Assembly: GCF_000023065.1 (NCBI RefSeq)
Contig: NC_012691.1
Span: forward strand, 1,470,501-1,534,500
Source of the DNA: Tolumonas auensis DSM 9187
GTDB taxonomy: Bacteria; Pseudomonadota; Gammaproteobacteria; Enterobacterales; Aeromonadaceae
Reading direction: 5' to 3'
DNA length: 64,000 nucleotides
In this document: in pieces, positions 1 through 64,000 of the stretch
Layout: the number at the start of each line of letters is the position of its first letter
How positions within the stretch are numbered: the first letter of the stretch is position 1
Made by a program: the position numbers and the translations under genes
The notes under the pieces: generated by a model
Told to the model about the DNA's origin: nothing
Database searches by the model: none
Seen by the model: the letters and a program-made list of their open reading frames with translations, nothing else

Positions 1-629
1 GCTTCATGTATAACCCGAAAACCAAAGATGCCCGCATCACCGGTGCCACAGCAACACTGCTGGGGCTGGAGAAAGGACTGGAAGAGAGTAATGCAGAACT
101 GACTGAACTGGCGGTGCGTAAAATCCTGCTGATGCACAGCGGCATCATGTCATTCGGTGGTATTCCGCTGGTTTACTATGGTGACGAGCTGGCCTGCACT
201 AACGATTACTCGTTCCTGGAAGATCCGAGCAAACAGGATGATAACCGCTGGCTGAACCGTCCGATCATCGACTGGAAGAAGGCTGCCAAGCGAAATCAGC
301 CGGGGACTATCGAACATCGGGTATTCAGTGCGTTAAAACAGATGATTGCACTGCGGAAGTCGATCCCTGAGTTCTATAACGAAAATGACTATCAGCTGGT
401 TAAAAACGACAACCCGCATGTCTTTTCATTCCTGCGTACCCGCGATTGGCATAAGACACTGGTGCTGATGAATGTATCCTCCCAGCCACAGACTGTCTAT
501 CAGACTGTTCTGGAACAAACCGGGTTTGGTCACTATGTCTATGACCAGTATCAGCAGCAGGATGTCGCACTGGAAAACGGTGCACTGACACTGGAGCCTT
601 TCCAGTTCCTGTGGCTGAAACAGAAATGA
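1..629 (+). CDS. amylosucrase-like GH13 enzyme, C-terminal part
   Basis: The frame is open at the left edge, so only about the last 209 residues are present. Visible features fit the C-terminal part of GH13 sucrose-active enzymes: SFGGIPLVYYGDEL, then NDYSFLEDP and DDNRWLNRP, which resembles amylosucrases (glucosyl transfer from sucrose to an alpha-glucan, or sucrose hydrolysis). The last ~90 residues look like the usual GH13 C-terminal beta domain. The catalytic Asp/Glu region lies outside the window. A strong terminator follows directly. Family is fairly sure; exact specificity (amylosucrase versus sucrose hydrolase or phosphorylase) is inferred. Confidence 0.8.
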   Translation, partial: FMYNPKTKDARITGATATLLGLEKGLEESNAELTELAVRKILLMHSGIMSFGGIPLVYYGDELACTNDYSFLEDPSKQDDNRWLNRPIIDWKKAAKRNQPGTIEHRVFSALKQMIALRKSIPEFYNENDYQLVKNDNPHVFSFLRTRDWHKTLVLMNVSSQPQTVYQTVLEQTGFGHYVYDQYQQQDVALENGALTLEPFQFLWLKQK

Positions 630-650
630 TTCACCCCTAGTGTAATTTTG

Positions 651-676
651 ACCGCCCCGAAGGGCGGTCTTTTTTT
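651..676 (+). terminator. intrinsic terminator after amylosucrase-like gene
   Basis: ACCGCCC/GGGCGGT stem with a short CGAA-type loop followed by a run of T. It ends exactly where the convergent LuxR-type gene has its stop codon (675-677). Confidence 0.9.
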
Positions 677-1580
677 AACCAACAGAGACTAATTTACCTT
701 TATTCAACTTGTTTTGATTCAAGCTGCTTTGGCGCACACTATTAATGCTTTCTACTTTCTCTGAAAGATCATTTTGGTGCACTGGCATTTCTTGTGCTTG
801 TAGGAATACCGAGAATAATTGCGATTGTGAGTTAATCCCCAGCTTTGAATAGATGTGTTTTTTATGCGCCTTGACGGTTTCAACTGATATAGCCAGCTTT
901 TGTGCAATGCCTTTACTGGAATAACCCCCTAACATCAAACGGCTGACATCCATCTCGCGCAACGTCAGTGAAATCCCTCTGGTATTATTGATCGACATAT
1001 CCAGATCTGCCTGCCAGTTATGCGTTTCCGCAATAGTCTGCACGGGTAATGACAGCTGTTCATAGTTGTAACGCTGACGCATTAAGGCAATCACCCATTG
1101 TTGGATCATCGCGAGTTTCGCAATTTCCTCAGGCGTAAAACGATGCGCGGCCCCCAATGACAGCGATAAGGTCCGATTCGCATCAATAGGCTGATTAAAC
1201 TGGATCTCATCTTCGACAATATTTAGTCGAAAATAGCGCTGATAGTAATCAGTAAAGAGAAAACGATCGGGTGCAACATCATCCAAACGCACTAAACCAG
1301 AAGTTATGCTGCTACGCGCGGCAATGTAAAACGGATCTAACAGATATAACCCATTCAAGTAATCCTGAAATAACGAGTCTTCACTACCATCATTGGTCGG
1401 CTGTTCGGCCAATACGACGGGCGTTTGATCTGCACTGAACAGCAATGCGACCCAGCTATCGAACTCCACATAATCACTGATCGTTTTAATTAACGAAGGC
1501 CAGAAAGATGGCCGATCAATTGCTTCGATCAATCTCGCTACTGCCTGATGCCAGGCCAGTTCATCGAATGTCCGTCCCAT
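675..1580 (-). CDS. LuxR-family transcriptional regulator
   Basis: A ~301-residue protein with a C-terminal LuxR-type helix-turn-helix at about residues 206-250 (TLREMDVSRLMLGGYSSKGI, then AQKLAISVETVKAHKKHIYSKL). The first ~200 residues show no domain I recognise. The ATG at 1580 is preferred over 1592 because a G-rich Shine-Dalgarno stretch (GGGGG) lies 5 nt upstream of it. About 50 residues follow the HTH, longer than usual and Ser/Asn/Lys-rich. The gene is divergent from the nitrilase/permease pair with a ~105-bp spacer, so it is probably their regulator (inference). Its 3' end runs into the terminator of the convergent neighbour. Confidence 0.85.
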   Translation of the reverse strand: MGRTFDELAWHQAVARLIEAIDRPSFWPSLIKTISDYVEFDSWVALLFSADQTPVVLAEQPTNDGSEDSLFQDYLNGLYLLDPFYIAARSSITSGLVRLDDVAPDRFLFTDYYQRYFRLNIVEDEIQFNQPIDANRTLSLSLGAAHRFTPEEIAKLAMIQQWVIALMRQRYNYEQLSLPVQTIAETHNWQADLDMSINNTRGISLTLREMDVSRLMLGGYSSKGIAQKLAISVETVKAHKKHIYSKLGINSQSQLFSVFLQAQEMPVHQNDLSEKVESINSVRQSSLNQNKLNKGKLVSVG

Positions 1581-1697
1581 GTATACCCCCATTGGGTTAC
1601 CCCACTTGTGGAATTTTCAAGAACACACTCAGAGCGGATACTGAATTTAACACTGAGCACAGATGGATTTCGTGCAGTGAAAGAAGAAGGAAATGTT
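1581..1697. promoter_or_regulatory. divergent promoter region, LuxR regulator / nitrilase
   Basis: Short intergenic region between a minus-strand regulator and a plus-strand enzyme/permease pair. It contains an imperfect dyad (GGGTTACCCC near 1594-1603) that could be an operator. No convincing -35/-10 pair could be assigned by eye. Confidence 0.4.
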
Positions 1698-2507
1698 ATG
1701 CGTATCGAACTCGTTCAACTGCCTGGTCAGGAGTGCAACATCGAGGCCAATCTGGAATCAGCTCTCGCTGCTATAGCGCGTTGCTCACCAGAAACGGACT
1801 TGATTGTTTTTCCGGAAACCTATCTGACCGGTTTTCCAACCGTCGATAATATCGGGCATTTAGCACAGCCATTAGATGACACCTTATTCAGCTCCATTCA
1901 AAGGGCGTGTCAGGGAAAAAATGTCTCTGTGGCGATAGGCACTGCCGAAGCCTGTGACGGCAAGTTTTATAACACCACCTCATTGATCACCCCTGAAGGC
2001 ATGGCGATGGCTTATCGCAAAACGCATTTGTGGGCTTCTGATAAAGGCGTGTTTCATCCCGGTGATCGCATGATGACCTGTGAATGGAATGGCCTGCGAG
2101 TCGGCATTTTGATCTGTTACGACATCGAATTCCCTGAAACCGCGCGTGCTTTAGCCACGCTAGGCGCTGACCTGCTGATTGTAACCAACGGCAACATGGA
2201 CCCTTACGGCATGGTGCATCGCAACGCCATCATCGCTCGTGCCATGGAAAACCAAGTGTTTGCGGTCATGGTCAATCGCTGTGGGGAAGGGGATGGCCTG
2301 ACCTTCGCGGGTGGCAGTTGTGTGGTTGATCCGTTCGGCAATGTGCTGGTGGAGTGTGGTCGCGAACCGGTGCAACTGGCCATTGATATCGATCTCTCTC
2401 AGTTGGCGTCTAGCCGCAGTCAATACCGTTATCTCTCTGATCGTCGTATGGCGTTAAGTGGCGAAATCCACGAATTACCGAACGGCATTCGAGAGCTTCA
2501 TTTCTAA
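1698..2507 (+). CDS. carbon-nitrogen hydrolase (nitrilase superfamily)
   Basis: A 269-residue amidase/nitrilase-superfamily enzyme. The family's Glu-Lys-Cys triad is visible: E40 in VFPETYLTGF, K108 in YRKTHLW and C140 in ICYDIEFPE. Length matches single-domain family members that hydrolyse small amides or carbamoyl groups; the substrate cannot be told. The open frame extends upstream to 1548, but the ATG at 1698 follows an AAGGAA Shine-Dalgarno and begins with the typical MRIELVQLPGQ strand. Eighty bases downstream lies an amino-acid/amine permease, suggesting uptake and hydrolysis of one compound under the divergent LuxR regulator (inference). Confidence 0.88.
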   Translation: MRIELVQLPGQECNIEANLESALAAIARCSPETDLIVFPETYLTGFPTVDNIGHLAQPLDDTLFSSIQRACQGKNVSVAIGTAEACDGKFYNTTSLITPEGMAMAYRKTHLWASDKGVFHPGDRMMTCEWNGLRVGILICYDIEFPETARALATLGADLLIVTNGNMDPYGMVHRNAIIARAMENQVFAVMVNRCGEGDGLTFAGGSCVVDPFGNVLVECGREPVQLAIDIDLSQLASSRSQYRYLSDRRMALSGEIHELPNGIRELHF

Positions 2508-2586
2508 TATCAACCAATTTTAAACCCTGATGGAGCATGCCTTAACGCACATCACTATCACCTTTTTGTATATTGAGGATTGAATT

Positions 2587-3960
2587 ATGAGCAACGAAAG
2601 CCTGATAAGGATGCATGGCCAAACAGACAAGGATGGCCAAATGACCCGAAGCCTGACACTGAGTTCCGTGGTGTTATTCGGGCTCGCCTATATGACGCCG
2701 ATTATTGTATTAGGTACTTTCGGTATTCTGGCGCAGCAAACCGGTGGTGTCGTGCCAACCGCCTATCTGGTCGCACTGATTGCGATGTTATTTACCGCCT
2801 ACAGCTACGGGCAAATGGCAAAGGCCTTTCCGACAGCGGGTTCTGCTTATACCTATACCCGTAAATCGATCCACGCAAAATTAGGCTTTTTAGTCGGTTG
2901 GGCTGTGCTACTCGATTATCTGTTCCTGCCAATGGTGATCTGGTTAATTGGTGCCGCTTATCTGAACTCGGCATTTCCCTCTATTCCTATGTGGGCATGG
3001 ATTATTGCTTTCATTGTTATCACAACGGTCATTAACGTGGTTGGATTAAAACTGGCTAAATCGGTTAACAATCTGATGATGTTGGTTCAGTTATTGGTTT
3101 TGGCAGCTTTCGTTGTGTTGTGTATCCATTATGTACTGGGCGACCCGACCAAATCGTTGTTGAATTTAACGCCGTTTTTTAACAGCGATATGAACATGCC
3201 GATGGTGATGTCAGGGGCTGCAATTGCATGTTATTCCTTCTTGGGCTTTGATGCGGTTAGCACCTTGACGGAAGAAACCAAAGATCCACGTCGTACCATT
3301 CCCCGCGCCATTTTATTGGTGACTATCTTTGGTGGTGTTGTCTTTGTCGGTGTCTCCTATTTTGTGCAGTTAGCTCATCCTGGTGCTGAATTTATTGCTG
3401 CTGATAATGCGGCGTTTGAAATTGCTAAAAATATTGGCGGTGATATTTTTGCCTCCATTTTTCTTATTGGCTTGATTATCGGCCAATTTGCTTCTGGCTT
3501 ATCAGCTCAGGCCAGTGCTTCCCGTTTACTGTTTGCGATGGGCCGAGATGCGGTATTACCAAAAAGCTTGTTTGGTAAACTGAATGCACGTTATCAAACA
3601 CCGGTAAATAACCTGGTTGTTTGTGGTGTTCTGGCGCTGTTGGCTTTAACTATGAACATCACAACATCAACGTCATTTATCAACTTCGGCGCGTTTTTGG
3701 CCTTTGCGTTTGTGAATCTATCAGTTGTGTTCCACTATTATCTGCCGAAAAAACAACGTTCATTACGTGATGTGGTGATGTATCTGGTGTTCCCACTAAT
3801 AGGCATGTTAGCTGATTTATACCTGCTGATTAGTCTCGATGTCCGGGCAATTACACTAGGGGTGATCTGGCTTGCCGCCGGTACAGGGTATCTGGCCTAT
3901 ATCACAGGATTATTTCAGCGAGAGCCGCCCGAACTGGATTTTGTTGAAGCAGAGCAGTAA
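2587..3960 (+). CDS. APC-superfamily amino acid/amine permease
   Basis: A 457-residue integral membrane protein with about 12 hydrophobic segments. The first conserved helix (VVLFGLAYMTPIIVLGTFGI) and the AYSYGQMAKAFPTAGSAYTY stretch are typical of APC amino acid/putrescine permeases. ATG 2587 follows a GAGGA ribosome site. The gene forms a likely two-gene operon with the nitrilase and ends at a strong hairpin. The substrate is unknown; family assignment is firm. Confidence 0.88.
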   Translation: MSNESLIRMHGQTDKDGQMTRSLTLSSVVLFGLAYMTPIIVLGTFGILAQQTGGVVPTAYLVALIAMLFTAYSYGQMAKAFPTAGSAYTYTRKSIHAKLGFLVGWAVLLDYLFLPMVIWLIGAAYLNSAFPSIPMWAWIIAFIVITTVINVVGLKLAKSVNNLMMLVQLLVLAAFVVLCIHYVLGDPTKSLLNLTPFFNSDMNMPMVMSGAAIACYSFLGFDAVSTLTEETKDPRRTIPRAILLVTIFGGVVFVGVSYFVQLAHPGAEFIAADNAAFEIAKNIGGDIFASIFLIGLIIGQFASGLSAQASASRLLFAMGRDAVLPKSLFGKLNARYQTPVNNLVVCGVLALLALTMNITTSTSFINFGAFLAFAFVNLSVVFHYYLPKKQRSLRDVVMYLVFPLIGMLADLYLLISLDVRAITLGVIWLAAGTGYLAYITGLFQREPPELDFVEAEQ

Positions 3961-3964
3961 AAGA

Positions 3965-3989
3965 GACCGCCCCTTGGGGCGGTCGTTTT
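3965..3989 (+). terminator. intrinsic terminator after APC permease
   Basis: Perfect 9-bp stem GACCGCCCC/GGGGCGGTC with a 2-nt spacer followed by GTTTTC. Confidence 0.85.
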
Positions 3990-4002
3990 CACGTCAAACT
4001 TA

Positions 4003-4308
4003 TCAAGACGCAGTTGCATCGATACGTAACTGAACTGCAGTATCAGAATAAATTGGTGCAACTGTATAGCCGTTAAGTGTCACTGAACTGAATGTTCCCT
4101 GACGTTTTCCGCAATTAATTAATTGCAAGGTATCGCCAACAGTCGGCACATAATCATCTGCCAGTGTTACATTCAATGCGCTTTCGTTGGAAGGGTATAA
4201 TGTCCGGTGATGCTGAGCGCTAACTAATTGAAATACATATGGTCTATCATAATGATTGCATGACTGATAAACGGAAGCTTCAGGAAGTAGGTGATAATTC
4301 CACTTTTT
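4003..4308 (-). pseudogene. C-terminal remnant of a surface/adhesin-like protein
   Basis: The minus strand keeps about 101 codons open with no start codon in frame, ending at a TGA at 4003-4005. The translated C-terminal half (ALNVTLADDYVPTVGDTLQL, then QGTFSSVTLNGYTVAPIY) resembles the repeated beta-rich modules of autotransporter and adhesin passengers, which share a P-x-x-G-D-x-hydrophobic turn. A TAG stop (4309-4311) closes the frame upstream. I read it as the tail of a decayed gene; a chance open frame is possible. From 4309 to 4430 I see only AT-rich DNA and the ribosome site of the next gene. Confidence 0.45.
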
Positions 4309-4430
4309 CTAGCTCTCCTGCTATGTGTATAGATGTTGCAATTAAATCATATGAAATTGATGATATATTGATATTCAATCCAAACTTTTAAATATTGTTT
4401 AAGTATTACGATGATTTTTAAGGAGTTTTA

Positions 4431-5264
4431 ATGGTAAACCCAAGGATTATTGCAAAAATAGAATCTGAAGAGCCAACGCTTAGATTGGCGGTATTAATAG
4501 ATGCAGATAATGCGCAAGCATCGGTCATTGATGGTTTATTAAAAGAAGTGGCTAGTTTTGGTGAGGCTACAGTCAAACGTATTTATGGTGATTTTACATC
4601 GCCAGCAAGCTCTCAATGGAAAAAAGTATTAAATCAATATGCTATTAAGCCGGTACAGCAATTTGCTTACACAACAGGGAAAAACGCAACTGATAGTACA
4701 TTGATTATTGATGCAATGGATCTACTCTACACTCGACGATTTGACGGGTTTTGTCTTGTATCCAGTGACAGTGATTTTACTGGTCTTGCACTCAGGATTC
4801 GAGAAGAAGGATTAACTATTGTGGGTTTCGGTGAGCAAAAGACACCAGATGCATTTCGCAATGCGTGTCACAAATTCATTTTCACCGAATATTTGCGGCC
4901 CACAGTGCAAGCTCCAGAGGTATCGCCATCTCTTATAGTTCCTGCAAAACAAAAAATTGATGTAATTCAATCCCAATCTCAGTCATCAGAAACCAAACAG
5001 CCTGAAAATAAACAATCTTTTGCAAAAAAATTCCCAAGAGAATTTATCGTAGAGGCTCTTGAAAACTCATATGACCACACTGGTTGGGCTCACCTCGGTA
5101 CTTTTGGCAGTTATTTATTAAAGCTTCAACCTGATTTTGATTCTCGTCTTTATGGATTTAAAAAGTTAAGCGACTTAGTTAAGACCCGAACGGATGTTTT
5201 TCAGACTACAGAACGAACTATCCCTGGTACAGACACTAAAGTTCTATATATAAAAGTTCGCTAG
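4431..5264 (+). CDS. NYN/LabA-type PIN-like nuclease with C-terminal LOTUS domain
   Basis: A 277-residue protein. The N-terminal ~150 residues are a NYN (LabA/DUF88) domain: LAVLIDADN, DSTLIIDAMDLL and LVSSDSDFTGLALRIRE give the spaced acidic residues of PIN-like RNases. A low-complexity Ser/Gln linker follows, then a C-terminal OST-HTH/LOTUS-like module (about residues 197-277: FPREFIVEALEN, GWAHLGTFGSYLLKLQPDFD), an RNA-binding fold often fused to NYN. It is probably an RNA-processing enzyme; no substrate can be inferred. AAGGAG precedes ATG 4431. It stands alone in AT-rich flanks, which may indicate acquisition. Confidence 0.85.
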   Translation: MVNPRIIAKIESEEPTLRLAVLIDADNAQASVIDGLLKEVASFGEATVKRIYGDFTSPASSQWKKVLNQYAIKPVQQFAYTTGKNATDSTLIIDAMDLLYTRRFDGFCLVSSDSDFTGLALRIREEGLTIVGFGEQKTPDAFRNACHKFIFTEYLRPTVQAPEVSPSLIVPAKQKIDVIQSQSQSSETKQPENKQSFAKKFPREFIVEALENSYDHTGWAHLGTFGSYLLKLQPDFDSRLYGFKKLSDLVKTRTDVFQTTERTIPGTDTKVLYIKVR

Positions 5265-5383
5265 ATGTGCTTTTTTTAGTAGGATTAAAATAAAAAATCA
5301 TTATAAATCAATTTTTTATCCATGTTTTGTCCAGCGTTTCTTGGCTGTAAAATCAAATTTTATTTTTATGAAATAAAACAATA

Positions 5384-5453
5384 GGGCTACAAAGAGAAAC
5401 TTTGTAGCCCCAGTTTGGGATAATGGCCTGCCGCCCGGGGCGGTCTCTTTTTA
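5384..5453. terminator. terminator hairpins between convergent genes
   Basis: Two stems lie between the NYN gene and the convergent UPF0303 gene: an 11-bp perfect stem GGGCTACAAAG/CTTTGTAGCCC (5384-5410), and CCGCCC/GGGCGG followed by TCTCTTTTT (5431-5452). From 5265 to 5383 there is only AT-rich DNA. Confidence 0.7.
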
Positions 5454-5963
5454 TCAGTTATCAACAACCAGCGTTGGTTTTGCCCAGCCATTTTCCTGCC
5501 AGGTCTGCAATACATTTACAATCATTTCGTGATCATCAAACTCCGGCATACCGGAAACAGTAATGGAACCGATACAGCCAGAGCCTAAAATGCGAAGCGG
5601 AAAGCTGCCGCCATGAGGGGCATAGTCACGGTCCGGTAAACCCATTTTGCGTTGCAGATCGGTTTCATCACGTTTCAGGCCGAGGCCGATGGCGAGTGAG
5701 CTGCGTTGTAACATCTGGGTGACATTGCGTTTGCGACGGGCCCAGTCGGCATTGCTGGGGGCGCTGCCGGGCATAGCGCAGGCAAACAAGAGTCTGCCGA
5801 ATGCTTCAATCTCAATATGCACAGCGGCCTGATTCAGCTCGGCAGCCTGCTGCAACGTACACCCCAGTTCCCACGCTAATGCTTCATTAAATACCGGCCA
5901 TTGCAGGGATTCTTCCTGCTGACGAATTTCCATCAATAAATTATTTATTTCCAGCAGGTTCAT
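5454..5963 (-). CDS. UPF0303 family protein (heme-degrading-domain-like fold)
   Basis: A 169-residue protein matching the UPF0303/YBR137W-like family, related in fold to HbpS/GlcG domains. The conserved stretch WARRKRNVTQMLQRSSLAIG and the glycine-rich core YAPHGGSFPLRILGSGCIGS are visible. Length is typical. No enzymatic activity is established for the family as far as I know. It lies 49 bp downstream of the DUF2750 gene on the same strand and may share its transcript. Confidence 0.8.
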   Translation of the reverse strand: MNLLEINNLLMEIRQQEESLQWPVFNEALAWELGCTLQQAAELNQAAVHIEIEAFGRLLFACAMPGSAPSNADWARRKRNVTQMLQRSSLAIGLGLKRDETDLQRKMGLPDRDYAPHGGSFPLRILGSGCIGSITVSGMPEFDDHEMIVNVLQTWQENGWAKPTLVVDN

Positions 5964-6012
5964 CGTTTAGCTCCTGTAATGGCGGGATTACATGCAAGCA
6001 GGTTACGCGGAA

Positions 6013-6417
6013 TTACGCTTCCTGAGCATACTGTTCAAGTTTCTTATTGAGTGATTCTGCCAGTTCAGATGGCTCTTCCACCAGATTTTCTTCTCCCTGA
6101 ATCGGGAATACTGTGACAGCAATACCATCCTGAGTCAGACCATCGGTCCAGCGTTCCAGCCAGATTTTCAGGGTAATGGATTGCGGTTGATAATGTGCCT
6201 GATCACCAACCGCCCACAGTTGTGCATATTCAGCGTGCGGCCATACCGGCAGGCAGGTTTCGTCATTGTCTGATTTAAGGAACAACAAACCGTTTTCATC
6301 TTTCAGTGCCCATAACTCACCACTACGGGCAACTTTGCTGATGAAATGATCATAACGATAATCAGCATTTAATCTCAGTGCGGCATTGCGTTCCAGTTCA
6401 GTCAGTTCGTAGCTCAT
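6013..6417 (-). CDS. DUF2750 family protein
   Basis: A 134-residue acidic protein beginning MSYELTELERNAALRLNADY, as in small DUF2750 proteins of gammaproteobacteria. The family's WALKDENGLLFL and CLPVWPHAEYAQLWA segments are present. The open frame extends to 6699, but that extension overlaps the GGDEF gene on the same strand and lacks a typical start, so ATG 6417 is chosen. Function unknown. Confidence 0.75.
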   Translation of the reverse strand: MSYELTELERNAALRLNADYRYDHFISKVARSGELWALKDENGLLFLKSDNDETCLPVWPHAEYAQLWAVGDQAHYQPQSITLKIWLERWTDGLTQDGIAVTVFPIQGEENLVEEPSELAESLNKKLEQYAQEA

Positions 6418-6499
6418 AATCTGTCTTGTCTCAAAGATGAAAGTATCAGTTGTCATGATCCCATCTGTTGCCGCGCTTGTCCAAGCAGAATTCATTTGT

Positions 6500-7771
6500 T
6501 CATTCTGTCGCGATGACGATCTGATTCCGTCCGTGATTTTTTGCCTCATACAGCGCTTTATCTGCCTGGGTATAAAGTTGCTGAATATTTTGTAACGGAT
6601 GCCATTCCGCCAACCCTGCACTGCAGGTGATGTTAATTTCAGTCTGTTTCCAGTTAAAACAATGGTGCTGTACCACAGATATAATTCGTTCCAGAACAAA
6701 CATGGCTTCAGTTTGATCGGTATCGCTCATGATCAGCAAAAACTCTTCACCACCAATCCGGCCCAGATAGTCGAGTTTTCTGATCTGCTGCTGACACAAC
6801 AGCGCAAATTCTTTTAAGACGAGATCACCGGCGGCATGACCCCATTTATCATTCACGTTTTTGAAGTGGTCGAGATCGAGCATGGCAATCGTTAATGCAG
6901 ATGCTTGTCTGTCAGCCCGTGATATTTCTGTTTCCAGACAATCCATGATTTTGCGGCGGTTAAATAACCGGGTCAGATGATCCCGCTCTGCCAGCGTCCT
7001 GAGTCTCTCTTCATGGGTTTTCTGTTCGGTCGTATCGTAAGTGATATTCACAATGGCTGTAACGTGATGATGTTGATCAAAACAGGGGACATAAGAGCCG
7101 TGTACCGATTTGATTTCGGCATGTCTGTTGGATGTGTATTCATCAAAATGGAGTGTTTCTCCCTGGAGAACCCGGTGCAACAGATCCAGATGTTTACTTT
7201 TTAACGCTTCGGGAAGTACATCCCGGATATAAGAACCTTCAAGGTCTGTTCTGCAAATGCCCAGATGTTCTTTGTGATAACGGTTAGCAATCATGAACTG
7301 CAGATTGGTGTTCAGCAAAGAGACAAAGCAAGGCATAGCATCAATCATTGTTCGCAGTTGTTTGTATTTATGTACCGAGTCCTGTTCCTGTTTCACTTTA
7401 TTCGTGATGTTGTAAATGCAATGAACAAAACCGCCGGATGGCAATGGCTGATGCTTGAACTCAAGAATAGTGTCGTCGTGATTTACCCGCGTGTAGTGCC
7501 GTTGTTTCTGCCTGATCGCATTGCCAAGCTCGACGAGCCATAATTTGGATAAACCTTGCTGATCACTCCACTCAGTTAACAGATTGAAATAGTTGATAGG
7601 GTCCGGGGAGGGCAAATCCAGCGAAAACAGTTTGCGGCAAAACGGATTGTAATAGCCGAGCAAACCCTCCGGGTCGACGAACAAAACCCCATGATCGACT
7701 ACATTAAGATATTCTTCCGCGTTGAAGCTGAATTCCGGGGGTAGTGGAGGTGATCGATCGGGTGTAGCCAT
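6500..7771 (-). CDS. diguanylate cyclase with two PAS-like domains
   Basis: A 423-residue cytosolic protein. Two PAS-like sensor regions (about residues 16-120 and 130-245, e.g. VVDHGVLFVDPEGLLGYYNP) are followed by a GGDEF domain (about 260-420) with RDHLTRLFNRRK at its start. The active-site motif is GGEEF near residue 340, an accepted active variant, so synthesis of cyclic di-GMP is expected. No transmembrane segment is seen. The signal sensed is unknown. Confidence 0.88.
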   Translation of the reverse strand: MATPDRSPPLPPEFSFNAEEYLNVVDHGVLFVDPEGLLGYYNPFCRKLFSLDLPSPDPINYFNLLTEWSDQQGLSKLWLVELGNAIRQKQRHYTRVNHDDTILEFKHQPLPSGGFVHCIYNITNKVKQEQDSVHKYKQLRTMIDAMPCFVSLLNTNLQFMIANRYHKEHLGICRTDLEGSYIRDVLPEALKSKHLDLLHRVLQGETLHFDEYTSNRHAEIKSVHGSYVPCFDQHHHVTAIVNITYDTTEQKTHEERLRTLAERDHLTRLFNRRKIMDCLETEISRADRQASALTIAMLDLDHFKNVNDKWGHAAGDLVLKEFALLCQQQIRKLDYLGRIGGEEFLLIMSDTDQTEAMFVLERIISVVQHHCFNWKQTEINITCSAGLAEWHPLQNIQQLYTQADKALYEAKNHGRNQIVIATE

Positions 7772-7914
7772 TGCAACTCCCCATTTTCATCCTGAAAATA
7801 AAGTTCCTCATGTAAAGAATAGAACTCTTCGCTATATACCGTATGGATTTCGGCACTATTAATTAAGCAATAGCTTATTAATTCAGCAATCAGTAAAGCA
7901 TTAATAAAAAACGC

Positions 7915-7943
7915 TTGCTTGTTCAGAGGGTAGTGACTAATAT
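7915..7943 (+). promoter_or_regulatory. promoter of first initiator tRNA gene
   Basis: TTGCTT (7915-7920), a 17-bp spacer and TAATAT (7938-7943), followed by a GC-rich discriminator (CCGCCCC) typical of stringently controlled stable-RNA promoters. Confidence 0.75.
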
Positions 7944-7955
7944 CCGCCCCACTGA

Positions 7956-8032
<77 letters not shown>

Positions 8033-8040
8033 AATCAGAA

Positions 8041-8069
8041 AGGCCGCTTTTAATAAGCGGCCTTTTTTA
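8041..8069 (+). terminator. terminator of first tRNA-fMet
   Basis: AGGCCGCTT/AAGCGGCCT stem followed by a run of T. Confidence 0.9.
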
Positions 8070-8205
8070 TTTCTGCCCGTTTCTGAAACAGAAATCTTCT
8101 CTTTTAAGATAAAAGTCGTTATTCCGGTAATATCGGCATATCAGGCGAATTACTGATCGAATAGATGATTTATTCGGCAAAAAGAAATAAAGCAGTAAAA
8201 AATGC

Positions 8206-8234
8206 TTGTTTTCTAAGGGATTGTCGATTAATAT
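8206..8234 (+). promoter_or_regulatory. promoter of second initiator tRNA gene
   Basis: TTGTTT (8206-8211), 17-bp spacer and TAATAT (8229-8234). The surrounding sequence is a diverged copy of the first tRNA promoter. Confidence 0.75.
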
Positions 8235-8246
8235 CTTCCTCACTGA

Positions 8247-8323
<77 letters not shown>

Positions 8324-8332
8324 AATCAGAAA

Positions 8333-8362
8333 AGGCCGCTTTAATAAGCGGCCTTTTTTTTA
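8333..8362 (+). terminator. terminator of second tRNA-fMet
   Basis: AGGCCGCTT/AAGCGGCCT stem followed by eight T; nearly identical to the first copy's terminator. Confidence 0.9.
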
Positions 8363-8403
8363 TTCCCGTTTTTTCCCTCAGCCACGCAATCTGCAAACTC
8401 CTA

Positions 8404-9501
8404 TCACTTTGGTGATTCATCCTGCTGAGATGAATCTGTCGCTGATTCCAGATCCGACTCTTCAAGCCATTCCTGCCAGATTGCCATCAGCACCGCCAGG
8501 ATCACCGGTCCCATAAATAATCCGACCAGACCAAAAGCAGCCAGCCCGCCGAGCACACCAAACATCACCAGCAGGAAGGGAATCTGGGTCGCACTGCTGA
8601 TCACCATCGGTCGGACCAGATTATCGACCGAACTGACTGCTAACGCTCCCCAGAGCAGCAGAATAATCCCGTTGAGGTATTGTCCGTCGATCAGTAAAAA
8701 GACGGTGATGCTTCCCCAGGCAAAAGGTGCCCCGAAGGGGATCATGGAAACTAATGCGGTGATGGCACCCAGCAGCATGGGTGCAGAAAGATCGAGCCAC
8801 CAATACCCCAGACCTGCCACAAAGCCTTGAGCCAGTGCAGTGAGGATCAGCCCCCAGACGACAGCTATCGTCATTTCACCAACAGCGGCCAGATAGTTAT
8901 CAATACGGGCACCGAGAAAACGGAACAACACTTTATGTACCTGTGTGAGTATGTGCTCTCCGTCCCTGAACATAAAAAACAGCGTGATCAACGCAAACCC
9001 GACCTTGGCTGCATTCCGTCCGACATCACCCAGAACCGATACCAGCTGATTAGATCCTTCCTGCAACCAGGTAGAAATTTTGTCCTGAAAGGCGGCCGGG
9101 TCACCAATACTTTGGGTAATGAGTCCATCCAGCCAGCTTCCCAGCCATGGCAACGTCCGGATATATTCAGGCAGTTTTGGCGGGCCCTCCGCTATGCGTG
9201 AATTGAAATGGGTATAAGCGATTCCGACTTCATCACGTAGCAGGGAGATAACCCATAAAGTGGGTAATATAAAGGCGGTGGTCACTAATAACGTCATCAG
9301 CAGAGCACTCAGTGTCGGGCGCAACTTAATGGATTGACGCAAAAGACAATATAAGGGCCAGCTGGCATACGCGATAATCATCGCCCAGGCGACAGGAATG
9401 ATAAACGGCTGCACGACGGTATAACCGAGCATGACCAGGCCGCCCAGCAACAAGCCGACAATGATCCGACGGATAAAGCGTGCCGTAGCCTGATCAATCA
9501 T
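8404..9501 (-). CDS. AI-2E family (YdiK-like) membrane protein
   Basis: A 365-residue polytopic membrane protein of the AI-2E transporter/PerM family: hydrophobic pairs at the N-terminus, a long soluble middle segment (about residues 80-150), then further helices and a conserved GPVILAVL near the C-terminus. The frame extends to 9528, but ATG 9501 has a GGTGAT ribosome site and overlaps the upstream lipoprotein gene by only 8 nt. It is the last gene of the MCE operon. Family members have been linked to quorum-signal or ion export; its role here is unknown, and its position suggests a link with envelope transport (inference). Confidence 0.8.
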   Translation of the reverse strand: MIDQATARFIRRIIVGLLLGGLVMLGYTVVQPFIIPVAWAMIIAYASWPLYCLLRQSIKLRPTLSALLMTLLVTTAFILPTLWVISLLRDEVGIAYTHFNSRIAEGPPKLPEYIRTLPWLGSWLDGLITQSIGDPAAFQDKISTWLQEGSNQLVSVLGDVGRNAAKVGFALITLFFMFRDGEHILTQVHKVLFRFLGARIDNYLAAVGEMTIAVVWGLILTALAQGFVAGLGYWWLDLSAPMLLGAITALVSMIPFGAPFAWGSITVFLLIDGQYLNGIILLLWGALAVSSVDNLVRPMVISSATQIPFLLVMFGVLGGLAAFGLVGLFMGPVILAVLMAIWQEWLEESDLESATDSSQQDESPK

Positions 9502-10117
9502 GTTTATCACCATTATACTTTCTGACATTGATGGCCCATGCGACGACTTCCCGGCTCAGCTGATCCGTCGCCTGACCAAAAGCCTGCACCACGGATGCAA
9601 CGCTTGCATCTTTACTCGCCTGGCGTGCCTCAAAACGGTAACTCGCCAGAACCTGCTGGTTATTCCGCTGCACAAGATGTGTATCTAGCTGAACCCGGAC
9701 TTCAGGCTTGCCATGGATGTATTCGCTCTGGAATGCGCGCAGTTCACTGATCAATTCAGCATCGGTATTGATCAGACCGTTGTCATTGGTAATGGTTTTA
9801 ATACGGCCATCGCTGCGGAAAGTATCAATAAGCCGTTCGCGCAGCAGAACCGGCACCCGGTCATTCCAGCGTGCGCTTTTATAGCTATTGATCTGGTTGC
9901 CGTCAGGTATTACGGCAATGCGGGTACTGTCTAATGTCTGGTTCGCGTAGGGGGTGTTAATGCGCAAAGACCAATCCACGCTGCTGCTCTGTGTCTGGAC
10001 TGGCGTACTTTCCGGCAGCATATAGACATTCACCGGCCGGGTTTCCGGAAACAGTGAACAGGCGCTGAGTAATAGGGTGATGATCAACGGAATCAAACGG
10101 TGAAAGGAAATACTCAT
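9494..10117 (-). CDS. PqiC/ABC-transport-auxiliary lipoprotein
   Basis: A 207-residue lipoprotein: signal peptide LIPLIITLLLSAC with the lipobox Cys at residue 20, then a beta-rich domain of the ABC transport auxiliary (PqiC/YmbA-like) family (VYMLPES, WNDRVPVLLRERLIDTF). Such lipoproteins are outer-membrane partners of MCE lipid-transport systems. It overlaps the MCE gene by 4 nt, which supports translational coupling. Confidence 0.82.
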   Translation of the reverse strand: MSISFHRLIPLIITLLLSACSLFPETRPVNVYMLPESTPVQTQSSSVDWSLRINTPYANQTLDSTRIAVIPDGNQINSYKSARWNDRVPVLLRERLIDTFRSDGRIKTITNDNGLINTDAELISELRAFQSEYIHGKPEVRVQLDTHLVQRNNQQVLASYRFEARQASKDASVASVVQAFGQATDQLSREVVAWAINVRKYNGDKHD

Positions 10118-11052
10118 GGCTGGAACTCCTCGTTTTTCTCCCGGTCGAGTAAAAATCCGGATGGATCTTCTTCGAGACGGCGACTTAACCGGTTCAGGGA
10201 GGCAAGTGCCGCCCGTAATTCCTGCATGGCAGGGCCGAGATCATTGAGGCTTTGCAGACCATTTTGCAGCGGTGCCTGATTGTTACTGATTAGCTGGTCA
10301 ATCCGGCGGGTCGCCTGTTCCAGCGTTGCCATGGATTGCGCGGCATTATTCAGTACTCGCTGTCCCTGATCTCCGATCAGCTTATCGGTATTGCGGGCAA
10401 GCCGTGAAATATCATGCATCGCAATGTTTGCCTCTTTACTCAGAGTATTAATCTGCCGGATGGTTTCAGCAAGGTCACTGCGCTGGGTAGCGAGCACTTC
10501 TGTTACTTGCTCCACATGATTGAGTGTTTTACTCAGGCTAAGAATATTCTCTTTGGAGAACAATTGGTTGAGGTTACCGGCGAGATTATTGATATTGCCC
10601 ATCAGGTTTTCACCGTTAGCCAGAAAACGACTGATCGGTGACGGGTCAGCAATAATGACCGGAACTCTACCATCAATGCCTTGTAATAGCGGGCTGGTTG
10701 GTGAGCCGTCAAACAGGCGGATAAGGGCACTGCCGGTGATATTCGCCAAAGCCAAACGGGCTCGGGTGTTTTTCTTGACGGGCGTATCGGCAGACAGGCG
10801 GGTATGAGCCCAGACCTTCCGCGGATCCTGCGGGTCGAGCTGCAGACTTTCGACTTCACCGACTTTTATTCCGCTGTATTCCACTGCACTGCCAGCGGTC
10901 AGGCCGCTGACTTCTTCGTTGAAAAGGACATCGTAGTAAACGAAGCCGCGCTCTGAACTGGATTTACCTAACCAGAGAGTGAAGAGCAGAATGCCGCCAA
11001 ATGCGATGACGATAAACAATCCGATCAGCACATGATGTGCACGTGTTTCCAT
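10114..11052 (-). CDS. MCE/MlaD family substrate-binding protein
   Basis: A 312-residue protein with one N-terminal membrane anchor (VLIGLFIVIAFGGILLFTLW) and one MCE domain at about residues 38-115 (VSGLTAGSAVEYSGIKVGEV). A long helical, coiled-coil-like C-terminal half follows. MCE proteins form hexameric rings or tubes that carry lipids across the periplasm. The flanking ATPase and lipoprotein genes complete the system. It is longer than E. coli MlaD and closer to the long-helix MCE class. Confidence 0.87.
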   Translation of the reverse strand: METRAHHVLIGLFIVIAFGGILLFTLWLGKSSSERGFVYYDVLFNEEVSGLTAGSAVEYSGIKVGEVESLQLDPQDPRKVWAHTRLSADTPVKKNTRARLALANITGSALIRLFDGSPTSPLLQGIDGRVPVIIADPSPISRFLANGENLMGNINNLAGNLNQLFSKENILSLSKTLNHVEQVTEVLATQRSDLAETIRQINTLSKEANIAMHDISRLARNTDKLIGDQGQRVLNNAAQSMATLEQATRRIDQLISNNQAPLQNGLQSLNDLGPAMQELRAALASLNRLSRRLEEDPSGFLLDREKNEEFQP

Positions 11053-11053
11053 C

Positions 11054-11848
11054 TCAGCATTCCTCCTTCAATTTCTCTGCAGCCTGTTGCGCAGCCCGGC
11101 CCCGGGGGCCATGGAAATACTCGCGGATCCACGGATCATCAGCATCCGCGACAACTTCCGGGTTATCCGTTATCAGCACATGCTTGTGTGCCAGCACCGC
11201 AACCCGATCGCAGATGCTGTAAAGCGTATCGAGATCGTGGGTAACCAGAAAGACACTTAACCCCAGCGCATCGCGTAATGTGAGGGTCAGCTGATCAAAA
11301 GCCGCCGCCGCAATCGGATCAAGCCCGGCCGTGGGCTCATCAAGAAAAAGTACTTCCGGGTCTAACGCCAGCGCACGGGCCAGTGCTGCGCGTTTGATCA
11401 TGCCGCCGGAAAGTTCATCCGGATATTTTTCGCTGGCGTTGGCGGGGAGTCCGACCAATGACAGTTTCATCCGGGCCAGATATTCCGCATCGGCACGATG
11501 CAGTCCGGCGTGTTCAATCAGTGGCAGTGCTGTATTTTCTAACACAGTGAGAGACGTAAACAGTGCGCCACGCTGGAATAAAATACCAAAGCGCTGTTCC
11601 AGTTGTGATCGCTGTATGGATGACAGCGTATTTATATGTTCACCAAATACCAGAATATCGCCGGCATTCGGTTTATGCAGACCGACGATACTGCGCAGCA
11701 GCACGGATTTACCCGAACCTGAACCGCCGACCACCGCAATAATTTCACCGCGGCGAATGTCCAGATCCAGGTTCTCATGTACGGTCTGACTGCCGAAGCG
11801 GTTAACCAGCCCGCGTACGCTGATAATGGTTTGTTCTGTTCCGGTCAC
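11054..11848 (-). CDS. MlaF-like ABC transporter ATPase
   Basis: A 264-residue ATPase with Walker A GGSGSGKS (about residue 40), signature LSGGMIKRAALARAL and Walker B VLFLDEPTAGLD. The SGGM-K-RAALARA signature is typical of MlaF/Mkl ATPases that power MCE lipid transport. It overlaps the permease gene by 4 nt and sits 1 nt from the MCE gene. Confidence 0.88.
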   Translation of the reverse strand: MTGTEQTIISVRGLVNRFGSQTVHENLDLDIRRGEIIAVVGGSGSGKSVLLRSIVGLHKPNAGDILVFGEHINTLSSIQRSQLEQRFGILFQRGALFTSLTVLENTALPLIEHAGLHRADAEYLARMKLSLVGLPANASEKYPDELSGGMIKRAALARALALDPEVLFLDEPTAGLDPIAAAAFDQLTLTLRDALGLSVFLVTHDLDTLYSICDRVAVLAHKHVLITDNPEVVADADDPWIREYFHGPRGRAAQQAAEKLKEEC

Positions 11849-12990
11849 CAGCTCATCTCCATAAAGAAAAGTGCAGCGAGTGCATCCAGCAGGATCACCA
11901 TGAAAATGGATTGTACAACGCTGGAAATCGTATGTTCACCGACCGATTGTGCGCTACCGCCGACTTTGAAACCTTCCAGACAGCCAATGACCGCCACGAT
12001 AAAAGCAAACAGCGGGGCTTTACCGATCCCGACGAAAAAATGACTGATATCGATATCGCGCTGCAGAATGGTCAAAAACAGCCGTGGGGTGATATCCAGT
12101 TCCAGAAAGCAAACCACGGCACCCCCGATCATGCCGCAAGCCATGGCAATAAAAGTAAGGATCGGAAGACTGATCAACATGGCCAGCACACGAGGTAATA
12201 CCAGCAATTCAATCGGGTTTAATCCCAGCGCACGTATCGCATCTATTTCTTCATTGGCTTTCATTGAGCCGATCTGGGCAGTAAAGGCACTGGCGGTGCG
12301 ACCAGCCATCAGTATTGCGGTCAGCAACACCCCGAATTCTCTCAGGAAGGCAAAAGCGACCAGATCCACCGTGTAGATACTGGCGCCGAAATCGGATAAC
12401 ACTGTTGTTCCGAGGAAGGCGACGACGGCGCCGACCAGAAATGTCAGCAGTGCAATGATGGGGATCGCATTCAGCCCGGTCTGTTCGATATGGGCTGCCA
12501 GCGAGGTGATCCGCCAGCGACGGGGATGGATCAGCGATCGGACTAACGTTTCGATCGTCAGCCCGATAAAGCCGAGAAGTGCAATTTGCTGCTGACCGAG
12601 ATGGATCACAACCTGACCGATATGTGCCAGCATCTCGCTAATCGCGGACTCTTTCGGCTGTTTTTCGATATTAGTGCTTTCTTTAAGAGCTGCAGCCACG
12701 CTGTGCAGTAACGCCAGCCGTTCAGCAGACAAACCTGAGTCTTGTGTCGTGAGAAGAGATAAGCGGACCTGACCGAGCAGTTCAACCAGCAGGGCCGCAC
12801 CTGCGGTATCCAGCGAGCCCAGGTCATCCCAGAGGATCGGGGTATCCGCGATCATCTGTTCCTGCACAGAGGTGATCTGACGTTTTAACATCACATAATG
12901 TGTAAGCGTCCAGTCACCGCTGATCCGCAGCAATACGTGTCCGCTTTCTTGTTGCAAAGACAGTGTGCCGGGTGAATTCTGAGCGGTCAT
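11845..12990 (-). CDS. MlaE-like permease with N-terminal STAS domain
   Basis: A 381-residue protein. The N-terminal ~110 residues form a STAS-like domain (ILWDDLGSLDTAGAALLVEL). The rest is an MlaE permease with about 5-6 helices and the conserved GRTASAFTAQIGSMKANEEI loop. It is the first gene of a minus-strand operon permease-ATPase-MCE-lipoprotein-AI-2E protein. In E. coli the STAS protein is a separate subunit (MlaB); the fusion is common elsewhere. Expected role: phospholipid trafficking between inner and outer membrane. Confidence 0.87.
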   Translation of the reverse strand: MTAQNSPGTLSLQQESGHVLLRISGDWTLTHYVMLKRQITSVQEQMIADTPILWDDLGSLDTAGAALLVELLGQVRLSLLTTQDSGLSAERLALLHSVAAALKESTNIEKQPKESAISEMLAHIGQVVIHLGQQQIALLGFIGLTIETLVRSLIHPRRWRITSLAAHIEQTGLNAIPIIALLTFLVGAVVAFLGTTVLSDFGASIYTVDLVAFAFLREFGVLLTAILMAGRTASAFTAQIGSMKANEEIDAIRALGLNPIELLVLPRVLAMLISLPILTFIAMACGMIGGAVVCFLELDITPRLFLTILQRDIDISHFFVGIGKAPLFAFIVAVIGCLEGFKVGGSAQSVGEHTISSVVQSIFMVILLDALAALFFMEMSW

Positions 12991-13008
12991 TCGCTGTTTC
13001 CTCCGTGA

Positions 13009-13683
13009 TCAGGGCACCAGGTGCCCGTCAATCAGATGGATCTGCCGGTCAGCCGCCAGGGCAAACTCTGGATCATGCGTCACAGCTACAATGGCACATT
13101 TCTGATTATGGGAAAGGTCATGCAGTATGTCGCGGACATTGGCACTGGATTTGGTATCCAGCGCACCGGTGGGTTCATCGGCAAGAATCAGCACCGGGTC
13201 ATTGGCTAATGCACGGGCTACTGCCACACGCTGTCGTTGTCCTCCGGAAAGCTGGCTCGGGAGCTTATGTTTATGTTCCCGCATATCTAAACTATCCAGC
13301 AGCATGCCTGCTTTTTCCCTTGCCTGTGACTCGGAAAGCAGACCCAGTTTTCGCATCGGCAGCATGACATTTTCCAGCGACGAGAACTCAGCCAGCAGAA
13401 AGTGAAACTGAAAAACAAAGCCAATTCGTTGCAGCCGGATCCGTGCCAGCTGGCTATCACTAAACCGGCTGGTTTCCTCATCTTCCAGCCATAATTTTCC
13501 TGAAGTGGGGGAATCGAGCAAACCGAGCAGATACAGCAGCGATGATTTCCCCGAACCTGACGGGCCCATGATCGCGACAAACTCACTTTGTCCGATCGCA
13601 AGATCAATATCCTGTACCAGCGTCACCGGCACTTCACCGGGCAAAATCCGGGTTAGTTTTTCTGCGCGCAGAATGCTGTTCAT
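13009..13683 (-). CDS. LolD/MacB-type ABC exporter ATPase
   Basis: A 224-residue ATPase: Walker [11 protein letters not shown]-loop region [12 protein letters not shown], signature [15 protein letters not shown] and Walker [12 protein letters not shown]. This sequence class pairs with FtsX-like permeases (LolCDE/MacB). It overlaps the permease gene by 4 nt, and a periplasmic adaptor gene precedes both, so the product is likely the motor of a MacAB-like tripartite exporter. Substrate unknown. Confidence 0.87.
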
Positions 13684-14924
13684 TCGGCACCCCGCAGAAT
13701 ATCGACCGGTCTGACCCGTCCGCCTTTACGCGCGGGCAACCAGGCAGCAAACAAGGCGGACAACATGGCAAAAGCGATGGCCAGCAGCAGTTGATCGGCG
13801 CCCCAGTAAACCGGCATATAAGCCTCAGCGGTGTAAAACGGACTTTTGAAAGAAATACGGCTAAGGCCATACATCAGTGACAAGCCAAGGCTCGTACCCA
13901 ACAGGCTGCCAAACAGGCCCAGGAGTGTTCCCTCAATCAGAAAAATACGCTCAATATCACCCGCATCAAAGCCGATCGACTTCAGAATGGCGATGTCTTT
14001 GGTTTTCTCCAGTACTACAGTCGAAATAACGTTATAAATACCAAATGAAGCAACGAGCAGGATCGCACTGACTACGCTGTACATGATGAGATTCCGGATC
14101 AACACCATACTCATCAGATCTTCACTGGCTTCCTGCCAGGATTGCGTTTTATAGCCCAGATCCTGTTCAATCTGATGCGCGACGGTGGGTGCCAGAGCCG
14201 GATCGTTCAGCCGGATAATCAACATGTTGGCAATATTCGGCTGTTCCAGCAGATTTTGTACCCGGTTCAGCAATGCATAAATCTGACGATCATCGTAGTT
14301 GGAGGTTCCGGTCCGGAATACAGCGACAATTTTCATTAAACGTACTGAACCTGATGACGAGGTAATGGTCAGTTTATCGCCCATCTGCAGCTGGAATTTT
14401 TCAGCCAGCCCGGCACCGATAATGACGCCATTCGGATTAGCCGACAGACTTTCGAGTGAGCCGTTAATGAAATATTTCGTCAGGGAACTGACATTTTTCA
14501 TCAGCTCAGGTTCAACGCCGGAAATGGTTGCACCCCGCGTCATACCGGCATAAGAAAGGATCACTTGCCCCTGTAAAACCGGTGCGATCTGTAAATCAGT
14601 CCGCAGGGCAATCCGCGCCAGTTTTTCTTTATACTGCCGAATGCCTTTGATTTCAGTGCGTGGCTGGATGCCGTGTAATTCATAAACGGAATCCGGATAA
14701 ACAATTTCAACCGGCTGTAAGCGGGGATGACGATATTCATCGTACACAGTGATGTGCGGGGAATTGTCGACTAAACGTTGTATGAAATCCTGTTCAGAAC
14801 CGCGCATTAACCCGGAAATAGCCAGAAAGAAGGCGACACCCAGCGAAATGCCCAGCACAGAAACGATGGTTTGCCGGCGACGCGACATCAGATGGCTGAG
14901 GGCAATGGATGTGGCCAGATTCAT
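13680..14924 (-). CDS. FtsX/MacB-type ABC permease
   Basis: A 414-residue permease with one N-terminal helix (TIVSVLGISLGVAFFLAISGL), a large periplasmic domain (about residues 45-275) and three C-terminal helices, the MacB/FtsX topology. The open frame reaches 14951, but ATG 14924 overlaps the stop of the adaptor gene as ATGA and begins MNLATSIALSHLMSRR, typical for the family. It is a partner of the adjacent ATPase and adaptor. Confidence 0.87.
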   Translation of the reverse strand: MNLATSIALSHLMSRRRQTIVSVLGISLGVAFFLAISGLMRGSEQDFIQRLVDNSPHITVYDEYRHPRLQPVEIVYPDSVYELHGIQPRTEIKGIRQYKEKLARIALRTDLQIAPVLQGQVILSYAGMTRGATISGVEPELMKNVSSLTKYFINGSLESLSANPNGVIIGAGLAEKFQLQMGDKLTITSSSGSVRLMKIVAVFRTGTSNYDDRQIYALLNRVQNLLEQPNIANMLIIRLNDPALAPTVAHQIEQDLGYKTQSWQEASEDLMSMVLIRNLIMYSVVSAILLVASFGIYNVISTVVLEKTKDIAILKSIGFDAGDIERIFLIEGTLLGLFGSLLGTSLGLSLMYGLSRISFKSPFYTAEAYMPVYWGADQLLLAIAFAMLSALFAAWLPARKGGRVRPVDILRGAE

Positions 14925-15946
14925 GATGATTTGTCCGGCGGCCCGGACCATACCTCACGCACGGCTTGTCCGGCTTTTAACTTCTCTGGCGGTTCAATAA
15001 TTATCGAATCCTGATCGGTTATGCCCTCTGTAATTTCTGTTTTATCCGCATTTTTTACACCGGTTATTACCGGTTGCCGGAGTGCTTTGCCATCTTTAAC
15101 CAGCCAGACGGCATTATCCATGATGCTTAAATTCGGCACTAACAAAGCGTTATCCCGTTGGGATATAAGGATATTGCTTTCAGCCGTCATCCCAATGAAA
15201 AACGGCACATCGTCAGACAGGCTGATCCGCACCCGGTAACTGCGGGTGACCGAATCGCCTTCAGGCGTGATTTCCCGGATGATGCCTTCAAATACTTTGC
15301 CCGGAAATGCATCTGCAGTAATCAGCACGCGTTGTGCCGGTTTGACTCGGGGGATGTCTTCTTCATCCACATCCGCTGTCAGACGTAATTGCGTTGCTGA
15401 TTTTCTCAGGGAAAAAACCACCTGATTGGCAGGCATATAATTACCGACTTCACCATCGCGTTTGATGATCTCACCATCCACCGGGCTTATCAGCGTCAGC
15501 GCGTTCATTTGTACCAATGTCCGCTGTGTCACTTCCCGTGCGGCTTCCGCTTCTGTACGGGCCTGATCCAACAGCTCTGCACTGACCATGCGTCGCTGAT
15601 ATAACTTTCCCACCCGGGAAAGATTATTTTCTGCATTACGCTGGCGGATCTGCATTTCCCGCAGCGTCGCCTGCAGCTCTGCATCATCAAACTTAGCCAG
15701 CACCTGACCGGTTTTAACCTGCATCCCCTCATCGGCCAGTAAGGCCGTCAACCGTGCTGCCCGTTCTGTTGCCACATGAATCGGCGGATCAGCCTCAACC
15801 GTACCGGTCGCATAAACGGCTTCCACGACCTGCCCGCGGGAAGGATGCGCCACGTTCACGCTGAGCGGCAGCCGGAAATAAATAACACCCGCAACAGTTG
15901 CCACCAGTAACAGAAAAATGAGAAACGCCTTTCGCCCGGTCAGCAC
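14921..15946 (-). CDS. HlyD/MacA-type periplasmic adaptor (membrane fusion protein)
   Basis: A 341-residue protein with an N-terminal membrane helix (AFLIFLLLVATVAGVIYF), a lipoyl/biotinyl-like half (HVATERAARLTALLADEGMQ), a coiled-coil hairpin (about residues 110-155) and a beta-barrel region. It links the inner-membrane ABC permease to an outer-membrane channel, for which no gene is visible nearby. It is the first gene of the three-gene exporter operon and is divergent from the secreted repeat protein at 16076. Confidence 0.86.
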   Translation of the reverse strand: MLTGRKAFLIFLLLVATVAGVIYFRLPLSVNVAHPSRGQVVEAVYATGTVEADPPIHVATERAARLTALLADEGMQVKTGQVLAKFDDAELQATLREMQIRQRNAENNLSRVGKLYQRRMVSAELLDQARTEAEAAREVTQRTLVQMNALTLISPVDGEIIKRDGEVGNYMPANQVVFSLRKSATQLRLTADVDEEDIPRVKPAQRVLITADAFPGKVFEGIIREITPEGDSVTRSYRVRISLSDDVPFFIGMTAESNILISQRDNALLVPNLSIMDNAVWLVKDGKALRQPVITGVKNADKTEITEGITDQDSIIIEPPEKLKAGQAVREVWSGPPDKSS

Positions 15947-16075
15947 ATCCAGCTCCTGATTTATTCCGCTTTAAGCTAAGTATAGATAGTCTCGTTCCGG
16001 ACAGAGTGACCTATACTTATTAAGATAATCCCTGATAGCAAATGAACTGCTATCAATGAAACATTGGAGGTTCAC
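15947..16075. promoter_or_regulatory. divergent promoter region, exporter operon / repeat protein
   Basis: A short region with a perfect inverted repeat GATAGCA/TGCTATC (about 16034-16054) just upstream of the ribosome site of the next gene. This could be an operator or an mRNA hairpin. Promoter elements are not assigned. Confidence 0.35.
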
Positions 16076-16936
16076 ATGCGATCTGATTTGTTTAAAAAAT
16101 CTGCATTGCTCGGTTTGTTATTGCTGCCGGCTTTGAGTATAGCCGCCGACAAACCAATACCACCGGCTAAGCCTGAAACGCCGGTTGTTGCTGCTGCAGA
16201 TAAAGAACCTATTTATGGTTACCAACTGATGACTGAGCAAGAACGGGCAACTTTCCGTACTCAGATGCAAGCCGCTACAACAGACGAAGAACGTCAGCAG
16301 ATCCGTCTTCAGCATCGGGAACAAATGCTTGAACGTGCTAAAGCTCAAGGCATCACCTTACCTGAACCACCTGCGGTTGCTCCTGGTGAACAACCTGTGT
16401 TTGGTGGCCGGATGATGACAAATGAAGAACAGATGCGGTTCCGCACTCAAATGCAGAATGCGACAACTGATGAAGAACGTCAGCAAATCCGTCTTCAGCA
16501 CCGGGAACAGATGCTTGAACGCGCCAAGGCTCAAGGCGTCACCTTGTCTGACCCGCCAGCGATAACTCCGGGTGACGAAGTTGTTTTTGGTGGACAGATG
16601 ATGACGATGGAAGAACGGCTGCAGTTCCGCACTCAGATGCAGAATGCGACAACTGACGAAGAACGTCAGCAGATCCGTCTGCAACACCGGGAACAAATGC
16701 TTGAACGTGCTAAGGCCCAGGGCGTTACGTTGTCAGACATGCCGATGATGAACGGTCAGGGCATGGGTAAAGGCATGGGAATGGGGATGGGCGGTGGCAC
16801 CGGATCTGGTTCCAGCTCCGGTTCTGGCTCTTCTAGCTCTGGCTCAAGTTCTGGTCAGGGAAGCAGCGGCAGTAGCAGCGGCGGCGGAAATAGCGGCGGT
16901 GGAAGTGGAAATAGTGGTGGCGGCGGCGGTAAATAA
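16076..16936 (+). CDS. exported triple-repeat protein with Gly/Ser-rich tail
   Basis: A 286-residue protein of unknown function. A signal peptide (ALLGLLLLPALSIAA) precedes three tandem ~55-60-residue repeats, each with MMT-EE...FRTQMQ.ATTDEER followed by IRLQHREQMLERAKAQG. The repeats are charged, helical and Gln-rich. A ~60-residue tail of Met/Gly then Ser/Gly follows. ATG 16076 is chosen because GGAGG lies 5 nt upstream; the longer frame uses a TTG inside that site. The repeats are nearly identical even in DNA, suggesting recent expansion. It shares a near-identical 3' terminator region with the next gene. Confidence 0.75.
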   Translation: MRSDLFKKSALLGLLLLPALSIAADKPIPPAKPETPVVAAADKEPIYGYQLMTEQERATFRTQMQAATTDEERQQIRLQHREQMLERAKAQGITLPEPPAVAPGEQPVFGGRMMTNEEQMRFRTQMQNATTDEERQQIRLQHREQMLERAKAQGVTLSDPPAITPGDEVVFGGQMMTMEERLQFRTQMQNATTDEERQQIRLQHREQMLERAKAQGVTLSDMPMMNGQGMGKGMGMGMGGGTGSGSSSGSGSSSSGSSSGQGSSGSSSGGGNSGGGSGNSGGGGGK

Positions 16937-17007
16937 CCTGTCACCAGATATAAACCAATCCGGGGCTCAGCGTTAAGTTGGCTCCGGATTTTTTTATTGC
17001 AGATCAC
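16932..17007 (+). repeat. duplicated 3' region with terminator, copy 1
   Basis: About 76 bp that recur almost unchanged at 18498-18572. The copy holds an intrinsic terminator (AATCCGGGGC/GCTCCGGATT plus T-run, 16957-16995). The two copies follow two different protein genes. Confidence 0.85.
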
Positions 17008-17119
17008 CTGTTTTCTGACATAGGCACTACTGTTACACACCGCACACTATCGTTCAAAATAATTTTTCCTCTTATCAGAAGTTTGGTGATTTGTCTATAG
17101 TTAAAAGAGGAGACTCTTC

Positions 17120-17221
17120 ATGGTCTCAATGGTGTTGCGTCAGACGCTACGGGACATAAGCGCCTGGGTAATCCGTTTCCTGACCCTCGTGATTACATTC
17201 ATGAAAAGGAACGCTATATGA
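17120..17221 (+). CDS. 33-residue leader peptide / small membrane-type ORF
   Basis: An ORF with an excellent ribosome site (AGAGGAG, 17106-17112, about 7 nt before ATG). It encodes 33 residues, with an amphipathic start and a hydrophobic stretch (WVIRFLTLVITF) ending in KRNAI. Its TGA overlaps the ATG of the 425-residue gene as ATGA, so translation is probably coupled. Function unknown: a regulatory leader peptide or a small membrane protein. Real translation is inferred from the ribosome site and coupling. Confidence 0.55.
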   Translation: MVSMVLRQTLRDISAWVIRFLTLVITFMKRNAI

Positions 17222-18495
17222 ACGCATTCAAATTGAATAAACTCTGGCAAATCGTAGTTGCAGCGTTATTTATTGGCATAAGTGCCGGCGCCTATGCTGC
17301 GAAGGGCAGCCCTGGCGGTGGAGGCGGCGGCGGTGGCGGCGAACCTCCAGCCACTGAAACGGGCTCCAACAACTTGTCTTTCCCGGTGATCTTGTCAGAC
17401 AACATTGGCCCATTCCCTGCGGATGGTCTCTGGCGATTCGCCCCGATCACCACCCCGGAAACGGAGTGCATCGGCGAGTCAGGCGTGACAGCTGGTGAGC
17501 CGGTACCGCCTAACTTCCTGTGCTACTACGGGCGCCATGTCACCGTTATATCAGAGACAGGAGCGATCCAGTTCGACGAGCCTACCAAGGTCTGGTGGCT
17601 GCAAAAACGTACACAGAACTTCTGGAAAGCGCTGACCGTCGGTAATAACACCGGTACACCGCTGGTTGTGAGTGCGGTTGATGTTGGTGACCTGCTGGAA
17701 TCCACCCCGTCGCTTGCTACGCGGCAGATCCGTGTTGAGTTCAACTTGTTGCAGAACGTGCCGTCGACCGGTAGCCCTCTGAGCCCATATCTGGTGGCCG
17801 ATTGGACCGACGGCATTCCGATGCCATGCACCGTGCCTAAGGAAGTGGGCCAGACCAGCATCGGTTGCTTCGCAGCTCTGGGCATGAGCGGGGCAGTGCC
17901 CGGCACTGAACAGTCCGGCAACGAGATGCAGGGCACCGACTTCGGTCCCGGTCCTGACGCCAGTTTGCTTACAGGCACGCAAGTTCTGATTGACCCGACT
18001 ACCGTGAGACTAGCAACAACTCCTGAGGGTACCCCTATCCCGATCCACGCGCTGGTATACTCCCAATGCGCACGTCTGGTGATCCAGAAGATCGGCGGCA
18101 CGCCAACCTGGGATAAGACCACCGGGCAGTGGGCCGGCGAAGGTGTGGGAACACCGCTGGTCAACGTCGCCACTTATTCGACTACCAGTCCCTGGTCAGT
18201 CGAAATCACCTCGGGCGGCAGCATCGTGTATGGCTACAACTGGAACGCCAAGAGCGCTGCCACAGGGACCTATCGTCTGACCTTTGTGCTGGACGGTAAC
18301 GACGCCGAAGGACCACAGTGTTCAACGCAGTTGGCAACCATGTTCGGCCCTCTTGGTGGCACCCAGCTTGTGAATGTCGGTGAGAATTTCGCTCCGAGCA
18401 TCATCGCCAAAGGTGACTCCGCGCTTGGTGATGAAGGTGGTCTGGTCTACATTGACATCCCGCTGTCCACTAAAGGCGGTGGCGGCAGACGGTAA
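17218..18495 (+). CDS. exported protein of unknown function, Gly-rich termini
   Basis: A 425-residue protein. A signal peptide (IVVAALFIGISAGAYA) is followed at about residues 32-42 by a run of glycines, then a ~370-residue beta-rich, Thr/Pro/Gly-rich domain with eight or so Cys residues, and a GGGGRR C-terminus. I do not recognise the family. Codon use is visibly richer in G/C than the flanking genes, suggesting horizontal origin. ATG 17218 has AAAAGGA upstream and overlaps the preceding small ORF. The gene ends at a near-copy of the upstream gene's terminator region. Confidence 0.7.
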   Translation: MNAFKLNKLWQIVVAALFIGISAGAYAAKGSPGGGGGGGGGEPPATETGSNNLSFPVILSDNIGPFPADGLWRFAPITTPETECIGESGVTAGEPVPPNFLCYYGRHVTVISETGAIQFDEPTKVWWLQKRTQNFWKALTVGNNTGTPLVVSAVDVGDLLESTPSLATRQIRVEFNLLQNVPSTGSPLSPYLVADWTDGIPMPCTVPKEVGQTSIGCFAALGMSGAVPGTEQSGNEMQGTDFGPGPDASLLTGTQVLIDPTTVRLATTPEGTPIPIHALVYSQCARLVIQKIGGTPTWDKTTGQWAGEGVGTPLVNVATYSTTSPWSVEITSGGSIVYGYNWNAKSAATGTYRLTFVLDGNDAEGPQCSTQLATMFGPLGGTQLVNVGENFAPSIIAKGDSALGDEGGLVYIDIPLSTKGGGGRR

Positions 18496-18497
18496 TA

Positions 18498-18572
18498 AAT
18501 AACCTGTCACCAGAGACAAACCAATCCGGGGCTCAGCGTTAAGTTGGTCCCGGATTTTTTATTGCAGATCAC
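18498..18572 (+). repeat. duplicated 3' region with terminator, copy 2
   Basis: Near-identical to 16932-17007, including the terminator (AATCCGGG/CCCGGATT plus T-run, 18523-18560). The stem difference is compensated: GCTCC becomes GTCCC and the stem becomes a perfect 8-bp match. Confidence 0.85.
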
Positions 18573-18792
18573 ATATTTTCTGATGTGCTTCAAATAAATC
18601 TCTCATAAAACGTGTCTATAGTGTTCATCCGGTTCCTGAATTAGGGTCAGCTGATGGAACAGCTATACCGTGCATTTCAGCTTCACCAGCTCTTAATTAC
18701 CTCCTGCATACCACCATCGTTAGCTCGTTGTCTGGAGCATTTGGCGTTACGGAAAATCATGATCCAATCCCCGCGAAAAGGATTGAGGAAAT

Positions 18793-18846
18793 ATGAGACA
18801 TAAAATTGCAGGTTCTGCGGTTGGGCTAGTGATTATGGATAATTAA
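18793..18846 (+). pseudogene. 17-codon stub with strong ribosome site
   Basis: ATG 18793 follows TTGAGGAAAT and opens 17 codons (MRHKIAGSAVGLVIMDN) to TAA. The start looks like a signal-peptide beginning cut short 25 bp before cas1. It follows a region (18573-18790) with the same layout as the upstream of the 17218 gene, including a shared GTCTATAG. I read it as the 5' end of a third secreted-protein cassette truncated at the CRISPR-Cas junction; a genuine mini-peptide is the alternative. The rest of 18573-18792 shows nothing else I can assign. Confidence 0.4.
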
Positions 18847-18870
18847 TTAAAAATTACCGGATATAAAAAT

Positions 18871-19848
18871 ATGGAAGATTTTTCACCTTCTGAGCTTAAA
18901 ACGATTCTGCATTCAAAAAGAGCAAACTTATATTATTTGGAGTATTGCCGGGTATTAGTTAATGGTGGCAGGGTTGAGTATGTCACTGAAGAGGGGAAAA
19001 AATCACTGTATTGGAATATTCCCATCGCTAATACAACAGCAGTCTTATTAGGTACAGGAACATCAATCACACAAGCAGCCATGCGTGAGTTTTCAAAGGC
19101 TGGAGTGCTTGTTGGTTTTTGTGGTGGCGGTGGCACACCACTCTTTTCAGCTAATGAAGTAGAAGTCGATGTTTCCTGGCTTAATTCTCAGAGTGAATAT
19201 CGCCCAACTGAGTATTTGCAGCATTGGGTTAGCTTCTGGTTTCGTGATGATAAACGGTTAGAAGCTGCGATCGCCTTTCAAAAAATCCGTATTGATCAAA
19301 TTCGCCGGTTTTGGTTGTCTGCCAGAATGCAACGTGAGTCCAGTTTTAGTATCAGCGAAGTTCAGCTAATAGGGGTACTCGATAGTTTCAGTGCACGGTT
19401 GACTAGCTGCCAAACCAGTAATGATGTGCTGGCTCAAGAGGCCATCATGACCAAAGCGCTTTATAAGCTGGCCGCTAATGCTGTTAAGTTTGGCGATTTT
19501 ACCAGAGCAAAAGGTGGAAGTGGGGTTGATATGGCTAATCGCTTTTTAGACCATGGTAATTACCTTGCTTATGGATTGGCTGCAACTGCTTGTTGGGTGA
19601 TTGGGTTACCTCATGGCCTGTCGGTTTTGCATGGCAAGACTCGGCGAGGGGGATTGGTGTTTGATGTGGCAGACCTTATCAAGGATGCCTTGGTGTTGCC
19701 ACAGGCCTTTATTGCTGCAATGGCCGGAGATGATGAACAAGAGTTTCGACAGCGGATTATCACTGGTTTTCAGCAGGGTGAGGCATTGGATAGGATGATT
19801 GATGCTATCAAAGAGGTGGCGGAGACCCTCAGTGAGGCAGGGAAATGA
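18871..19848 (+). CDS. cas1: type I-F CRISPR-associated endonuclease Cas1
   Basis: A 325-residue Cas1 of the I-F class. It cuts and integrates new spacers together with the Cas2 domain of the next gene's product. Catalytic and metal residues are in place: E190 (AQEAIMTKALYK), H254 (LPHGLSVLHGKTR), D265 and D268 (FDVADLIKDA), the same spacing as the well-studied P. aeruginosa protein. It overlaps cas2-3 by 4 nt (ATGA). The ribosome site is weak. It is the first gene of the cas locus and appears intact. Confidence 0.97.
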   Translation: MEDFSPSELKTILHSKRANLYYLEYCRVLVNGGRVEYVTEEGKKSLYWNIPIANTTAVLLGTGTSITQAAMREFSKAGVLVGFCGGGGTPLFSANEVEVDVSWLNSQSEYRPTEYLQHWVSFWFRDDKRLEAAIAFQKIRIDQIRRFWLSARMQRESSFSISEVQLIGVLDSFSARLTSCQTSNDVLAQEAIMTKALYKLAANAVKFGDFTRAKGGSGVDMANRFLDHGNYLAYGLAATACWVIGLPHGLSVLHGKTRRGGLVFDVADLIKDALVLPQAFIAAMAGDDEQEFRQRIITGFQQGEALDRMIDAIKEVAETLSEAGK

Positions 19849-22800
19849 ATATTCTGTTGGTGTCCGAATGCAGCAAGAAAGCTTTGGTGGAAACAAGAAG
19901 AATTCTTGATCAATTTGCCGAACGCAAAGGTGAACGGACTTGGCAGACTGCTATCACACAGGAGGGGCTTAACACCTTGCGTAGGTTGTTACGCAAGAGT
20001 GCGCGACGTAATACGGCGGTCGCATGCCATTGGCTTAAAACCGGAGGTAAGAGTGAGTTACTGTGGATAGTTGGCAATCTTAGTTGCTTTAATGAGCAAG
20101 GCTCGGTGCCAACTAACAGTACTGAGTACAATATCCTAAAAGCTCAGGATGAAGACTGCTGGCATACAGCTGAAGCGATGGCGTTACTAGCTGGGATTTC
20201 TGGACTGTTTCACGATTTTGGCAAGGCTAATCTGTTGTTTCAGCAGAAGCTGCAAGGTATAGGCTCACTTTGGTCTGAGCCCTATCGTCATGAGTGGGTG
20301 TCATTACGACTATTTCAGGCGTTTGTTGATGGTCGAAGCGATCAAGATTGGCTTACAGAACTGGCAACTGTGACGCCAGCTCGTGATGTGAGCTTGCTTG
20401 ATGCTTTGCGGCATTATCAGGATGCACCTCAAACTCTAGGTGGCAATCCTTTTGCTGATCTACCGCCGCTGGCACAAGTTGTTGGCTGGCTGATCGTCTC
20501 TCACCACAGGTTGCCAGAATTTATTGAACGTCCGGATTCACAACTACAGGCACCGAACATAGAAAAATTGCATATTTCTGAATGCTCTCGTTTTAATGCC
20601 AGTTGGATATCCCCCCAATGCTTCAATGATGACTGGAAAACTGAACATTGGCAAAAAGTGTGGCAATGTCAGCATGGTACTCCGATAGCTAGCCAGACTT
20701 GGTGTGTCAAGGCGCGTGAGATTGCCGGACGAGCATTAAAACACTGTTCACTGTGGCAACCCGGCAATTATTGGCTGGAAGATCGTTTTACCAGTCATCT
20801 GGCCCGTTTGTCGCTGATGTTGGCGGATCATACATATTCTGCAACTAATCCTACTGCAAAATGGCAATCGCCTGATTATCAGGCCTATGCAAATACTGAG
20901 CGCTCAACGCGACAACTCAAGCAAAAACTGGATGAACACAACATTGGCGTTGGACAGAATGCTTTGTTGCTTGCCAAGCGTTTGCCACAGCTAAAACGTC
21001 ATCTACCCGCTATCACTCGACACAAAGGGTTTAAGCAACGCAGCGAGTCGGATATTTTCCGATGGCAGGACAAAGCATTTGACCTGGCTCGTTCACTGGC
21101 GGCGTCTTCGACTAAACAGGGTTTTTTCGGCGTCAATATGGCGTCAACAGGCTGCGGCAAGACCTTTGCCAATGCTCGCATAATGTATGGATTGTCCGAT
21201 GAAAAGTTGGGCTGCCGTTTCAGTATCGCATTGGGATTGCGCACTCTGACACTGCAAACTGGTGATGCATTGCAATCACGTCTGCATCTGGAAAGTGATG
21301 ATTTGGCTGTGCTAATTGGTTCTCAGTCGGTGCAGCAGTTGCATGAATTGCGCAAAGAGGATGAACAAAAAGCAGCTGCTGACTCTACGGGTAGTGAGTC
21401 GGCTGACGAGTTGTGGGATGAACTTCAACATGTGCGTTATGAAGGAAGTCTGGATGATGGTCCGCTACGCCATTGGTTGAAACAGTCGGATCAGCTACAT
21501 CGACTGATCAGTGCTCCTGTACTGGTTAGCACTATAGATCACCTGATTCCTGCAACCGAAGGGACTCGCGGCGGTCGGCAAATAGCTCCCATGCTACGTC
21601 TGCTCACATCAGATCTGGTGCTGGATGAGCCGGATGACTTCGATTTGGCTGATTTGCCTGCTCTCTGTCGGTTGGTTAATTGGGCGGGAATGCTTGGAAG
21701 CCGTGTATTGCTGTCTTCTGCCACCTTACCTCCGGCTTTGGTTTGCGCTTTGTTTGATGCTTATCAGAATGGTCGACAATACTTCAATCGTGCTTGTGGT
21801 GAGCCAAATGTAAGTGCTGCGATCTGTTGTGCCTGGTTTGATGAATTTGGTTGTGAACAGTCGTTGAATTTGACAAGGGCCGATTTCAAACAGGCTCATA
21901 AAATTTTTGTCGGTCAACGTATCGTTCGATTAGACAAAACTCCTAATACTCATTTACGGCGAGGTGCTTTGTTACCGGTGTCCGTTTCGGGTACCAAACC
22001 AATTGAGGTGGTGACTGGAGTTGCTGAAGCCCTTCATCAAGGGATGGTTCTATTGCACCAAGCCCATCATCAGTGTCATGAGGCAAGCGGCAAGTGTATT
22101 TCGATTGGCCTTATTCGTATGGCTAATATCAATCCACTGGTGGCTGTTAGTCAGCAGCTATTAGCTATGGCACCACCTGTGGACACACGAATCCATTTTT
22201 GTATTTATCACAGTCAGCATCCAATGTTGGTGCGATCAAGAATGGAGGCTCGCCTGGATAAGGCATTAACGCGCCATAATCCCGAAGCGTTGTGGGAATT
22301 ACCTGAGGTGAAAACAGCCTTAGAACAGCCAGAAACTCACCATATCTTTATTGTGATTGCTTCGGCTGTCGCAGAAGTAGGGCGTGACCATGATTATGAC
22401 TGGGCCATAGCAGAGCCAAGCTCTATGCGCTCGCTGATCCAGTTAGCCGGGCGTATTCAACGCCATCGTAAACGAGTACCTGGCACGGCAAATCTTTTGA
22501 TCCTGAATAAGAATATCAAGGCTCTCACCGGTAAATCCCCTGCTTATCTGCAACCGGGATTTGAATCTTCAGGCAACAAAGCATTTCAATTATCCAATCA
22601 GGATTTGCAAACGATTTTGTTACCTGAGCAGTACCAGACTATCACTGCTAACCCTCGCATTGTTCACCCTGAAAAAATGGATCCAAAAATGAATTTGGTA
22701 GCATTGGAACATGCTCATCTTGTGGCGTGGTTGTTTGGTCATAAGGATTTTTCCTGTCATGCCACACAGTGGTGGCAAGAAGATCCTCACTGGTGTGCTG

Positions 22801-23153
22801 AGCTGCAACGGCGAACTCGATTCCGAAAATCAGAACCTGATGAATCCTTTGTTCTTTATCAGGAAGATGAAGGTGATAACCCCATCTTTTATCGTCAGAG
22901 TGACCACGGCGAATTATCTCTAGTTGATAAATCTGTTTTTGCCCACATGGAATTCACTCCGACTATGGGTATTCAGCCTTGGCTGGACAATGATGTAGAA
23001 GCTTTGATTGCCGAATTAGCTGAACGGCTGGAGCGCGATGTGGCTTGGGTCAGTCAGCGTTATACCGAATTACGGCTGCGAGTGCGTAACGATAATGACA
23101 TCAAACTCTGGCATTACAACCCTTGGTTTGGAGTGTATGACACGCTGTATTAG
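19845..23153 (+). CDS. cas3: type I-F Cas2-Cas3 fusion (nuclease-helicase)
   Basis: A 1102-residue fusion typical of type I-F. Residues 1-~95 form the Cas2 domain (MNILLVSECSKKALVETRRI). An HD nuclease domain follows with H123-D124 in LFHDFGKANLLF and a later H (YRHEW). The superfamily 2 helicase has Walker A ASTGCGKT (433-440), the DEPD motif (594-597), SSATLP, and the motif VI region LAGRIQRHRK. It degrades target DNA and forms the Cas1-Cas2 integration complex. All key motifs are present, so it is probably active. Its stop codon lies in the loop of a 13-bp hairpin. Confidence 0.97.
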   Translation: MNILLVSECSKKALVETRRILDQFAERKGERTWQTAITQEGLNTLRRLLRKSARRNTAVACHWLKTGGKSELLWIVGNLSCFNEQGSVPTNSTEYNILKAQDEDCWHTAEAMALLAGISGLFHDFGKANLLFQQKLQGIGSLWSEPYRHEWVSLRLFQAFVDGRSDQDWLTELATVTPARDVSLLDALRHYQDAPQTLGGNPFADLPPLAQVVGWLIVSHHRLPEFIERPDSQLQAPNIEKLHISECSRFNASWISPQCFNDDWKTEHWQKVWQCQHGTPIASQTWCVKAREIAGRALKHCSLWQPGNYWLEDRFTSHLARLSLMLADHTYSATNPTAKWQSPDYQAYANTERSTRQLKQKLDEHNIGVGQNALLLAKRLPQLKRHLPAITRHKGFKQRSESDIFRWQDKAFDLARSLAASSTKQGFFGVNMASTGCGKTFANARIMYGLSDEKLGCRFSIALGLRTLTLQTGDALQSRLHLESDDLAVLIGSQSVQQLHELRKEDEQKAAADSTGSESADELWDELQHVRYEGSLDDGPLRHWLKQSDQLHRLISAPVLVSTIDHLIPATEGTRGGRQIAPMLRLLTSDLVLDEPDDFDLADLPALCRLVNWAGMLGSRVLLSSATLPPALVCALFDAYQNGRQYFNRACGEPNVSAAICCAWFDEFGCEQSLNLTRADFKQAHKIFVGQRIVRLDKTPNTHLRRGALLPVSVSGTKPIEVVTGVAEALHQGMVLLHQAHHQCHEASGKCISIGLIRMANINPLVAVSQQLLAMAPPVDTRIHFCIYHSQHPMLVRSRMEARLDKALTRHNPEALWELPEVKTALEQPETHHIFIVIASAVAEVGRDHDYDWAIAEPSSMRSLIQLAGRIQRHRKRVPGTANLLILNKNIKALTGKSPAYLQPGFESSGNKAFQLSNQDLQTILLPEQYQTITANPRIVHPEKMDPKMNLVALEHAHLVAWLFGHKDFSCHATQWWQEDPHWCAELQRRTRFRKSEPDESFVLYQEDEGDNPIFYRQSDHGELSLVDKSVFAHMEFTPTMGIQPWLDNDVEALIAELAERLERDVAWVSQRYTELRLRVRNDNDIKLWHYNPWFGVYDTLY

Positions 23154-23166
23154 AGCGTGTCATACA
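23134..23166 (+). terminator. hairpin enclosing the cas2-3 stop codon
   Basis: A perfect 13-bp inverted repeat (arms TGTATGACACGCT at 23134-23146 and its complement at 23154-23166) with a 7-nt loop that contains the TAG stop. There is no T-run, so it may act as an RNA stabiliser, a weak terminator, or the 3' barrier for the minus-strand RNA described next. Confidence 0.6.
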
Positions 23167-23167
23167 A

Positions 23168-23236
23168 CTACCTGTTCGGTAGCAAATGAGTCAATAAATG
23201 CTCACGCATTATATTTCTGAGCTGCCTGTACAGCAG
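23168..23236 (-). ncRNA. degenerate mini-CRISPR: CreA/CreR-like crRNA-type guide
   Basis: On the minus strand a repeat-like unit (23236-23214) carries the I-F hairpin CTGCT-GTACA-GGCAG and the handle CTCAGAAA; the array repeat has CTGCC-GCACA-GGCAG and CTTAGAAA. A 26-nt pseudo-spacer (23213-23188) follows. A second repeat-like unit (23187-23168) then has hairpin CTACC-GAACA-GGTAG, in which one stem pair is changed on both sides. Only the parts kept in a mature I-F crRNA are conserved; the 5' end of the first unit and the 3' end of the second have decayed. Expected product after Csy4 cutting is an 8-nt handle, a 26-nt guide and a 3' hairpin. CreA/CreR-type RNAs in other type I systems have this layout. 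No promoter was assigned. Confidence 0.8.
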
Positions 23237-23238
23237 CA

Positions 23239-23273
23239 TTAGGATTTTAGTCGAGCCGTCTCTAAAATCCTAA
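23239..23273. repeat. 12-bp perfect inverted repeat beside the mini-CRISPR
   Basis: Arms TTAGGATTTTAG (23239-23250) and CTAAAATCCTAA (23262-23273) with an 11-nt loop, ending 2 bp from the first degenerate repeat. Read on the minus strand, an ATG at 23277-23275 opens a 4-codon frame (M-L-G-F-stop) running into the stem. It could be an operator dyad, a boundary hairpin, or part of a CreT-like toxin RNA; these are inferences. Confidence 0.6.
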
Positions 23274-23280
23274 CATAATA

Positions 23281-23308
23281 TTTATTATTAATACTCACGC
23301 TTTATAGG
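23281..23308 (-). promoter_or_regulatory. predicted target site of the mini-CRISPR guide
   Basis: Minus-strand protospacer 23306-23281 with PAM CC at 23308-23307. Compared with the pseudo-spacer, positions 1-5, 7-13, 15-17, 19 and 20 match; 6, 14 and 18 mismatch; pairing ends after 20. In type I-F complexes every sixth guide base is flipped out, so the mismatches at 6 and 18 should cost nothing. Partial pairing of this kind favours binding without target destruction. The site directly adjoins the candidate csy1 -35 box. Confidence 0.75.
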
Positions 23309-23337
23309 TTGATCTTTTGTGGTTTCTTGGCTAATTT
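23309..23337 (+). promoter_or_regulatory. candidate csy operon promoter
   Basis: TTGATC (23309-23314), a 17-bp spacer and TAATTT (23332-23337), which would start RNA near 23344, about 39 nt before csy1. Matches to consensus are moderate (4/6 and 3/6). GATAAT at 23347-23352 is an alternative -10 without a good -35. Confidence 0.45.
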
Positions 23338-23382
23338 TTGTTTAATGATAATCAAGCAGGCTTCGCTTAAGAGAGGTTCGGG

Positions 23383-24699
23383 ATGGATACAATAAGCTTA
23401 TCGTCGGCGATAGATGACTACATATCATCGCGGCGCACCAGTCGTCTGGAGACGCGAGCTAAAGAGGCGGAAAAAGAACGTAAGACACTGGCTAACGATC
23501 AGTTAGCGTTAATGGCTTGGGAGCAGAAGCAAGCTGATTTGTTAAGGTCTGAGGTTGAAAGATATCTTCCGGCTAATTGGCTGGATGATGCGGCTAAACG
23601 GGCCAAGCAAATTACTTTGGTGACTCATGCCCCAAAATACACAAATGGTGATGCTAAAGGCTCTGGCGTACTGGCAGATGTAACGCTGGCTACAGGAGAG
23701 TATCTTTGCACGGCTTCCCTATCAGCGTTGAATATCGATGTTGTGGGCAATGCCGCTGCATTAGATGTTGCTAACCTGTTATTGCTGGAGGTCAATGGAG
23801 AGCAGTTAGTTGACGTTTTGAGGCGAGGGGATGCATCGCCACTAAGTCCTTTCGCTCGTGATGAGATGCAACTGGCAGAATGGTTGGCAGGTTTCAGACA
23901 AGCGTTGGAAAGTGGTGCTCTCAGTTCGCATAAACTCGCTAAACAGATCTATTTTCCTGTGGGGGGAGACAGCTACCATCTGATTAGTCCCCTGTTTGCA
24001 TCATCCTTAGCTCAGGCTCAGCATGAGCGCATTGAGGGCCAACGTTTTGGTGAGGAAGCAAAAACTGCCAGAGTTGCTCGCAAGAACAGAGAGCCGCACG
24101 AAACAGATGTAATCGATTTCCCAAATCTGGCAGTACAGACTTTCGGTGGTACTAAACCACAAAATGTTTCTCTTTTGAATAGTGGCCGTCATGGGAAAGC
24201 TTATCTGTTAAATAGCCAACCGCCACGCTGGAAATCTCAGGATAAACCACCTGCCGATGATCAGGCATTCTGGCGTCAATATGGACGATTGGTGTACCCG
24301 AAAATACGTGAATTGAAAAGCTATCTACTTTTCGTGGTGGATAAAGAAAGTACATTATCTATCCGTGACCGACGAGCTGAACTAGTCGCAGACTTGGTAT
24401 CGGAACTGCATCAGCTAGCTGCGCGAATACAATCACAAGTCGCAGGCTGGAGTCTTAATACATCACTAAGTATTACTTTAGCGCATTGGCTCGATCCGGC
24501 TCGTGACGATAAAGAATTTGTCGAGGTTCGGCTGCGTAATGACTGGCAGCAAGGTGTTGGTGAGCAATTTGCTACTTGGCTAAATCGACAGTTGCAGAAT
24601 GAGCAATTGCAGATGAAGGATGCAGAACACAGTATCTGGCGCAAGTTAGTGGAACGCGAACTCAAATTGTTGAAAGGTGATCTGGAGGTGCTGGCATGA
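23383..24699 (+). CDS. csy1: type I-F Cascade large subunit Csy1 (Cas8f)
   Basis: A 438-residue protein beginning MDTISLSSAIDDYISSRRTS, matching Csy1/Cas8f, which with Csy2 caps the crRNA 5' handle and reads the CC/GG PAM. The conserved FGGTKPQNVSLLNSGRHGKA stretch (about residues 250-270) is present. ATG 23383 follows GAGAGG. It is the first gene of csy1-csy2-csy3-csy4, separated from cas2-3 by 229 bp that hold the mini-CRISPR and a candidate promoter. Confidence 0.95.
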   Translation: MDTISLSSAIDDYISSRRTSRLETRAKEAEKERKTLANDQLALMAWEQKQADLLRSEVERYLPANWLDDAAKRAKQITLVTHAPKYTNGDAKGSGVLADVTLATGEYLCTASLSALNIDVVGNAAALDVANLLLLEVNGEQLVDVLRRGDASPLSPFARDEMQLAEWLAGFRQALESGALSSHKLAKQIYFPVGGDSYHLISPLFASSLAQAQHERIEGQRFGEEAKTARVARKNREPHETDVIDFPNLAVQTFGGTKPQNVSLLNSGRHGKAYLLNSQPPRWKSQDKPPADDQAFWRQYGRLVYPKIRELKSYLLFVVDKESTLSIRDRRAELVADLVSELHQLAARIQSQVAGWSLNTSLSITLAHWLDPARDDKEFVEVRLRNDWQQGVGEQFATWLNRQLQNEQLQMKDAEHSIWRKLVERELKLLKGDLEVLA

Positions 24700-25673
24700 A
24701 GTCTTTGCTGTTGTTACGTCAGATCAATGTGGAAAACGCAAATGCCATTAGTGGATTGACCTATGGGTTTCCTGGCATCAGCCATTTTCTCGGATTTACA
24801 CATGCTCTGTCACGCCAACTGATGCAAGCTCATAATCTACGGCTTGGTGGTTGTGCTGTGGTTTGTCATCATCATCAATTGCAGGCTTATCAACCCGGCG
24901 GCCGAGGTGATTTTGTGTTTGCGTTGACGCGTAACCCGCTAACTAAAGAGGCTAATACCGCCTCATTTAATGAAGAGGGACGTATGCACTTGCAGATTAG
25001 TCTGATGATTGAGTGCGAGTTTGATGCTGATGATTTACCTTTTGGTTCAGGCCAACCCGAGCAAGATGTAACTATGTTGACTGATTGGTTTTCCCAAAAG
25101 GTACCTTGTCTGCGCTTGGCTGGTGGCACCATTACTTCTGTGGGCCATGTGAGTTGGTTGGAGCTTAAACAAGATAGTGAGGAACAGCACAAGCAGGTTC
25201 GTCGTTTGATGATGCGACTGTTGCCTGGTTTTGCTTTGATTGGCCGGCATGAGTTGCTGTTAGCTCACCATCAGAAATGTCTGGCTGAGTCATCGGATGC
25301 TCAACTTATTGATAGTTGGCTGGATTTTGTTGCTTTGCGCTATCGAAGTGAGCGTGCAGATGCCAGTGGCCATGCCAATTGGGTTATGCAGCCCAAACCA
25401 GAGTCGGGTTATTTGGTGCCTATGGTTGTGGGCTATCAAGCAATTTCACCTTTATATGGCACTGGTGCAGTTGCCAACAGCCGAGATTCTGATACCCCGT
25501 TTTGCTTTGTCGAATCGGCTTATAGCATAGGTCAATGGCTAAGCCCACATAGGGTTCAATCATTAGAACAAATTATCTGGCGCTACCACTATAGCGATGG
25601 GCTTTACCTTTGTCATAACGGTTATACCAGTGTGGTCAATGAAGAGTTTGAAAACAGCGAAGAGAACTATTGA
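24696..25673 (+). CDS. csy2: type I-F Cascade subunit Csy2 (Cas5f)
   Basis: A 325-residue Csy2/Cas5f protein. [20 protein letters not shown] and [17 protein letters not shown] are the family's N-terminal signature. It binds the crRNA 5' handle with Csy1. ATG 24696 overlaps the csy1 stop (ATGA), indicating coupling. Length is normal and no damage is seen. Confidence 0.95.
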
Positions 25674-25684
25674 GGGATAATATC

Positions 25685-26704
25685 ATGGCTAAAAATGACA
25701 TTAAGACTGCTTCTGTACTGGCATTTGAACGTAAACTGGCCAATTCCGATGCCTTGCTTTATGCCGGCAACTGGTCTGAATTGGAGAATAAGAATGCGTG
25801 GCAACCCATAGCGATTCAGAGCAAAGATGTGCGGGGAACCATTTCCAATCGTCTGAAAAATGCAGTTGCCAGCGATCCAGCTAAGTTGGATGCTGAAATT
25901 CAGAAACCGAATTTGCAACGAGTGGATGTAGCTGCTTTGCCATTCGATGCGGATACGTTAAAAGTTAGCTTCACCTTACGAGTGCTTGGTGATCTGGTGA
26001 CACCTTCCGCCTGTAATGATCAGGACTATCAGGCAATTCTGAGTGAAAAAGTGGGCGCTTATATCCATGAGCAACAGTTCCATGAATTGGCTGCCCGCTA
26101 TGCTGAAAATCTGGCTAATGGTCGTTTCTTGTGGCGCAACCGTGTTGGGGCAGAAGCAGTCACAGTGAAGGTTAATCATCTGGTTGATCAAAAGATCAAA
26201 ACCAGTTGGAGTTTTGATGCCCTGGCATTCAACTTACGCCAGTTTACTAAACCTCAAGGGGATTCAGCAGCTCTTGCCGAAGTGATCCGCCAAGGACTAT
26301 TAGGGGATAGTTTTGTCTTATTACAAGTTGACGCTTTTGTCCGGCTAGGGGTAGGGCAAGAGGTATTCCCTTCTCAGGAGTTGGTGTTGGACGGTGGTCG
26401 CGACAGCACAAAAAGCAAATATCTCTATCAGGTGGGCAGCGTAGCCGCAATGCACTCGCAAAAGATTGGCAATGCTCTGCGCACAATAGACACTTGGTAT
26501 CCAGATGCGGAATGTCCGATTGCTGTTGAGCCTTATGGCTCGGTAACCAGTCGTGGTACTGCTTATCGTCAGCCTAAAGCAAAAATGGATTTTTATACTC
26601 TGTTGGATGGCTGGATGTTGAAAGATCAGCTGCCAAGTGTTGAGCAACAACATTATGTGATTGCCACCCTGATCCGTGGTGGTGTGTTTGGTGCAGCTGA
26701 TTAA
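25685..26704 (+). CDS. csy3: type I-F Cascade backbone Csy3 (Cas7f)
   Basis: A 339-residue Csy3/Cas7f protein that polymerises along the guide, one subunit per 6 nt. The start [20 protein letters not shown] is typical. The frame runs from 25670, but that ATG overlaps csy2 and lacks a ribosome site, whereas ATG 25685 has GAGGG 8 nt upstream. [18 protein letters not shown] and the C-terminal GGVFGAAD region fit the family. Confidence 0.95.
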
Positions 26705-26713
26705 GGAATCGCC

Positions 26714-27268
26714 ATGGATCACTATCTTGATATCCGGCTACTGCCGGAAGAACCTGAAGTGAGCGAGAGCTTTCTGCTCAATGCATTGTTCGCCAAACTG
26801 CATGTACGGTTAGGGCAGCAGGCACAGGGGCGGGTAGGTGTAAGTTTTCCTGACCATCACAAACGATTAGGTGATCTGCTGCGCCTGCATGGTCAACGCA
26901 CGGATCTACAGGCGCTGATGGCCGATGACTGGCTACAGGGGCTTAAAGGTTACACCCAGTGCAGTGAGGTTTTGCCGATCCCTGCAACGGTCAGTTATCG
27001 GGCTGTTAAAAGGGTGCAAGCTAAGAGTGCGCATAATAAAAGGCAGCGATCTATTGCGAAAGGCTGGCTTACTGAGTCAGAAGCACAGATCCGAATCCCA
27101 GATACCCAGCAAAAAGAACTTCATTTACCGTTTGTGCAACTGAAAAGTCGTTCCAATGGTCAGATGATGCGAGTGTATGTGGAGCATGGTCCTGTGTTGG
27201 CCGTTCCGGTCTCTGGCTATTTTAATGCCTATGGTCTCAGCTCTATAGCCACGATCCCTTGGTTCTGA
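26714..27268 (+). CDS. csy4: crRNA endoribonuclease Csy4 (Cas6f)
   Basis: A 184-residue Cas6f that cuts at the 3' base of the repeat hairpin and stays bound to it. The general-base histidine is H30 (AKLHVRLG), with candidate S147 (KSRSNGQ) and Y173 (NAYGLSS) completing the active site. An Arg/Lys-rich helix at about residues 96-116 (RAVKRVQAK, NKRQRS) would read the hairpin groove. It lies 9 bp after csy3 and is the last cas gene before the leader. Confidence 0.95.
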   Translation: MDHYLDIRLLPEEPEVSESFLLNALFAKLHVRLGQQAQGRVGVSFPDHHKRLGDLLRLHGQRTDLQALMADDWLQGLKGYTQCSEVLPIPATVSYRAVKRVQAKSAHNKRQRSIAKGWLTESEAQIRIPDTQQKELHLPFVQLKSRSNGQMMRVYVEHGPVLAVPVSGYFNAYGLSSIATIPWF

Positions 27269-27397
27269 CCCTTTTTCTTGCTGCCAACGCCAACCCATTA
27301 ATAATTAATAGGTTGGCGTTATGCGTAAAAATAGGGAAGTAGCTGGAAAATAATAAAAGCTCTTTCACAATCAGTATATTAGATTTAAATTGTTACG
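27269..27397 (+). promoter_or_regulatory. CRISPR leader with IHF site and dyad
   Basis: AT-rich leader between csy4 and the first repeat. AATCAGTATATTA (27369-27381) fits the IHF consensus WATCARNNNNTTR exactly and ends 16 bp before the first repeat; IHF bending of the leader is required for type I-F spacer integration. A 35-bp near-perfect dyad (27286-27320; arms AACGCCAACC/GGTTGGCGTT around ATTAAT repeats) lies just after csy4 and may end the csy transcript or mark the leader boundary. The degenerate repeat at the far end confirms that the leader is here. Confidence 0.8.
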
Positions 27398-30300
27398 CTT
27401 CACTGCCGCACAGGCAGCTTAGAAAAGCCAGACCAACCGATATGAGAGAGATCATGACTTCACTGCCGCACAGGCAGCTTAGAAATATTATTAGAAGCCA
27501 TTAAGCTAGAAAAAGATCTTCACTGCCGCACAGGCAGCTTAGAAATTGAAACCATTCTTTGAATTTTGGGCTTGTTGCTTCACTGCCGCACAGGCAGCTT
27601 AGAAAATCTTCCACTGATGGATAGTCGACTAGGATGCCTTCACTGCCGCACAGGCAGCTTAGAAATCCATTATCCCAGTTGTACGCATTCATGCGCTCTT
27701 CACTGCCGCACAGGCAGCTTAGAAAAGCTCACATGAACTGCCGTAGCTTGAGAATCCCTTCACTGCCGCACAGGCAGCTTAGAAAGAAAACCTGAATCGT
27801 GACAGGCTTCCGCACTCCTTCACTGCCGCACAGGCAGCTTAGAAATGGCTGTTTAACAGATGGCAGTCATTCTGTATCTTCACTGCCGCACAGGCAGCTT
27901 AGAAAAAATCAATCGCGTCAGTATTTCCACACCCTGCCTTCACTGCCGCACAGGCAGCTTAGAAAAGACGGTTTTTCCTTCCCCTCTAGCAGATACCCTT
28001 CACTGCCGCACAGGCAGCTTAGAAATTTACAGATAGCGTTATGTTGTAAGACTTCCGCTTCACTGCCGCACAGGCAGCTTAGAAAATGAAGCGCCAAAAG
28101 GCCGATGCCGCGTGGAACTTCACTGCCGCACAGGCAGCTTAGAAAGTCGACGAACTGGAGCACGCCGGAGCGCCGGACTTCACTGCCGCACAGGCAGCTT
28201 AGAAAAACGTAGGCGTGAATGGCGTCACAGGCATTTCCTTCACTGCCGCACAGGCAGCTTAGAAACGATGGCGCGACCGACATAGCAAACGCACTAACTT
28301 CACTGCCGCACAGGCAGCTTAGAAATGCCGCCCGGTGCAGGTCAATCATCGCGGTTTCTTCACTGCCGCACAGGCAGCTTAGAAATGGTACGCGCCTTGT
28401 GCTATTTCAGCTCCGCTCTTCACTGCCGCACAGGCAGCTTAGAAATGGCGCATTACCAGGTATCGGCAGATTACCGACTTCACTGCCGCACAGGCAGCTT
28501 AGAAAAGCAAGCGCGCAAGATGCTTGAGCGAATGAAACTTCACTGCCGCACAGGCAGCTTAGAAATATGTCAATCTGACCTGTTTTGAGCAAGAACACTT
28601 CACTGCCGCACAGGCAGCTTAGAAAAGACTGCCGCCAATGGCTTAGATACTGTAAATCTTCACTGCCGCACAGGCAGCTTAGAAATTTGGCGATCAGGTG
28701 GCGGCGATCCAATCCTCCTTCACTGCCGCACAGGCAGCTTAGAAATGGCGCGTTCATCGACTGATTTTAGTGCTAGACTTCACTGCCGCACAGGCAGCTT
28801 AGAAATTCGCGGTGATGTGGCGCTTCGCGGAGGAATACTTCACTGCCGCACAGGCAGCTTAGAAAGTCAGCCAGCTACACCGCCGCTGATGTGCTGGCTT
28901 CACTGCCGCACAGGCAGCTTAGAAAAACGGGGCAACTACGCATACTGGATGAGGTAACTTCACTGCCGCACAGGCAGCTTAGAAAGTAACACGTACCCAG
29001 AGCTGAAAGGCACAGTCCTTCACTGCCGCACAGGCAGCTTAGAAAGAAGGCTGAGAACCACGATAACCACAAAAAGGCTTCACTGCCGCACAGGCAGCTT
29101 AGAAATACCGAAAACGTCTACTGCTAAAAATAGGCGCCTTCACTGCCGCACAGGCAGCTTAGAAAGGAGCTGAGCAGCACGCTGGTGTCAGTCGTGACTT
29201 CACTGCCGCACAGGCAGCTTAGAAAAAGCGGTGCTGATCAGCATGGCGTATCAGATGCTTCACTGCCGCACAGGCAGCTTAGAAATTCATGATGGCAGGC
29301 ATGATGGGAATGCCGACCTTCACTGCCGCACAGGCAGCTTAGAAAAAGATCTGGTGCGCTTGCATTGCTTCCGGTGTCTTCACTGCCGCACAGGCAGCTT
29401 AGAAAAAGCCGATGATCCGCCGCTTCTACGCGTGGATCTTCACTGCCGCACAGGCAGCTTAGAAAACACCGGAGAAACGGGATTTTTTCGCACCACACTT
29501 CACTGCCGCACAGGCAGCTTAGAAAGGCGGCATATCGAAGTGATGCTGTATGACGAACTTCACTGCCGCACAGGCAGCTTAGAAAGGTTCAGGCGTACAA
29601 TAATTTCACCAATAGCCCTTCACTGCCGCACAGGCAGCTTAGAAAATTACAGTGTCGCCAGCCGGTATGCTTGCTGCCTTCACTGCCGCACAGGCAGCTT
29701 AGAAATGGCGTTAAACTGCAAATAGTTCTCCAGTGACCTTCACTGCCGCACAGGCAGCTTAGAAATATTGCGGTAAACGCATGAGATCCTGCCTTTACTT
29801 CACTGCCGCACAGGCAGCTTAGAAAAGCGGGGCAGGGATGGCGACATGGAACGCATGCTTCACTGCCGCACAGGCAGCTTAGAAAGAAAGTGATTGAGCT
29901 GTGCCATGGCATCAAGACTTCACTGCCGCACAGGCAGCTTAGAAATGCTTGCAACGGTTGGTAGCGAGCCATATCCGCTTCACTGCCGCACAGGCAGCTT
30001 AGAAAGCCTGCATCACTTATTGACCACATCATTGCAGCTTCACTGCCGCACAGGCAGCTTAGAAATGTGCAACCAGGTGAACAATGCGAACAGGTTTCTT
30101 CACTGCCGCACAGGCAGCTTAGAAATGCTGGGCGGCTGGCTCCGCGCTCAAAACTAGCTTCACTGCCGCACAGGCAGCTTAGAAATTTGATTTCACGCTC
30201 GATGCCGATCATGTGAACTTCACTGCCGCACAGGCAGCTTAGAAATGGGAAACTACCGCTCGACGTGCTAGACGTAGCTTCACTGCCGCACAGGCAGCTT

Positions 30301-32946
30301 AGAAAAATGACGGTAACCAGCTGGCAGCTAACTACTACTTCACTGCCGCACAGGCAGCTTAGAAATTTGCAAACAACAGAGACACAACCAGGTGTCACTT
30401 CACTGCCGCACAGGCAGCTTAGAAAAGTGATTGGTGTGCTGTCTTCGTCCAGGAACGCTTCACTGCCGCACAGGCAGCTTAGAAAATAAAAGCTGGAACC
30501 CACGCCCGCAGCGTGCACTTCACTGCCGCACAGGCAGCTTAGAAAAGGTAGAGGGAACCACCCACAGTCAGGTTGTCCTTCACTGCCGCACAGGCAGCTT
30601 AGAAAAGAAGAACAAATTGTTGTGTACCGGTTACGAGCTTCACTGCCGCACAGGCAGCTTAGAAACGCAGCGTGCACAAAGAACGCCAGCAAAGCCACTT
30701 CACTGCCGCACAGGCAGCTTAGAAAAGCTGGCAGCTAACTACTACACTGCCGAAATCCTTCACTGCCGCACAGGCAGCTTAGAAAAGCGGTATTGATGCG
30801 TTGTCTGGAGCGATCGTCTTCACTGCCGCACAGGCAGCTTAGAAAAATGTGCGCATTTTATCAGGATCTAATTCGACCTTCACTGCCGCACAGGCAGCTT
30901 AGAAAAATGGAAGCCCCACGTCAATCACTGTCTTATCTCTTCACTGCCGCACAGGCAGCTTAGAAAGCTGCTGCTAATGCAACAAAACAAATAAATAGCT
31001 TCACTGCCGCACAGGCAGCTTAGAAAGGCCGAGCGCGTGGGAATTGGCACGCAGAAATCTTCACTGCCGCACAGGCAGCTTAGAAAAAGGCATGGCCTGT
31101 AAATCTCGAATATTACGACTTCACTGCCGCACAGGCAGCTTAGAAAAACTGGTGAAACGCATTCCAGCCCGAAAGCGCCTTCACTGCCGCACAGGCAGCT
31201 TAGAAATGATATCGCCCGGTGGGGACATGGCAGCTGGTCTTCACTGCCGCACAGGCAGCTTAGAAAAGCCCGGCAGTAGCCATAAAATCCAAGGAAACCT
31301 TCACTGCCGCACAGGCAGCTTAGAAAATAAATGAATAAGATAAATATTCAAGAATAGCCTTCACTGCCGCACAGGCAGCTTAGAAACAATCCGCTTGCGC
31401 AATATTATGTATCTCCGACTTCACTGCCGCACAGGCAGCTTAGAAAGCAAACTGAGCGTTAAGTTGGATCTGTGTTTCCTTCACTGCCGCACAGGCAGCT
31501 TAGAAAAAAACACGCTGGGCATTGCTCGCCCTTTCTTTCTTCACTGCCGCACAGGCAGCTTAGAAAACATGGCAACAGATTATCACCACGGCGTCCGCCT
31601 TCACTGCCGCACAGGCAGCTTAGAAACGCTGCAATTATCGATTAGCCTGGCAGAACCGCTTCACTGCCGCACAGGCAGCTTAGAAAAGTACACGCTCTCT
31701 GTGCGCCCGGGCTGGATTCTTCACTGCCGCACAGGCAGCTTAGAAAATCTGCGATTTCACCTGGCCATGAGGTGCTTTCTTCACTGCCGCACAGGCAGCT
31801 TAGAAAAATTGGTACGACAACCGGACGATCTCGCACTACTTCACTGCCGCACAGGCAGCTTAGAAAAAGGAATCCGCCGTGATGGCGAATTTCACCAGCT
31901 TCACTGCCGCACAGGCAGCTTAGAAAATCGGGCGATCTGGGTGCGGCAGTAATATCGCCTTCACTGCCGCACAGGCAGCTTAGAAACAATCCCTGCGGGC
32001 TTGCGCGGTATGGGGGCACTTCACTGCCGCACAGGCAGCTTAGAAAGGAAATCTCCAAATCACCGTCAATCTCATATTCTTCACTGCCGCACAGGCAGCT
32101 TAGAAATGCGTCCCATTTTTTGACCTGCATCAAAGAAACTTCACTGCCGCACAGGCAGCTTAGAAACAAGCGTGATGAATATCATCCCGATTTTTCGTCT
32201 TCACTGCCGCACAGGCAGCTTAGAAAAGTAATTAGCTCCTGCTCTGCCAGCTGAATGACTTCACTGCCGCACAGGCAGCTTAGAAAACCGTAACCAGCAG
32301 GGTCACGATATACGTTGACTTCACTGCCGCACAGGCAGCTTAGAAAGTGGCCGCAAACGCGAATACGGCACTAATGCCCTTCACTGCCGCACAGGCAGCT
32401 TAGAAAGTTATCTGCGACGTCTAGTTTAGTCAACCATTGTTCACTGCCGCACAGGCAGCTTAGAAAATTTGATAGGTATTATGGATTATTTCTTTGCGGT
32501 TCACTGCCGCACAGGCAGCTTAGAAATTTGTTTATCAAAAAGAGCCAATACCGAGTGCGTTCACTGCCGCACAGGCAGCTTAGAAAATTAATGCCGAGAA
32601 ATACACTGGCGGAAAGTTGTTCACTGCCGCACAGGCAGCTTAGAAATTATTAATGCTCTTAATGAGTCTATAACGTTAGTTCACTGCCGCACAGGCAGCT
32701 TAGAAACAGCTGCCGTCCATTCACAAAAACGGACGATGGTTCACTGCCGCACAGGCAGCTTAGAAAGGTATGTCAACAGCGGGGTCAAATCTGTTTGGGT
32801 TCACTGCCGCACAGGCAGCTTAGAAATTCCTTGAAATTGTGTGGGGCAATGTTCGCGAGTTCACTGCCGCACAGGCAGCTTAGAAAAGACGCCCGCATTG
32901 TTGTGATGGAGTTGTGGCGTTCACTGCCGCACAGGTAAATTTAAAA
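27398..32946 (+). CRISPR. type I-F CRISPR array, 93 repeats, 92 spacers
   Basis: 28-bp repeats (start CTTCACTGCC, end AGCTTAGAAA) at a strict 60-bp period. All spacers are 32 nt except one of 33 nt (30906-30938). By position count there are 59 repeats from 27398 to 30878 and 34 from 30939 to 32919. The first 84 repeats begin with C; the last nine (from 32439) begin with G, the usual I-F base. The final repeat (32919-32946) is intact for 17 nt and then degenerate, marking the old end. Two spacer pairs overlap (30306/30726 and 30486/30666). Long ORFs of FLSCLCGSE or LHCRTGSLE repeats here are artefacts. Confidence 0.99.
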
Positions 32947-33292
32947 AATAATAGGAACCAAGCGGTCTTTCGTCGGTATCTGTTACTACTAAGATGAGAA
33001 ACACATCAGATACATCAGGAGGAGCTACAACGATAAATCCTGCATTTCAGAACACAAAACAACCCGATTAAAGCGATTCCGGTTATTTCATATCCCGAAA
33101 ATCAGCGAGACCAGCTCGCCGAATATTTAGTAAAAAAACCACTCCGTCCCAGCCGGTGCAATGTTGTATGATGAGATCCAGATCAAATCTGCCCGGCTTT
33201 TTTCTTCGTTTCCCGGTATTCCGCTACACATTGCAAAAGGCCGACAGTTCCACTTTATTATTTAGCTATAAAACGCTGAGGTATAAGGACAT
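32947..33292 (+). other. intergenic region between array and serC
   Basis: No gene seen. A long-loop stem AGCCGG (33151) / CCGGCT (33193) followed by six T could be a terminator or attenuator. TATAAA near 33268 and AAGGA before ATG 33293 are the likely serC promoter and ribosome elements. Confidence 0.4.
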
Positions 33293-34378
33293 ATGAAGAA
33301 AGTGTACAATTTCTGTGCAGGCCCGGCTATGTTGCCGGTGGAAGTGATGCAACAGGCACAACGCGAATTCATTGATTTTGCGGGTTTAGGTGTTTCTGTT
33401 ATGGAACTGTCCCACCGTGGCAAAGAATATATGGCGCTGGCAGCCGAAGCAGAACAGGATCTGCGCGATCTGCTGAACATTCCGGATAACTATAAAGTAT
33501 TGTTCATGCATGGCGGTGGTCGTGGTCAGTTCGCTGCTGTACCAATGAACCTGCTGGGTGGCGAGAACAAGAAAGCGGATTACCTGATCTCTGGTGTATG
33601 GTCAAAAGCCGCACTGACTGAAGCACATAAATATGCTGATGCCGTTGCTGTGGAAGGCGTTACGAAAGATGCGCAGGGTCATTTTACCGTGGTTGAAAAA
33701 CCGCAGTTCCGTGCCGATGCTGCCTATGTACATTACTGCCCGAACGAAACTATCGAAGGGATCGAAATGTTCGATCTGCCGGATACCGGCGATATCCCTC
33801 TGGTAGCTGATCTGTCTTCTACTATTCTGTCCCGTCCGATTGATATTTCCAAATTTGGCATCATCTACGCTGGCGCGCAGAAAAACATCGGCCCGTCAGG
33901 CCTGTGTATCGCCATCGTGCGTGATGATCTGCTGAATCAGGCGCGTGCTGATGTTCCTGCTATTCTGGATTACAAACTGACTGCTGATAACGATTCCATG
34001 TTTAACACACCGCCAACCTATGCATGGTATCTGGCTGGTCTGGTATTCAAATGGTTGAAACGTATCGGTGGTCTGGAAGCCATGGATAAGCTGAACCAGG
34101 AAAAAGCGGACTATCTGTATAACTACATTGATAACAGCCCGTTCTACAGCAATAACGTTGATCCAAAATACCGCTCACGCATGAACGTTCCGTTCCATCT
34201 GGCAAATTCTGCACTGGATGCAGAGTTCCTGGCTGAATCAAAAGCTGCAGGTCTGATGGCGCTGAAAGGCCACCGTATTGCTGGTGGTATGCGCGCAAGT
34301 ATCTACAACGCTATGCCGCTGGAAGGTGTTAAAGCGCTGGTTAGCTTCATGGATGAGTTTGCTAAAAAACATGGCTAA
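33293..34378 (+). CDS. serC: phosphoserine aminotransferase
   Basis: A 361-residue PLP enzyme of class V aminotransferases that makes 3-phosphoserine (serine pathway) and 4-phosphohydroxythreonine (vitamin B6 pathway). [38 protein letters not shown] and the PLP-lysine stretch [10 protein letters not shown] are diagnostic. AAGGA precedes the ATG. It stands upstream of aroA, the common gammaproteobacterial serC-aroA arrangement, although a terminator hairpin lies between them here. Confidence 0.97.
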
Positions 34379-34454
34379 TCTGCAAATCAGTTCAGTATTG
34401 AACATGATTTGAGGCGGCGTTCCTCTGCGCCGCAGTGTAATATGAAAGAAGAGG

Positions 34455-34484
34455 ATAACGCCGGTTTATCCGGCGTTATTTTTA
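34455..34484 (+). terminator. terminator/attenuator between serC and aroA
   Basis: ATAACGCCGG/CCGGCGTTAT perfect 10-bp stem, 5-nt loop and five T, located 67 bp before aroA. Confidence 0.8.
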
Positions 34485-34551
34485 TGGTGGATTGCAGGAG
34501 CAATGGCTCATTGCACAAACAGAAAGAATTTAATGTTGTAACAGGAACACT

Positions 34552-35835
34552 ATGAATACCCTGACTCTGGAACCGATTGCGCGTGTTGAAGGGACGGTTA
34601 ACCTGCCTGGATCCAAGAGCGTTTCCAACCGTGCATTGTTGTTGGCAGCTCTGGCTCGAGGAACGACCCGTCTGACTAATTTGCTGGATAGTGATGATAT
34701 CCGTCATATGCTGAATGCCCTGAAAACACTGGGTGTAAGTTATGAACTGTCTGCAAATAAAACAGAATGCACTGTACATGGCTTAGGCCGTGCTTTTTCT
34801 TCTTCCGAGCCAGTGAATCTGTTCCTGGGTAATGCCGGCACCGCAATGCGCCCGTTGTGCGCTGCACTTTGCCTGAGCAATGGTGAATTTACCTTGACCG
34901 GCGAACCGCGCATGGAAGAGCGTCCGATTGCTCATCTGGTTGATGCGCTGCGTCAGGCCGGTGCTCATGTGCACTATCTGAAAAAAGATGGCTATCCGCC
35001 ACTGACCATTGAAGGCAAAGGCCTGTGGGGTGGGGAAGTGGTCATCGACGGTTCTGTGTCCAGTCAGTTCCTGACCGCATTCCTGATGGCAGCGCCGCTG
35101 GCTTCCGGTGATGTACGCATCCGTATTCGTGGTGAACTGGTTTCCAAACCGTATATCGATATCACGTTACACATCATGAAACAGTTTGGTGTGACAGTAG
35201 AACATGATGATTATCAGGTGTTCTATGTGCGTGGTAATCAGACTTATGTTTCACCGGGCACTTTCCTGGTGGAAGGCGATGCTTCTTCCGCTTCTTATTT
35301 CCTTGCGGCTGGTGCCATTAAAGGCAAAGTCCGCGTAACAGGTATCGGTAAAAACAGTATCCAGGGTGATATTCGTTTTGCTGATGTACTGGAAAAAATG
35401 GGTGCGAAAATCACCTGGGGTGATGATTTCATCGAAGCAGAAAATGTGGGTGAATTGCAGGCCGTTGATCTGGATATGAATCAGATCCCGGATGCGGCGA
35501 TGACCATTGCGACCGCTGCGTTGTTTGCCAACGGCAAAACAGCCATCCGTAATATCTACAACTGGCGCGTAAAAGAGACTGATCGTCTGACCGCTATGGC
35601 CACCGAACTGCGTAAAGTAGGTGCTGAAGTGGTAGAAGGTCATGATTTCATTGAGATCACACCGCCAGCGCAGCTGAAACACGCAGCGATTGATACTTAT
35701 AACGATCACCGTATTGCGATGTGCTTCTCGCTGGTCGCGTTAAGCGATACCAAGGTCACCATTAATGATCCGGGTTGTACTTCAAAAACCTTCCCTGATT
35801 ATTTCACTAAATTTGCGTCTGTATCTCAGCGCTGA
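34552..35835 (+). CDS. aroA: 5-enolpyruvylshikimate-3-phosphate synthase
   Basis: A 427-residue class I EPSP synthase, sixth step of the shikimate pathway. [20 protein letters not shown] (about residues 18-37), [15 protein letters not shown] and [20 protein letters not shown] are the family signatures. The GNAGTAMRP loop has the normal Gly/Pro residues. Follows serC and supplies chorismate for the aroF-tyrA and pabB products seen later in the window. Confidence 0.97.
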
Positions 35836-35853
35836 TTTGAATTGTAAAAAGAA

Positions 35854-35883
35854 AGGCTGCTCCTTACCGGGCAGCCTTTTTAT
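35854..35883 (+). terminator. terminator after aroA
   Basis: AGGCTGC/GCAGCCT stem followed by a run of T. Confidence 0.85.
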
Positions 35884-35910
35884 TTGTTTGGATTTCAATC
35901 ATATCGGAAT

Positions 35911-35941
35911 AAAAAAAGCCTGACTTTATGTCAGGCTTTTT
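35911..35941. terminator. bidirectional terminator between aroA and serA
   Basis: A-run, AGCCTGAC/GTCAGGCT stem and T-run on both sides; it serves the convergent serA gene. Confidence 0.85.
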
Positions 35942-35959
35942 CATGAGGCTTGTATCTGA

Positions 35960-37192
35960 TTAGAACAGAATACGCGCTTTCAGTGTTCCGTCGATTTCTT
36001 TCAATCGGGCCAGAGCAATGTCGCTGTGTTCGGTTTCAACTTCGATTACCACATAACCGATGCTGGCGTTGGTTTGCAGGAACTGGCCTGCGATGTTGAT
36101 ACCTTCGTCAGCAAATGCCTGGTTGATCTTGTTCAGAACACCTGGCTGGTTGCGGTGAATGTGCAGCAGACGGCTGGTTTTACGACCCAGTTCAGGCAGT
36201 GAAACTTCAGGGAAGTTGACTGCAGACAGGGTAGAGCCGTTGTCTGAGTATTTGATCAGTTTGCTGGAAACTTCGATACCGATGTTTTCCTGTGCTTCCT
36301 GAGTAGAACCACCGATGTGCGGAGTCAGGATCACGTTGTCAAACTTCTGCAGAGGAGAAACGAATTTCTCGCCATTTGCTTTCGGTTCAACAGGGAATAC
36401 GTCGATAGCCGCGCCAGCGAGATGGCCGCTTTCCAGCGCTGCTGCCAGATCATCAATTTTCACTACAGTACCGCGGGCGGCATTGATGAAAATAGAGTTT
36501 TCTTTCATCTTGGCAAACTGTTCTGCACCAAACATATCTTTAGTCGATGGTGTTTCCGGTACGTGCAGGGTAATAACATCAGACTGAGCCAGCAGCTCGT
36601 CCATGGTTGCTACCTGAATGGCGTTACCCATAGAAAGTTTGTTTTCGATATCGTAGTAATAAACTTTCAGACCGATACTTTCAGCGATAACACTCAGCTG
36701 GCTACCGATGTGGCCATAACCAACAATACCTAATTTTTTACCACGTGCTTCAACAGAGTTAGTCGCACTCTTGTCCCATTCACCACGATGTGCACCAGCA
36801 TTTTTATGCGGGATGCCACGTAACAACAGCAGAATTTCGCCTAATACCAGTTCAGCCACACTACGGGTGTTAGAGAATGGAGCGTTGAATACCGGGATAC
36901 CACGAGCAGCTGCAGCATCCAGATTAACCTGATTGGTACCGATGCAGAAACAGCCAATAGCAACCAGTTTCTGAGCAGCATCGAGCACTTCTTCAGTGAG
37001 GTGAGTACGAGAGCGGATACCAATGAAATGTACGTCGCGGATTTTTTCGATCAGCGCCTCTTCTTCCAGTGAACCTTTCACATATTCCACATTGGTGTAA
37101 CCAGCAGATTTAAAGTTATCTACTGAGTTCGGATGCACACCTTCCAGCAGTAATACCTTGATCTTGTCCTTGTCGAGAGAATATTTGGTCAT
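35960..37192 (-). CDS. serA: D-3-phosphoglycerate dehydrogenase
   Basis: A 410-residue enzyme, first step of serine synthesis. It has an NAD-binding Rossmann domain (LGIVGYGHIGSQLSVIAESI), the catalytic region around FINAARGTVV and LTPHIGGSTQEAQENIG, and a C-terminal ACT domain (about residues 338-410) for serine feedback. ATG 37192 follows AAGGGAG; the frame extends nine codons further without a ribosome site. It converges on aroA, so serC and serA lie close together. Confidence 0.97.
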   Translation of the reverse strand: MTKYSLDKDKIKVLLLEGVHPNSVDNFKSAGYTNVEYVKGSLEEEALIEKIRDVHFIGIRSRTHLTEEVLDAAQKLVAIGCFCIGTNQVNLDAAAARGIPVFNAPFSNTRSVAELVLGEILLLLRGIPHKNAGAHRGEWDKSATNSVEARGKKLGIVGYGHIGSQLSVIAESIGLKVYYYDIENKLSMGNAIQVATMDELLAQSDVITLHVPETPSTKDMFGAEQFAKMKENSIFINAARGTVVKIDDLAAALESGHLAGAAIDVFPVEPKANGEKFVSPLQKFDNVILTPHIGGSTQEAQENIGIEVSSKLIKYSDNGSTLSAVNFPEVSLPELGRKTSRLLHIHRNQPGVLNKINQAFADEGINIAGQFLQTNASIGYVVIEVETEHSDIALARLKEIDGTLKARILF

Positions 37193-37426
37193 GTCTGCGC
37201 TCCCTTTTACGCACGTCATTGGTAGGCGTAGTAAATTAACAAAAAAGGGGAGTCGGCGCCAAGAAAGAATGCCTTAACGTAATACAAATTTTCTATATGG
37301 GTAATGTGATTTACCTATATGCATTTATTCAGGCATAACATGTATGTGAAACACTATTCTGATTTAACTGACTGGACAGCAGATAATGATGGTATATCGT
37401 TACCGTAATTACAGATGAGGACGGTT

Positions 37427-38023
37427 ATGAATATTATTTTTGATATCGGAAATGTGCTGGTTAAGTGGGATCCGGTAGACATCGTGCGCTCAGTAATCAA
37501 TGCACCGGGTGCTGTCAGGGTAGCAGAACATTTATTCGATCATGCTGATTGGCACGAAGTAGACAGAGGATGTCTGACTATTCCTGAAATCATTCAGCGT
37601 GCAGTAGAACGTACCGATATTGATGAAGATATTGTGACGGCTATTTATCAGGCGGTGCCTGCCTCATTAACACCTATTGCTGAAAATATCGATTTGCTGC
37701 TGCAACTCAAACGTGCGGGCCATGGTATTTACGCATTATCCAATATGGGGCTTGATAATGCAGCCTACCTTGCTAAAACCGCACCATTCTGGAATGAGTT
37801 TGATGGCCGAGTTATCTCTGCAGAGGTGAAGCTGATCAAGCCTGATCCTGCTATCTATGAATATCTGCTGGAGAAAAATGGTCTGACCAATTCTGGCTGC
37901 ATCTTCATCGATGATTCACTGATAAATGTACATACAGCAGAAAATCTGGGAATCAAAAGTATTCACTTTCAATCTTCCGCTCAGGTGGCGACTGAATTGA
38001 GAAAGTACATTTCATGGGCGTAA
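37427..38023 (+). CDS. HAD-superfamily hydrolase (YihX-like)
   Basis: A 198-residue HAD phosphatase. Motif I is FDIGNVLVKWDP, the D-x-G-N variant found in YihX-type sugar-phosphate phosphatases, where Gly replaces the usual second Asp. ALSNMG (motif II), KLIKPDPAIYEYLL (motif III lysine) and FIDDS (motif IV) are present. ATG 37427 has GAGGA 7 nt upstream; an ATG at 37415 lies within that site. In E. coli YihX acts on glucose-1-phosphate; the substrate here is inferred only. Confidence 0.85.
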   Translation: MNIIFDIGNVLVKWDPVDIVRSVINAPGAVRVAEHLFDHADWHEVDRGCLTIPEIIQRAVERTDIDEDIVTAIYQAVPASLTPIAENIDLLLQLKRAGHGIYALSNMGLDNAAYLAKTAPFWNEFDGRVISAEVKLIKPDPAIYEYLLEKNGLTNSGCIFIDDSLINVHTAENLGIKSIHFQSSAQVATELRKYISWA

Positions 38024-38529
38024 CAGCCCATTCCTACCGAAAAATGATCTAAATCATTTAACAGTATTAACGTTTATTTAATTCTTGCTGAAACAGGTGA
38101 CTGATTGGCCGGAATGAGGGAGAATATCCCCGCAAGCCAATCATAAATTGGTATTACCAATTTTGTTGTGCTGATACTCACAAGAATGAGACATCCTGGT
38201 TTCGAATGTGCTGTTTATAACAACCGGCATAGGTACAAACCACCAGCGCGCAACACGGCTTCCCGCTGTTTTGGGCGAGGGGATGATAAACGAACGAGTT
38301 TTTGTGAGTTGGCATAAATTATGATGGCTTAGCAGTACTGGTTGTCTGAGCTGTTCAGACAGTAATTCAGGCAGCATCTAAAAGCTGAAACTTATGAGAT
38401 ATAAGTCGTTGAGCCGGTTTTTAGACGTTACCTATATCGATATAGGCCATCGCTGAGTGATTAAAATATTCACTCGCCCTGACCTTGAACTGCTTTGACA
38501 CAGAGTGTCTTAAGCCATGCGAGGAAAGA
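38024..38529 (+). other. long upstream region of ackA
   Basis: No gene seen in about 500 bp. It holds the PdhR-like palindrome at 38145-38163 and a hairpin near 38337-38353 (CTGAgctgttCAG core). A minus-strand ORF at 38141-38377 has no ribosome site or recognisable product. Confidence 0.5.
38145..38163. promoter_or_regulatory. PdhR-type (GntR family) operator palindrome
   Basis: AAATTGGTA-T-TACCAATTT, a perfect odd palindrome that fits the ATTGGTnnnACCAAT box of PdhR (LldR boxes are similar). PdhR responds to pyruvate. It lies 367 bp upstream of ackA and 122 bp after the HAD gene. Confidence 0.7.
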
Positions 38530-39738
38530 ATGGAAGTAACAATCAATCCAACCGTTCTGGTTGTTAACTGTGGTAGTTCATCACTGAAATTCGCTATTGT
38601 TGATCCAGCATCTGGTGAACAATATCTGACTGGTCTTGCTGAAGCGCTGGGTTTACCAGAAGCGAACATCAGCTGGCGTTTCGGTGATGCTGAAAAGCAG
38701 AAAGACAGTTTAGCTTCTGGTGCAGATCACACTGCTGCGCTGACTTATCTTGAAGAACATATTCTTGAAGGTAAGCCGGAACTGATGAAATCCTTTATTG
38801 CGGTTGGTCACCGGGTTGTTTCCGGTGGTGAATTATTCACCCACCCGACACTGATCACTGATGAAGTGGTTAAAGGTATTGAACAGTGCATTCCACTGGC
38901 TCCGCTGCACAACCCTGCACACTTGTTAGGTATTGCTGCTGCGCGTCGTCTCTTCGCTGATCTGCCTCACGTTGCGATTTTTGATACTGCTTTCCATCAG
39001 ACAATGCCAGCCAAAGCGTTCATGTATCCGCTCCCGAACGAGCTTTACAAAGATCACGCTATTCGCCGTTATGGCGCACATGGCACCAGCCATTACTATG
39101 TTACCTGTGAAGCTGCCAAGCTGCTGGGTAAACCACTGTCAGAAACCAATATCATTACCGCACATCTGGGTAATGGTGGTTCTGTCAGCGCGATCAAAAA
39201 TGGTAAATGTGTTGATACCAGCATGGGTCTGACTCCGCTGGAAGGTATCGTGATGGGTACCCGTTGTGGTGATATCGATCCATCCATCGTGTTCTTCCTG
39301 ATCGACACACTGGGTTACTCTGTTGAAGATGTACGCAACACCCTGAACAAAAAATCAGGTCTGTTGGGTCTGTCTGGCAAAACCAGCGATTTCCGTGGTG
39401 TTATCGAAGGTCTGGAACAGGGTGATGAGCAGTGCAAACTGGCGTTTGATATTTACTGCTACCGCCTGGCGAAATACATCGCTTCTTACTACGTTGCAGT
39501 CGGCAAAGTAGACGCACTGATCTTCACCGGTGGTATCGGTGAAAACTCAATGCCAATGCGTAGCACCGTACTGAAACTGCTGGAAGGTTTTGGCTTTGTT
39601 GAAGACGAAGCAGGTAACGCTGCTGCTCGTTTTGGTAACTCAGGCCTGATCACTAAAGCCGGCAGCACCAAATCATTCGTTATTCCGACTAACGAAGAAC
39701 TGGTTATCGCACAAGGTTCTGCTGAATTCGCTAAATAA
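38530..39738 (+). CDS. ackA: acetate kinase
   Basis: A 402-residue acetate kinase interconverting acetyl phosphate and acetate with [48 protein letters not shown] and FTGGIGENS are the family signatures. ATG 38530 follows GAGGAAAG; the upstream part of the frame has no ribosome site. The usual partner pta is not adjacent: the next gene is the convergent cstA across a shared terminator. Confidence 0.97.
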
Positions 39739-39762
39739 GCCTTTCAGCTTACCGGAATAACA

Positions 39763-39786
39763 AAAACGGCCCGTAATGGGCCGTTT
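39763..39786. terminator. bidirectional terminator between ackA and cstA
   Basis: AAAACGGCCC/GGGCCGTTTT stem (one mismatch) around a short loop; usable from both directions. Confidence 0.85.
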
Positions 39787-39806
39787 TGCTATGTGGAATA
39801 TCTCTC

Positions 39807-41627
39807 TTAACCGGCTTGTTCTGCCGCTGATTCGATAGCTTCCTGTGCTCGTTGAGTCGCAGGTTTTGATAACAGCTCTTTCCATTTACGCATGGCTGAA
39901 ATCAGGATGATGATCCCCAGCACCAGCATGATGATAGAGATGGCACCATTGAACAGGTTGTAACCTTTTGCCGCCGGATTGAAGTAAACATTCTTGATCA
40001 TCCAGTAGCCGGCATATTGTACGGTCACGAACAGATAGGCCAGAGGGATCAGACATGTCAGTGCATAACGACGTTTCTGAGACAGGCGCAGGATAATGGT
40101 CGTACCGATGATTAGGCCCACAGAAGCCATCAGCTGATTAGATACCCCGAACAGTGCCCAGACTGAACCGATATCACCGGACATCAGCAGATAACCCCAC
40201 ATCACACAAGCTAACACGCTCGCACCAATCGCACCTGGCAACCAGTCCAGACGTTTCAGTGGTGAGTAGAATTCGCCAAAGAAATCCTGAATCAGATAGC
40301 GGGACACACGAGTACCAGAGTCAACCGCAGTCAGGATAAATACCGCTTCAAACATAACGACAAACTGAAAGAAGTAAGATGCCAGGCTGCTGAACCAGCT
40401 TACTTTAGTGAAGATGTAAGACATACCAACTGCCAGAGTAACGGCACCACCGGTACGACCATACAGATCCAGACCAATTTCCTGAGACAGTTGTGGCAAA
40501 TCAACAACGTTCATGCCCAGAGTTGCAAAAGCAGCCGGAGATGAGTTGATTGCGAAATAATCTGCAGGATGTAACGCAGTGGCAGCAATCAGCGCCATCA
40601 CGCCAACTACACATTCCGCCAGCATGGCACCGAAGGCGACAGGCAGGATGTCACTCCATTTGTCGACCAGTTTCGGTGTAGTACCAGAACCGATGAAGGC
40701 ATGGAAACCAGAGATTGCACCGCAAGCGATGGTGATAGAAATAAATGGCCATACCGGACCACCCAGAACAGGGCCGCCGCCATGAATGAACTGAGTCAGG
40801 GCAGGGAATTTGATTTCAGGGTTGATGAACACCACACCGATCACCAGCGCACCGAATACACCAATCTTCATGAAGGAAGAGATGTAACCGCGAGGAGTCA
40901 GTAGTAACCAGACTGGCAGAGCGGTTGCGAAGAAGGCATAAATTGGCAGTGCCAGGCTGATAGTGGTTTCGTGCAGAGTCAACCAGTCACCGAACACGGT
41001 GCCCTGAATGTACGGGCCGAAGAACACGCAGGCCAGCACGGCAATAAAACCAACGATAGATGAGTTTTTCAGATCGCCGGTGTATTTGTGATATAAGCCA
41101 ACCACCATGGAAATCGGAATGGTCATGAAGACGGCGAAAGTACCCCAAGGGTTACGTTCCAGCGCGTGCACAACGACCATAGACAAACCAGCCATGGTAA
41201 TGGTGATGATGAACAGCATCGCCAGACCGGTACACCAACCAGCTACCGGGCCAAGCTCCGCTTTGGCAACTTCCGAAAGTGACTTGCCCTGATATTTCAT
41301 TGAGGCAAATAGCACGACAGTATCGTGCACCGCACCGCCAATTACACAGCCTATCAGCAGCCAGAGGAAACTGGGCAGATAACCGTACTGGGCGGCCAGA
41401 ACCGGACCAACTAAGGGGCCGGCAGCTGCGATAGCAGCAAAATGCTGACCGAAGTTAACCCAGCGGTTGGTTGGCACATAGTTCTTGCCATCAGATAACG
41501 CATGAGAAGGCGTTACCTGACTGTCATCGGCCTGAAGTACTTTACGAACAAAGAAAATACCGTAGAACCGATAACAAATAGCAAGAATACACAGTGCACT
41601 GATGACAAATGTAATTGCATGCGTCAT
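39807..41627 (-). CDS. cstA: CstA-family pyruvate/peptide transporter
   Basis: A 606-residue membrane protein with about 15-16 hydrophobic segments. GPLVGPVLAAQYGYLPSFLW, GAVHDTVVLFASMKYQGKSL and FHAFIGSGTTPKL are typical of the CstA family. E. coli members (CstA, BtsT) import pyruvate by proton symport and are ~700 residues; this shorter form is a common variant. An AGGAG ribosome site lies 8 nt before the ATG. The adjacent BtsR/BtsS-like two-component system and the pyruvate-type operator near ackA support a pyruvate role (inference). Confidence 0.9.
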   Translation of the reverse strand: MTHAITFVISALCILAICYRFYGIFFVRKVLQADDSQVTPSHALSDGKNYVPTNRWVNFGQHFAAIAAAGPLVGPVLAAQYGYLPSFLWLLIGCVIGGAVHDTVVLFASMKYQGKSLSEVAKAELGPVAGWCTGLAMLFIITITMAGLSMVVVHALERNPWGTFAVFMTIPISMVVGLYHKYTGDLKNSSIVGFIAVLACVFFGPYIQGTVFGDWLTLHETTISLALPIYAFFATALPVWLLLTPRGYISSFMKIGVFGALVIGVVFINPEIKFPALTQFIHGGGPVLGGPVWPFISITIACGAISGFHAFIGSGTTPKLVDKWSDILPVAFGAMLAECVVGVMALIAATALHPADYFAINSSPAAFATLGMNVVDLPQLSQEIGLDLYGRTGGAVTLAVGMSYIFTKVSWFSSLASYFFQFVVMFEAVFILTAVDSGTRVSRYLIQDFFGEFYSPLKRLDWLPGAIGASVLACVMWGYLLMSGDIGSVWALFGVSNQLMASVGLIIGTTIILRLSQKRRYALTCLIPLAYLFVTVQYAGYWMIKNVYFNPAAKGYNLFNGAISIIMLVLGIIILISAMRKWKELLSKPATQRAQEAIESAAEQAG

Positions 41628-41730
41628 GTGTGTTACTCCTGATTTAAGTGGAAGCTGACGCCAGATCCTTTCTGGCGGTACAGGTTCACTTTAGGAGACT
41701 CATTTCAGGAATAACATTTCTAATCAGGTG

Positions 41731-41757
41731 AGCGGTTGTATAGCGGATTAAGCGGTT
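41731..41757. promoter_or_regulatory. three direct repeats upstream of cstA
   Basis: AGCGGTT (41731), AGCGGAT (41742) and AGCGGTT (41751), spaced about one helical turn, 104-130 bp upstream of the cstA start and between cstA and the LytTR regulator gene. LytTR regulators bind spaced direct repeats, so this may be the BtsR-like site. A CGCCAGA/TCTGGCG hairpin lies nearer cstA. Confidence 0.4.
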
Positions 41758-41784
41758 ATGATCCGTCGGGGAGTGGTTTTGCCA

Positions 41785-42501
41785 TTATGGGATATTCAGG
41801 CTCTGCTTCAGAGGCTTCAGGTAGCGGCGACTGACCGGGATCCGTTGCTGCGCACGGGTGATGACCTCGGCACTGCCGTTTTCCAGCAGTTGAATTTCCG
41901 CCACCTGATCCGGATTAATCATGTATTGCCGGTGGCAGCGCAGGAAGGATGTTTTCTCTTCCAGTGTCCGCATGGTCAGTTGTGTAACACCAGCCTGCTT
42001 GGCACTGCAGACATGTACACCGGCCAAATCACTGTGGATATATTCCACCTCAGTTAGCGGCACTAAAAAAATACGGTTATGGCCCGAGCAGGGGATTGAA
42101 CGCAGTGGTGCCAGTTCGGCCAGCGACTGATAAGAATGGTGAGTTAATTCTTTACGTAACCGGTGCAGTGTTTTTTCCAGGCGGGATGGTTCAATGGGCT
42201 TCAGCAGATAATCAAAGGCATTTTCTTCAAATGCTTTCAGCGCAAACTCATCATAGGCAGTAACAAAGACAATGGCCGGGATCTGCTCGGGATCAAGCAT
42301 ACTCACCATTTCCAGCCCGCTGATCCGGGGCATCTGGATATCCAGAAAGACGACATCCGGATGCAGCTTATGGATTGCCGGAATAGCCTCCAGCGCATTA
42401 CTGCATTCCCCGATGATCTCTAAGTCTTCATATCCTTCAAGAATGCTGCGCAGCTCTTCTCTGGCGGGTAATTCATCATCAACAATGATCACGCGTAACA
42501 T
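41785..42501 (-). CDS. btsR: LytTR-family response regulator (BtsR-like)
   Basis: A 238-residue regulator. The receiver domain (1-~120) has the phosphoacceptor Asp in DVVFLDIQMPRISGL and the conserved K in DYLLKPIEPSRL. A C-terminal LytTR DNA-binding domain (about 135-238) has FLRCHRQYMINPDQV. Length matches E. coli BtsR (YehT). It overlaps the sensor-kinase gene by 13 nt and adjoins cstA, a likely target. Confidence 0.88.
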   Translation of the reverse strand: MLRVIIVDDELPAREELRSILEGYEDLEIIGECSNALEAIPAIHKLHPDVVFLDIQMPRISGLEMVSMLDPEQIPAIVFVTAYDEFALKAFEENAFDYLLKPIEPSRLEKTLHRLRKELTHHSYQSLAELAPLRSIPCSGHNRIFLVPLTEVEYIHSDLAGVHVCSAKQAGVTQLTMRTLEEKTSFLRCHRQYMINPDQVAEIQLLENGSAEVITRAQQRIPVSRRYLKPLKQSLNIP

Positions 42502-44210
42502 GTTTTAACCTCAGAAAACGGTAAATCAATGATGACCTGAGTCAAAACTTCCGGCTGACAATGCACGTGAACACCATATTGCTCACCGTAATGAGCTTTG
42601 ATGCGGCGATCGACCAGATTCATACCCAGGCCATTACTACTTTCGCTTTTATCCGGCTGTGCTGGTGCATCAAACAATCCGGCATCGTCTTCCACCAGCA
42701 ATTGCCAGTGATCGTCCTGAAGCTGACCGGTGATCGTAACGGTGCCGCCATCCATAGCGTGAGATATGCCGTGCTTTATCGCATTTTCCACGATGGGCTG
42801 CAGTGAGAATGCCGGCAATTTTTGATTCAGCAGTGATTCATCGATATTAAAGTGCACTTTAAGCCGGTCAGGAAAACGGGCCAGTTCTATCTGTAAATAA
42901 CTATTTACGTGTTCCAGCTCTTCTTTCAGGGTGACTTCTTCTGCGCCCCGCCGTAAGTTTTTCCGGAAAAACAGCGACAGATGCTGGACTAACTGCCGGG
43001 CTTTCTCCGGATCAGTTCGGATAACGGAAGCCAGCGTGTTTAATGCATTAAACAGGAAATGCGGGTTAACCTGTGCGTGCAGCAGCTTGATTTCCGACTT
43101 GGTTAACAACGCACTCTGCGCGGAATATTTTCCTGCCAGAATCTGGGTGGAAAGCAATCTTGCCACACCTTCACCGAGCGTACGGTTCAGTGAAGAGAAC
43201 AGTTTGCGTTTTGGTTCATAGAGTTTAATGGTGCCGATTACCTGATTATCTTCACCCCGCAACGGTATCACCAGCGTGGAACCAAGCTTGCAGCGGGGGT
43301 CGAGCGTACAGTGATAACGGATCAGGTTACCGTCGGCATAAACCACTTCATTATTCGCTATAGCCCGGAGTGTATGCGAAGAGGTAATCGGTGAACCGGG
43401 CAGGTGATGGTCTTCGCCAATACCAATAAACGCGAGCAGTTTTTCCCGATCGGTCAGTGCTACGGCACCCACGTTCGTTTCTTCCAGCAGAATACGGGCC
43501 AGCTGGGTGCAGTTCTCCTGATTGAAACCTTTATTCAGAATGCCCATCGAACGTTCGGCAATTTTCAACGCACGGGCAGAAAATGCGACCGAATATTTTT
43601 CGTACATCGCCCGCCGATCCAGCAACATCTGCATCAGAATGGCTGCGCCAAAACTGTTGGCCAGCATCATGGGTAATGCGATGTTCTGCACCAGATGCCA
43701 TGCCTGATCAAACGGGCGGGCCAGTAACAGAATAATGCCCATTTGCAGGAATTCAGCGACTAAAGCGGTAGAAAAAACGATCCAGGGATTAAACAGCTGT
43801 TCCGGACGACGTTGCTGCAGGTAATAACGATGAACCAGTCCGCCAATGACACCTTCTGCAATCGTCGAAATCATGCAGGCAAATGAGGTAAAACCACCTA
43901 AGCTATAACGATGGATGCCACCTGTCAGTCCAACCATAAAACCGACCAGCGGGCCGCCGACGATTCCGCCCAGCACGGCGCCGGTCGCCCGGGTATTCGC
44001 TATTGAATTTTCGATCCGGAGTCCGAAGTAGGTACCCATAATGCAAAAAGCAGAAAAGATCAGATAACAGAGAATTTTATTTGGTAGTCTGATGGTGACT
44101 TGTGTAAGAGGCTGAAAAAGCGGTGTTTTACTCAGCAGATAAACAATAACCACATAGACGCACATTTGCTGCAGAAGCGACACGATAAGCGAGATTTGCT
44201 GAAGGCTCAT
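42489..44210 (-). CDS. btsS: LytS-type sensor histidine kinase (BtsS-like)
   Basis: A 573-residue kinase. Six or so N-terminal helices form a 5TM-LYT sensor region (about 1-200). A GAF-like domain follows (about 215-350), then the LytS-type phosphoacceptor region (HAQVNPHFLFNALNTLASVI) and an ATPase domain (QPIVENAIKHGI, SNGLGMNLVDRRI). It is close to E. coli BtsS, which senses extracellular pyruvate and drives a CstA-family transporter. The neighbouring cstA fits that scheme. Confidence 0.88.
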   Translation of the reverse strand: MSLQQISLIVSLLQQMCVYVVIVYLLSKTPLFQPLTQVTIRLPNKILCYLIFSAFCIMGTYFGLRIENSIANTRATGAVLGGIVGGPLVGFMVGLTGGIHRYSLGGFTSFACMISTIAEGVIGGLVHRYYLQQRRPEQLFNPWIVFSTALVAEFLQMGIILLLARPFDQAWHLVQNIALPMMLANSFGAAILMQMLLDRRAMYEKYSVAFSARALKIAERSMGILNKGFNQENCTQLARILLEETNVGAVALTDREKLLAFIGIGEDHHLPGSPITSSHTLRAIANNEVVYADGNLIRYHCTLDPRCKLGSTLVIPLRGEDNQVIGTIKLYEPKRKLFSSLNRTLGEGVARLLSTQILAGKYSAQSALLTKSEIKLLHAQVNPHFLFNALNTLASVIRTDPEKARQLVQHLSLFFRKNLRRGAEEVTLKEELEHVNSYLQIELARFPDRLKVHFNIDESLLNQKLPAFSLQPIVENAIKHGISHAMDGGTVTITGQLQDDHWQLLVEDDAGLFDAPAQPDKSESSNGLGMNLVDRRIKAHYGEQYGVHVHCQPEVLTQVIIDLPFSEVKTCYA

Positions 44211-44411
44211 GATGATATGGGATCCGTTTAATTTGCCCCATTGTAGGGAGACTGAGAGCGCTTAACTTTGTACCAGTTCATTTTTTCATAATAAAGCGCC
44301 GGAATAACAAGTTTTCAGGTAAAAAACTTGACCAGAATTCCGCACTTCATAGACTAATATACTGTGACTCTTACCGGGATCAGGCCGGATTACCCTTGGA
44401 AGGATAAGAAG

Positions 44412-45413
44412 ATGAATAATATTCTGAAAATGGCAGCAGTGGCGACATTTACTCTGACTGCATTAAGCGCGCATGCTAAATCGGCAGAACCTGCTGTTAT
44501 TTACGATACCGCGGGAAAATTTGATAAATCGTTTAACGAAGCCGTTTTCCGTGGCGGTGTTGAAGAATATAAAAAAGCCAAGAATATTACGGTTAAAGAA
44601 TTTGAACCGCAAAATGAAGCACAGCGTGAACAAGGCCTGCGTCGTCTGGCCAGCCGCGGATTCAGCCCGATTGTTGCTGTTGGTTTTAATTTCTCATCTT
44701 CTGTCGAAAAAGTCGCCGCTGAATTCCCGGAAATTCAATTTACTATCATCGATTCAGTCGTTGATAAACCAAACGTACAATCTGTTGTATTTAAAGAACA
44801 CGAAGGTTCCTTCCTGGTAGGTGCTCTGGCTGCACAGGCATCCAAAACCGGTAAAGTCGGTTTCGTCGGTGGTATGGATATTCCTCTGATTCGTAAATTC
44901 GAATGCGGTTACGAGCAGGGCGTGAAATATGTGAATCCGCAAGCCGAAGTATTCCAGAACATGACGGGTTCTACACCGGCGGCGTTTGCTGATCCGGCGA
45001 AAGGGGCCGAGCTGGCAAAAACCCAATTCTCTAAAGGTGCTGATGTTGTTTATGCTGCAGCCGGTGGCACGGGTCTGGGTGTTTATCAGGCCGCGAAAGA
45101 TGCCGGTAAACTGGCGATCGGTGTCGATGCCAACCAGAACCATCTGCACCCGGGCACTATGCTGACATCTATGGTGAAAAGTGTCGGTCTGGCATCATTC
45201 CAGAGCTGGGATGAAGCCGCACAAGGCAAATGGAAAGGTGGTGTAAAAGCGTTAGGGCTGGCCGAGGGCGGTGTTGATTGGGCGCAGGATGAAAATAATA
45301 CCAAACTGATCACGCCTGAAATGAAAGCGAAAATGGACAGCATCAAGCAAGATATTATCGCGGGTAAAATCAAGATCCACGATTATATGGCCGACAATAC
45401 CTGTAAATATTGA
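44412..45413 (+). CDS. BmpA/PnrA-type ABC substrate-binding protein
   Basis: A 333-residue periplasmic protein. A signal peptide (MAAVATFTLTALSAHA) is followed by the BMP-family core YDTAGKFDKSFNEAVFRGG and GFVGGMDIPLIRKFECGYEQG. The family binds purine or other nucleosides. ATG 44412 follows AAGGATAAGAAG. Three downstream genes supply ATPase and two permeases, so this is the first gene of a nucleoside ABC transporter operon. Confidence 0.88.
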   Translation: MNNILKMAAVATFTLTALSAHAKSAEPAVIYDTAGKFDKSFNEAVFRGGVEEYKKAKNITVKEFEPQNEAQREQGLRRLASRGFSPIVAVGFNFSSSVEKVAAEFPEIQFTIIDSVVDKPNVQSVVFKEHEGSFLVGALAAQASKTGKVGFVGGMDIPLIRKFECGYEQGVKYVNPQAEVFQNMTGSTPAAFADPAKGAELAKTQFSKGADVVYAAAGGTGLGVYQAAKDAGKLAIGVDANQNHLHPGTMLTSMVKSVGLASFQSWDEAAQGKWKGGVKALGLAEGGVDWAQDENNTKLITPEMKAKMDSIKQDIIAGKIKIHDYMADNTCKY

Positions 45414-45437
45414 TCTCTTATTATTCCGTTATTCCGC

Positions 45438-45460
45438 AACCGGCCATCAGGGCCGGTTTT
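45438..45460 (+). terminator. hairpin between binding-protein and ATPase genes
   Basis: AACCGGCC/GGCCGGTT with a 5-nt loop and TT. It probably attenuates transcription so that the binding protein is made in excess. Confidence 0.75.
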
Positions 45461-45495
45461 GTGTATTTATTAACTTGTGTTCTGGAAATCATACT

Positions 45496-47058
45496 GTGGC
45501 GCAATCAGACTCATATGCGTTAGAACTGAGCGGCATCGATAAGCGATTTGGGGAAGTTCACGCCAATAAGCATATCGATTTGCAGGTTTGTAAAGGTTCG
45601 ATCCACGGCATCGTTGGGGAAAACGGTGCGGGAAAATCGACATTAATGAGCATCATTTATGGCTTTTATCATGCCGACAGCGGTGAGATGAAAGTGAAAG
45701 GCGCTCCTTATAAACCAGGGGGATCGCAGGACGCGATTGCCGCCGGTATCGGCATGGTGCATCAGCATTTTATGCTGGTGAACACCTTCACAGTATTAGA
45801 AAACATTATTCTTGGCGTGGAACATGGCTGGACGCTGGCACCGAGTCTTTCCGCAGCAAGAAAGAAACTGAAAGAACTGGCAGAACAATACGGTCTGGAT
45901 GTTCCTCTTGATACCCGTATTGAAGATCTTCCGGTAGGGTTGCAACAGCGGGTTGAAATTCTGAAAGCACTCTATCGCGGTGCTGAAATTCTGATCCTGG
46001 ATGAACCGACCGGTGTTTTAACACCGCAGGAAGCAGAGCATCTCTTCGCTATTCTGGCAAAACTCAAAGATCAGGGAACCACCATTATTCTGATCACGCA
46101 TAAGCTCCGTGAAATCATGGCGATCACCGATCATGTTTCCGTGATGCGGCGTGGTGAAATGGTGGCGCATGTCACCACACAGGAAACCTCGCGTGAGGAT
46201 CTGGCTGAACTGATGGTGGGGCGTAAGGTCCGTCTGAACGTCGATAAAGAAGCGGCTAACGTCGGTGATGCTCTGCTGAACGTCGACAAATTGCGTTACG
46301 TGGATGCCAGTGGTGTGGAACGCGTCAAATCCGTTTCCTTTAATGTCCGGGCCGGAGAAATTGTCGGTATCGCCGGTGTTTCCGGTAATGGACAGTCAGA
46401 ATTACTGGAGTTGCTGGGCGGGATTATTGAACCGGCCAGTGGTTCGTTTTCCATCGGTGCACATAAAGTTGATGCAGCCGAGCCGGTTGATGCGGCCACC
46501 ATGCGTGAATACGGTCTGGGACATGTGCCGGAAGATCGGCACAAGATGGGCCTGATCAATAAATTCTCAGCGCAGGAAGCCTTCATCATGGGGTATCACA
46601 ACCGCGCTATGTATAACCGGGGCGTGTTACAGGATAAAAAGGCCATTTTGCGTGATTGTCAGGAAAAAATGGATAAGTGGGATGTGCGCCCGGCTAACCC
46701 GCAATCGAAAACAGCCAATTTCTCCGGCGGTAATCAGCAAAAACTGGTTCTTGCCCGTGAAGTAGAAAAGAATCCGGATGTATTGCTGATTGGTCAGCCT
46801 ACCCGCGGGGTCGATATCGGCGCGATAGAATTTATTCACAAGCAGGTCATCGCCATGCGTGATGCGGGCAAGGCGGTATTGCTGGTATCGGTCGAGCTGG
46901 ACGAAATTCTGTCACTGTCTGATCGTATTCTGGTGATGTTTGATGGCGCTATCGTTGGCGAGGTTTCTGCGGCACAGGCGGATGAAAAAACGCTGGGCCT
47001 GATGATGGCCAATATCATGCCTGATCATTTGCAGGCTAACCAAGGGGATCAAGTATGA
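45496..47058 (+). CDS. nucleoside ABC transporter ATPase (double NBD)
   Basis: A ~520-residue protein with two nucleotide-binding domains (sugar/nucleoside class). NBD1 has GENGAGKST and ILDEPTGVLTP; its signature is LPVGLQQRVEI rather than the standard LSGGQ. NBD2 has FSGGNQQKLVLAREV and a degenerate Walker A (GVSGNGQSE), as in RbsA/YufO-type ATPases. The GTG at 45496 is favoured; the frame starts at a TTG at 45475. It overlaps the first permease gene (ATGA). Confidence 0.88.
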   Translation: MAQSDSYALELSGIDKRFGEVHANKHIDLQVCKGSIHGIVGENGAGKSTLMSIIYGFYHADSGEMKVKGAPYKPGGSQDAIAAGIGMVHQHFMLVNTFTVLENIILGVEHGWTLAPSLSAARKKLKELAEQYGLDVPLDTRIEDLPVGLQQRVEILKALYRGAEILILDEPTGVLTPQEAEHLFAILAKLKDQGTTIILITHKLREIMAITDHVSVMRRGEMVAHVTTQETSREDLAELMVGRKVRLNVDKEAANVGDALLNVDKLRYVDASGVERVKSVSFNVRAGEIVGIAGVSGNGQSELLELLGGIIEPASGSFSIGAHKVDAAEPVDAATMREYGLGHVPEDRHKMGLINKFSAQEAFIMGYHNRAMYNRGVLQDKKAILRDCQEKMDKWDVRPANPQSKTANFSGGNQQKLVLAREVEKNPDVLLIGQPTRGVDIGAIEFIHKQVIAMRDAGKAVLLVSVELDEILSLSDRILVMFDGAIVGEVSAAQADEKTLGLMMANIMPDHLQANQGDQV

Positions 47059-48161
47059 GTCAGCAACGGATCCCGCTTTGGGTCAACGTCGGACTTATTC
47101 CGTTAGTAAACCTTCTGATGGCGTTTGCTGTTTCAGCACTGCTGTTTTATTACATTGAGATCAATCCGCTCGATGCGGTGCAGGTCATGTGGCAAGGCGC
47201 TTTCGGCTATGCCGAAGGGGTTGGTTTTACACTTTACTATGCTACCGGCTTTATCTTTACTGGTCTGGCGGTAGCGGTTGCCTATCATGCCGGATTATTC
47301 AATATCGGCGGAGAAGGGCAGGCCTATGTCGGCGGGCTGGGTGTCGGTCTGGTCTGCCTGTGGCTGGGTGATACGTTGCCTCTGTATCTGCTGTTACCGC
47401 TGGCATTGCTGGCTGGTGGCCTGTTTGGCGCAGCATGGGCATTTGTTCCTGCCTATCTGCAGGCGAAGCGTGGCAGCCATATCGTTATCACAACTATTAT
47501 GTTCAATTTCATTGCCTCATCACTGATGGCGTATCTGCTTGTGGATGTGCTGAAACCAGCCAGTACCATGGCGCCGGAGAGTGCCGTGTTCGCTGAGGCA
47601 AGCTGGTTACCGAAAATACATGCAGTGCTGGCCGCCATCGGAATTGATATGCCGGCAAGCCCGGTAAACATCAGTCTGCTGTGGGCGTTACTGTGTGCTT
47701 TGTTTGTCTGGGGCTTCTTGTGGTACACCCGCTGGGGTTATCAAATCCGCTCGGTCGGTGCCAATGCCCATGCTGCCAGCTATGCCGGTATTTCATATTC
47801 CAGAGTCACTATCATGGCGATGGCCATTTCGGGGATGCTGGCCGGATTCTTTGCACTGAACGTAATTCAGGGCGAGTTACACCAGATAAAACTGAACTAT
47901 GTCGAAGGCTTTGGCTTTACCGGTATCGCCGTTGCATTGATGGGACGCAATCATCCTGTCGGCGTCATTCTGGCCAGTCTGCTGTTCGGTTTTCTCTATC
48001 AGGGCGGGGCAGAGCTCAGCTTCGAATATGGTGTAGACCGCAATATCGTCGTGGTATTGCAAGGCCTGGTGATCCTGTTTTCGGGAGCACTGGAGCATAT
48101 GTTTAAACCTCGCCTGGAGGCACTGTATATCAAACTTGCCGGTCAAAAGGAGGCAGCATAA
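47055..48161 (+). CDS. nucleoside ABC transporter permease 1
   Basis: A 368-residue membrane protein of the branched-chain/BMP permease family (about ten helices; NIGGEGQAYVGGLGVGLVCL, SVGANAHAASYAGIS). Its start overlaps the ATPase stop and its stop overlaps the next ATG, showing tight coupling. Confidence 0.88.
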   Translation: MSQQRIPLWVNVGLIPLVNLLMAFAVSALLFYYIEINPLDAVQVMWQGAFGYAEGVGFTLYYATGFIFTGLAVAVAYHAGLFNIGGEGQAYVGGLGVGLVCLWLGDTLPLYLLLPLALLAGGLFGAAWAFVPAYLQAKRGSHIVITTIMFNFIASSLMAYLLVDVLKPASTMAPESAVFAEASWLPKIHAVLAAIGIDMPASPVNISLLWALLCALFVWGFLWYTRWGYQIRSVGANAHAASYAGISYSRVTIMAMAISGMLAGFFALNVIQGELHQIKLNYVEGFGFTGIAVALMGRNHPVGVILASLLFGFLYQGGAELSFEYGVDRNIVVVLQGLVILFSGALEHMFKPRLEALYIKLAGQKEAA

Positions 48162-49126
48162 TGTACGAAACATTAATATTAATGCTGGATTCGACTATCC
48201 GTGTTGCCACTCCGTTGATCTTCGCTGTACTGGCCGGACTTTTCTGTGAGCGTTCCGGTGTGGTTAACATAGGTCTGGAAGGTAATTTGCTGGCGGCAGC
48301 GTTTGCAGGTGCCGCGACAGCATCAATGACAGGATCTGCATTGCAGGGTGTGATAGCCGGTGTGCTGGTTTCTGTGGCGACGTCCCTGTTACATGGTTTT
48401 GCCACCATCACTCACCGTGGTGATCAGGTTGTAAGTGGTATGGCGGTGAATATTCTGGCTGCCGGTCTGACTGTGACACTTGGTCGTTACTGGTTCGATC
48501 AGGGCGGGCAAACGCCTGCACTTGATGGCGATGCCCGGTTTGCACCGCTGCATTTTCCGTTTGAAAAGGAAATGTTTGATGTTCCGGTGATCGGTCAGCT
48601 TTATTCTGAGCTGCTGAGTGGTCATACGCTTCTGGAATATATTGCGCTTCTGGCGGTGCCGACTGCATGGTGGGTTTTATACCGGACCCGTTTCGGCTTG
48701 CGTCTGCGGGCGGTAGGTGAAGCACCAGCGGCGGTTGATACTGCCGGGATCTCGGTAATTCGTCTGCGGTACAGTGCGATCCTGATTTGTGGTCTGCTCG
48801 CCGGGTTAGGGGGCGTCTATCTCTCTATGGCACAAACTGCGCAGTTTATTCCCAATATGAGTGCCGGTAAGGGCTATATGGCGCTGGCCGCATTGGTATT
48901 CGGGAAGTGGCGTCCGTGGACGGCGATGAGCGCCTGTCTGCTGTTTGGTTTTCTGGATGCCATGGCGATTCGTTTGCAAGGCGTTGAAATTGCAGGCCAT
49001 ACTATTCCGGTTCAAATCATAGAAGCGTTACCGTATATGTTAACCGTATTCCTGCTGGCCGGATTTATCGGCAAAGCTGTTGCGCCAAAAGCACTGGGTA
49101 CGGCATATGTGAAAGAGCGGGAATAA
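48161..49126 (+). CDS. nucleoside ABC transporter permease 2
   Basis: A 321-residue second permease of the same family (CERSGVVNIGLEGNLLAAAF, LRAVGEAPAAVDTAGISV, PVQIIEALPYMLTVFLLAG). ATG overlaps the preceding stop as TAATG. It is the last gene of the operon, followed by a terminator. Confidence 0.88.
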   Translation: MYETLILMLDSTIRVATPLIFAVLAGLFCERSGVVNIGLEGNLLAAAFAGAATASMTGSALQGVIAGVLVSVATSLLHGFATITHRGDQVVSGMAVNILAAGLTVTLGRYWFDQGGQTPALDGDARFAPLHFPFEKEMFDVPVIGQLYSELLSGHTLLEYIALLAVPTAWWVLYRTRFGLRLRAVGEAPAAVDTAGISVIRLRYSAILICGLLAGLGGVYLSMAQTAQFIPNMSAGKGYMALAALVFGKWRPWTAMSACLLFGFLDAMAIRLQGVEIAGHTIPVQIIEALPYMLTVFLLAGFIGKAVAPKALGTAYVKERE

Positions 49127-49153
49127 GTTTCCTCAAAAATTCTGATTTCTGCA

Positions 49154-49181
49154 GAGCAGCCTTCGGGTTGCTCTTTTTTTA
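49154..49181 (+). terminator. terminator after nucleoside transporter operon
   Basis: GAGCAGCC/GGTTGCTC stem (one G-T pair), TTCG loop and seven T. Confidence 0.88.
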
Positions 49182-49292
49182 AGTGGTGTTTTAGGGCTTG
49201 CAAAAATAGCTGAGACTGGTATTTTGTCATCGGAGCTAATGCTAATTCAGAATTATGTCAATACAAGATTAAAATTCAGGATGCAGTGTTGG

Positions 49293-49310
49293 TGTAAAGA
49301 TAAGTTTACA
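49293..49310. promoter_or_regulatory. TyrR box upstream of aroF
   Basis: TGTAAA-GATAAG-TTTACA is an exact match to the strong TyrR box TGTAAAN6TTTACA. It ends 13 bp before the aroF start codon, so bound TyrR would block elongation or the promoter. Confidence 0.85.
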
Positions 49311-49323
49311 GAGTGGTGCCATC

Positions 49324-50391
49324 ATGCAGAAAGATTCACTGAATAATATTAATATCCAATCAGAACAAGTACTCCTGACTCCGGACGAGCTGAAAGCCAA
49401 AGTCCCGGTTTCGGATGAAACATACTCCTTCATCGCTGATGCCCGTCGTCAGATCGCTGATATCGTTCATCATCAGGATCATCGTTTATTAGTGATCTGC
49501 GGTCCTTGTTCTATCCATGATATGGAAGCAGCTAAAGACTACGCCACTCGTCTGAAAGCGCTGCACGACAAATATGCCGATACGCTGTATATCGTAATGC
49601 GTGTTTATTTTGAAAAACCACGTACCACTGTCGGCTGGAAAGGCTTTATCAATGATCCAAACCTGGACGGTACATTTGATATCGAGCTGGGCTTGCAGAA
49701 AGCACGTGAACTGCTTTCCTGGTTAGGTGAACTGCGTCTGCCACTGGCAACTGAAGCACTGGATCCTATCAGCCCGCAATATCTGGCGGATTTGTTCAGC
49801 TGGTCTGCTATCGGTGCGCGTACCACTGAATCTCAGACTCACCGCGAAATGGCTTCTGGTCTTTCCATGCCGGTTGGTTTCAAAAATGGTACTGATGGTA
49901 ATCTGGATACCGCTATTAACGCATTGAAAGCGGCATCTTCTTCACACCGTTTTATGGGTATCAACCAGCAGGGACAAGTAGCTCTGCTGCAGACACAGGG
50001 TAATCCTGATGGTCATGTGATCCTGCGCGGTGGTAAACAGCCTAACTATGATTCTGTTAACGTTGCACTGGCTGAACAGGAACTGGCCAAAGCCAAATTA
50101 CCAGCCAGCCTGGTAGTGGATTGCAGCCACGGCAACTCTAATAAAAATCACCGCTTGCAGCCACTGGTTGCTGAAAACGTGATCCGTCAGATTCAGGATG
50201 GAAATAAATCCATCATTGGTATTATGCTGGAATCAAATATCGGTGAAGGTGCTCAGTCCAGTGAACAGCCAAAATCTGATATGGCTTACGGTGTGTCTAT
50301 CACTGATGCCTGTATTGACTGGCATGCTACTGATAAATTACTGGCTGGTTGCTACGAAGAGCTGAAAGAGCCTCTGAAAGATCGACTCTGA
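49324..50391 (+). CDS. aroF: 3-deoxy-7-phosphoheptulonate synthase (tyrosine-type)
   Basis: A 355-residue class I DAHP synthase, first step of the shikimate pathway. LLVICGPCSIHDMEAAKDYA, YFEKPRTTVGWKGFINDP and GARTTESQTHREMASGLSMP are diagnostic. Assignment to the tyrosine-regulated isozyme rests on the TyrR box and on tyrA downstream, as in the E. coli aroF-tyrA operon. Confidence 0.93.
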   Translation: MQKDSLNNINIQSEQVLLTPDELKAKVPVSDETYSFIADARRQIADIVHHQDHRLLVICGPCSIHDMEAAKDYATRLKALHDKYADTLYIVMRVYFEKPRTTVGWKGFINDPNLDGTFDIELGLQKARELLSWLGELRLPLATEALDPISPQYLADLFSWSAIGARTTESQTHREMASGLSMPVGFKNGTDGNLDTAINALKAASSSHRFMGINQQGQVALLQTQGNPDGHVILRGGKQPNYDSVNVALAEQELAKAKLPASLVVDCSHGNSNKNHRLQPLVAENVIRQIQDGNKSIIGIMLESNIGEGAQSSEQPKSDMAYGVSITDACIDWHATDKLLAGCYEELKEPLKDRL

Positions 50392-50413
50392 GCCCGAACA
50401 CAATGCATAATAT

Positions 50414-50441
50414 ACTCCGGCCCTAAGGCCGGAGTTTTTTT
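50414..50441 (+). terminator. terminator/attenuator between aroF and tyrA
   Basis: ACTCCGGCC/GGCCGGAGT stem, short loop and seven T, 16 bp before tyrA; readthrough would be needed for co-expression. Confidence 0.85.
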
Positions 50442-50456
50442 AATGGAAGCATAGGG

Positions 50457-51584
50457 ATGAATGAAGAGCTGAATGCGTTGCGTGATCAGATTGATCATGT
50501 CGACAAGCAACTGGTTGATCTTCTGGCACAGCGTCTGAAATTGGTTGCCGGAGTAGGGGAAGTTAAAAGCCGGTACGGTATACCAGTTTATGCACCGGAT
50601 CGTGAAGCTGCAATGCTGGCCAGCCGCAGAGCGGAAGCTGAAGCATCCGGCATTCCGGCTGATCTGATAGAAGATGTACTGCGCCGCGTGATGCGTGAAT
50701 CATACAGCAGTGAAAATGACTCTGGCTTTAAATGTGTCAAACCTGATCTGCGTCGTATTGTTGTGGTCGGTGGTAAGGGTCAGCTGGGACGGTTATTCGT
50801 CCAGATGTTCCGTCTTTCCGGCTATCAGGTTGAGATCCTGGAAAAGGATGACTGGGCACGCGCAGATACCCTGCTGGCTGATGCCAGTGTGGTGCTGGTA
50901 GCCGTACCGATTGATATTTCCTGTCAGATCATCGATCAATTGAATAACTTGCCGGCGGATTGCCTGCTGGTTGATATCACCAGTATCAAGCAAAAGCCGC
51001 TGCAGCACATGCTGGCTGCTCATGCTGGTCCTGTGCTGGGCCTGCACCCGATGTTTGGTCCGGATGTGGCCAGTCTGGCGAAGCAGGTTATTGTTTGTTG
51101 TGACGGCCGTGGAGCAGATCAGTATCAGTGGTTACTGGAGCAGATGCAGATCTGGGGTGCCCGTTTACAGAGTGTGACCGCCAAAGAACACGATGATGCG
51201 ATGAGCTTTATTCAGGCTCTGCGCCATTTCACTACTTATGCATATGGCTACCATTTATTTGAAGAGAAAGCTGACATCAAATGTCTGCTGGCATTAAGCT
51301 CTCCGATTTATCGTCTGGAGCTGGCAATGGTGGGGCGTCTCTTCGCTCAGGATCCTGTTTTGTATGCAGATATTATTCTTTCATCAGAACAGAATCTGCA
51401 GCTTATCCGCCGTTATCATCAGCGTATGGGTGATGCTATTCAGCGGCTGGAAAAAGGCGATAAACAGGCATTTATTTCTCATTTCCAGGAAGTGTCTGCT
51501 TACTTTGGTGAGTATGCACAGCAATTCCTCAAAGAGAGTAAGCAGTTACTGGCGCAGGCCAGTGATCGTCGTCATCACGACTGA
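50457..51584 (+). CDS. tyrA: chorismate mutase / prephenate dehydrogenase
   Basis: A 375-residue bifunctional T-protein. The N-terminal chorismate mutase (1-~90: [20 protein letters not shown]) is fused to a prephenate dehydrogenase with NAD-binding [17 protein letters not shown] and the catalytic [11 protein letters not shown] stretch. Together with aroF it commits carbon to tyrosine. Confidence 0.96.
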
Positions 51585-51595
51585 TCTGTCCAATG

Positions 51596-51631
51596 AAACA
51601 AAGAGGCCAGCAATTGCTGGCCTCTTTGTTT
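51596..51631. terminator. 36-bp perfect palindromic bidirectional terminator
   Basis: An uninterrupted palindrome (half-site AAACAAAGAGGCCAGCAA, centre AATT) with A- and T-rich ends, serving tyrA and the convergent TAXI gene. Confidence 0.88.
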
Positions 51632-51659
51632 TTGAGAAAATTTAAGAAAGCGACATCAT

Positions 51660-52661
51660 CTAAAGCGATTTCAGCGGAATATTATGTTCCTTGAAATAAC
51701 GGATTGCGCCCGGATGTAACGGGACAGTCAAACCGGCATTCGCCATGTCTTCGGGTTTTAATCCTTTTAAGGCCGGATGACTTCTTTCCAGTTGTTGCAG
51801 ATTTTCCATCGTGGTTTTCACGATCTGGTAGGCTGTTTCTTCATCCAGTTCATCGGTTGTCAGCAAAGTGGCTGAAACACCAAAAGTGCTGATATCGCTG
51901 TCATTTCCACGATATAACCCGCCCGGAATAGTCATCGCCTTGTATTCAGGATGAGTGGCCAGAATGCTCTTAAGTTGTTCTGGTGCGATAGCAACCAGCT
52001 GGGTATCACAACTGTTGGTTGCTTCCCTGATCGCACCGTTAGGATGGCCAGCAATATATACAAAAGCATCGATCTGGTTATCACATAGCGCCTGAGCACG
52101 CTCATCAGCGTCCAGAACTGATATTACCGGGAAATCAGTCTGTTTCCAGTTGAGTTGCTGCATTAACAACTGCATGGATGCGTGCTCACCGGATCCGACG
52201 TTACCGATATCAATGCGTTTTCCGACCAAATCAGAAAGCTGAGCTATATTGCTGTCCTGACGGGCAATGATGGTAAATGCTTCGGGGTAGAGGCTGAACA
52301 AAGCCCTTAGCTGAGGCATCTTCCCGTCCTGAACAAATTCCACGCTACCGGTAAACGCATGCTGCTGAATATCTGACTGGACCAGTGCTAATGGTACTTC
52401 TTTATTCCGGAGCTTCTGAATATTAGCAACGGAACCCGGGCTGGTCGTCACAGAACAACGTAACAGATGTTGTCTCTGGCTTTTATTTAATTGCCGGCAG
52501 ATAGCACCGCCGGCCGGATAATAAACACCAGATACGCTTCCGGTTGATATGGTCAGATTGACAGGAGCAGCGGCATAAGAACTACTGCTGATTCCAAATG
52601 TGAGACATATCCATGTCAGTGCATTTGTCAAATATACGCTACAGAAACGCATGCAAGACAT
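51660..52661 (-). CDS. TAXI-family TRAP transporter solute-binding protein
   Basis: A 333-residue exported protein of the TAXI family (signal peptide; NLTISTGSVSGVYYPAGGAI, LRCSVTTSPGSVANIQKLRN, KRIDIGNVGSGEHASMQLLM). Such proteins deliver substrates (often glutamate or other small organic acids) to TRAP membrane subunits, but no TRAP permease is adjacent. The ATG follows AGGAA. The protein may work with a distant permease. Confidence 0.87.
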   Translation of the reverse strand: MSCMRFCSVYLTNALTWICLTFGISSSSYAAAPVNLTISTGSVSGVYYPAGGAICRQLNKSQRQHLLRCSVTTSPGSVANIQKLRNKEVPLALVQSDIQQHAFTGSVEFVQDGKMPQLRALFSLYPEAFTIIARQDSNIAQLSDLVGKRIDIGNVGSGEHASMQLLMQQLNWKQTDFPVISVLDADERAQALCDNQIDAFVYIAGHPNGAIREATNSCDTQLVAIAPEQLKSILATHPEYKAMTIPGGLYRGNDSDISTFGVSATLLTTDELDEETAYQIVKTTMENLQQLERSHPALKGLKPEDMANAGLTVPLHPGAIRYFKEHNIPLKSL

Positions 52662-52713
52662 AGTTTTTCCTGTGGTTGTTGATCATAAATGCAAAAGCGG
52701 GATTATCCCTGTT

Positions 52714-53868
52714 TTACTTCTGAACCGCCAGCCGTGTCAATTGAATCACTTTGACCATCCGATCCAGTGCCTGCTGCAGTAATGTACGGCTGCAACCGAA
52801 ATTCAGACGAACAAAATTTTTATCGCCAAACTGCGCGCCAGGCGAAAGACCGACACCGCCAGCTTCAAATGCAGCAATAGGGTCTGCCATACCTAAGCCG
52901 GAGACATCAATCCATGCCAGATACGTCGCTTCCAGTTTTGCGATTTTGATACCCGGTAAACAACCCAGGGTCTTTTCAACCAGATCCCGGTTAGCCCGTA
53001 AGTATTCAATTTGTGCCTGTAACCACTCATCACCATGCTCATAGGCGGCTTCTGCTGCAACCAGACCAATCAGGTTGTTATCAGCCATCAAGCCGCGCAT
53101 TGCCTGCTGTAATTTAAAGCGTAAGCGGCTGTCCGGAATGATAGCAAACGAGCTGCACAGGCCCGCAATATTGAATGTTTTGCTTGGGGCCATTAATACC
53201 GCGCTGCGTGCTGCGGCTTCAGGTGAAAGTGAAGCAAAAGGAATATGTTGTGCATCTGGTTCCAGTAGCAAGTCACAATGAATTTCATCTGAAATGACGA
53301 TCAGGTCGTGGCGGATTGCAATGTCAGCAATGCGTTGCAATTCTTCACGGGTAAATACGGTACCACCCGGATTATGCGGATTACATAACAGCAGTACATC
53401 GGCACTCTGCGCTTGTTGTTCCAGCATTGCAAAATCGGGCAGCCAGCGATCTTCAACCAGTTGCATTGGCAGATAGCTGACAGGGCGATCATTATGCTCA
53501 GGCGCATGCAGAAATGGATAATAGACCGGCTTCGGTGTGATAACATGCTGTTCCGGGCGACACCATGCTTTGATTCCAAAATTCAGACTAGGCACCACGC
53601 CAGGCATGAACAGCAGCCACTCCGGTTCAATTTTCCAGCCATAACGCTGTTGCATCCGTTCGATCACCAGTTCAATCAGGCGAGGGGATGGACGGCTATA
53701 GCCAAAGACACCGTGGGCCACACGTTGCTGTAATGCATCAATGACACCTTGTGGTGCCATGAAGTCGGTATCAGCTACCCATAATGGAATAATGTCCTGA
53801 TCTCTATATTTATTCCATTTCAGGCTGTTTGTACCGCGGCGATCAATCTGCTTATCGAAATCAAACAT
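52714..53868 (-). CDS. MalY/PatB-type aminotransferase (C-S lyase)
   Basis: A 384-residue fold-type I PLP enzyme. PLWVADTDFMAPQGVIDAL, LLLCNPHNPGGTVFTREEL, VISDEIHCDLLL and the PLP-lysine MAPSKTFNIAGLCSS are the MalY/PatB signatures. The family cleaves cystathionine or other C-S bonds; E. coli MalY also modulates MalT. Which activity applies here is unknown. It is divergent from the Set-type efflux gene. Confidence 0.88.
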   Translation of the reverse strand: MFDFDKQIDRRGTNSLKWNKYRDQDIIPLWVADTDFMAPQGVIDALQQRVAHGVFGYSRPSPRLIELVIERMQQRYGWKIEPEWLLFMPGVVPSLNFGIKAWCRPEQHVITPKPVYYPFLHAPEHNDRPVSYLPMQLVEDRWLPDFAMLEQQAQSADVLLLCNPHNPGGTVFTREELQRIADIAIRHDLIVISDEIHCDLLLEPDAQHIPFASLSPEAAARSAVLMAPSKTFNIAGLCSSFAIIPDSRLRFKLQQAMRGLMADNNLIGLVAAEAAYEHGDEWLQAQIEYLRANRDLVEKTLGCLPGIKIAKLEATYLAWIDVSGLGMADPIAAFEAGGVGLSPGAQFGDKNFVRLNFGCSRTLLQQALDRMVKVIQLTRLAVQK

Positions 53869-53956
53869 GCTGCATCCCTGTAAAATTAGTGAGCAATATC
53901 AAAGAATCGCCACTCTAGGGTGAATTAATCAGTGGCGCAAGGAGAAACAAAAGCAA

Positions 53957-55126
53957 ATGAAACGTTTATTACCCGCTTTCATGCGAAACGCGGTCGAGAT
54001 GAGTTTCATGGGAGTCACATTTCTGACGGGTCTCGCTATCGCGTTTCTTGTGCCGGTATTGAGCCTGTTTCTGAGCGATGAATTGCATGTCCGCCCTTTG
54101 CTGGTGGGGGCATTTTTTACAGTGAACGCGGTGATGGGGATCATCATCGGACAAGTGCTGGCCAAGTATTCTGACAACCTTAACAATCGTAAGCCATTGA
54201 TCATGATCTGTGGTATTGCCGGTATTCTGGGCAGTTTGTTATATGCGTTCGACCGGCATTTTGGTGTGTTGATCAGTCTGGGAATTGTGCTGATGAGCCT
54301 TTGTGGATCGATGACTCCTCAGCTTTACGCATTAGCCCGGGAATATACGGATGCAGAAAATAAGCAGGCGATCACTTTCAGTACGGTGATGCGTGCGCAG
54401 TTCTCACTGGCATGGGTTATCGGGCCGCCGCTGGCATTTTTTATTGTGGCTAATTTTGATTTTACCCGGCTTTTTACCGGCGTGGCTGTTCTGTATTTAC
54501 TTTGTGTCCTGATCATCGTGCGCTATTTGCCGGTGATACCACGTCAGATTGTCGCACCGGATAAATCAGCCGGGAGTATCTGGCAAAATCAGCGTTTGTG
54601 TCTGTTATTTTTAAGTTCATTTCTGCTGTGGACTTGTAACAGCATGTATCTGATTACTATGCCTCTTTATATCAGCAAAGTACTGCATTGGCAGCAGGGG
54701 TTGGCGGGATGGCTGATGGGGCTGGCCGCCGGTCTGGAGATCCCGGTCATGCTGCTGGCTGGCCGTTATAGTCTGCGCATTGGGAATCGCCGGCTGATGC
54801 TGATTTCCGGTGTGTCAGCGGTGGTGTTTTATGTGGTATTGCTATTATCGCAACAACCGCTGATCCTGTTTCTGGCCCAGATACCGAATGCCTTGTTTAT
54901 CGGCATTTTAGCCGGGATTGGGATGACCTGTTTTCAGGATCTGCTGCCGGGATATGCCGGTCAGGCATCAACACTATTCAGTAACAGTATCCGGTGCGGC
55001 GGTATTGTCGCGGGAATGCTTGCCGGTACTATTACTGAATGGTTCCGGTTTGATGGCGTGTTTCTCTGTGCCCTGGGATTATCGGCATGTGCATTATTGG
55101 CCTTATGGCGGATCAGCTCGCTGTAG
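53957..55126 (+). CDS. SetA/SetB-type sugar efflux MFS transporter
   Basis: A 389-residue MFS protein with about 12 helices. FLTGLAIAFLVPVLSLFLSD, VLAKYSDNLNNRKPLIMIC and the duplicate loop in the second half resemble the sugar-efflux Set family. AAGGAG lies upstream of ATG 53957. Its end overlaps the convergent LysR gene by 14 nt. Confidence 0.8.
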   Translation: MKRLLPAFMRNAVEMSFMGVTFLTGLAIAFLVPVLSLFLSDELHVRPLLVGAFFTVNAVMGIIIGQVLAKYSDNLNNRKPLIMICGIAGILGSLLYAFDRHFGVLISLGIVLMSLCGSMTPQLYALAREYTDAENKQAITFSTVMRAQFSLAWVIGPPLAFFIVANFDFTRLFTGVAVLYLLCVLIIVRYLPVIPRQIVAPDKSAGSIWQNQRLCLLFLSSFLLWTCNSMYLITMPLYISKVLHWQQGLAGWLMGLAAGLEIPVMLLAGRYSLRIGNRRLMLISGVSAVVFYVVLLLSQQPLILFLAQIPNALFIGILAGIGMTCFQDLLPGYAGQASTLFSNSIRCGGIVAGMLAGTITEWFRFDGVFLCALGLSACALLALWRISSL

Positions 55127-56069
55127 TTGGCGGGCTGAGTTCAACCTCAGCTGATTTCTTGTTATTCAGCCAGTAACTTGCTGTCAGCGGATGTGACAGA
55201 CGCAGGCATTCCAGAAGACAGTTTGCGCTTGGCCCCAGACGTTCTGGTGCCGGTACAATCAGATGTGTGAAAATCTTGCGTTCATTACCTTCGCGCAAGC
55301 GGATCCGGTGTAACTGCTGCCGCTGAATAAAACCTTCAACCAGATGTTGCGGAATCCACGCAAATCCCATTCCGGAAAGAATAGTTTCGATTGCCTCGTG
55401 AAAGTTGGTGACGGTCCAGCGCTGTTCGGCTTTCAGCCAGCCGGTTAACTCTTTCGGATTTTTAGCCGTATCGCGGATCACTATCTGCAAGTGCTGACTG
55501 AGCTCTTCACTGGTCAGCAGACCGGTTTCCAGCGCCATCGGATGCTGAGGGTGACAGACAGGCAGAAATGTTACTTCAGATAATGGTTCGCCAAGAAAAC
55601 CTTTGGGCACCAGACCGGCGATCACGATGTTGGCCCGATGCTCCTGAATAAACTCTTCCGTACCACCCAGAACAGAATCGAACAGTTGCAGGTGCGTGCC
55701 CCGGGAGATGGGATAATAATTCTGCAGCGCGCGGTTCAGGGGGCGGCGTGGGTGCGCAATTTCAACCGCAAGCCGGATTTCAGCTTCCCAGCCCTGATGA
55801 ATATTGTGCGCAAGCAGCTCCAGCTCCTGCATGTTCTGGTTGAGCAGTTTGGCTCTGCGCAGAAACATATCGCCGGCATCGGTCAGGTAGGCTTTACGGC
55901 CACGGACTTCCAGCAGAGCAACGCCGAGCGTTTGTTGCAGTTTGGCAATAGCATGATTGAGAGACGACTGACTCTTGTTGAGTTTTTCTGCGGCCTGAGC
56001 ATAACCACCATACTCGACAACAGCCTGAAATATACGCCATTGCTCTAGTGTGCTTTTCGGACGAAACAT
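55113..56069 (-). CDS. LysR-family transcriptional regulator
   Basis: A 318-residue regulator. The N-terminal winged HTH (about 1-65) is WRIFQAVVEYGGYAQAAEKL then NKSQSSLNHAIAKLQQTLGV; an effector-binding domain follows. ATG 56069 has GGAG 9 nt upstream; the frame extends to 56084 without one. It sits between the Set-type transporter and sohB. Target genes unknown. Confidence 0.88.
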   Translation of the reverse strand: MFRPKSTLEQWRIFQAVVEYGGYAQAAEKLNKSQSSLNHAIAKLQQTLGVALLEVRGRKAYLTDAGDMFLRRAKLLNQNMQELELLAHNIHQGWEAEIRLAVEIAHPRRPLNRALQNYYPISRGTHLQLFDSVLGGTEEFIQEHRANIVIAGLVPKGFLGEPLSEVTFLPVCHPQHPMALETGLLTSEELSQHLQIVIRDTAKNPKELTGWLKAEQRWTVTNFHEAIETILSGMGFAWIPQHLVEGFIQRQQLHRIRLREGNERKIFTHLIVPAPERLGPSANCLLECLRLSHPLTASYWLNNKKSAEVELSPPTTAS

Positions 56070-56181
56070 CGCTGCCGTCTCCAATTATTTGCGCTGTTCT
56101 CAGCCAATCATCCGGAAAATATTTTGTCTGCTGGTCTAACCGCGTAGAATGCAACAGTTTTTCATTTTCAGGAGAGCATGA

Positions 56182-57201
56182 ATGGCATTTATTTATGATT
56201 ATGGTTTATTTGCTGCAAAGAGTATCACACTTGTTACAGTGATTGCTTTGGGTGTGATCACTATCATAGCTGCAATAGCCCGGAATAAAATGCGTAAAGG
56301 TGCTTTGGATATCACCGATCTTTCCGCAGATTATCAGAAAAATAAGAAGCACTTGATTGAATCATTACTGAACAAAGAACAGCGTAAAGCTTTTACTAAA
56401 GAGCAGAAAAAAGAAGCGAAAGAACAGAAAAAAAATGCAGCTGAATCAACAAAGTCCCGTCTGTTCCTGATTGATTTTAAAGGTGGAATGGATGCACGGG
56501 AAGTTTCATCGCTGCGTGAGGAAATTACGGCTGTATTAACCATGGCCAAAAGTGATGACGAAGTGCTGATCCGGGTAGAGTCGGGTGGCGGTGTCGTGCA
56601 TGGCTATGGTCTGGGGGCGTCTCAGTTACAGCGCATTCGTGATCAGGGTTTGTATCTGACTGTATCGATCGATAAAGTCGCTGCCAGTGGTGGTTATATG
56701 ATGGCTTGTGTGGCGCAGAAAATTATTGCGGCACCCTTCGCTATCGTGGGTTCTATCGGTGTCGTTGCTCAGTTACCCAACTTTAACCGTTTGCTGAAGA
56801 AACATGATGTTGATGTTGAATTGCACACTGCCGGACAATTCAAGCGCACCCTGACTATCTTCGGCGAGAATGACGACAAGGCCCGTGAGAAATTTAAAGC
56901 TGAACTGGAAACGGTGCATCAGCAATTCAAACAGTTCGTCAGTGAACATCGTCCGCGGATGGATATGGAGCAGATTGCTACCGGTGAACATTGGCTGGCA
57001 GCAGAAGCAAAAAAATTAGGATTGGTTGATGAGTTGCGTACCAGCGATGATTATCTGCTGTCTCAGTTTGAACAGAAGCAGGTGATTAAAGTGACTTACC
57101 ACAATAAAAAAGGTCTGGCCGATCGCTTCTCACATGCAGCGTCATTAGCTGTCGAAAGAGCCGTCTACCGCATCATCGAGACCTGTAAAATCCCGTTCTG
57201 A
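56182..57201 (+). CDS. sohB: inner-membrane peptidase SohB (S49 family)
   Basis: A 339-residue S49 peptidase with an N-terminal membrane helix (ITLVTVIALGVITIIAAIA), a charged Lys/Glu-rich linker and the catalytic domain: SGGGVVHGYGLGASQL, KVAASGGYMMACVA (serine nucleophile region) and FKRTLTIFGENDDKAREKF (catalytic lysine region). SohB is a SppA-related protease. Placement upstream of topA matches other gammaproteobacteria. AGGAG precedes the ATG. Confidence 0.94.
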   Translation: MAFIYDYGLFAAKSITLVTVIALGVITIIAAIARNKMRKGALDITDLSADYQKNKKHLIESLLNKEQRKAFTKEQKKEAKEQKKNAAESTKSRLFLIDFKGGMDAREVSSLREEITAVLTMAKSDDEVLIRVESGGGVVHGYGLGASQLQRIRDQGLYLTVSIDKVAASGGYMMACVAQKIIAAPFAIVGSIGVVAQLPNFNRLLKKHDVDVELHTAGQFKRTLTIFGENDDKAREKFKAELETVHQQFKQFVSEHRPRMDMEQIATGEHWLAAEAKKLGLVDELRTSDDYLLSQFEQKQVIKVTYHNKKGLADRFSHAASLAVERAVYRIIETCKIPF

Positions 57202-57286
57202 TAGTCAAAAATGAGAATTTTGCCGTTTAAACGTAAATAAAAGTTGATTATCACTGAAGCTCCAACCATTTTATAAAAAGAACAGA

Positions 57287-57308
57287 CTTCGCCTGAATTC
57301 AGGCGAAG
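57287..57308. repeat. 22-bp perfect palindrome upstream of topA
   Basis: CTTCGCCTGAA and its exact complement, centred on GAATTC, 50 bp before the topA start. No T-run follows. It could be a hairpin in the topA leader, a weak sohB terminator, or a cruciform-prone site. Confidence 0.55.
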
Positions 57309-57357
57309 CTATTAAATTTGCTTAATTTTGCGTGCTAATAAGGAAATCGTCGGTCAT

Positions 57358-59967
57358 ATGGGCAAAGCACTGGTCATTGTAGAGTCCCCGGCAAAAGCCA
57401 AAACTATCAACAAATATCTGGGTAAAGACTTTATCGTCAAATCCAGTGTTGGTCATGTGAGAGATCTGCCTACGAGCGGTAGCGCATCTACATCAGCGAA
57501 TAAAGAGGGTGTGAAGAAAGCGACAAAACCCAGTGCAGCGGATAAAGCGCAAAAAGAGTATTCATCGCTTGTCTCCCGCATGGGGATTGATCCTGAACAT
57601 GGCTGGAAGGCACGTTATGAAATCCTTCCCGGCAAAGAAAAAGTGGTTGCCGAACTTCGCGCATTAGCCGCACAAGCCGACATCATCTATCTCGCAACCG
57701 ACTTGGACAGAGAAGGGGAAGCCATTGCCTGGCATCTGCGTGAGCTGATCGGTGGTGATGAATCGCGCTTTAAGCGCGTCGTGTTTAATGAAATTACCAA
57801 AACAGCAATTCAGGAAGCATTCTCTCATCCCGGACTGCTGAATATTGAACGCGTCAATGCACAACAGGCCCGTCGTTTCCTCGACCGCGTTGTGGGTTAC
57901 ATGGTTTCTCCGCTGCTATGGAAAAAAATTGCACGCGGACTTTCTGCCGGGCGTGTTCAGTCTGTAGCACTGCGTTTGATTGTTGAAAAAGAGCGTGACA
58001 TTAAAGCCTTTGTACCGGAAGAGTACTGGGATATTCACGCTGATACACAAACGCCAACGCGTGAAACACTACGACTGCAGGTTACTGCGCAGCAAGGCAA
58101 AACGTTCGATCCAAAGAACGAACAGCAAGCCATGGCGGCAGTGCAGACATTGAAAAATGCTGCCTATCAGGTGCGTGATCGCGAAGACAAACCGACCAGC
58201 AGTAAACCTTCGGCGCCATTTATCACATCGACCCTACAGCAGGCTGCCAGTACGCGCCTGAGCTTTGGTGTGAAAAAAACCATGATGATGGCGCAGCGTC
58301 TGTACGAAGCAGGGCACATTACCTACATGCGTACCGACTCCACGAACCTGAGTCAGGAAGCCGTCGTCACAGTCCGTGAATATATTGAACAGCAATTTGG
58401 CAAAAAATATCTGCCGAAAGAGCCGCTGACGTATGGTTCTAAAGCCAATGCGCAGGAAGCGCATGAAGCGATCCGTCCATCAAACGTTGAAGTGAAAGCG
58501 GATACGTTAAAAGATATGGAAGCAGATGCGGTTCGTTTGTATGACCTGATCTGGCGCCAGTTCGTCGCATGTCAGATGACACCGGCACAATACGACACCA
58601 GCACGCTGACAGTTACTGCGGCTGATTTTGAGCTCAAAGCCAAAGGTCGTATTCTGCGTTTCGCGGGCTGGACCAAAGCGTTACCGCCGATGGGACGCAA
58701 AGGGGACGATATTGAATTGCCTGCAGTGAATGCCGGCGATGTTCTCCAGTTGATCAAGCTGGATCCAAAACAGCACTTTACCAAACCGCCTGCGCGTTTC
58801 ACCGAAGCTGCGCTGGTTAAAGAACTGGAAAAACGCGGTATTGGCCGTCCATCCACTTATGCATCGATCATTTCGACGATTCAGGATCGGGGCTATGTGA
58901 AGGTGGAATCCCGTCGTTTCTATGCAGAAAAGATGGGCGAGATCGTGACTGATCGTCTGGTGGAAAGTTTCGCTGATCTGATGAGTTATGATTTCACCGC
59001 GCAGATGGAAAACTCACTGGATAATATTGCACAGGGCAAGCTGGACTGGCATAAGCAGCTGGATGAGTTTTACGCTGAATTTAAATCTGATCTGCAAAAA
59101 GCCGAAGGCGAAGCCGGTGGCATGCGCAGCAATCAGATGGTGTTAACCGATATCGATTGTCCGACCTGTGGTCGTAAAATGGGTATCCGTACTGCATCTA
59201 CCGGTGTATTCCTGGGTTGTTCCGGCTATGCCTTACCGCCTAAAGAGCGTTGCAAACAAACGATCAATCTGGTGCCGGGTGATGAATACATCGCTGCTGA
59301 CTCAGAAGACGGTGAAGTGGATGCACTGCTTGCCATGCATCGCTGCAAGAAATGCGGCACAGCAATGGACTCCTATGTGCTGGATGCTACCCGGAAGATC
59401 CATATTTGCGGTAACAACCCGGATTGTGATGGTTATGAGATTGAAACCGGCCAATTCCGCCTGAAAGGCTATGAAGGCCCGGTAGTGGAATGCGATCGTT
59501 GCGGTTCAGACATGCAGCTGAAAACGGGTCGTTTTGGTAAGTTTATGGCCTGTACCAACGCTGAATGTAAGAACACCCGTAAGATCCTGAAAAACGGCGA
59601 TGTGGCACCGCCGAAAGAAGATCCGGTGTTCCTGCCAGAATTGAAGTGCAGTAAATCAGATGCGCATTTTGTCTTGCGTGATGGTGCTGCCGGTTTGTTC
59701 ATGGCCGCCAGCACATTCCCTAAATCACGTGAAACACGAGCGCCGCTGGTTGCTGAATTGCTTCGATTCAAAGATCGTCTGGCACCAAAACATCAGTATC
59801 TGGCGGAAGCACCTGTCGCTGATCCTGAAGGCAATCCAACCATTGTTCGTTTCAGCCGTAAAACCAAGGAGCAATATGTTGCTTCTGAAGTAGAAGGCAA
59901 AGCGACAGGCTGGGCGGCTTATTATACAAACGGCCGCTGGCAGGTTTCAGCCGGAAAGGGTAAATAA
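57358..59967 (+). CDS. topA: DNA topoisomerase I
   Basis: An 869-residue type IA topoisomerase that relaxes negative supercoils. Toprim domain at the N-terminus ([33 protein letters not shown]), catalytic tyrosine in [10 protein letters not shown] (about Y323), and three C-terminal Cys4 zinc ribbons ([27 protein letters not shown]). The upstream ten codons of the frame are excluded because ATG 57358 starts the conserved [11 protein letters not shown]. Confidence 0.97.
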
Positions 59968-60031
59968 CCCGCAATTATGAGTGAAGTGCAGAAATACTAA
60001 GCAGTCAGTTCATTGTTTTGTAAAAAGTATT

Positions 60032-60059
60032 TTGCCTTCACTCAGCCTCTGCGTATAAT
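60032..60059 (+). promoter_or_regulatory. promoter of tRNA-Gly/tRNA-Cys
   Basis: TTGCCT (60032-60037), 16-bp spacer and a perfect TATAAT (60054-60059), followed by a GCGCGCC discriminator typical of stringently controlled tRNA promoters. A 14-bp palindrome (GTTGCCATGGCAAC, 60067-60080) lies in the leader. Confidence 0.8.
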
Positions 60060-60091
60060 GCGCGCCGTTGCCATGGCAACATCTCATTGAA

Positions 60092-60167
<76 letters not shown>

Positions 60168-60173
60168 AAATAT

Positions 60174-60247
60174 GGCGCGTTAACAAAGCGGTTATGTAGC
60201 GGATTGCAAATCCGTCTAGCCCGGTTCGACTCCGGGACGCGCCTCCA
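60174..60247 (+). tRNA. tRNA-Cys (GCA)
   Basis: 74-nt cloverleaf with encoded CCA; anticodon loop ATTGCAAAT gives GCA. It lies 6 nt after tRNA-Gly and is probably on the same transcript. Confidence 0.96.
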
Positions 60248-60290
60248 CTTTTTGTAATCCTCTCCGTATACTCAAAAAATCTGATTCGAA

Positions 60291-60857
60291 TCAACCATAC
60301 TGTTTTGCCAGCTGATAGAGCATTTTTGCGGTTGCCCCCCAGATAAACCAGTTATCAACGGTTAATCCGATTATTTTATGTGGTTTATTGTTTCGCTGGA
60401 TGATCAGCGACTGGTAGTTACTGGTATCAAGTAGCAATTCCAGCGGCAGTTCAAATACCGCTTCTACTTCGGCTTTGGCGGGAGAGACCGTGAAGGGGTG
60501 GTGCAGCCGGGCAAGATAAGGGTGGATGTGATAGCCAGAGAGCGTTTGCCCGCCGGTCAGCTCACCAATGATCTGGATCTGGTGCGATGGGATCCCCAGC
60601 TCTTCTTCCAATTCTCTCAGACCCGTCATTTGCAGTGACGTATCGCTGGTATCTTTTCTGCCGCCGGGAAAACAGACTTGACCGGGGTGATGCCGTAACT
60701 GCCAGCTGCGTTGCGTGAAGAGAACAGACCAGCCTTCAGCCCGGGAGATAAGCGGTATGATCACTGCTGCATCACGAGTCTCCGGTGCTTTGCTGCTTTG
60801 TTCCCCGTGATGTTTTTGCAGCATAAAACGGCTGAGAAAATGATCCGTCCGGTTCAT
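60291..60857 (-). CDS. nudL: Nudix hydrolase, CoA pyrophosphatase-like
   Basis: A 188-residue Nudix protein. The Nudix box reads GGRKDTSD then LRELEEELGI, with Asp replacing the first Glu, as in the NudL group that hydrolyses CoA derivatives. ATG 60857 has AGAGGTG upstream, which overlaps the pabB stop; the longer frame lies inside pabB. The pabB-nudL order matches E. coli. Confidence 0.87.
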   Translation of the reverse strand: MNRTDHFLSRFMLQKHHGEQSSKAPETRDAAVIIPLISRAEGWSVLFTQRSWQLRHHPGQVCFPGGRKDTSDTSLQMTGLRELEEELGIPSHQIQIIGELTGGQTLSGYHIHPYLARLHHPFTVSPAKAEVEAVFELPLELLLDTSNYQSLIIQRNNKPHKIIGLTVDNWFIWGATAKMLYQLAKQYG

Positions 60858-60858
60858 A

Positions 60859-62229
60859 TCACCTCTTTTGCAGTACCGGCAAAATTTTCGCCAGCTTATC
60901 AAACGTCTCCTGATATTCAGCTTTTGCATCAGAATCAGCAACGATGCCGCCACCAGCCCAGACATATAACTGATGCTGCCAGGCAATCAGCGTGCGAATG
61001 GTAATGCTCGAATCCATACGGCCATGGCGGCTGAGATAGAACATACTGCCACAGTAGGCAGAACGCCGGTGTGGTTCCAGCTCTTCAATAATCTGCATCG
61101 CTCTGATTTTGGGTGCGCCGGTAATGGAGCCGCCGGGAAAGCAGGCTTGCAGTAATTCAGTCGCACTGTATTCATCAGCCAGGGTGCCGGTAACCGTCGA
61201 AACCATATGATGCACCGCTTTGAACGACTCAACATCAAACAGTTTGGGTACGCGCACGGTCCCGGGTTTACAAACACGGCCAATATCATTCCGCAGCAGA
61301 TCAACGATCATCAGATTTTCTGCTCTGTCTTTTGGCGATTGCAGCAATTCTTTAATACTGGCCTGATCGGCGATTGGATCAATAAACCGGGGGCGGGTAC
61401 CTTTGATGGGTTTGGTTTCAACCTGTTGCTGATTCAGCGCCAGAAAACGCTCTGGTGACAAGCTGAGAATAGCGGCCTGAGGTAACCGCATAAAAGCTGA
61501 AAAAGGCGCCTGATTCATTTGCGATAACTGACAATAGGCTTGCCATTCATCGCCTAAATATTCCGCCTGAAAACGCTGAGTCAGATTGATCTGATAGCAA
61601 TCACCTGCCCGCAGATAACGCTGAATAGCATCAAAGCGGTCGGTATATTCCTGCTGAGACAAATTGGACTGCCAGTCCGAAGTTAATCTGAATGGCTGGC
61701 TGTTCCCGGCTGTCTGTTGTTGCCACCATTGCCAGCGTATTTCCAACTGTTCTTCTGAACCACAGACCAGAAAGTGAGCCTGCTGCGTGTGATGATCGAA
61801 AATCCAGGCCCAGTCATAAATTCCGACGGCGAGATCCGGCAGATCGATATCTCTTAATGCCAGTTCCGGAATTTTTTCAATCCTCCGCCCCAGATCATAC
61901 CCCAGCAGACCGATAGCACCACCGATAAAGGGCAGCTCGCCAGTGTAAGTTGCGTCAGAACCGAGCAACCGGTGCAAAGTCTCTTTGAGTAGCACCAGTG
62001 GTGCGTCCGTCAACTGGCGTGTTTGCTCACCTTCCGTTATAGCAGTGATGGCGCCAACAGTCTGAAGCGTAGCAATAGGGTCAGCTGAAAAGATATCAAA
62101 CCGGCTATCTATATGATCTGCACTGGCAGACTCAAATAATACTGCCCATGGCAGATGCGCAATTTTTGAGAATATCTGCTGCGCTGTCGATTGAATCGGA
62201 AATGTTTTTAGGTGAAATGTTGAAGACAT
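60859..62229 (-). CDS. pabB: aminodeoxychorismate synthase component I
   Basis: A 456-residue chorismate-using enzyme making 4-amino-4-deoxychorismate for folate. PIKGTRPR, LMIVDLLRNDIGRVCKPGTV and FPGGSITGAPKIRAMQIIEE are the family motifs. KPIKGTRPR keeps the lysine typical of PabB rather than anthranilate synthase. It is followed by nudL with coupled translation. Confidence 0.93.
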   Translation of the reverse strand: MSSTFHLKTFPIQSTAQQIFSKIAHLPWAVLFESASADHIDSRFDIFSADPIATLQTVGAITAITEGEQTRQLTDAPLVLLKETLHRLLGSDATYTGELPFIGGAIGLLGYDLGRRIEKIPELALRDIDLPDLAVGIYDWAWIFDHHTQQAHFLVCGSEEQLEIRWQWWQQQTAGNSQPFRLTSDWQSNLSQQEYTDRFDAIQRYLRAGDCYQINLTQRFQAEYLGDEWQAYCQLSQMNQAPFSAFMRLPQAAILSLSPERFLALNQQQVETKPIKGTRPRFIDPIADQASIKELLQSPKDRAENLMIVDLLRNDIGRVCKPGTVRVPKLFDVESFKAVHHMVSTVTGTLADEYSATELLQACFPGGSITGAPKIRAMQIIEELEPHRRSAYCGSMFYLSRHGRMDSSITIRTLIAWQHQLYVWAGGGIVADSDAKAEYQETFDKLAKILPVLQKR

Positions 62230-62421
62230 GTGATAGAAAACACGATGTTACATGGCAGGGGCGATTGGCAAAGCGTATCATAAGAGAGCTTTGGTAACGA
62301 ATAATTCTAATCATTTGCAACTGCCGATCTGGGTATGGAAGGCAAAATTACAGCAACAGGATGTTGTGGGTGAGTGCTAAGCTGTACGTAAGAGCACACG
62401 AGAAGAACGAAGAGAATAACA

Positions 62422-63804
62422 ATGACAAATCCATTGGTATATCTGGTAGAGGACAGCGAAATGTTGTCCATGCTCTATCAGGATTATTTGCGTGCAGAAT
62501 CCTATGAGATCAAGGCATTCCGCTTTGGGAAGGAAGGTCTGGATGCTTTGAAGGAACAGCCACCGCAGGTGTTGCTGTTAGATCTTGAACTACCGGATAT
62601 GGATGGCATGGAATTGCTGCGTTATGTCTGCGAGCAAGGTCTGCCTACCAGTGTCGTGGTGATTACCGCCCATGGTTCAGTTGATATTGCTGTTGAAGCA
62701 ATGCGGCACAGTGCGTTTGATTTTCTGACCAAACCATTTGATGGAAAACGGTTATGCACCACGGTGCGGAATGCCGCAAAACATCAGCAACTATCTTCAT
62801 TAGTCGATACTTACCGTGCTAATTATGATTTGTCCGGCTTCGGTGGCTTCATTGGCAGCTCACTGTCAATGCAGGCGGTATATCGTATTCTGGAAAGTGC
62901 GGCACCCAGTAAAGCGACCGTTTTTATCACCGGGGAAAGTGGCACGGGGAAAGAAGTCTGTGCTGAAACTTTGCATAAAATCAGCCCACGTAAAGACCAG
63001 CCGCTGGTGGTACTGAATTGTGCAGCGATCCCCCGGGATTTGATTGAAAGTGAAATTTTTGGCCATGTAAAAGGCGCATTTACCGGTGCACTGACGGATC
63101 GGGAAGGGGCTGCGGCCCGCGCAAATGGCGGCACACTATTCCTGGATGAAATCTGTGAAATGGAATTGGATCTGCAGGCTAAATTGCTACGTTTTATTCA
63201 GACCGGCACTTTTCAGCGGGTTGGTGGCAGTAAGCTGGAAAGTGTGGATGTACGTTTTGTCTGCGCAACCAACCGTGATCCGATTGCTGAAGTTCAGGCC
63301 GGACGTTTCCGGGAAGACCTTTATTACCGTTTGCATGTCATTCCTATCGCACTGCCACCGTTACGCGAACGGGGTGACGATGTATTGGCAATTGCGCGAC
63401 GTTTCCTTCGTCAGTTTGCGGTGGAAGAAAATAAACATTTTACCGATTTCAGTCCGGAATCAGCGCAAATGTTGCTGAATTATGAATGGCCGGGAAATGT
63501 CAGACAATTGCAGAATGTGGTCCGCAATATCGTGGTTTTACATGACGGTGAGAGAGTCGTGCCTTCCATGTTCCCGCCGCCACTGAACACGGTTCCGGTT
63601 ACAGCGCCTGTCCCGCATACAGTATTGGTTGCTCCGGTTGCAACAACCAGCTCGGATGCTATTCGTCCGATGTGGCTGGTAGAAAAAGAAACGATCGAAA
63701 ATGCGATTGCGGCATGTGACGGAAACATTCCTCAGGCGGCAGCATTACTTGAACTGAGCCCTTCTACCATCTATCGCAAACGGCTGGCCTGGCAGTCGGC
63801 CTGA
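62422..63804 (+). CDS. luxO: LuxO-like sigma-54 response regulator
   Basis: A 460-residue NtrC-class regulator. The receiver domain has phosphoacceptor D54 (VLLLDLELPDMDG). The AAA+ domain has Walker A GESGTGKE, the sigma-54 contact GAFTGA and Walker B GGTLFLDE. A C-terminal Fis-type HTH (GNIPQAAALLELSPSTIYRK) follows. The sequence resembles LuxO, which controls small regulatory RNAs in quorum sensing. The next gene is not a recognisable luxU and no qrr-like promoter is seen upstream, so the pathway is inferred. Confidence 0.85.
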   Translation: MTNPLVYLVEDSEMLSMLYQDYLRAESYEIKAFRFGKEGLDALKEQPPQVLLLDLELPDMDGMELLRYVCEQGLPTSVVVITAHGSVDIAVEAMRHSAFDFLTKPFDGKRLCTTVRNAAKHQQLSSLVDTYRANYDLSGFGGFIGSSLSMQAVYRILESAAPSKATVFITGESGTGKEVCAETLHKISPRKDQPLVVLNCAAIPRDLIESEIFGHVKGAFTGALTDREGAAARANGGTLFLDEICEMELDLQAKLLRFIQTGTFQRVGGSKLESVDVRFVCATNRDPIAEVQAGRFREDLYYRLHVIPIALPPLRERGDDVLAIARRFLRQFAVEENKHFTDFSPESAQMLLNYEWPGNVRQLQNVVRNIVVLHDGERVVPSMFPPPLNTVPVTAPVPHTVLVAPVATTSSDAIRPMWLVEKETIENAIAACDGNIPQAAALLELSPSTIYRKRLAWQSA

Positions 63805-63837
63805 GTTTCACCGGAAGATTATTGACGGAGTTGGTAT

Positions 63838-64000
63838 ATGAAATGTGTGCTGGTATCAGGCGGTGCCGCTCAGCTGCATCTTGAACTGCAGGCATTGAAT
63901 GCTGATCCGGAGATCCGGTTTGTCATGATGCTGCTGGCTGCGCAAACCGGGATTTCCCATGAGGAAATCAATCATCTGTTGGTGACCAATGCAAAGCCTG
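63838..64000 (+). CDS. unrecognised protein, N-terminal part
   Basis: An open frame from ATG 63838 (ACGGAG ribosome site) runs off the window after 54 codons (MKCVLVSGGAAQLHLELQAL...). It lies 33 bp after the luxO-like gene, probably in the same operon. It does not look like a LuxU phosphotransfer protein in the part visible. Function unknown. Confidence 0.6.
   Translation, partial: MKCVLVSGGAAQLHLELQALNADPEIRFVMMLLAAQTGISHEEINHLLVTNAKP

What the first reader, a model, noticed from the sequence alone, without database searches (positions are those of the whole stretch)
23281..23337. The mini-CRISPR guide matches DNA beside the csy1 promoter, with a correct CC PAM
The pseudo-spacer starts TATAATGCGTGAGCAT; the minus strand from 23306 reads TATAAAGCGTGAGTAT, preceded by CC (23308-23307). 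Matches cover positions 1-5, 7-13, 15-17, 19 and 20. Mismatches at 6 and 18 are positions flipped out in I-F guides. The PAM directly abuts a candidate -35 (TTGATC, 23309), 17 bp from TAATTT. The Csy complex would therefore sit against its own promoter, bound by partial pairing that should not trigger destruction: a feedback brake on csy1-csy4.
Basis: partly seen in the sequence, partly recalled or inferred. Interest (0 to 1): 0.94.

Follow-up and report, generated by a model that had tools for sequence, protein, structure and literature searches.

The report
Self-braking CRISPR guide beside csy1
A bacterium's CRISPR immune system carries a tiny guide RNA gene that appears to aim the immune complex at the switch of its own genes, so that the system could turn itself down; guide-and-target pairs of this kind, with different letters, are found beside the same genes in other bacteria.

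Summary
A minus-strand mini-CRISPR (23160-23241) carries a 26-nt guide; 17 of its first 20 bases match 23306-23287 behind a CC PAM that touches a candidate csy1 -35. It is the best of 6975 CC sites in the window, and 0 of 100,000 shuffled guides equal it in the cas3-csy1 gap.

Relatives support the interpretation. Of 44 I-F loci with gaps of 170 bp or more (window included), 38 pass one uniform test for a guide/target pair; 0 of 44 reversed and 1 of 132 shuffled gaps do. Over 47 guide clusters, matching is high at 1-5, 7-11 and 13-17 and low at 6, 12 and 18, as expected if the Csy complex flips out every sixth base. In 17 loci, window included, the target lies 45-94 bp before csy1.

Best explanation: a type I-F CreR, a crRNA-like guide that autorepresses csy1-csy4. 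CreR is in print for I-B, I-E and V-A, and an I-F mini-CRISPR that represses a toxin (CreTA) is too. Nothing was tested in cells; the window's own promoter motif is weak.

The parts
18871..19848 (+). cas1 (type I-F)
   Evidence: NCBIfam TIGR03637, E 6e-154
19845..23153 (+). cas2/3 (Cas3f)
   Evidence: NCBIfam TIGR02562, E 0
23134..23166 (.). 13-bp inverted repeat over the cas2/3 stop codon, beside pseudo-repeat 2
   Evidence: letters; folds
23160..23187 (-). pseudo-repeat 2, 16 of 28 identical to the array repeat; stem CTACC/GGTAG keeps pairing through changes on both sides
23188..23213 (-). guide, 26 nt (array spacers are 32 or 33)
23214..23241 (-). pseudo-repeat 1, 20 of 28 identical to the array repeat; handle CTCAGAAA
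23239..23273 (.). inverted repeat TTAGGATTTTAG...CTAAAATCCTAA between mini-CRISPR and target
23287..23306 (-). target site (17 of 20 bases match the guide)
23307..23308 (-). CC PAM
23309..23314 (+). candidate -35 TTGATC, touching the PAM
   Evidence: weak by consensus
23332..23337 (+). candidate -10 TAATTT
   Evidence: weak by consensus
23383..24699 (+). csy1
   Evidence: TIGR02564, E 3.6e-111
24696..25673 (+). csy2
   Evidence: TIGR02565, E 8.9e-94
25685..26704 (+). csy3 (scanned from 25685; the ORF list starts it at 25670)
   Evidence: TIGR02566, E 3e-138
26714..27268 (+). csy4 (cas6f)
   Evidence: TIGR02563, E 8.9e-50
27398..32886 (+). canonical CRISPR array, 92 repeats, 91 spacers of 32 or 33 nt

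Best explanation
The mini-CRISPR is a type I-F CreR-like autorepressor. Its minus-strand RNA should be cut by Csy4 at the two pseudo-repeat hairpins into a crRNA-like RNA of about 54 nt (8-nt handle, 26-nt guide, 20-nt hairpin end), which loads Csy1-3. This complex would bind the CC-flanked site at 23306-23287 through three 5-nt segments (1-5, 7-11, 13-17), with its PAM-reading end against the csy1 -35, and keep RNA polymerase off. Rising Csy levels would then lower csy1-csy4 transcription; plentiful crRNA, or an anti-CRISPR that ties up Csy, would lift the brake. Pairing that fades after about 17 nt should be too short to license destruction by Cas2/3. Shown here: the site, its rank in the window, PAM, hairpins, and the guide/target agreement with its six-base period across relatives. 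Inferred: transcription, processing, loading, repression, absence of cleavage.
For: Site and chance controls. Six of six I-F Cas proteins pass curated cut-offs. Both pseudo-repeats fold into stem-loops (z -2.5, 3 of 200 shuffles as good; with the two flanking inverted repeats z -6.8). 69 pairs, window included, in 47 guide clusters: positions 6, 12, 18 match in 46 of 141 cells, 13-17 in 181 of 235. Under one uniform test 38 of 44 long gaps have a pair, 0 of 44 reversed, 1 of 132 shuffled. A guide tried on another cluster's region reaches 9 of 10 core positions in 1 of 552 trials, 10 in none. 17 loci have the target 45-94 bp before csy1. PAM beside a -35-like motif in 25 of 45 against 26 of 621. 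No 20-mer match in viral contigs; only a 17-base chance-level phage match.
Against: The window's promoter is weak by consensus. No transcript data. 10 of 10 sampled same-genus genomes, four of them under 90% complete, lack csy1, so no close relative tests this very pair. In other loci the target lies further from csy1, in part with an ORF between, so the element as a class does not only govern csy1; distances run on without a clean break (107, 122, 124 bp and more). 4 of 44 and 8 of 32 long-gap loci showed no pair. Core positions 1-5 and 7-11 were selected for; 6 and 12-20 carried equal half weight. The guide can fold on itself, which might hinder loading.
Confidence: 0.85

Rival explanations
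1. A CreTA-type addiction module: the guide represses a toxic small RNA or peptide encoded between the target and csy1, so that cells suffer if Csy is lost.
For: Published I-F CreTA modules lie in the same cas3-csy1 gap with a CC-flanked target (PMC10097628). Several relatives have an ORF between target and csy1. A 16-codon ATG frame at 23345 can be read in the window.
Against: Only 74 bp separate PAM and csy1 ATG, no terminator is found, and no ORF of 10 or more codons with a ribosome-binding motif lies there; the 16-codon frame has none and overlaps csy1. An untranslated toxic RNA is not excluded.
Confidence: 0.07
2. A worn-out self-targeting or immune spacer from an old array, without present function.
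For: Repeats are degenerate (20 and 16 of 28); such guides may have begun as spacers.
Against: Pairs in 47 guide clusters with dips at 6, 12, 18 and the uniform control; pseudo-repeat 2 keeps its stem by changes on both sides; no viral match.
Confidence: 0.05
3. The guide chiefly limits its own divergent transcription, with csy1 a bystander.
For: A possible minus-strand -10 (TATTAT, 23280-23275) would put its -35 inside the target (sequence reading, inference).
Against: The PAM lies beside a csy1-side -35-like motif in many loci; no minus-strand promoter passes the scan.
Confidence: 0.03

Closest known systems
CreR (cas-regulating RNA), types I-B, I-E, V-A
   Same: Mini-CRISPR RNA with partial complementarity to a cas promoter, autorepression (reviews PMC13131331, PMC12737573, PMC12948488: passages read).
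   Different: Here type I-F; the PAM touches the candidate -35; pairing shows a six-base period across loci. The primary CreR paper is not held, so I do not know whether it lists I-F cases.
I-F CreTA of Acinetobacter
   Same: Mini-CRISPR in the cas3-csy1 gap, CC PAM, two degenerate repeats, repression that needs Csy4 (PMC10097628: passages and section 8).
   Different: There the guide represses a toxin RNA whose start site lies upstream of the target; here csy1 follows directly and no toxin gene is seen.
Racr solitary repeats
   Same: CRISPR-like repeats outside arrays.
   Different: Encoded in viral genomes as inhibitors (PMC10651486: start of abstract in a search listing); this one lies between cas genes and has a guide with a local target.

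Membership tests
CreR | Mini-CRISPR with degenerate repeats beside cas genes | tested here: met
CreR | Guide partly complementary, with PAM, to a cas promoter | tested here: inconclusive
   match and PAM upstream of csy1 are met; that the site is the csy1 promoter rests on position and relatives, the motif itself is weak
CreR | No toxin gene between target and cas gene | tested here: met
   an untranslated toxic RNA cannot be excluded
CreR | Repression of cas expression that needs guide and effector | not testable with these tools
   needs a reporter assay
CreR | Relief by crRNA competition or anti-CRISPR proteins | not testable with these tools
   needs cells
CreTA | Toxin (creT) under the targeted promoter | tested here: not met
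   no ORF of 10 or more codons with ribosome-binding motif and no terminator before csy1
Type I-F CRISPR-Cas | cas1, cas2/3, csy1-csy4 over curated cut-offs | tested here: met
Ordinary immune spacer | Canonical repeats, 32-nt spacer, match to a mobile element | tested here: not met
   databases are partial

The most novel reading that the evidence does not exclude
In type I-F, a cas operon split between cas2/3 and csy1 nearly always carries an RNA-guided Csy switch. Its guides are kept to pair as three 5-nt segments and come in lengths that cluster about six nucleotides apart (near 14, 20, 25 and 31), so that truncated, non-destructive Csy complexes serve as dedicated repressors: of csy1 itself in one class, of small guard genes in another.
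Probability: 0.45. Interest if true: 0.75.

Novelty: new member of a known kind. Interest (0 to 1): 0.6.

Why it matters
It would extend RNA-guided autorepression to type I-F, a subtype with many known anti-CRISPR proteins (recalled), and gives dozens of natural guide/target pairs from which the rules of non-destructive Csy binding can be read and tested. It would offer a reason why some I-F operons are split and how Csy levels could rebound when phages block the complex.

Tried and rejected
Close relatives: the first genome-contig scan with window Csy1 found none, and 10 of 10 sampled same-genus genomes lack csy1, so this pair could not be followed among sister species. A second target of the guide upstream of cas1 or at 27260-27400: none. 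Immune-spacer reading: rejected. The consensus scan gave no promoter or terminator in 23100-23420. Stepping of guide lengths by six is suggestive only: Rayleigh p 2.5e-6 for period 6 on 44 lengths, but 8e-4 for period 5 and 0.05 for period 7; lengths of 18 and 27-29 also occur, and the second hairpin was found by a simple rule. The gap cut-off of 170 bp was set after seeing the data, and a gap under about 100 bp has no room for a mini-CRISPR, so the zero in short gaps is partly trivial; the reversed and shuffled gaps are the better control.

Dropped or doubtful rows: L005, L011 and L070 (truncated at contig ends) and duplicates L001, L002, L006, L007, L008, L010, L058 were left out of the 92-locus table by hand; weak hits G547, G743 and G762 were not fetched. 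L063 was kept with 8 of 10 core matches. L068 has a csy1 with stops. Five pairs (L025, L031, L059, L064, L072) came from a laxer second look; four of them pass the uniform test and L059 does not (p 0.017). L115 and L125 have targets 13 bp before and inside the predicted csy1 start. 4 of 69 pairs (L024, L150, L178, L181) have guide and target on opposite strands and may be chance; L024 is one of the 17 near-csy1 loci. L161 (p 0.004) was not counted. L146 was dropped from the named set. The two sets share at least five contigs by length, so tallies are given apart. In one search minus-strand loci had not yet been turned; onward use turned ones.

Literature: seven searches, of which I saw the listings (at most 20 papers each), showed no I-F CreR; the library lacks most subscription papers and the primary CreR paper.

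Full report
Setting. The window holds a complete type I-F CRISPR-Cas locus: cas1, cas2/3, csy1, csy2, csy3, csy4 and an array of 92 repeats. It lies in a single-contig genome of 3,471,292 bases; from memory that size suits Tolumonas auensis, which no call confirmed. Between cas2/3 (stop at 23153) and csy1 (ATG at 23383) is a 229-bp gap.

Observation. In that gap, on the minus strand, lie two degenerate I-F repeats (20 and 16 of 28 bases identical to the array repeat) around a 26-nt guide. Both keep a 5-nt-loop hairpin; the second keeps it through changes on both sides of the stem. The mini-CRISPR alone folds somewhat better than shuffles (z -2.5, 3 of 200 as good); with the inverted repeats on either side z is -6.8. 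The guide matches the minus strand from 23306 at 17 of its first 20 positions, with mismatches at 6, 14 and 18, behind CC. This is the best of 6975 CC sites in the window (13.5 against 10.0 for the next). 0 of 100,000 shuffles reach it in the gap, where 91 native spacers reach at most 7 of 10 core positions; in the 9-kb cas region 5 of 91 reach 9 and none 10. Seed with PAM occurs once exactly in the genome.

Comparative test. Candidate guides were defined by a repeat-like hairpin and handle, or in the laxer looks also by handle alone, then tested for the best CC-flanked match nearby, with shuffled guides as null. Of the 92, 40 of 44 with gaps of 170 bp or more have a pair, 0 of 39 with shorter gaps, 3 of 9 with gaps not measured. 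In the named set: 24 of 32, 0 of 41, 2 of 6. Short gaps have little or no room for such an element, so the fairer control is: one uniform test gives 38 of 44 for the real long gaps, 0 of 44 for the same gaps read backwards and 1 of 132 for letter shuffles. Records with a pair include Pectobacterium, Photorhabdus, Dickeya, an Escherichia coli strain, Marinomonas, Aeromonas, Desulfamplus, and metagenome bins titled Desulfobulbaceae, Hyphomicrobiales and Phycisphaerales, which may be misbinned (titles; pairs).

Signature. The 69 pairs, window included, fall into 47 guide clusters by letter similarity. Matches per position: 1-5, 47 of 47 each; 6, 16; 7-11, 42-46; 12, 15; 13, 44; 14-17, 29-37; 18, 15; 19 and 20, 24 and 19; 21-28, 6 to 20 of 44. 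Positions 6, 12 and 18 match in 46 of 141 cells against 181 of 235 for 13-17 (Fisher p 2e-17). Positions 1-5 and 7-11 were selected for; 6 and 12-20 carried equal half weight, so the dips are not made by the scoring. That every sixth guide base is flipped out in Csy is established knowledge, recalled. A guide tried on another cluster's region reached 9 of 10 core positions in 1 of 552 trials and 10 in none (first 24 clusters). Among 127 comparisons of similar guides, paired positions show 533 double changes that keep the match, 63 double changes that do not and 170 single changes; these comparisons are not independent and the selection of matching pairs inflates them.

Wiring. In 17 loci, window included, the target lies 45-94 bp before csy1 (limits of 40-100 were mine). 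In others it lies further off, without a clean break in distance. Among the 38 pairs examined for ORFs, ten loci of one family have a conserved protein of 104-107 residues between target and csy1. The window belongs to the near class, and no separate gene was found between target and csy1. In 25 of 45 targets on the strand opposite csy1 a -35-like motif begins within 3 nt of the PAM, against 26 of 621 control CCs (motif chosen after seeing the sequences). For the window alone the promoter is weak: 7 of 12 consensus bases, and 27% of neighbouring positions do as well.

Mechanism and standing. The most likely function is autorepression of csy1-csy4 by a Csy complex that carries the mini-CRISPR RNA. 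Repression by such a guide with Csy is in print for an I-F toxin gene, about sevenfold and Csy4-dependent (PMC10097628, section 8 read). Autorepression by CreR is described in reviews, one of which names I-B, I-E and V-A (PMC13131331 passage; PMC12737573 passages; PMC12948488 passage). The listings of seven searches of the held library gave no I-F CreR; the primary CreR paper is not held. I file the window's element as a likely I-F member of the CreR kind, tested for anatomy only.

Noticed in passing
L027, L029, L030, L033, L034, L036, L039, L040, L074, L082 (between guide target and csy1): A conserved ORF of 104-107 residues lies between the mini-CRISPR target and csy1 in one family of genomes. 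Of two copies scanned, one has a sub-threshold MerR-like Pfam match (E 0.017) and one none. Candidate guarded gene or regulator.
   Followed up: partly
L012, between target (-237) and csy1: A 51-codon ORF with a hydrophobic stretch and a ribosome-binding motif; no Pfam match.
   Followed up: partly
23134-23166 and 23239-23273: Two inverted repeats flank the mini-CRISPR; the first overlaps the end of cas2/3. The scan finds no terminator there. Similar hairpins seen by eye near the cas3 end in L010 and L012.
   Followed up: partly
23188-23213: The guide contains a self-complementary stretch (AATGC...GCATT) that folds in the isolated RNA.
   Followed up: no
27398-32886: The last 8 of 92 repeats (32439-32886) score 50.1 bits against Rfam CRISPR-DR4, the other 84 score 47.2, so the array holds two repeat variants.
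   Followed up: no
16930-16994 and 18496-18560: A 65-nt sequence, 94% identical, follows two neighbouring genes; possibly duplicated terminators. The first gene also holds three 186-bp repeats (16192-16749).
   Followed up: no
L133 and L181: One Photorhabdus asymbiotica contig holds two csy1 loci about 16 kb apart.
   Followed up: no
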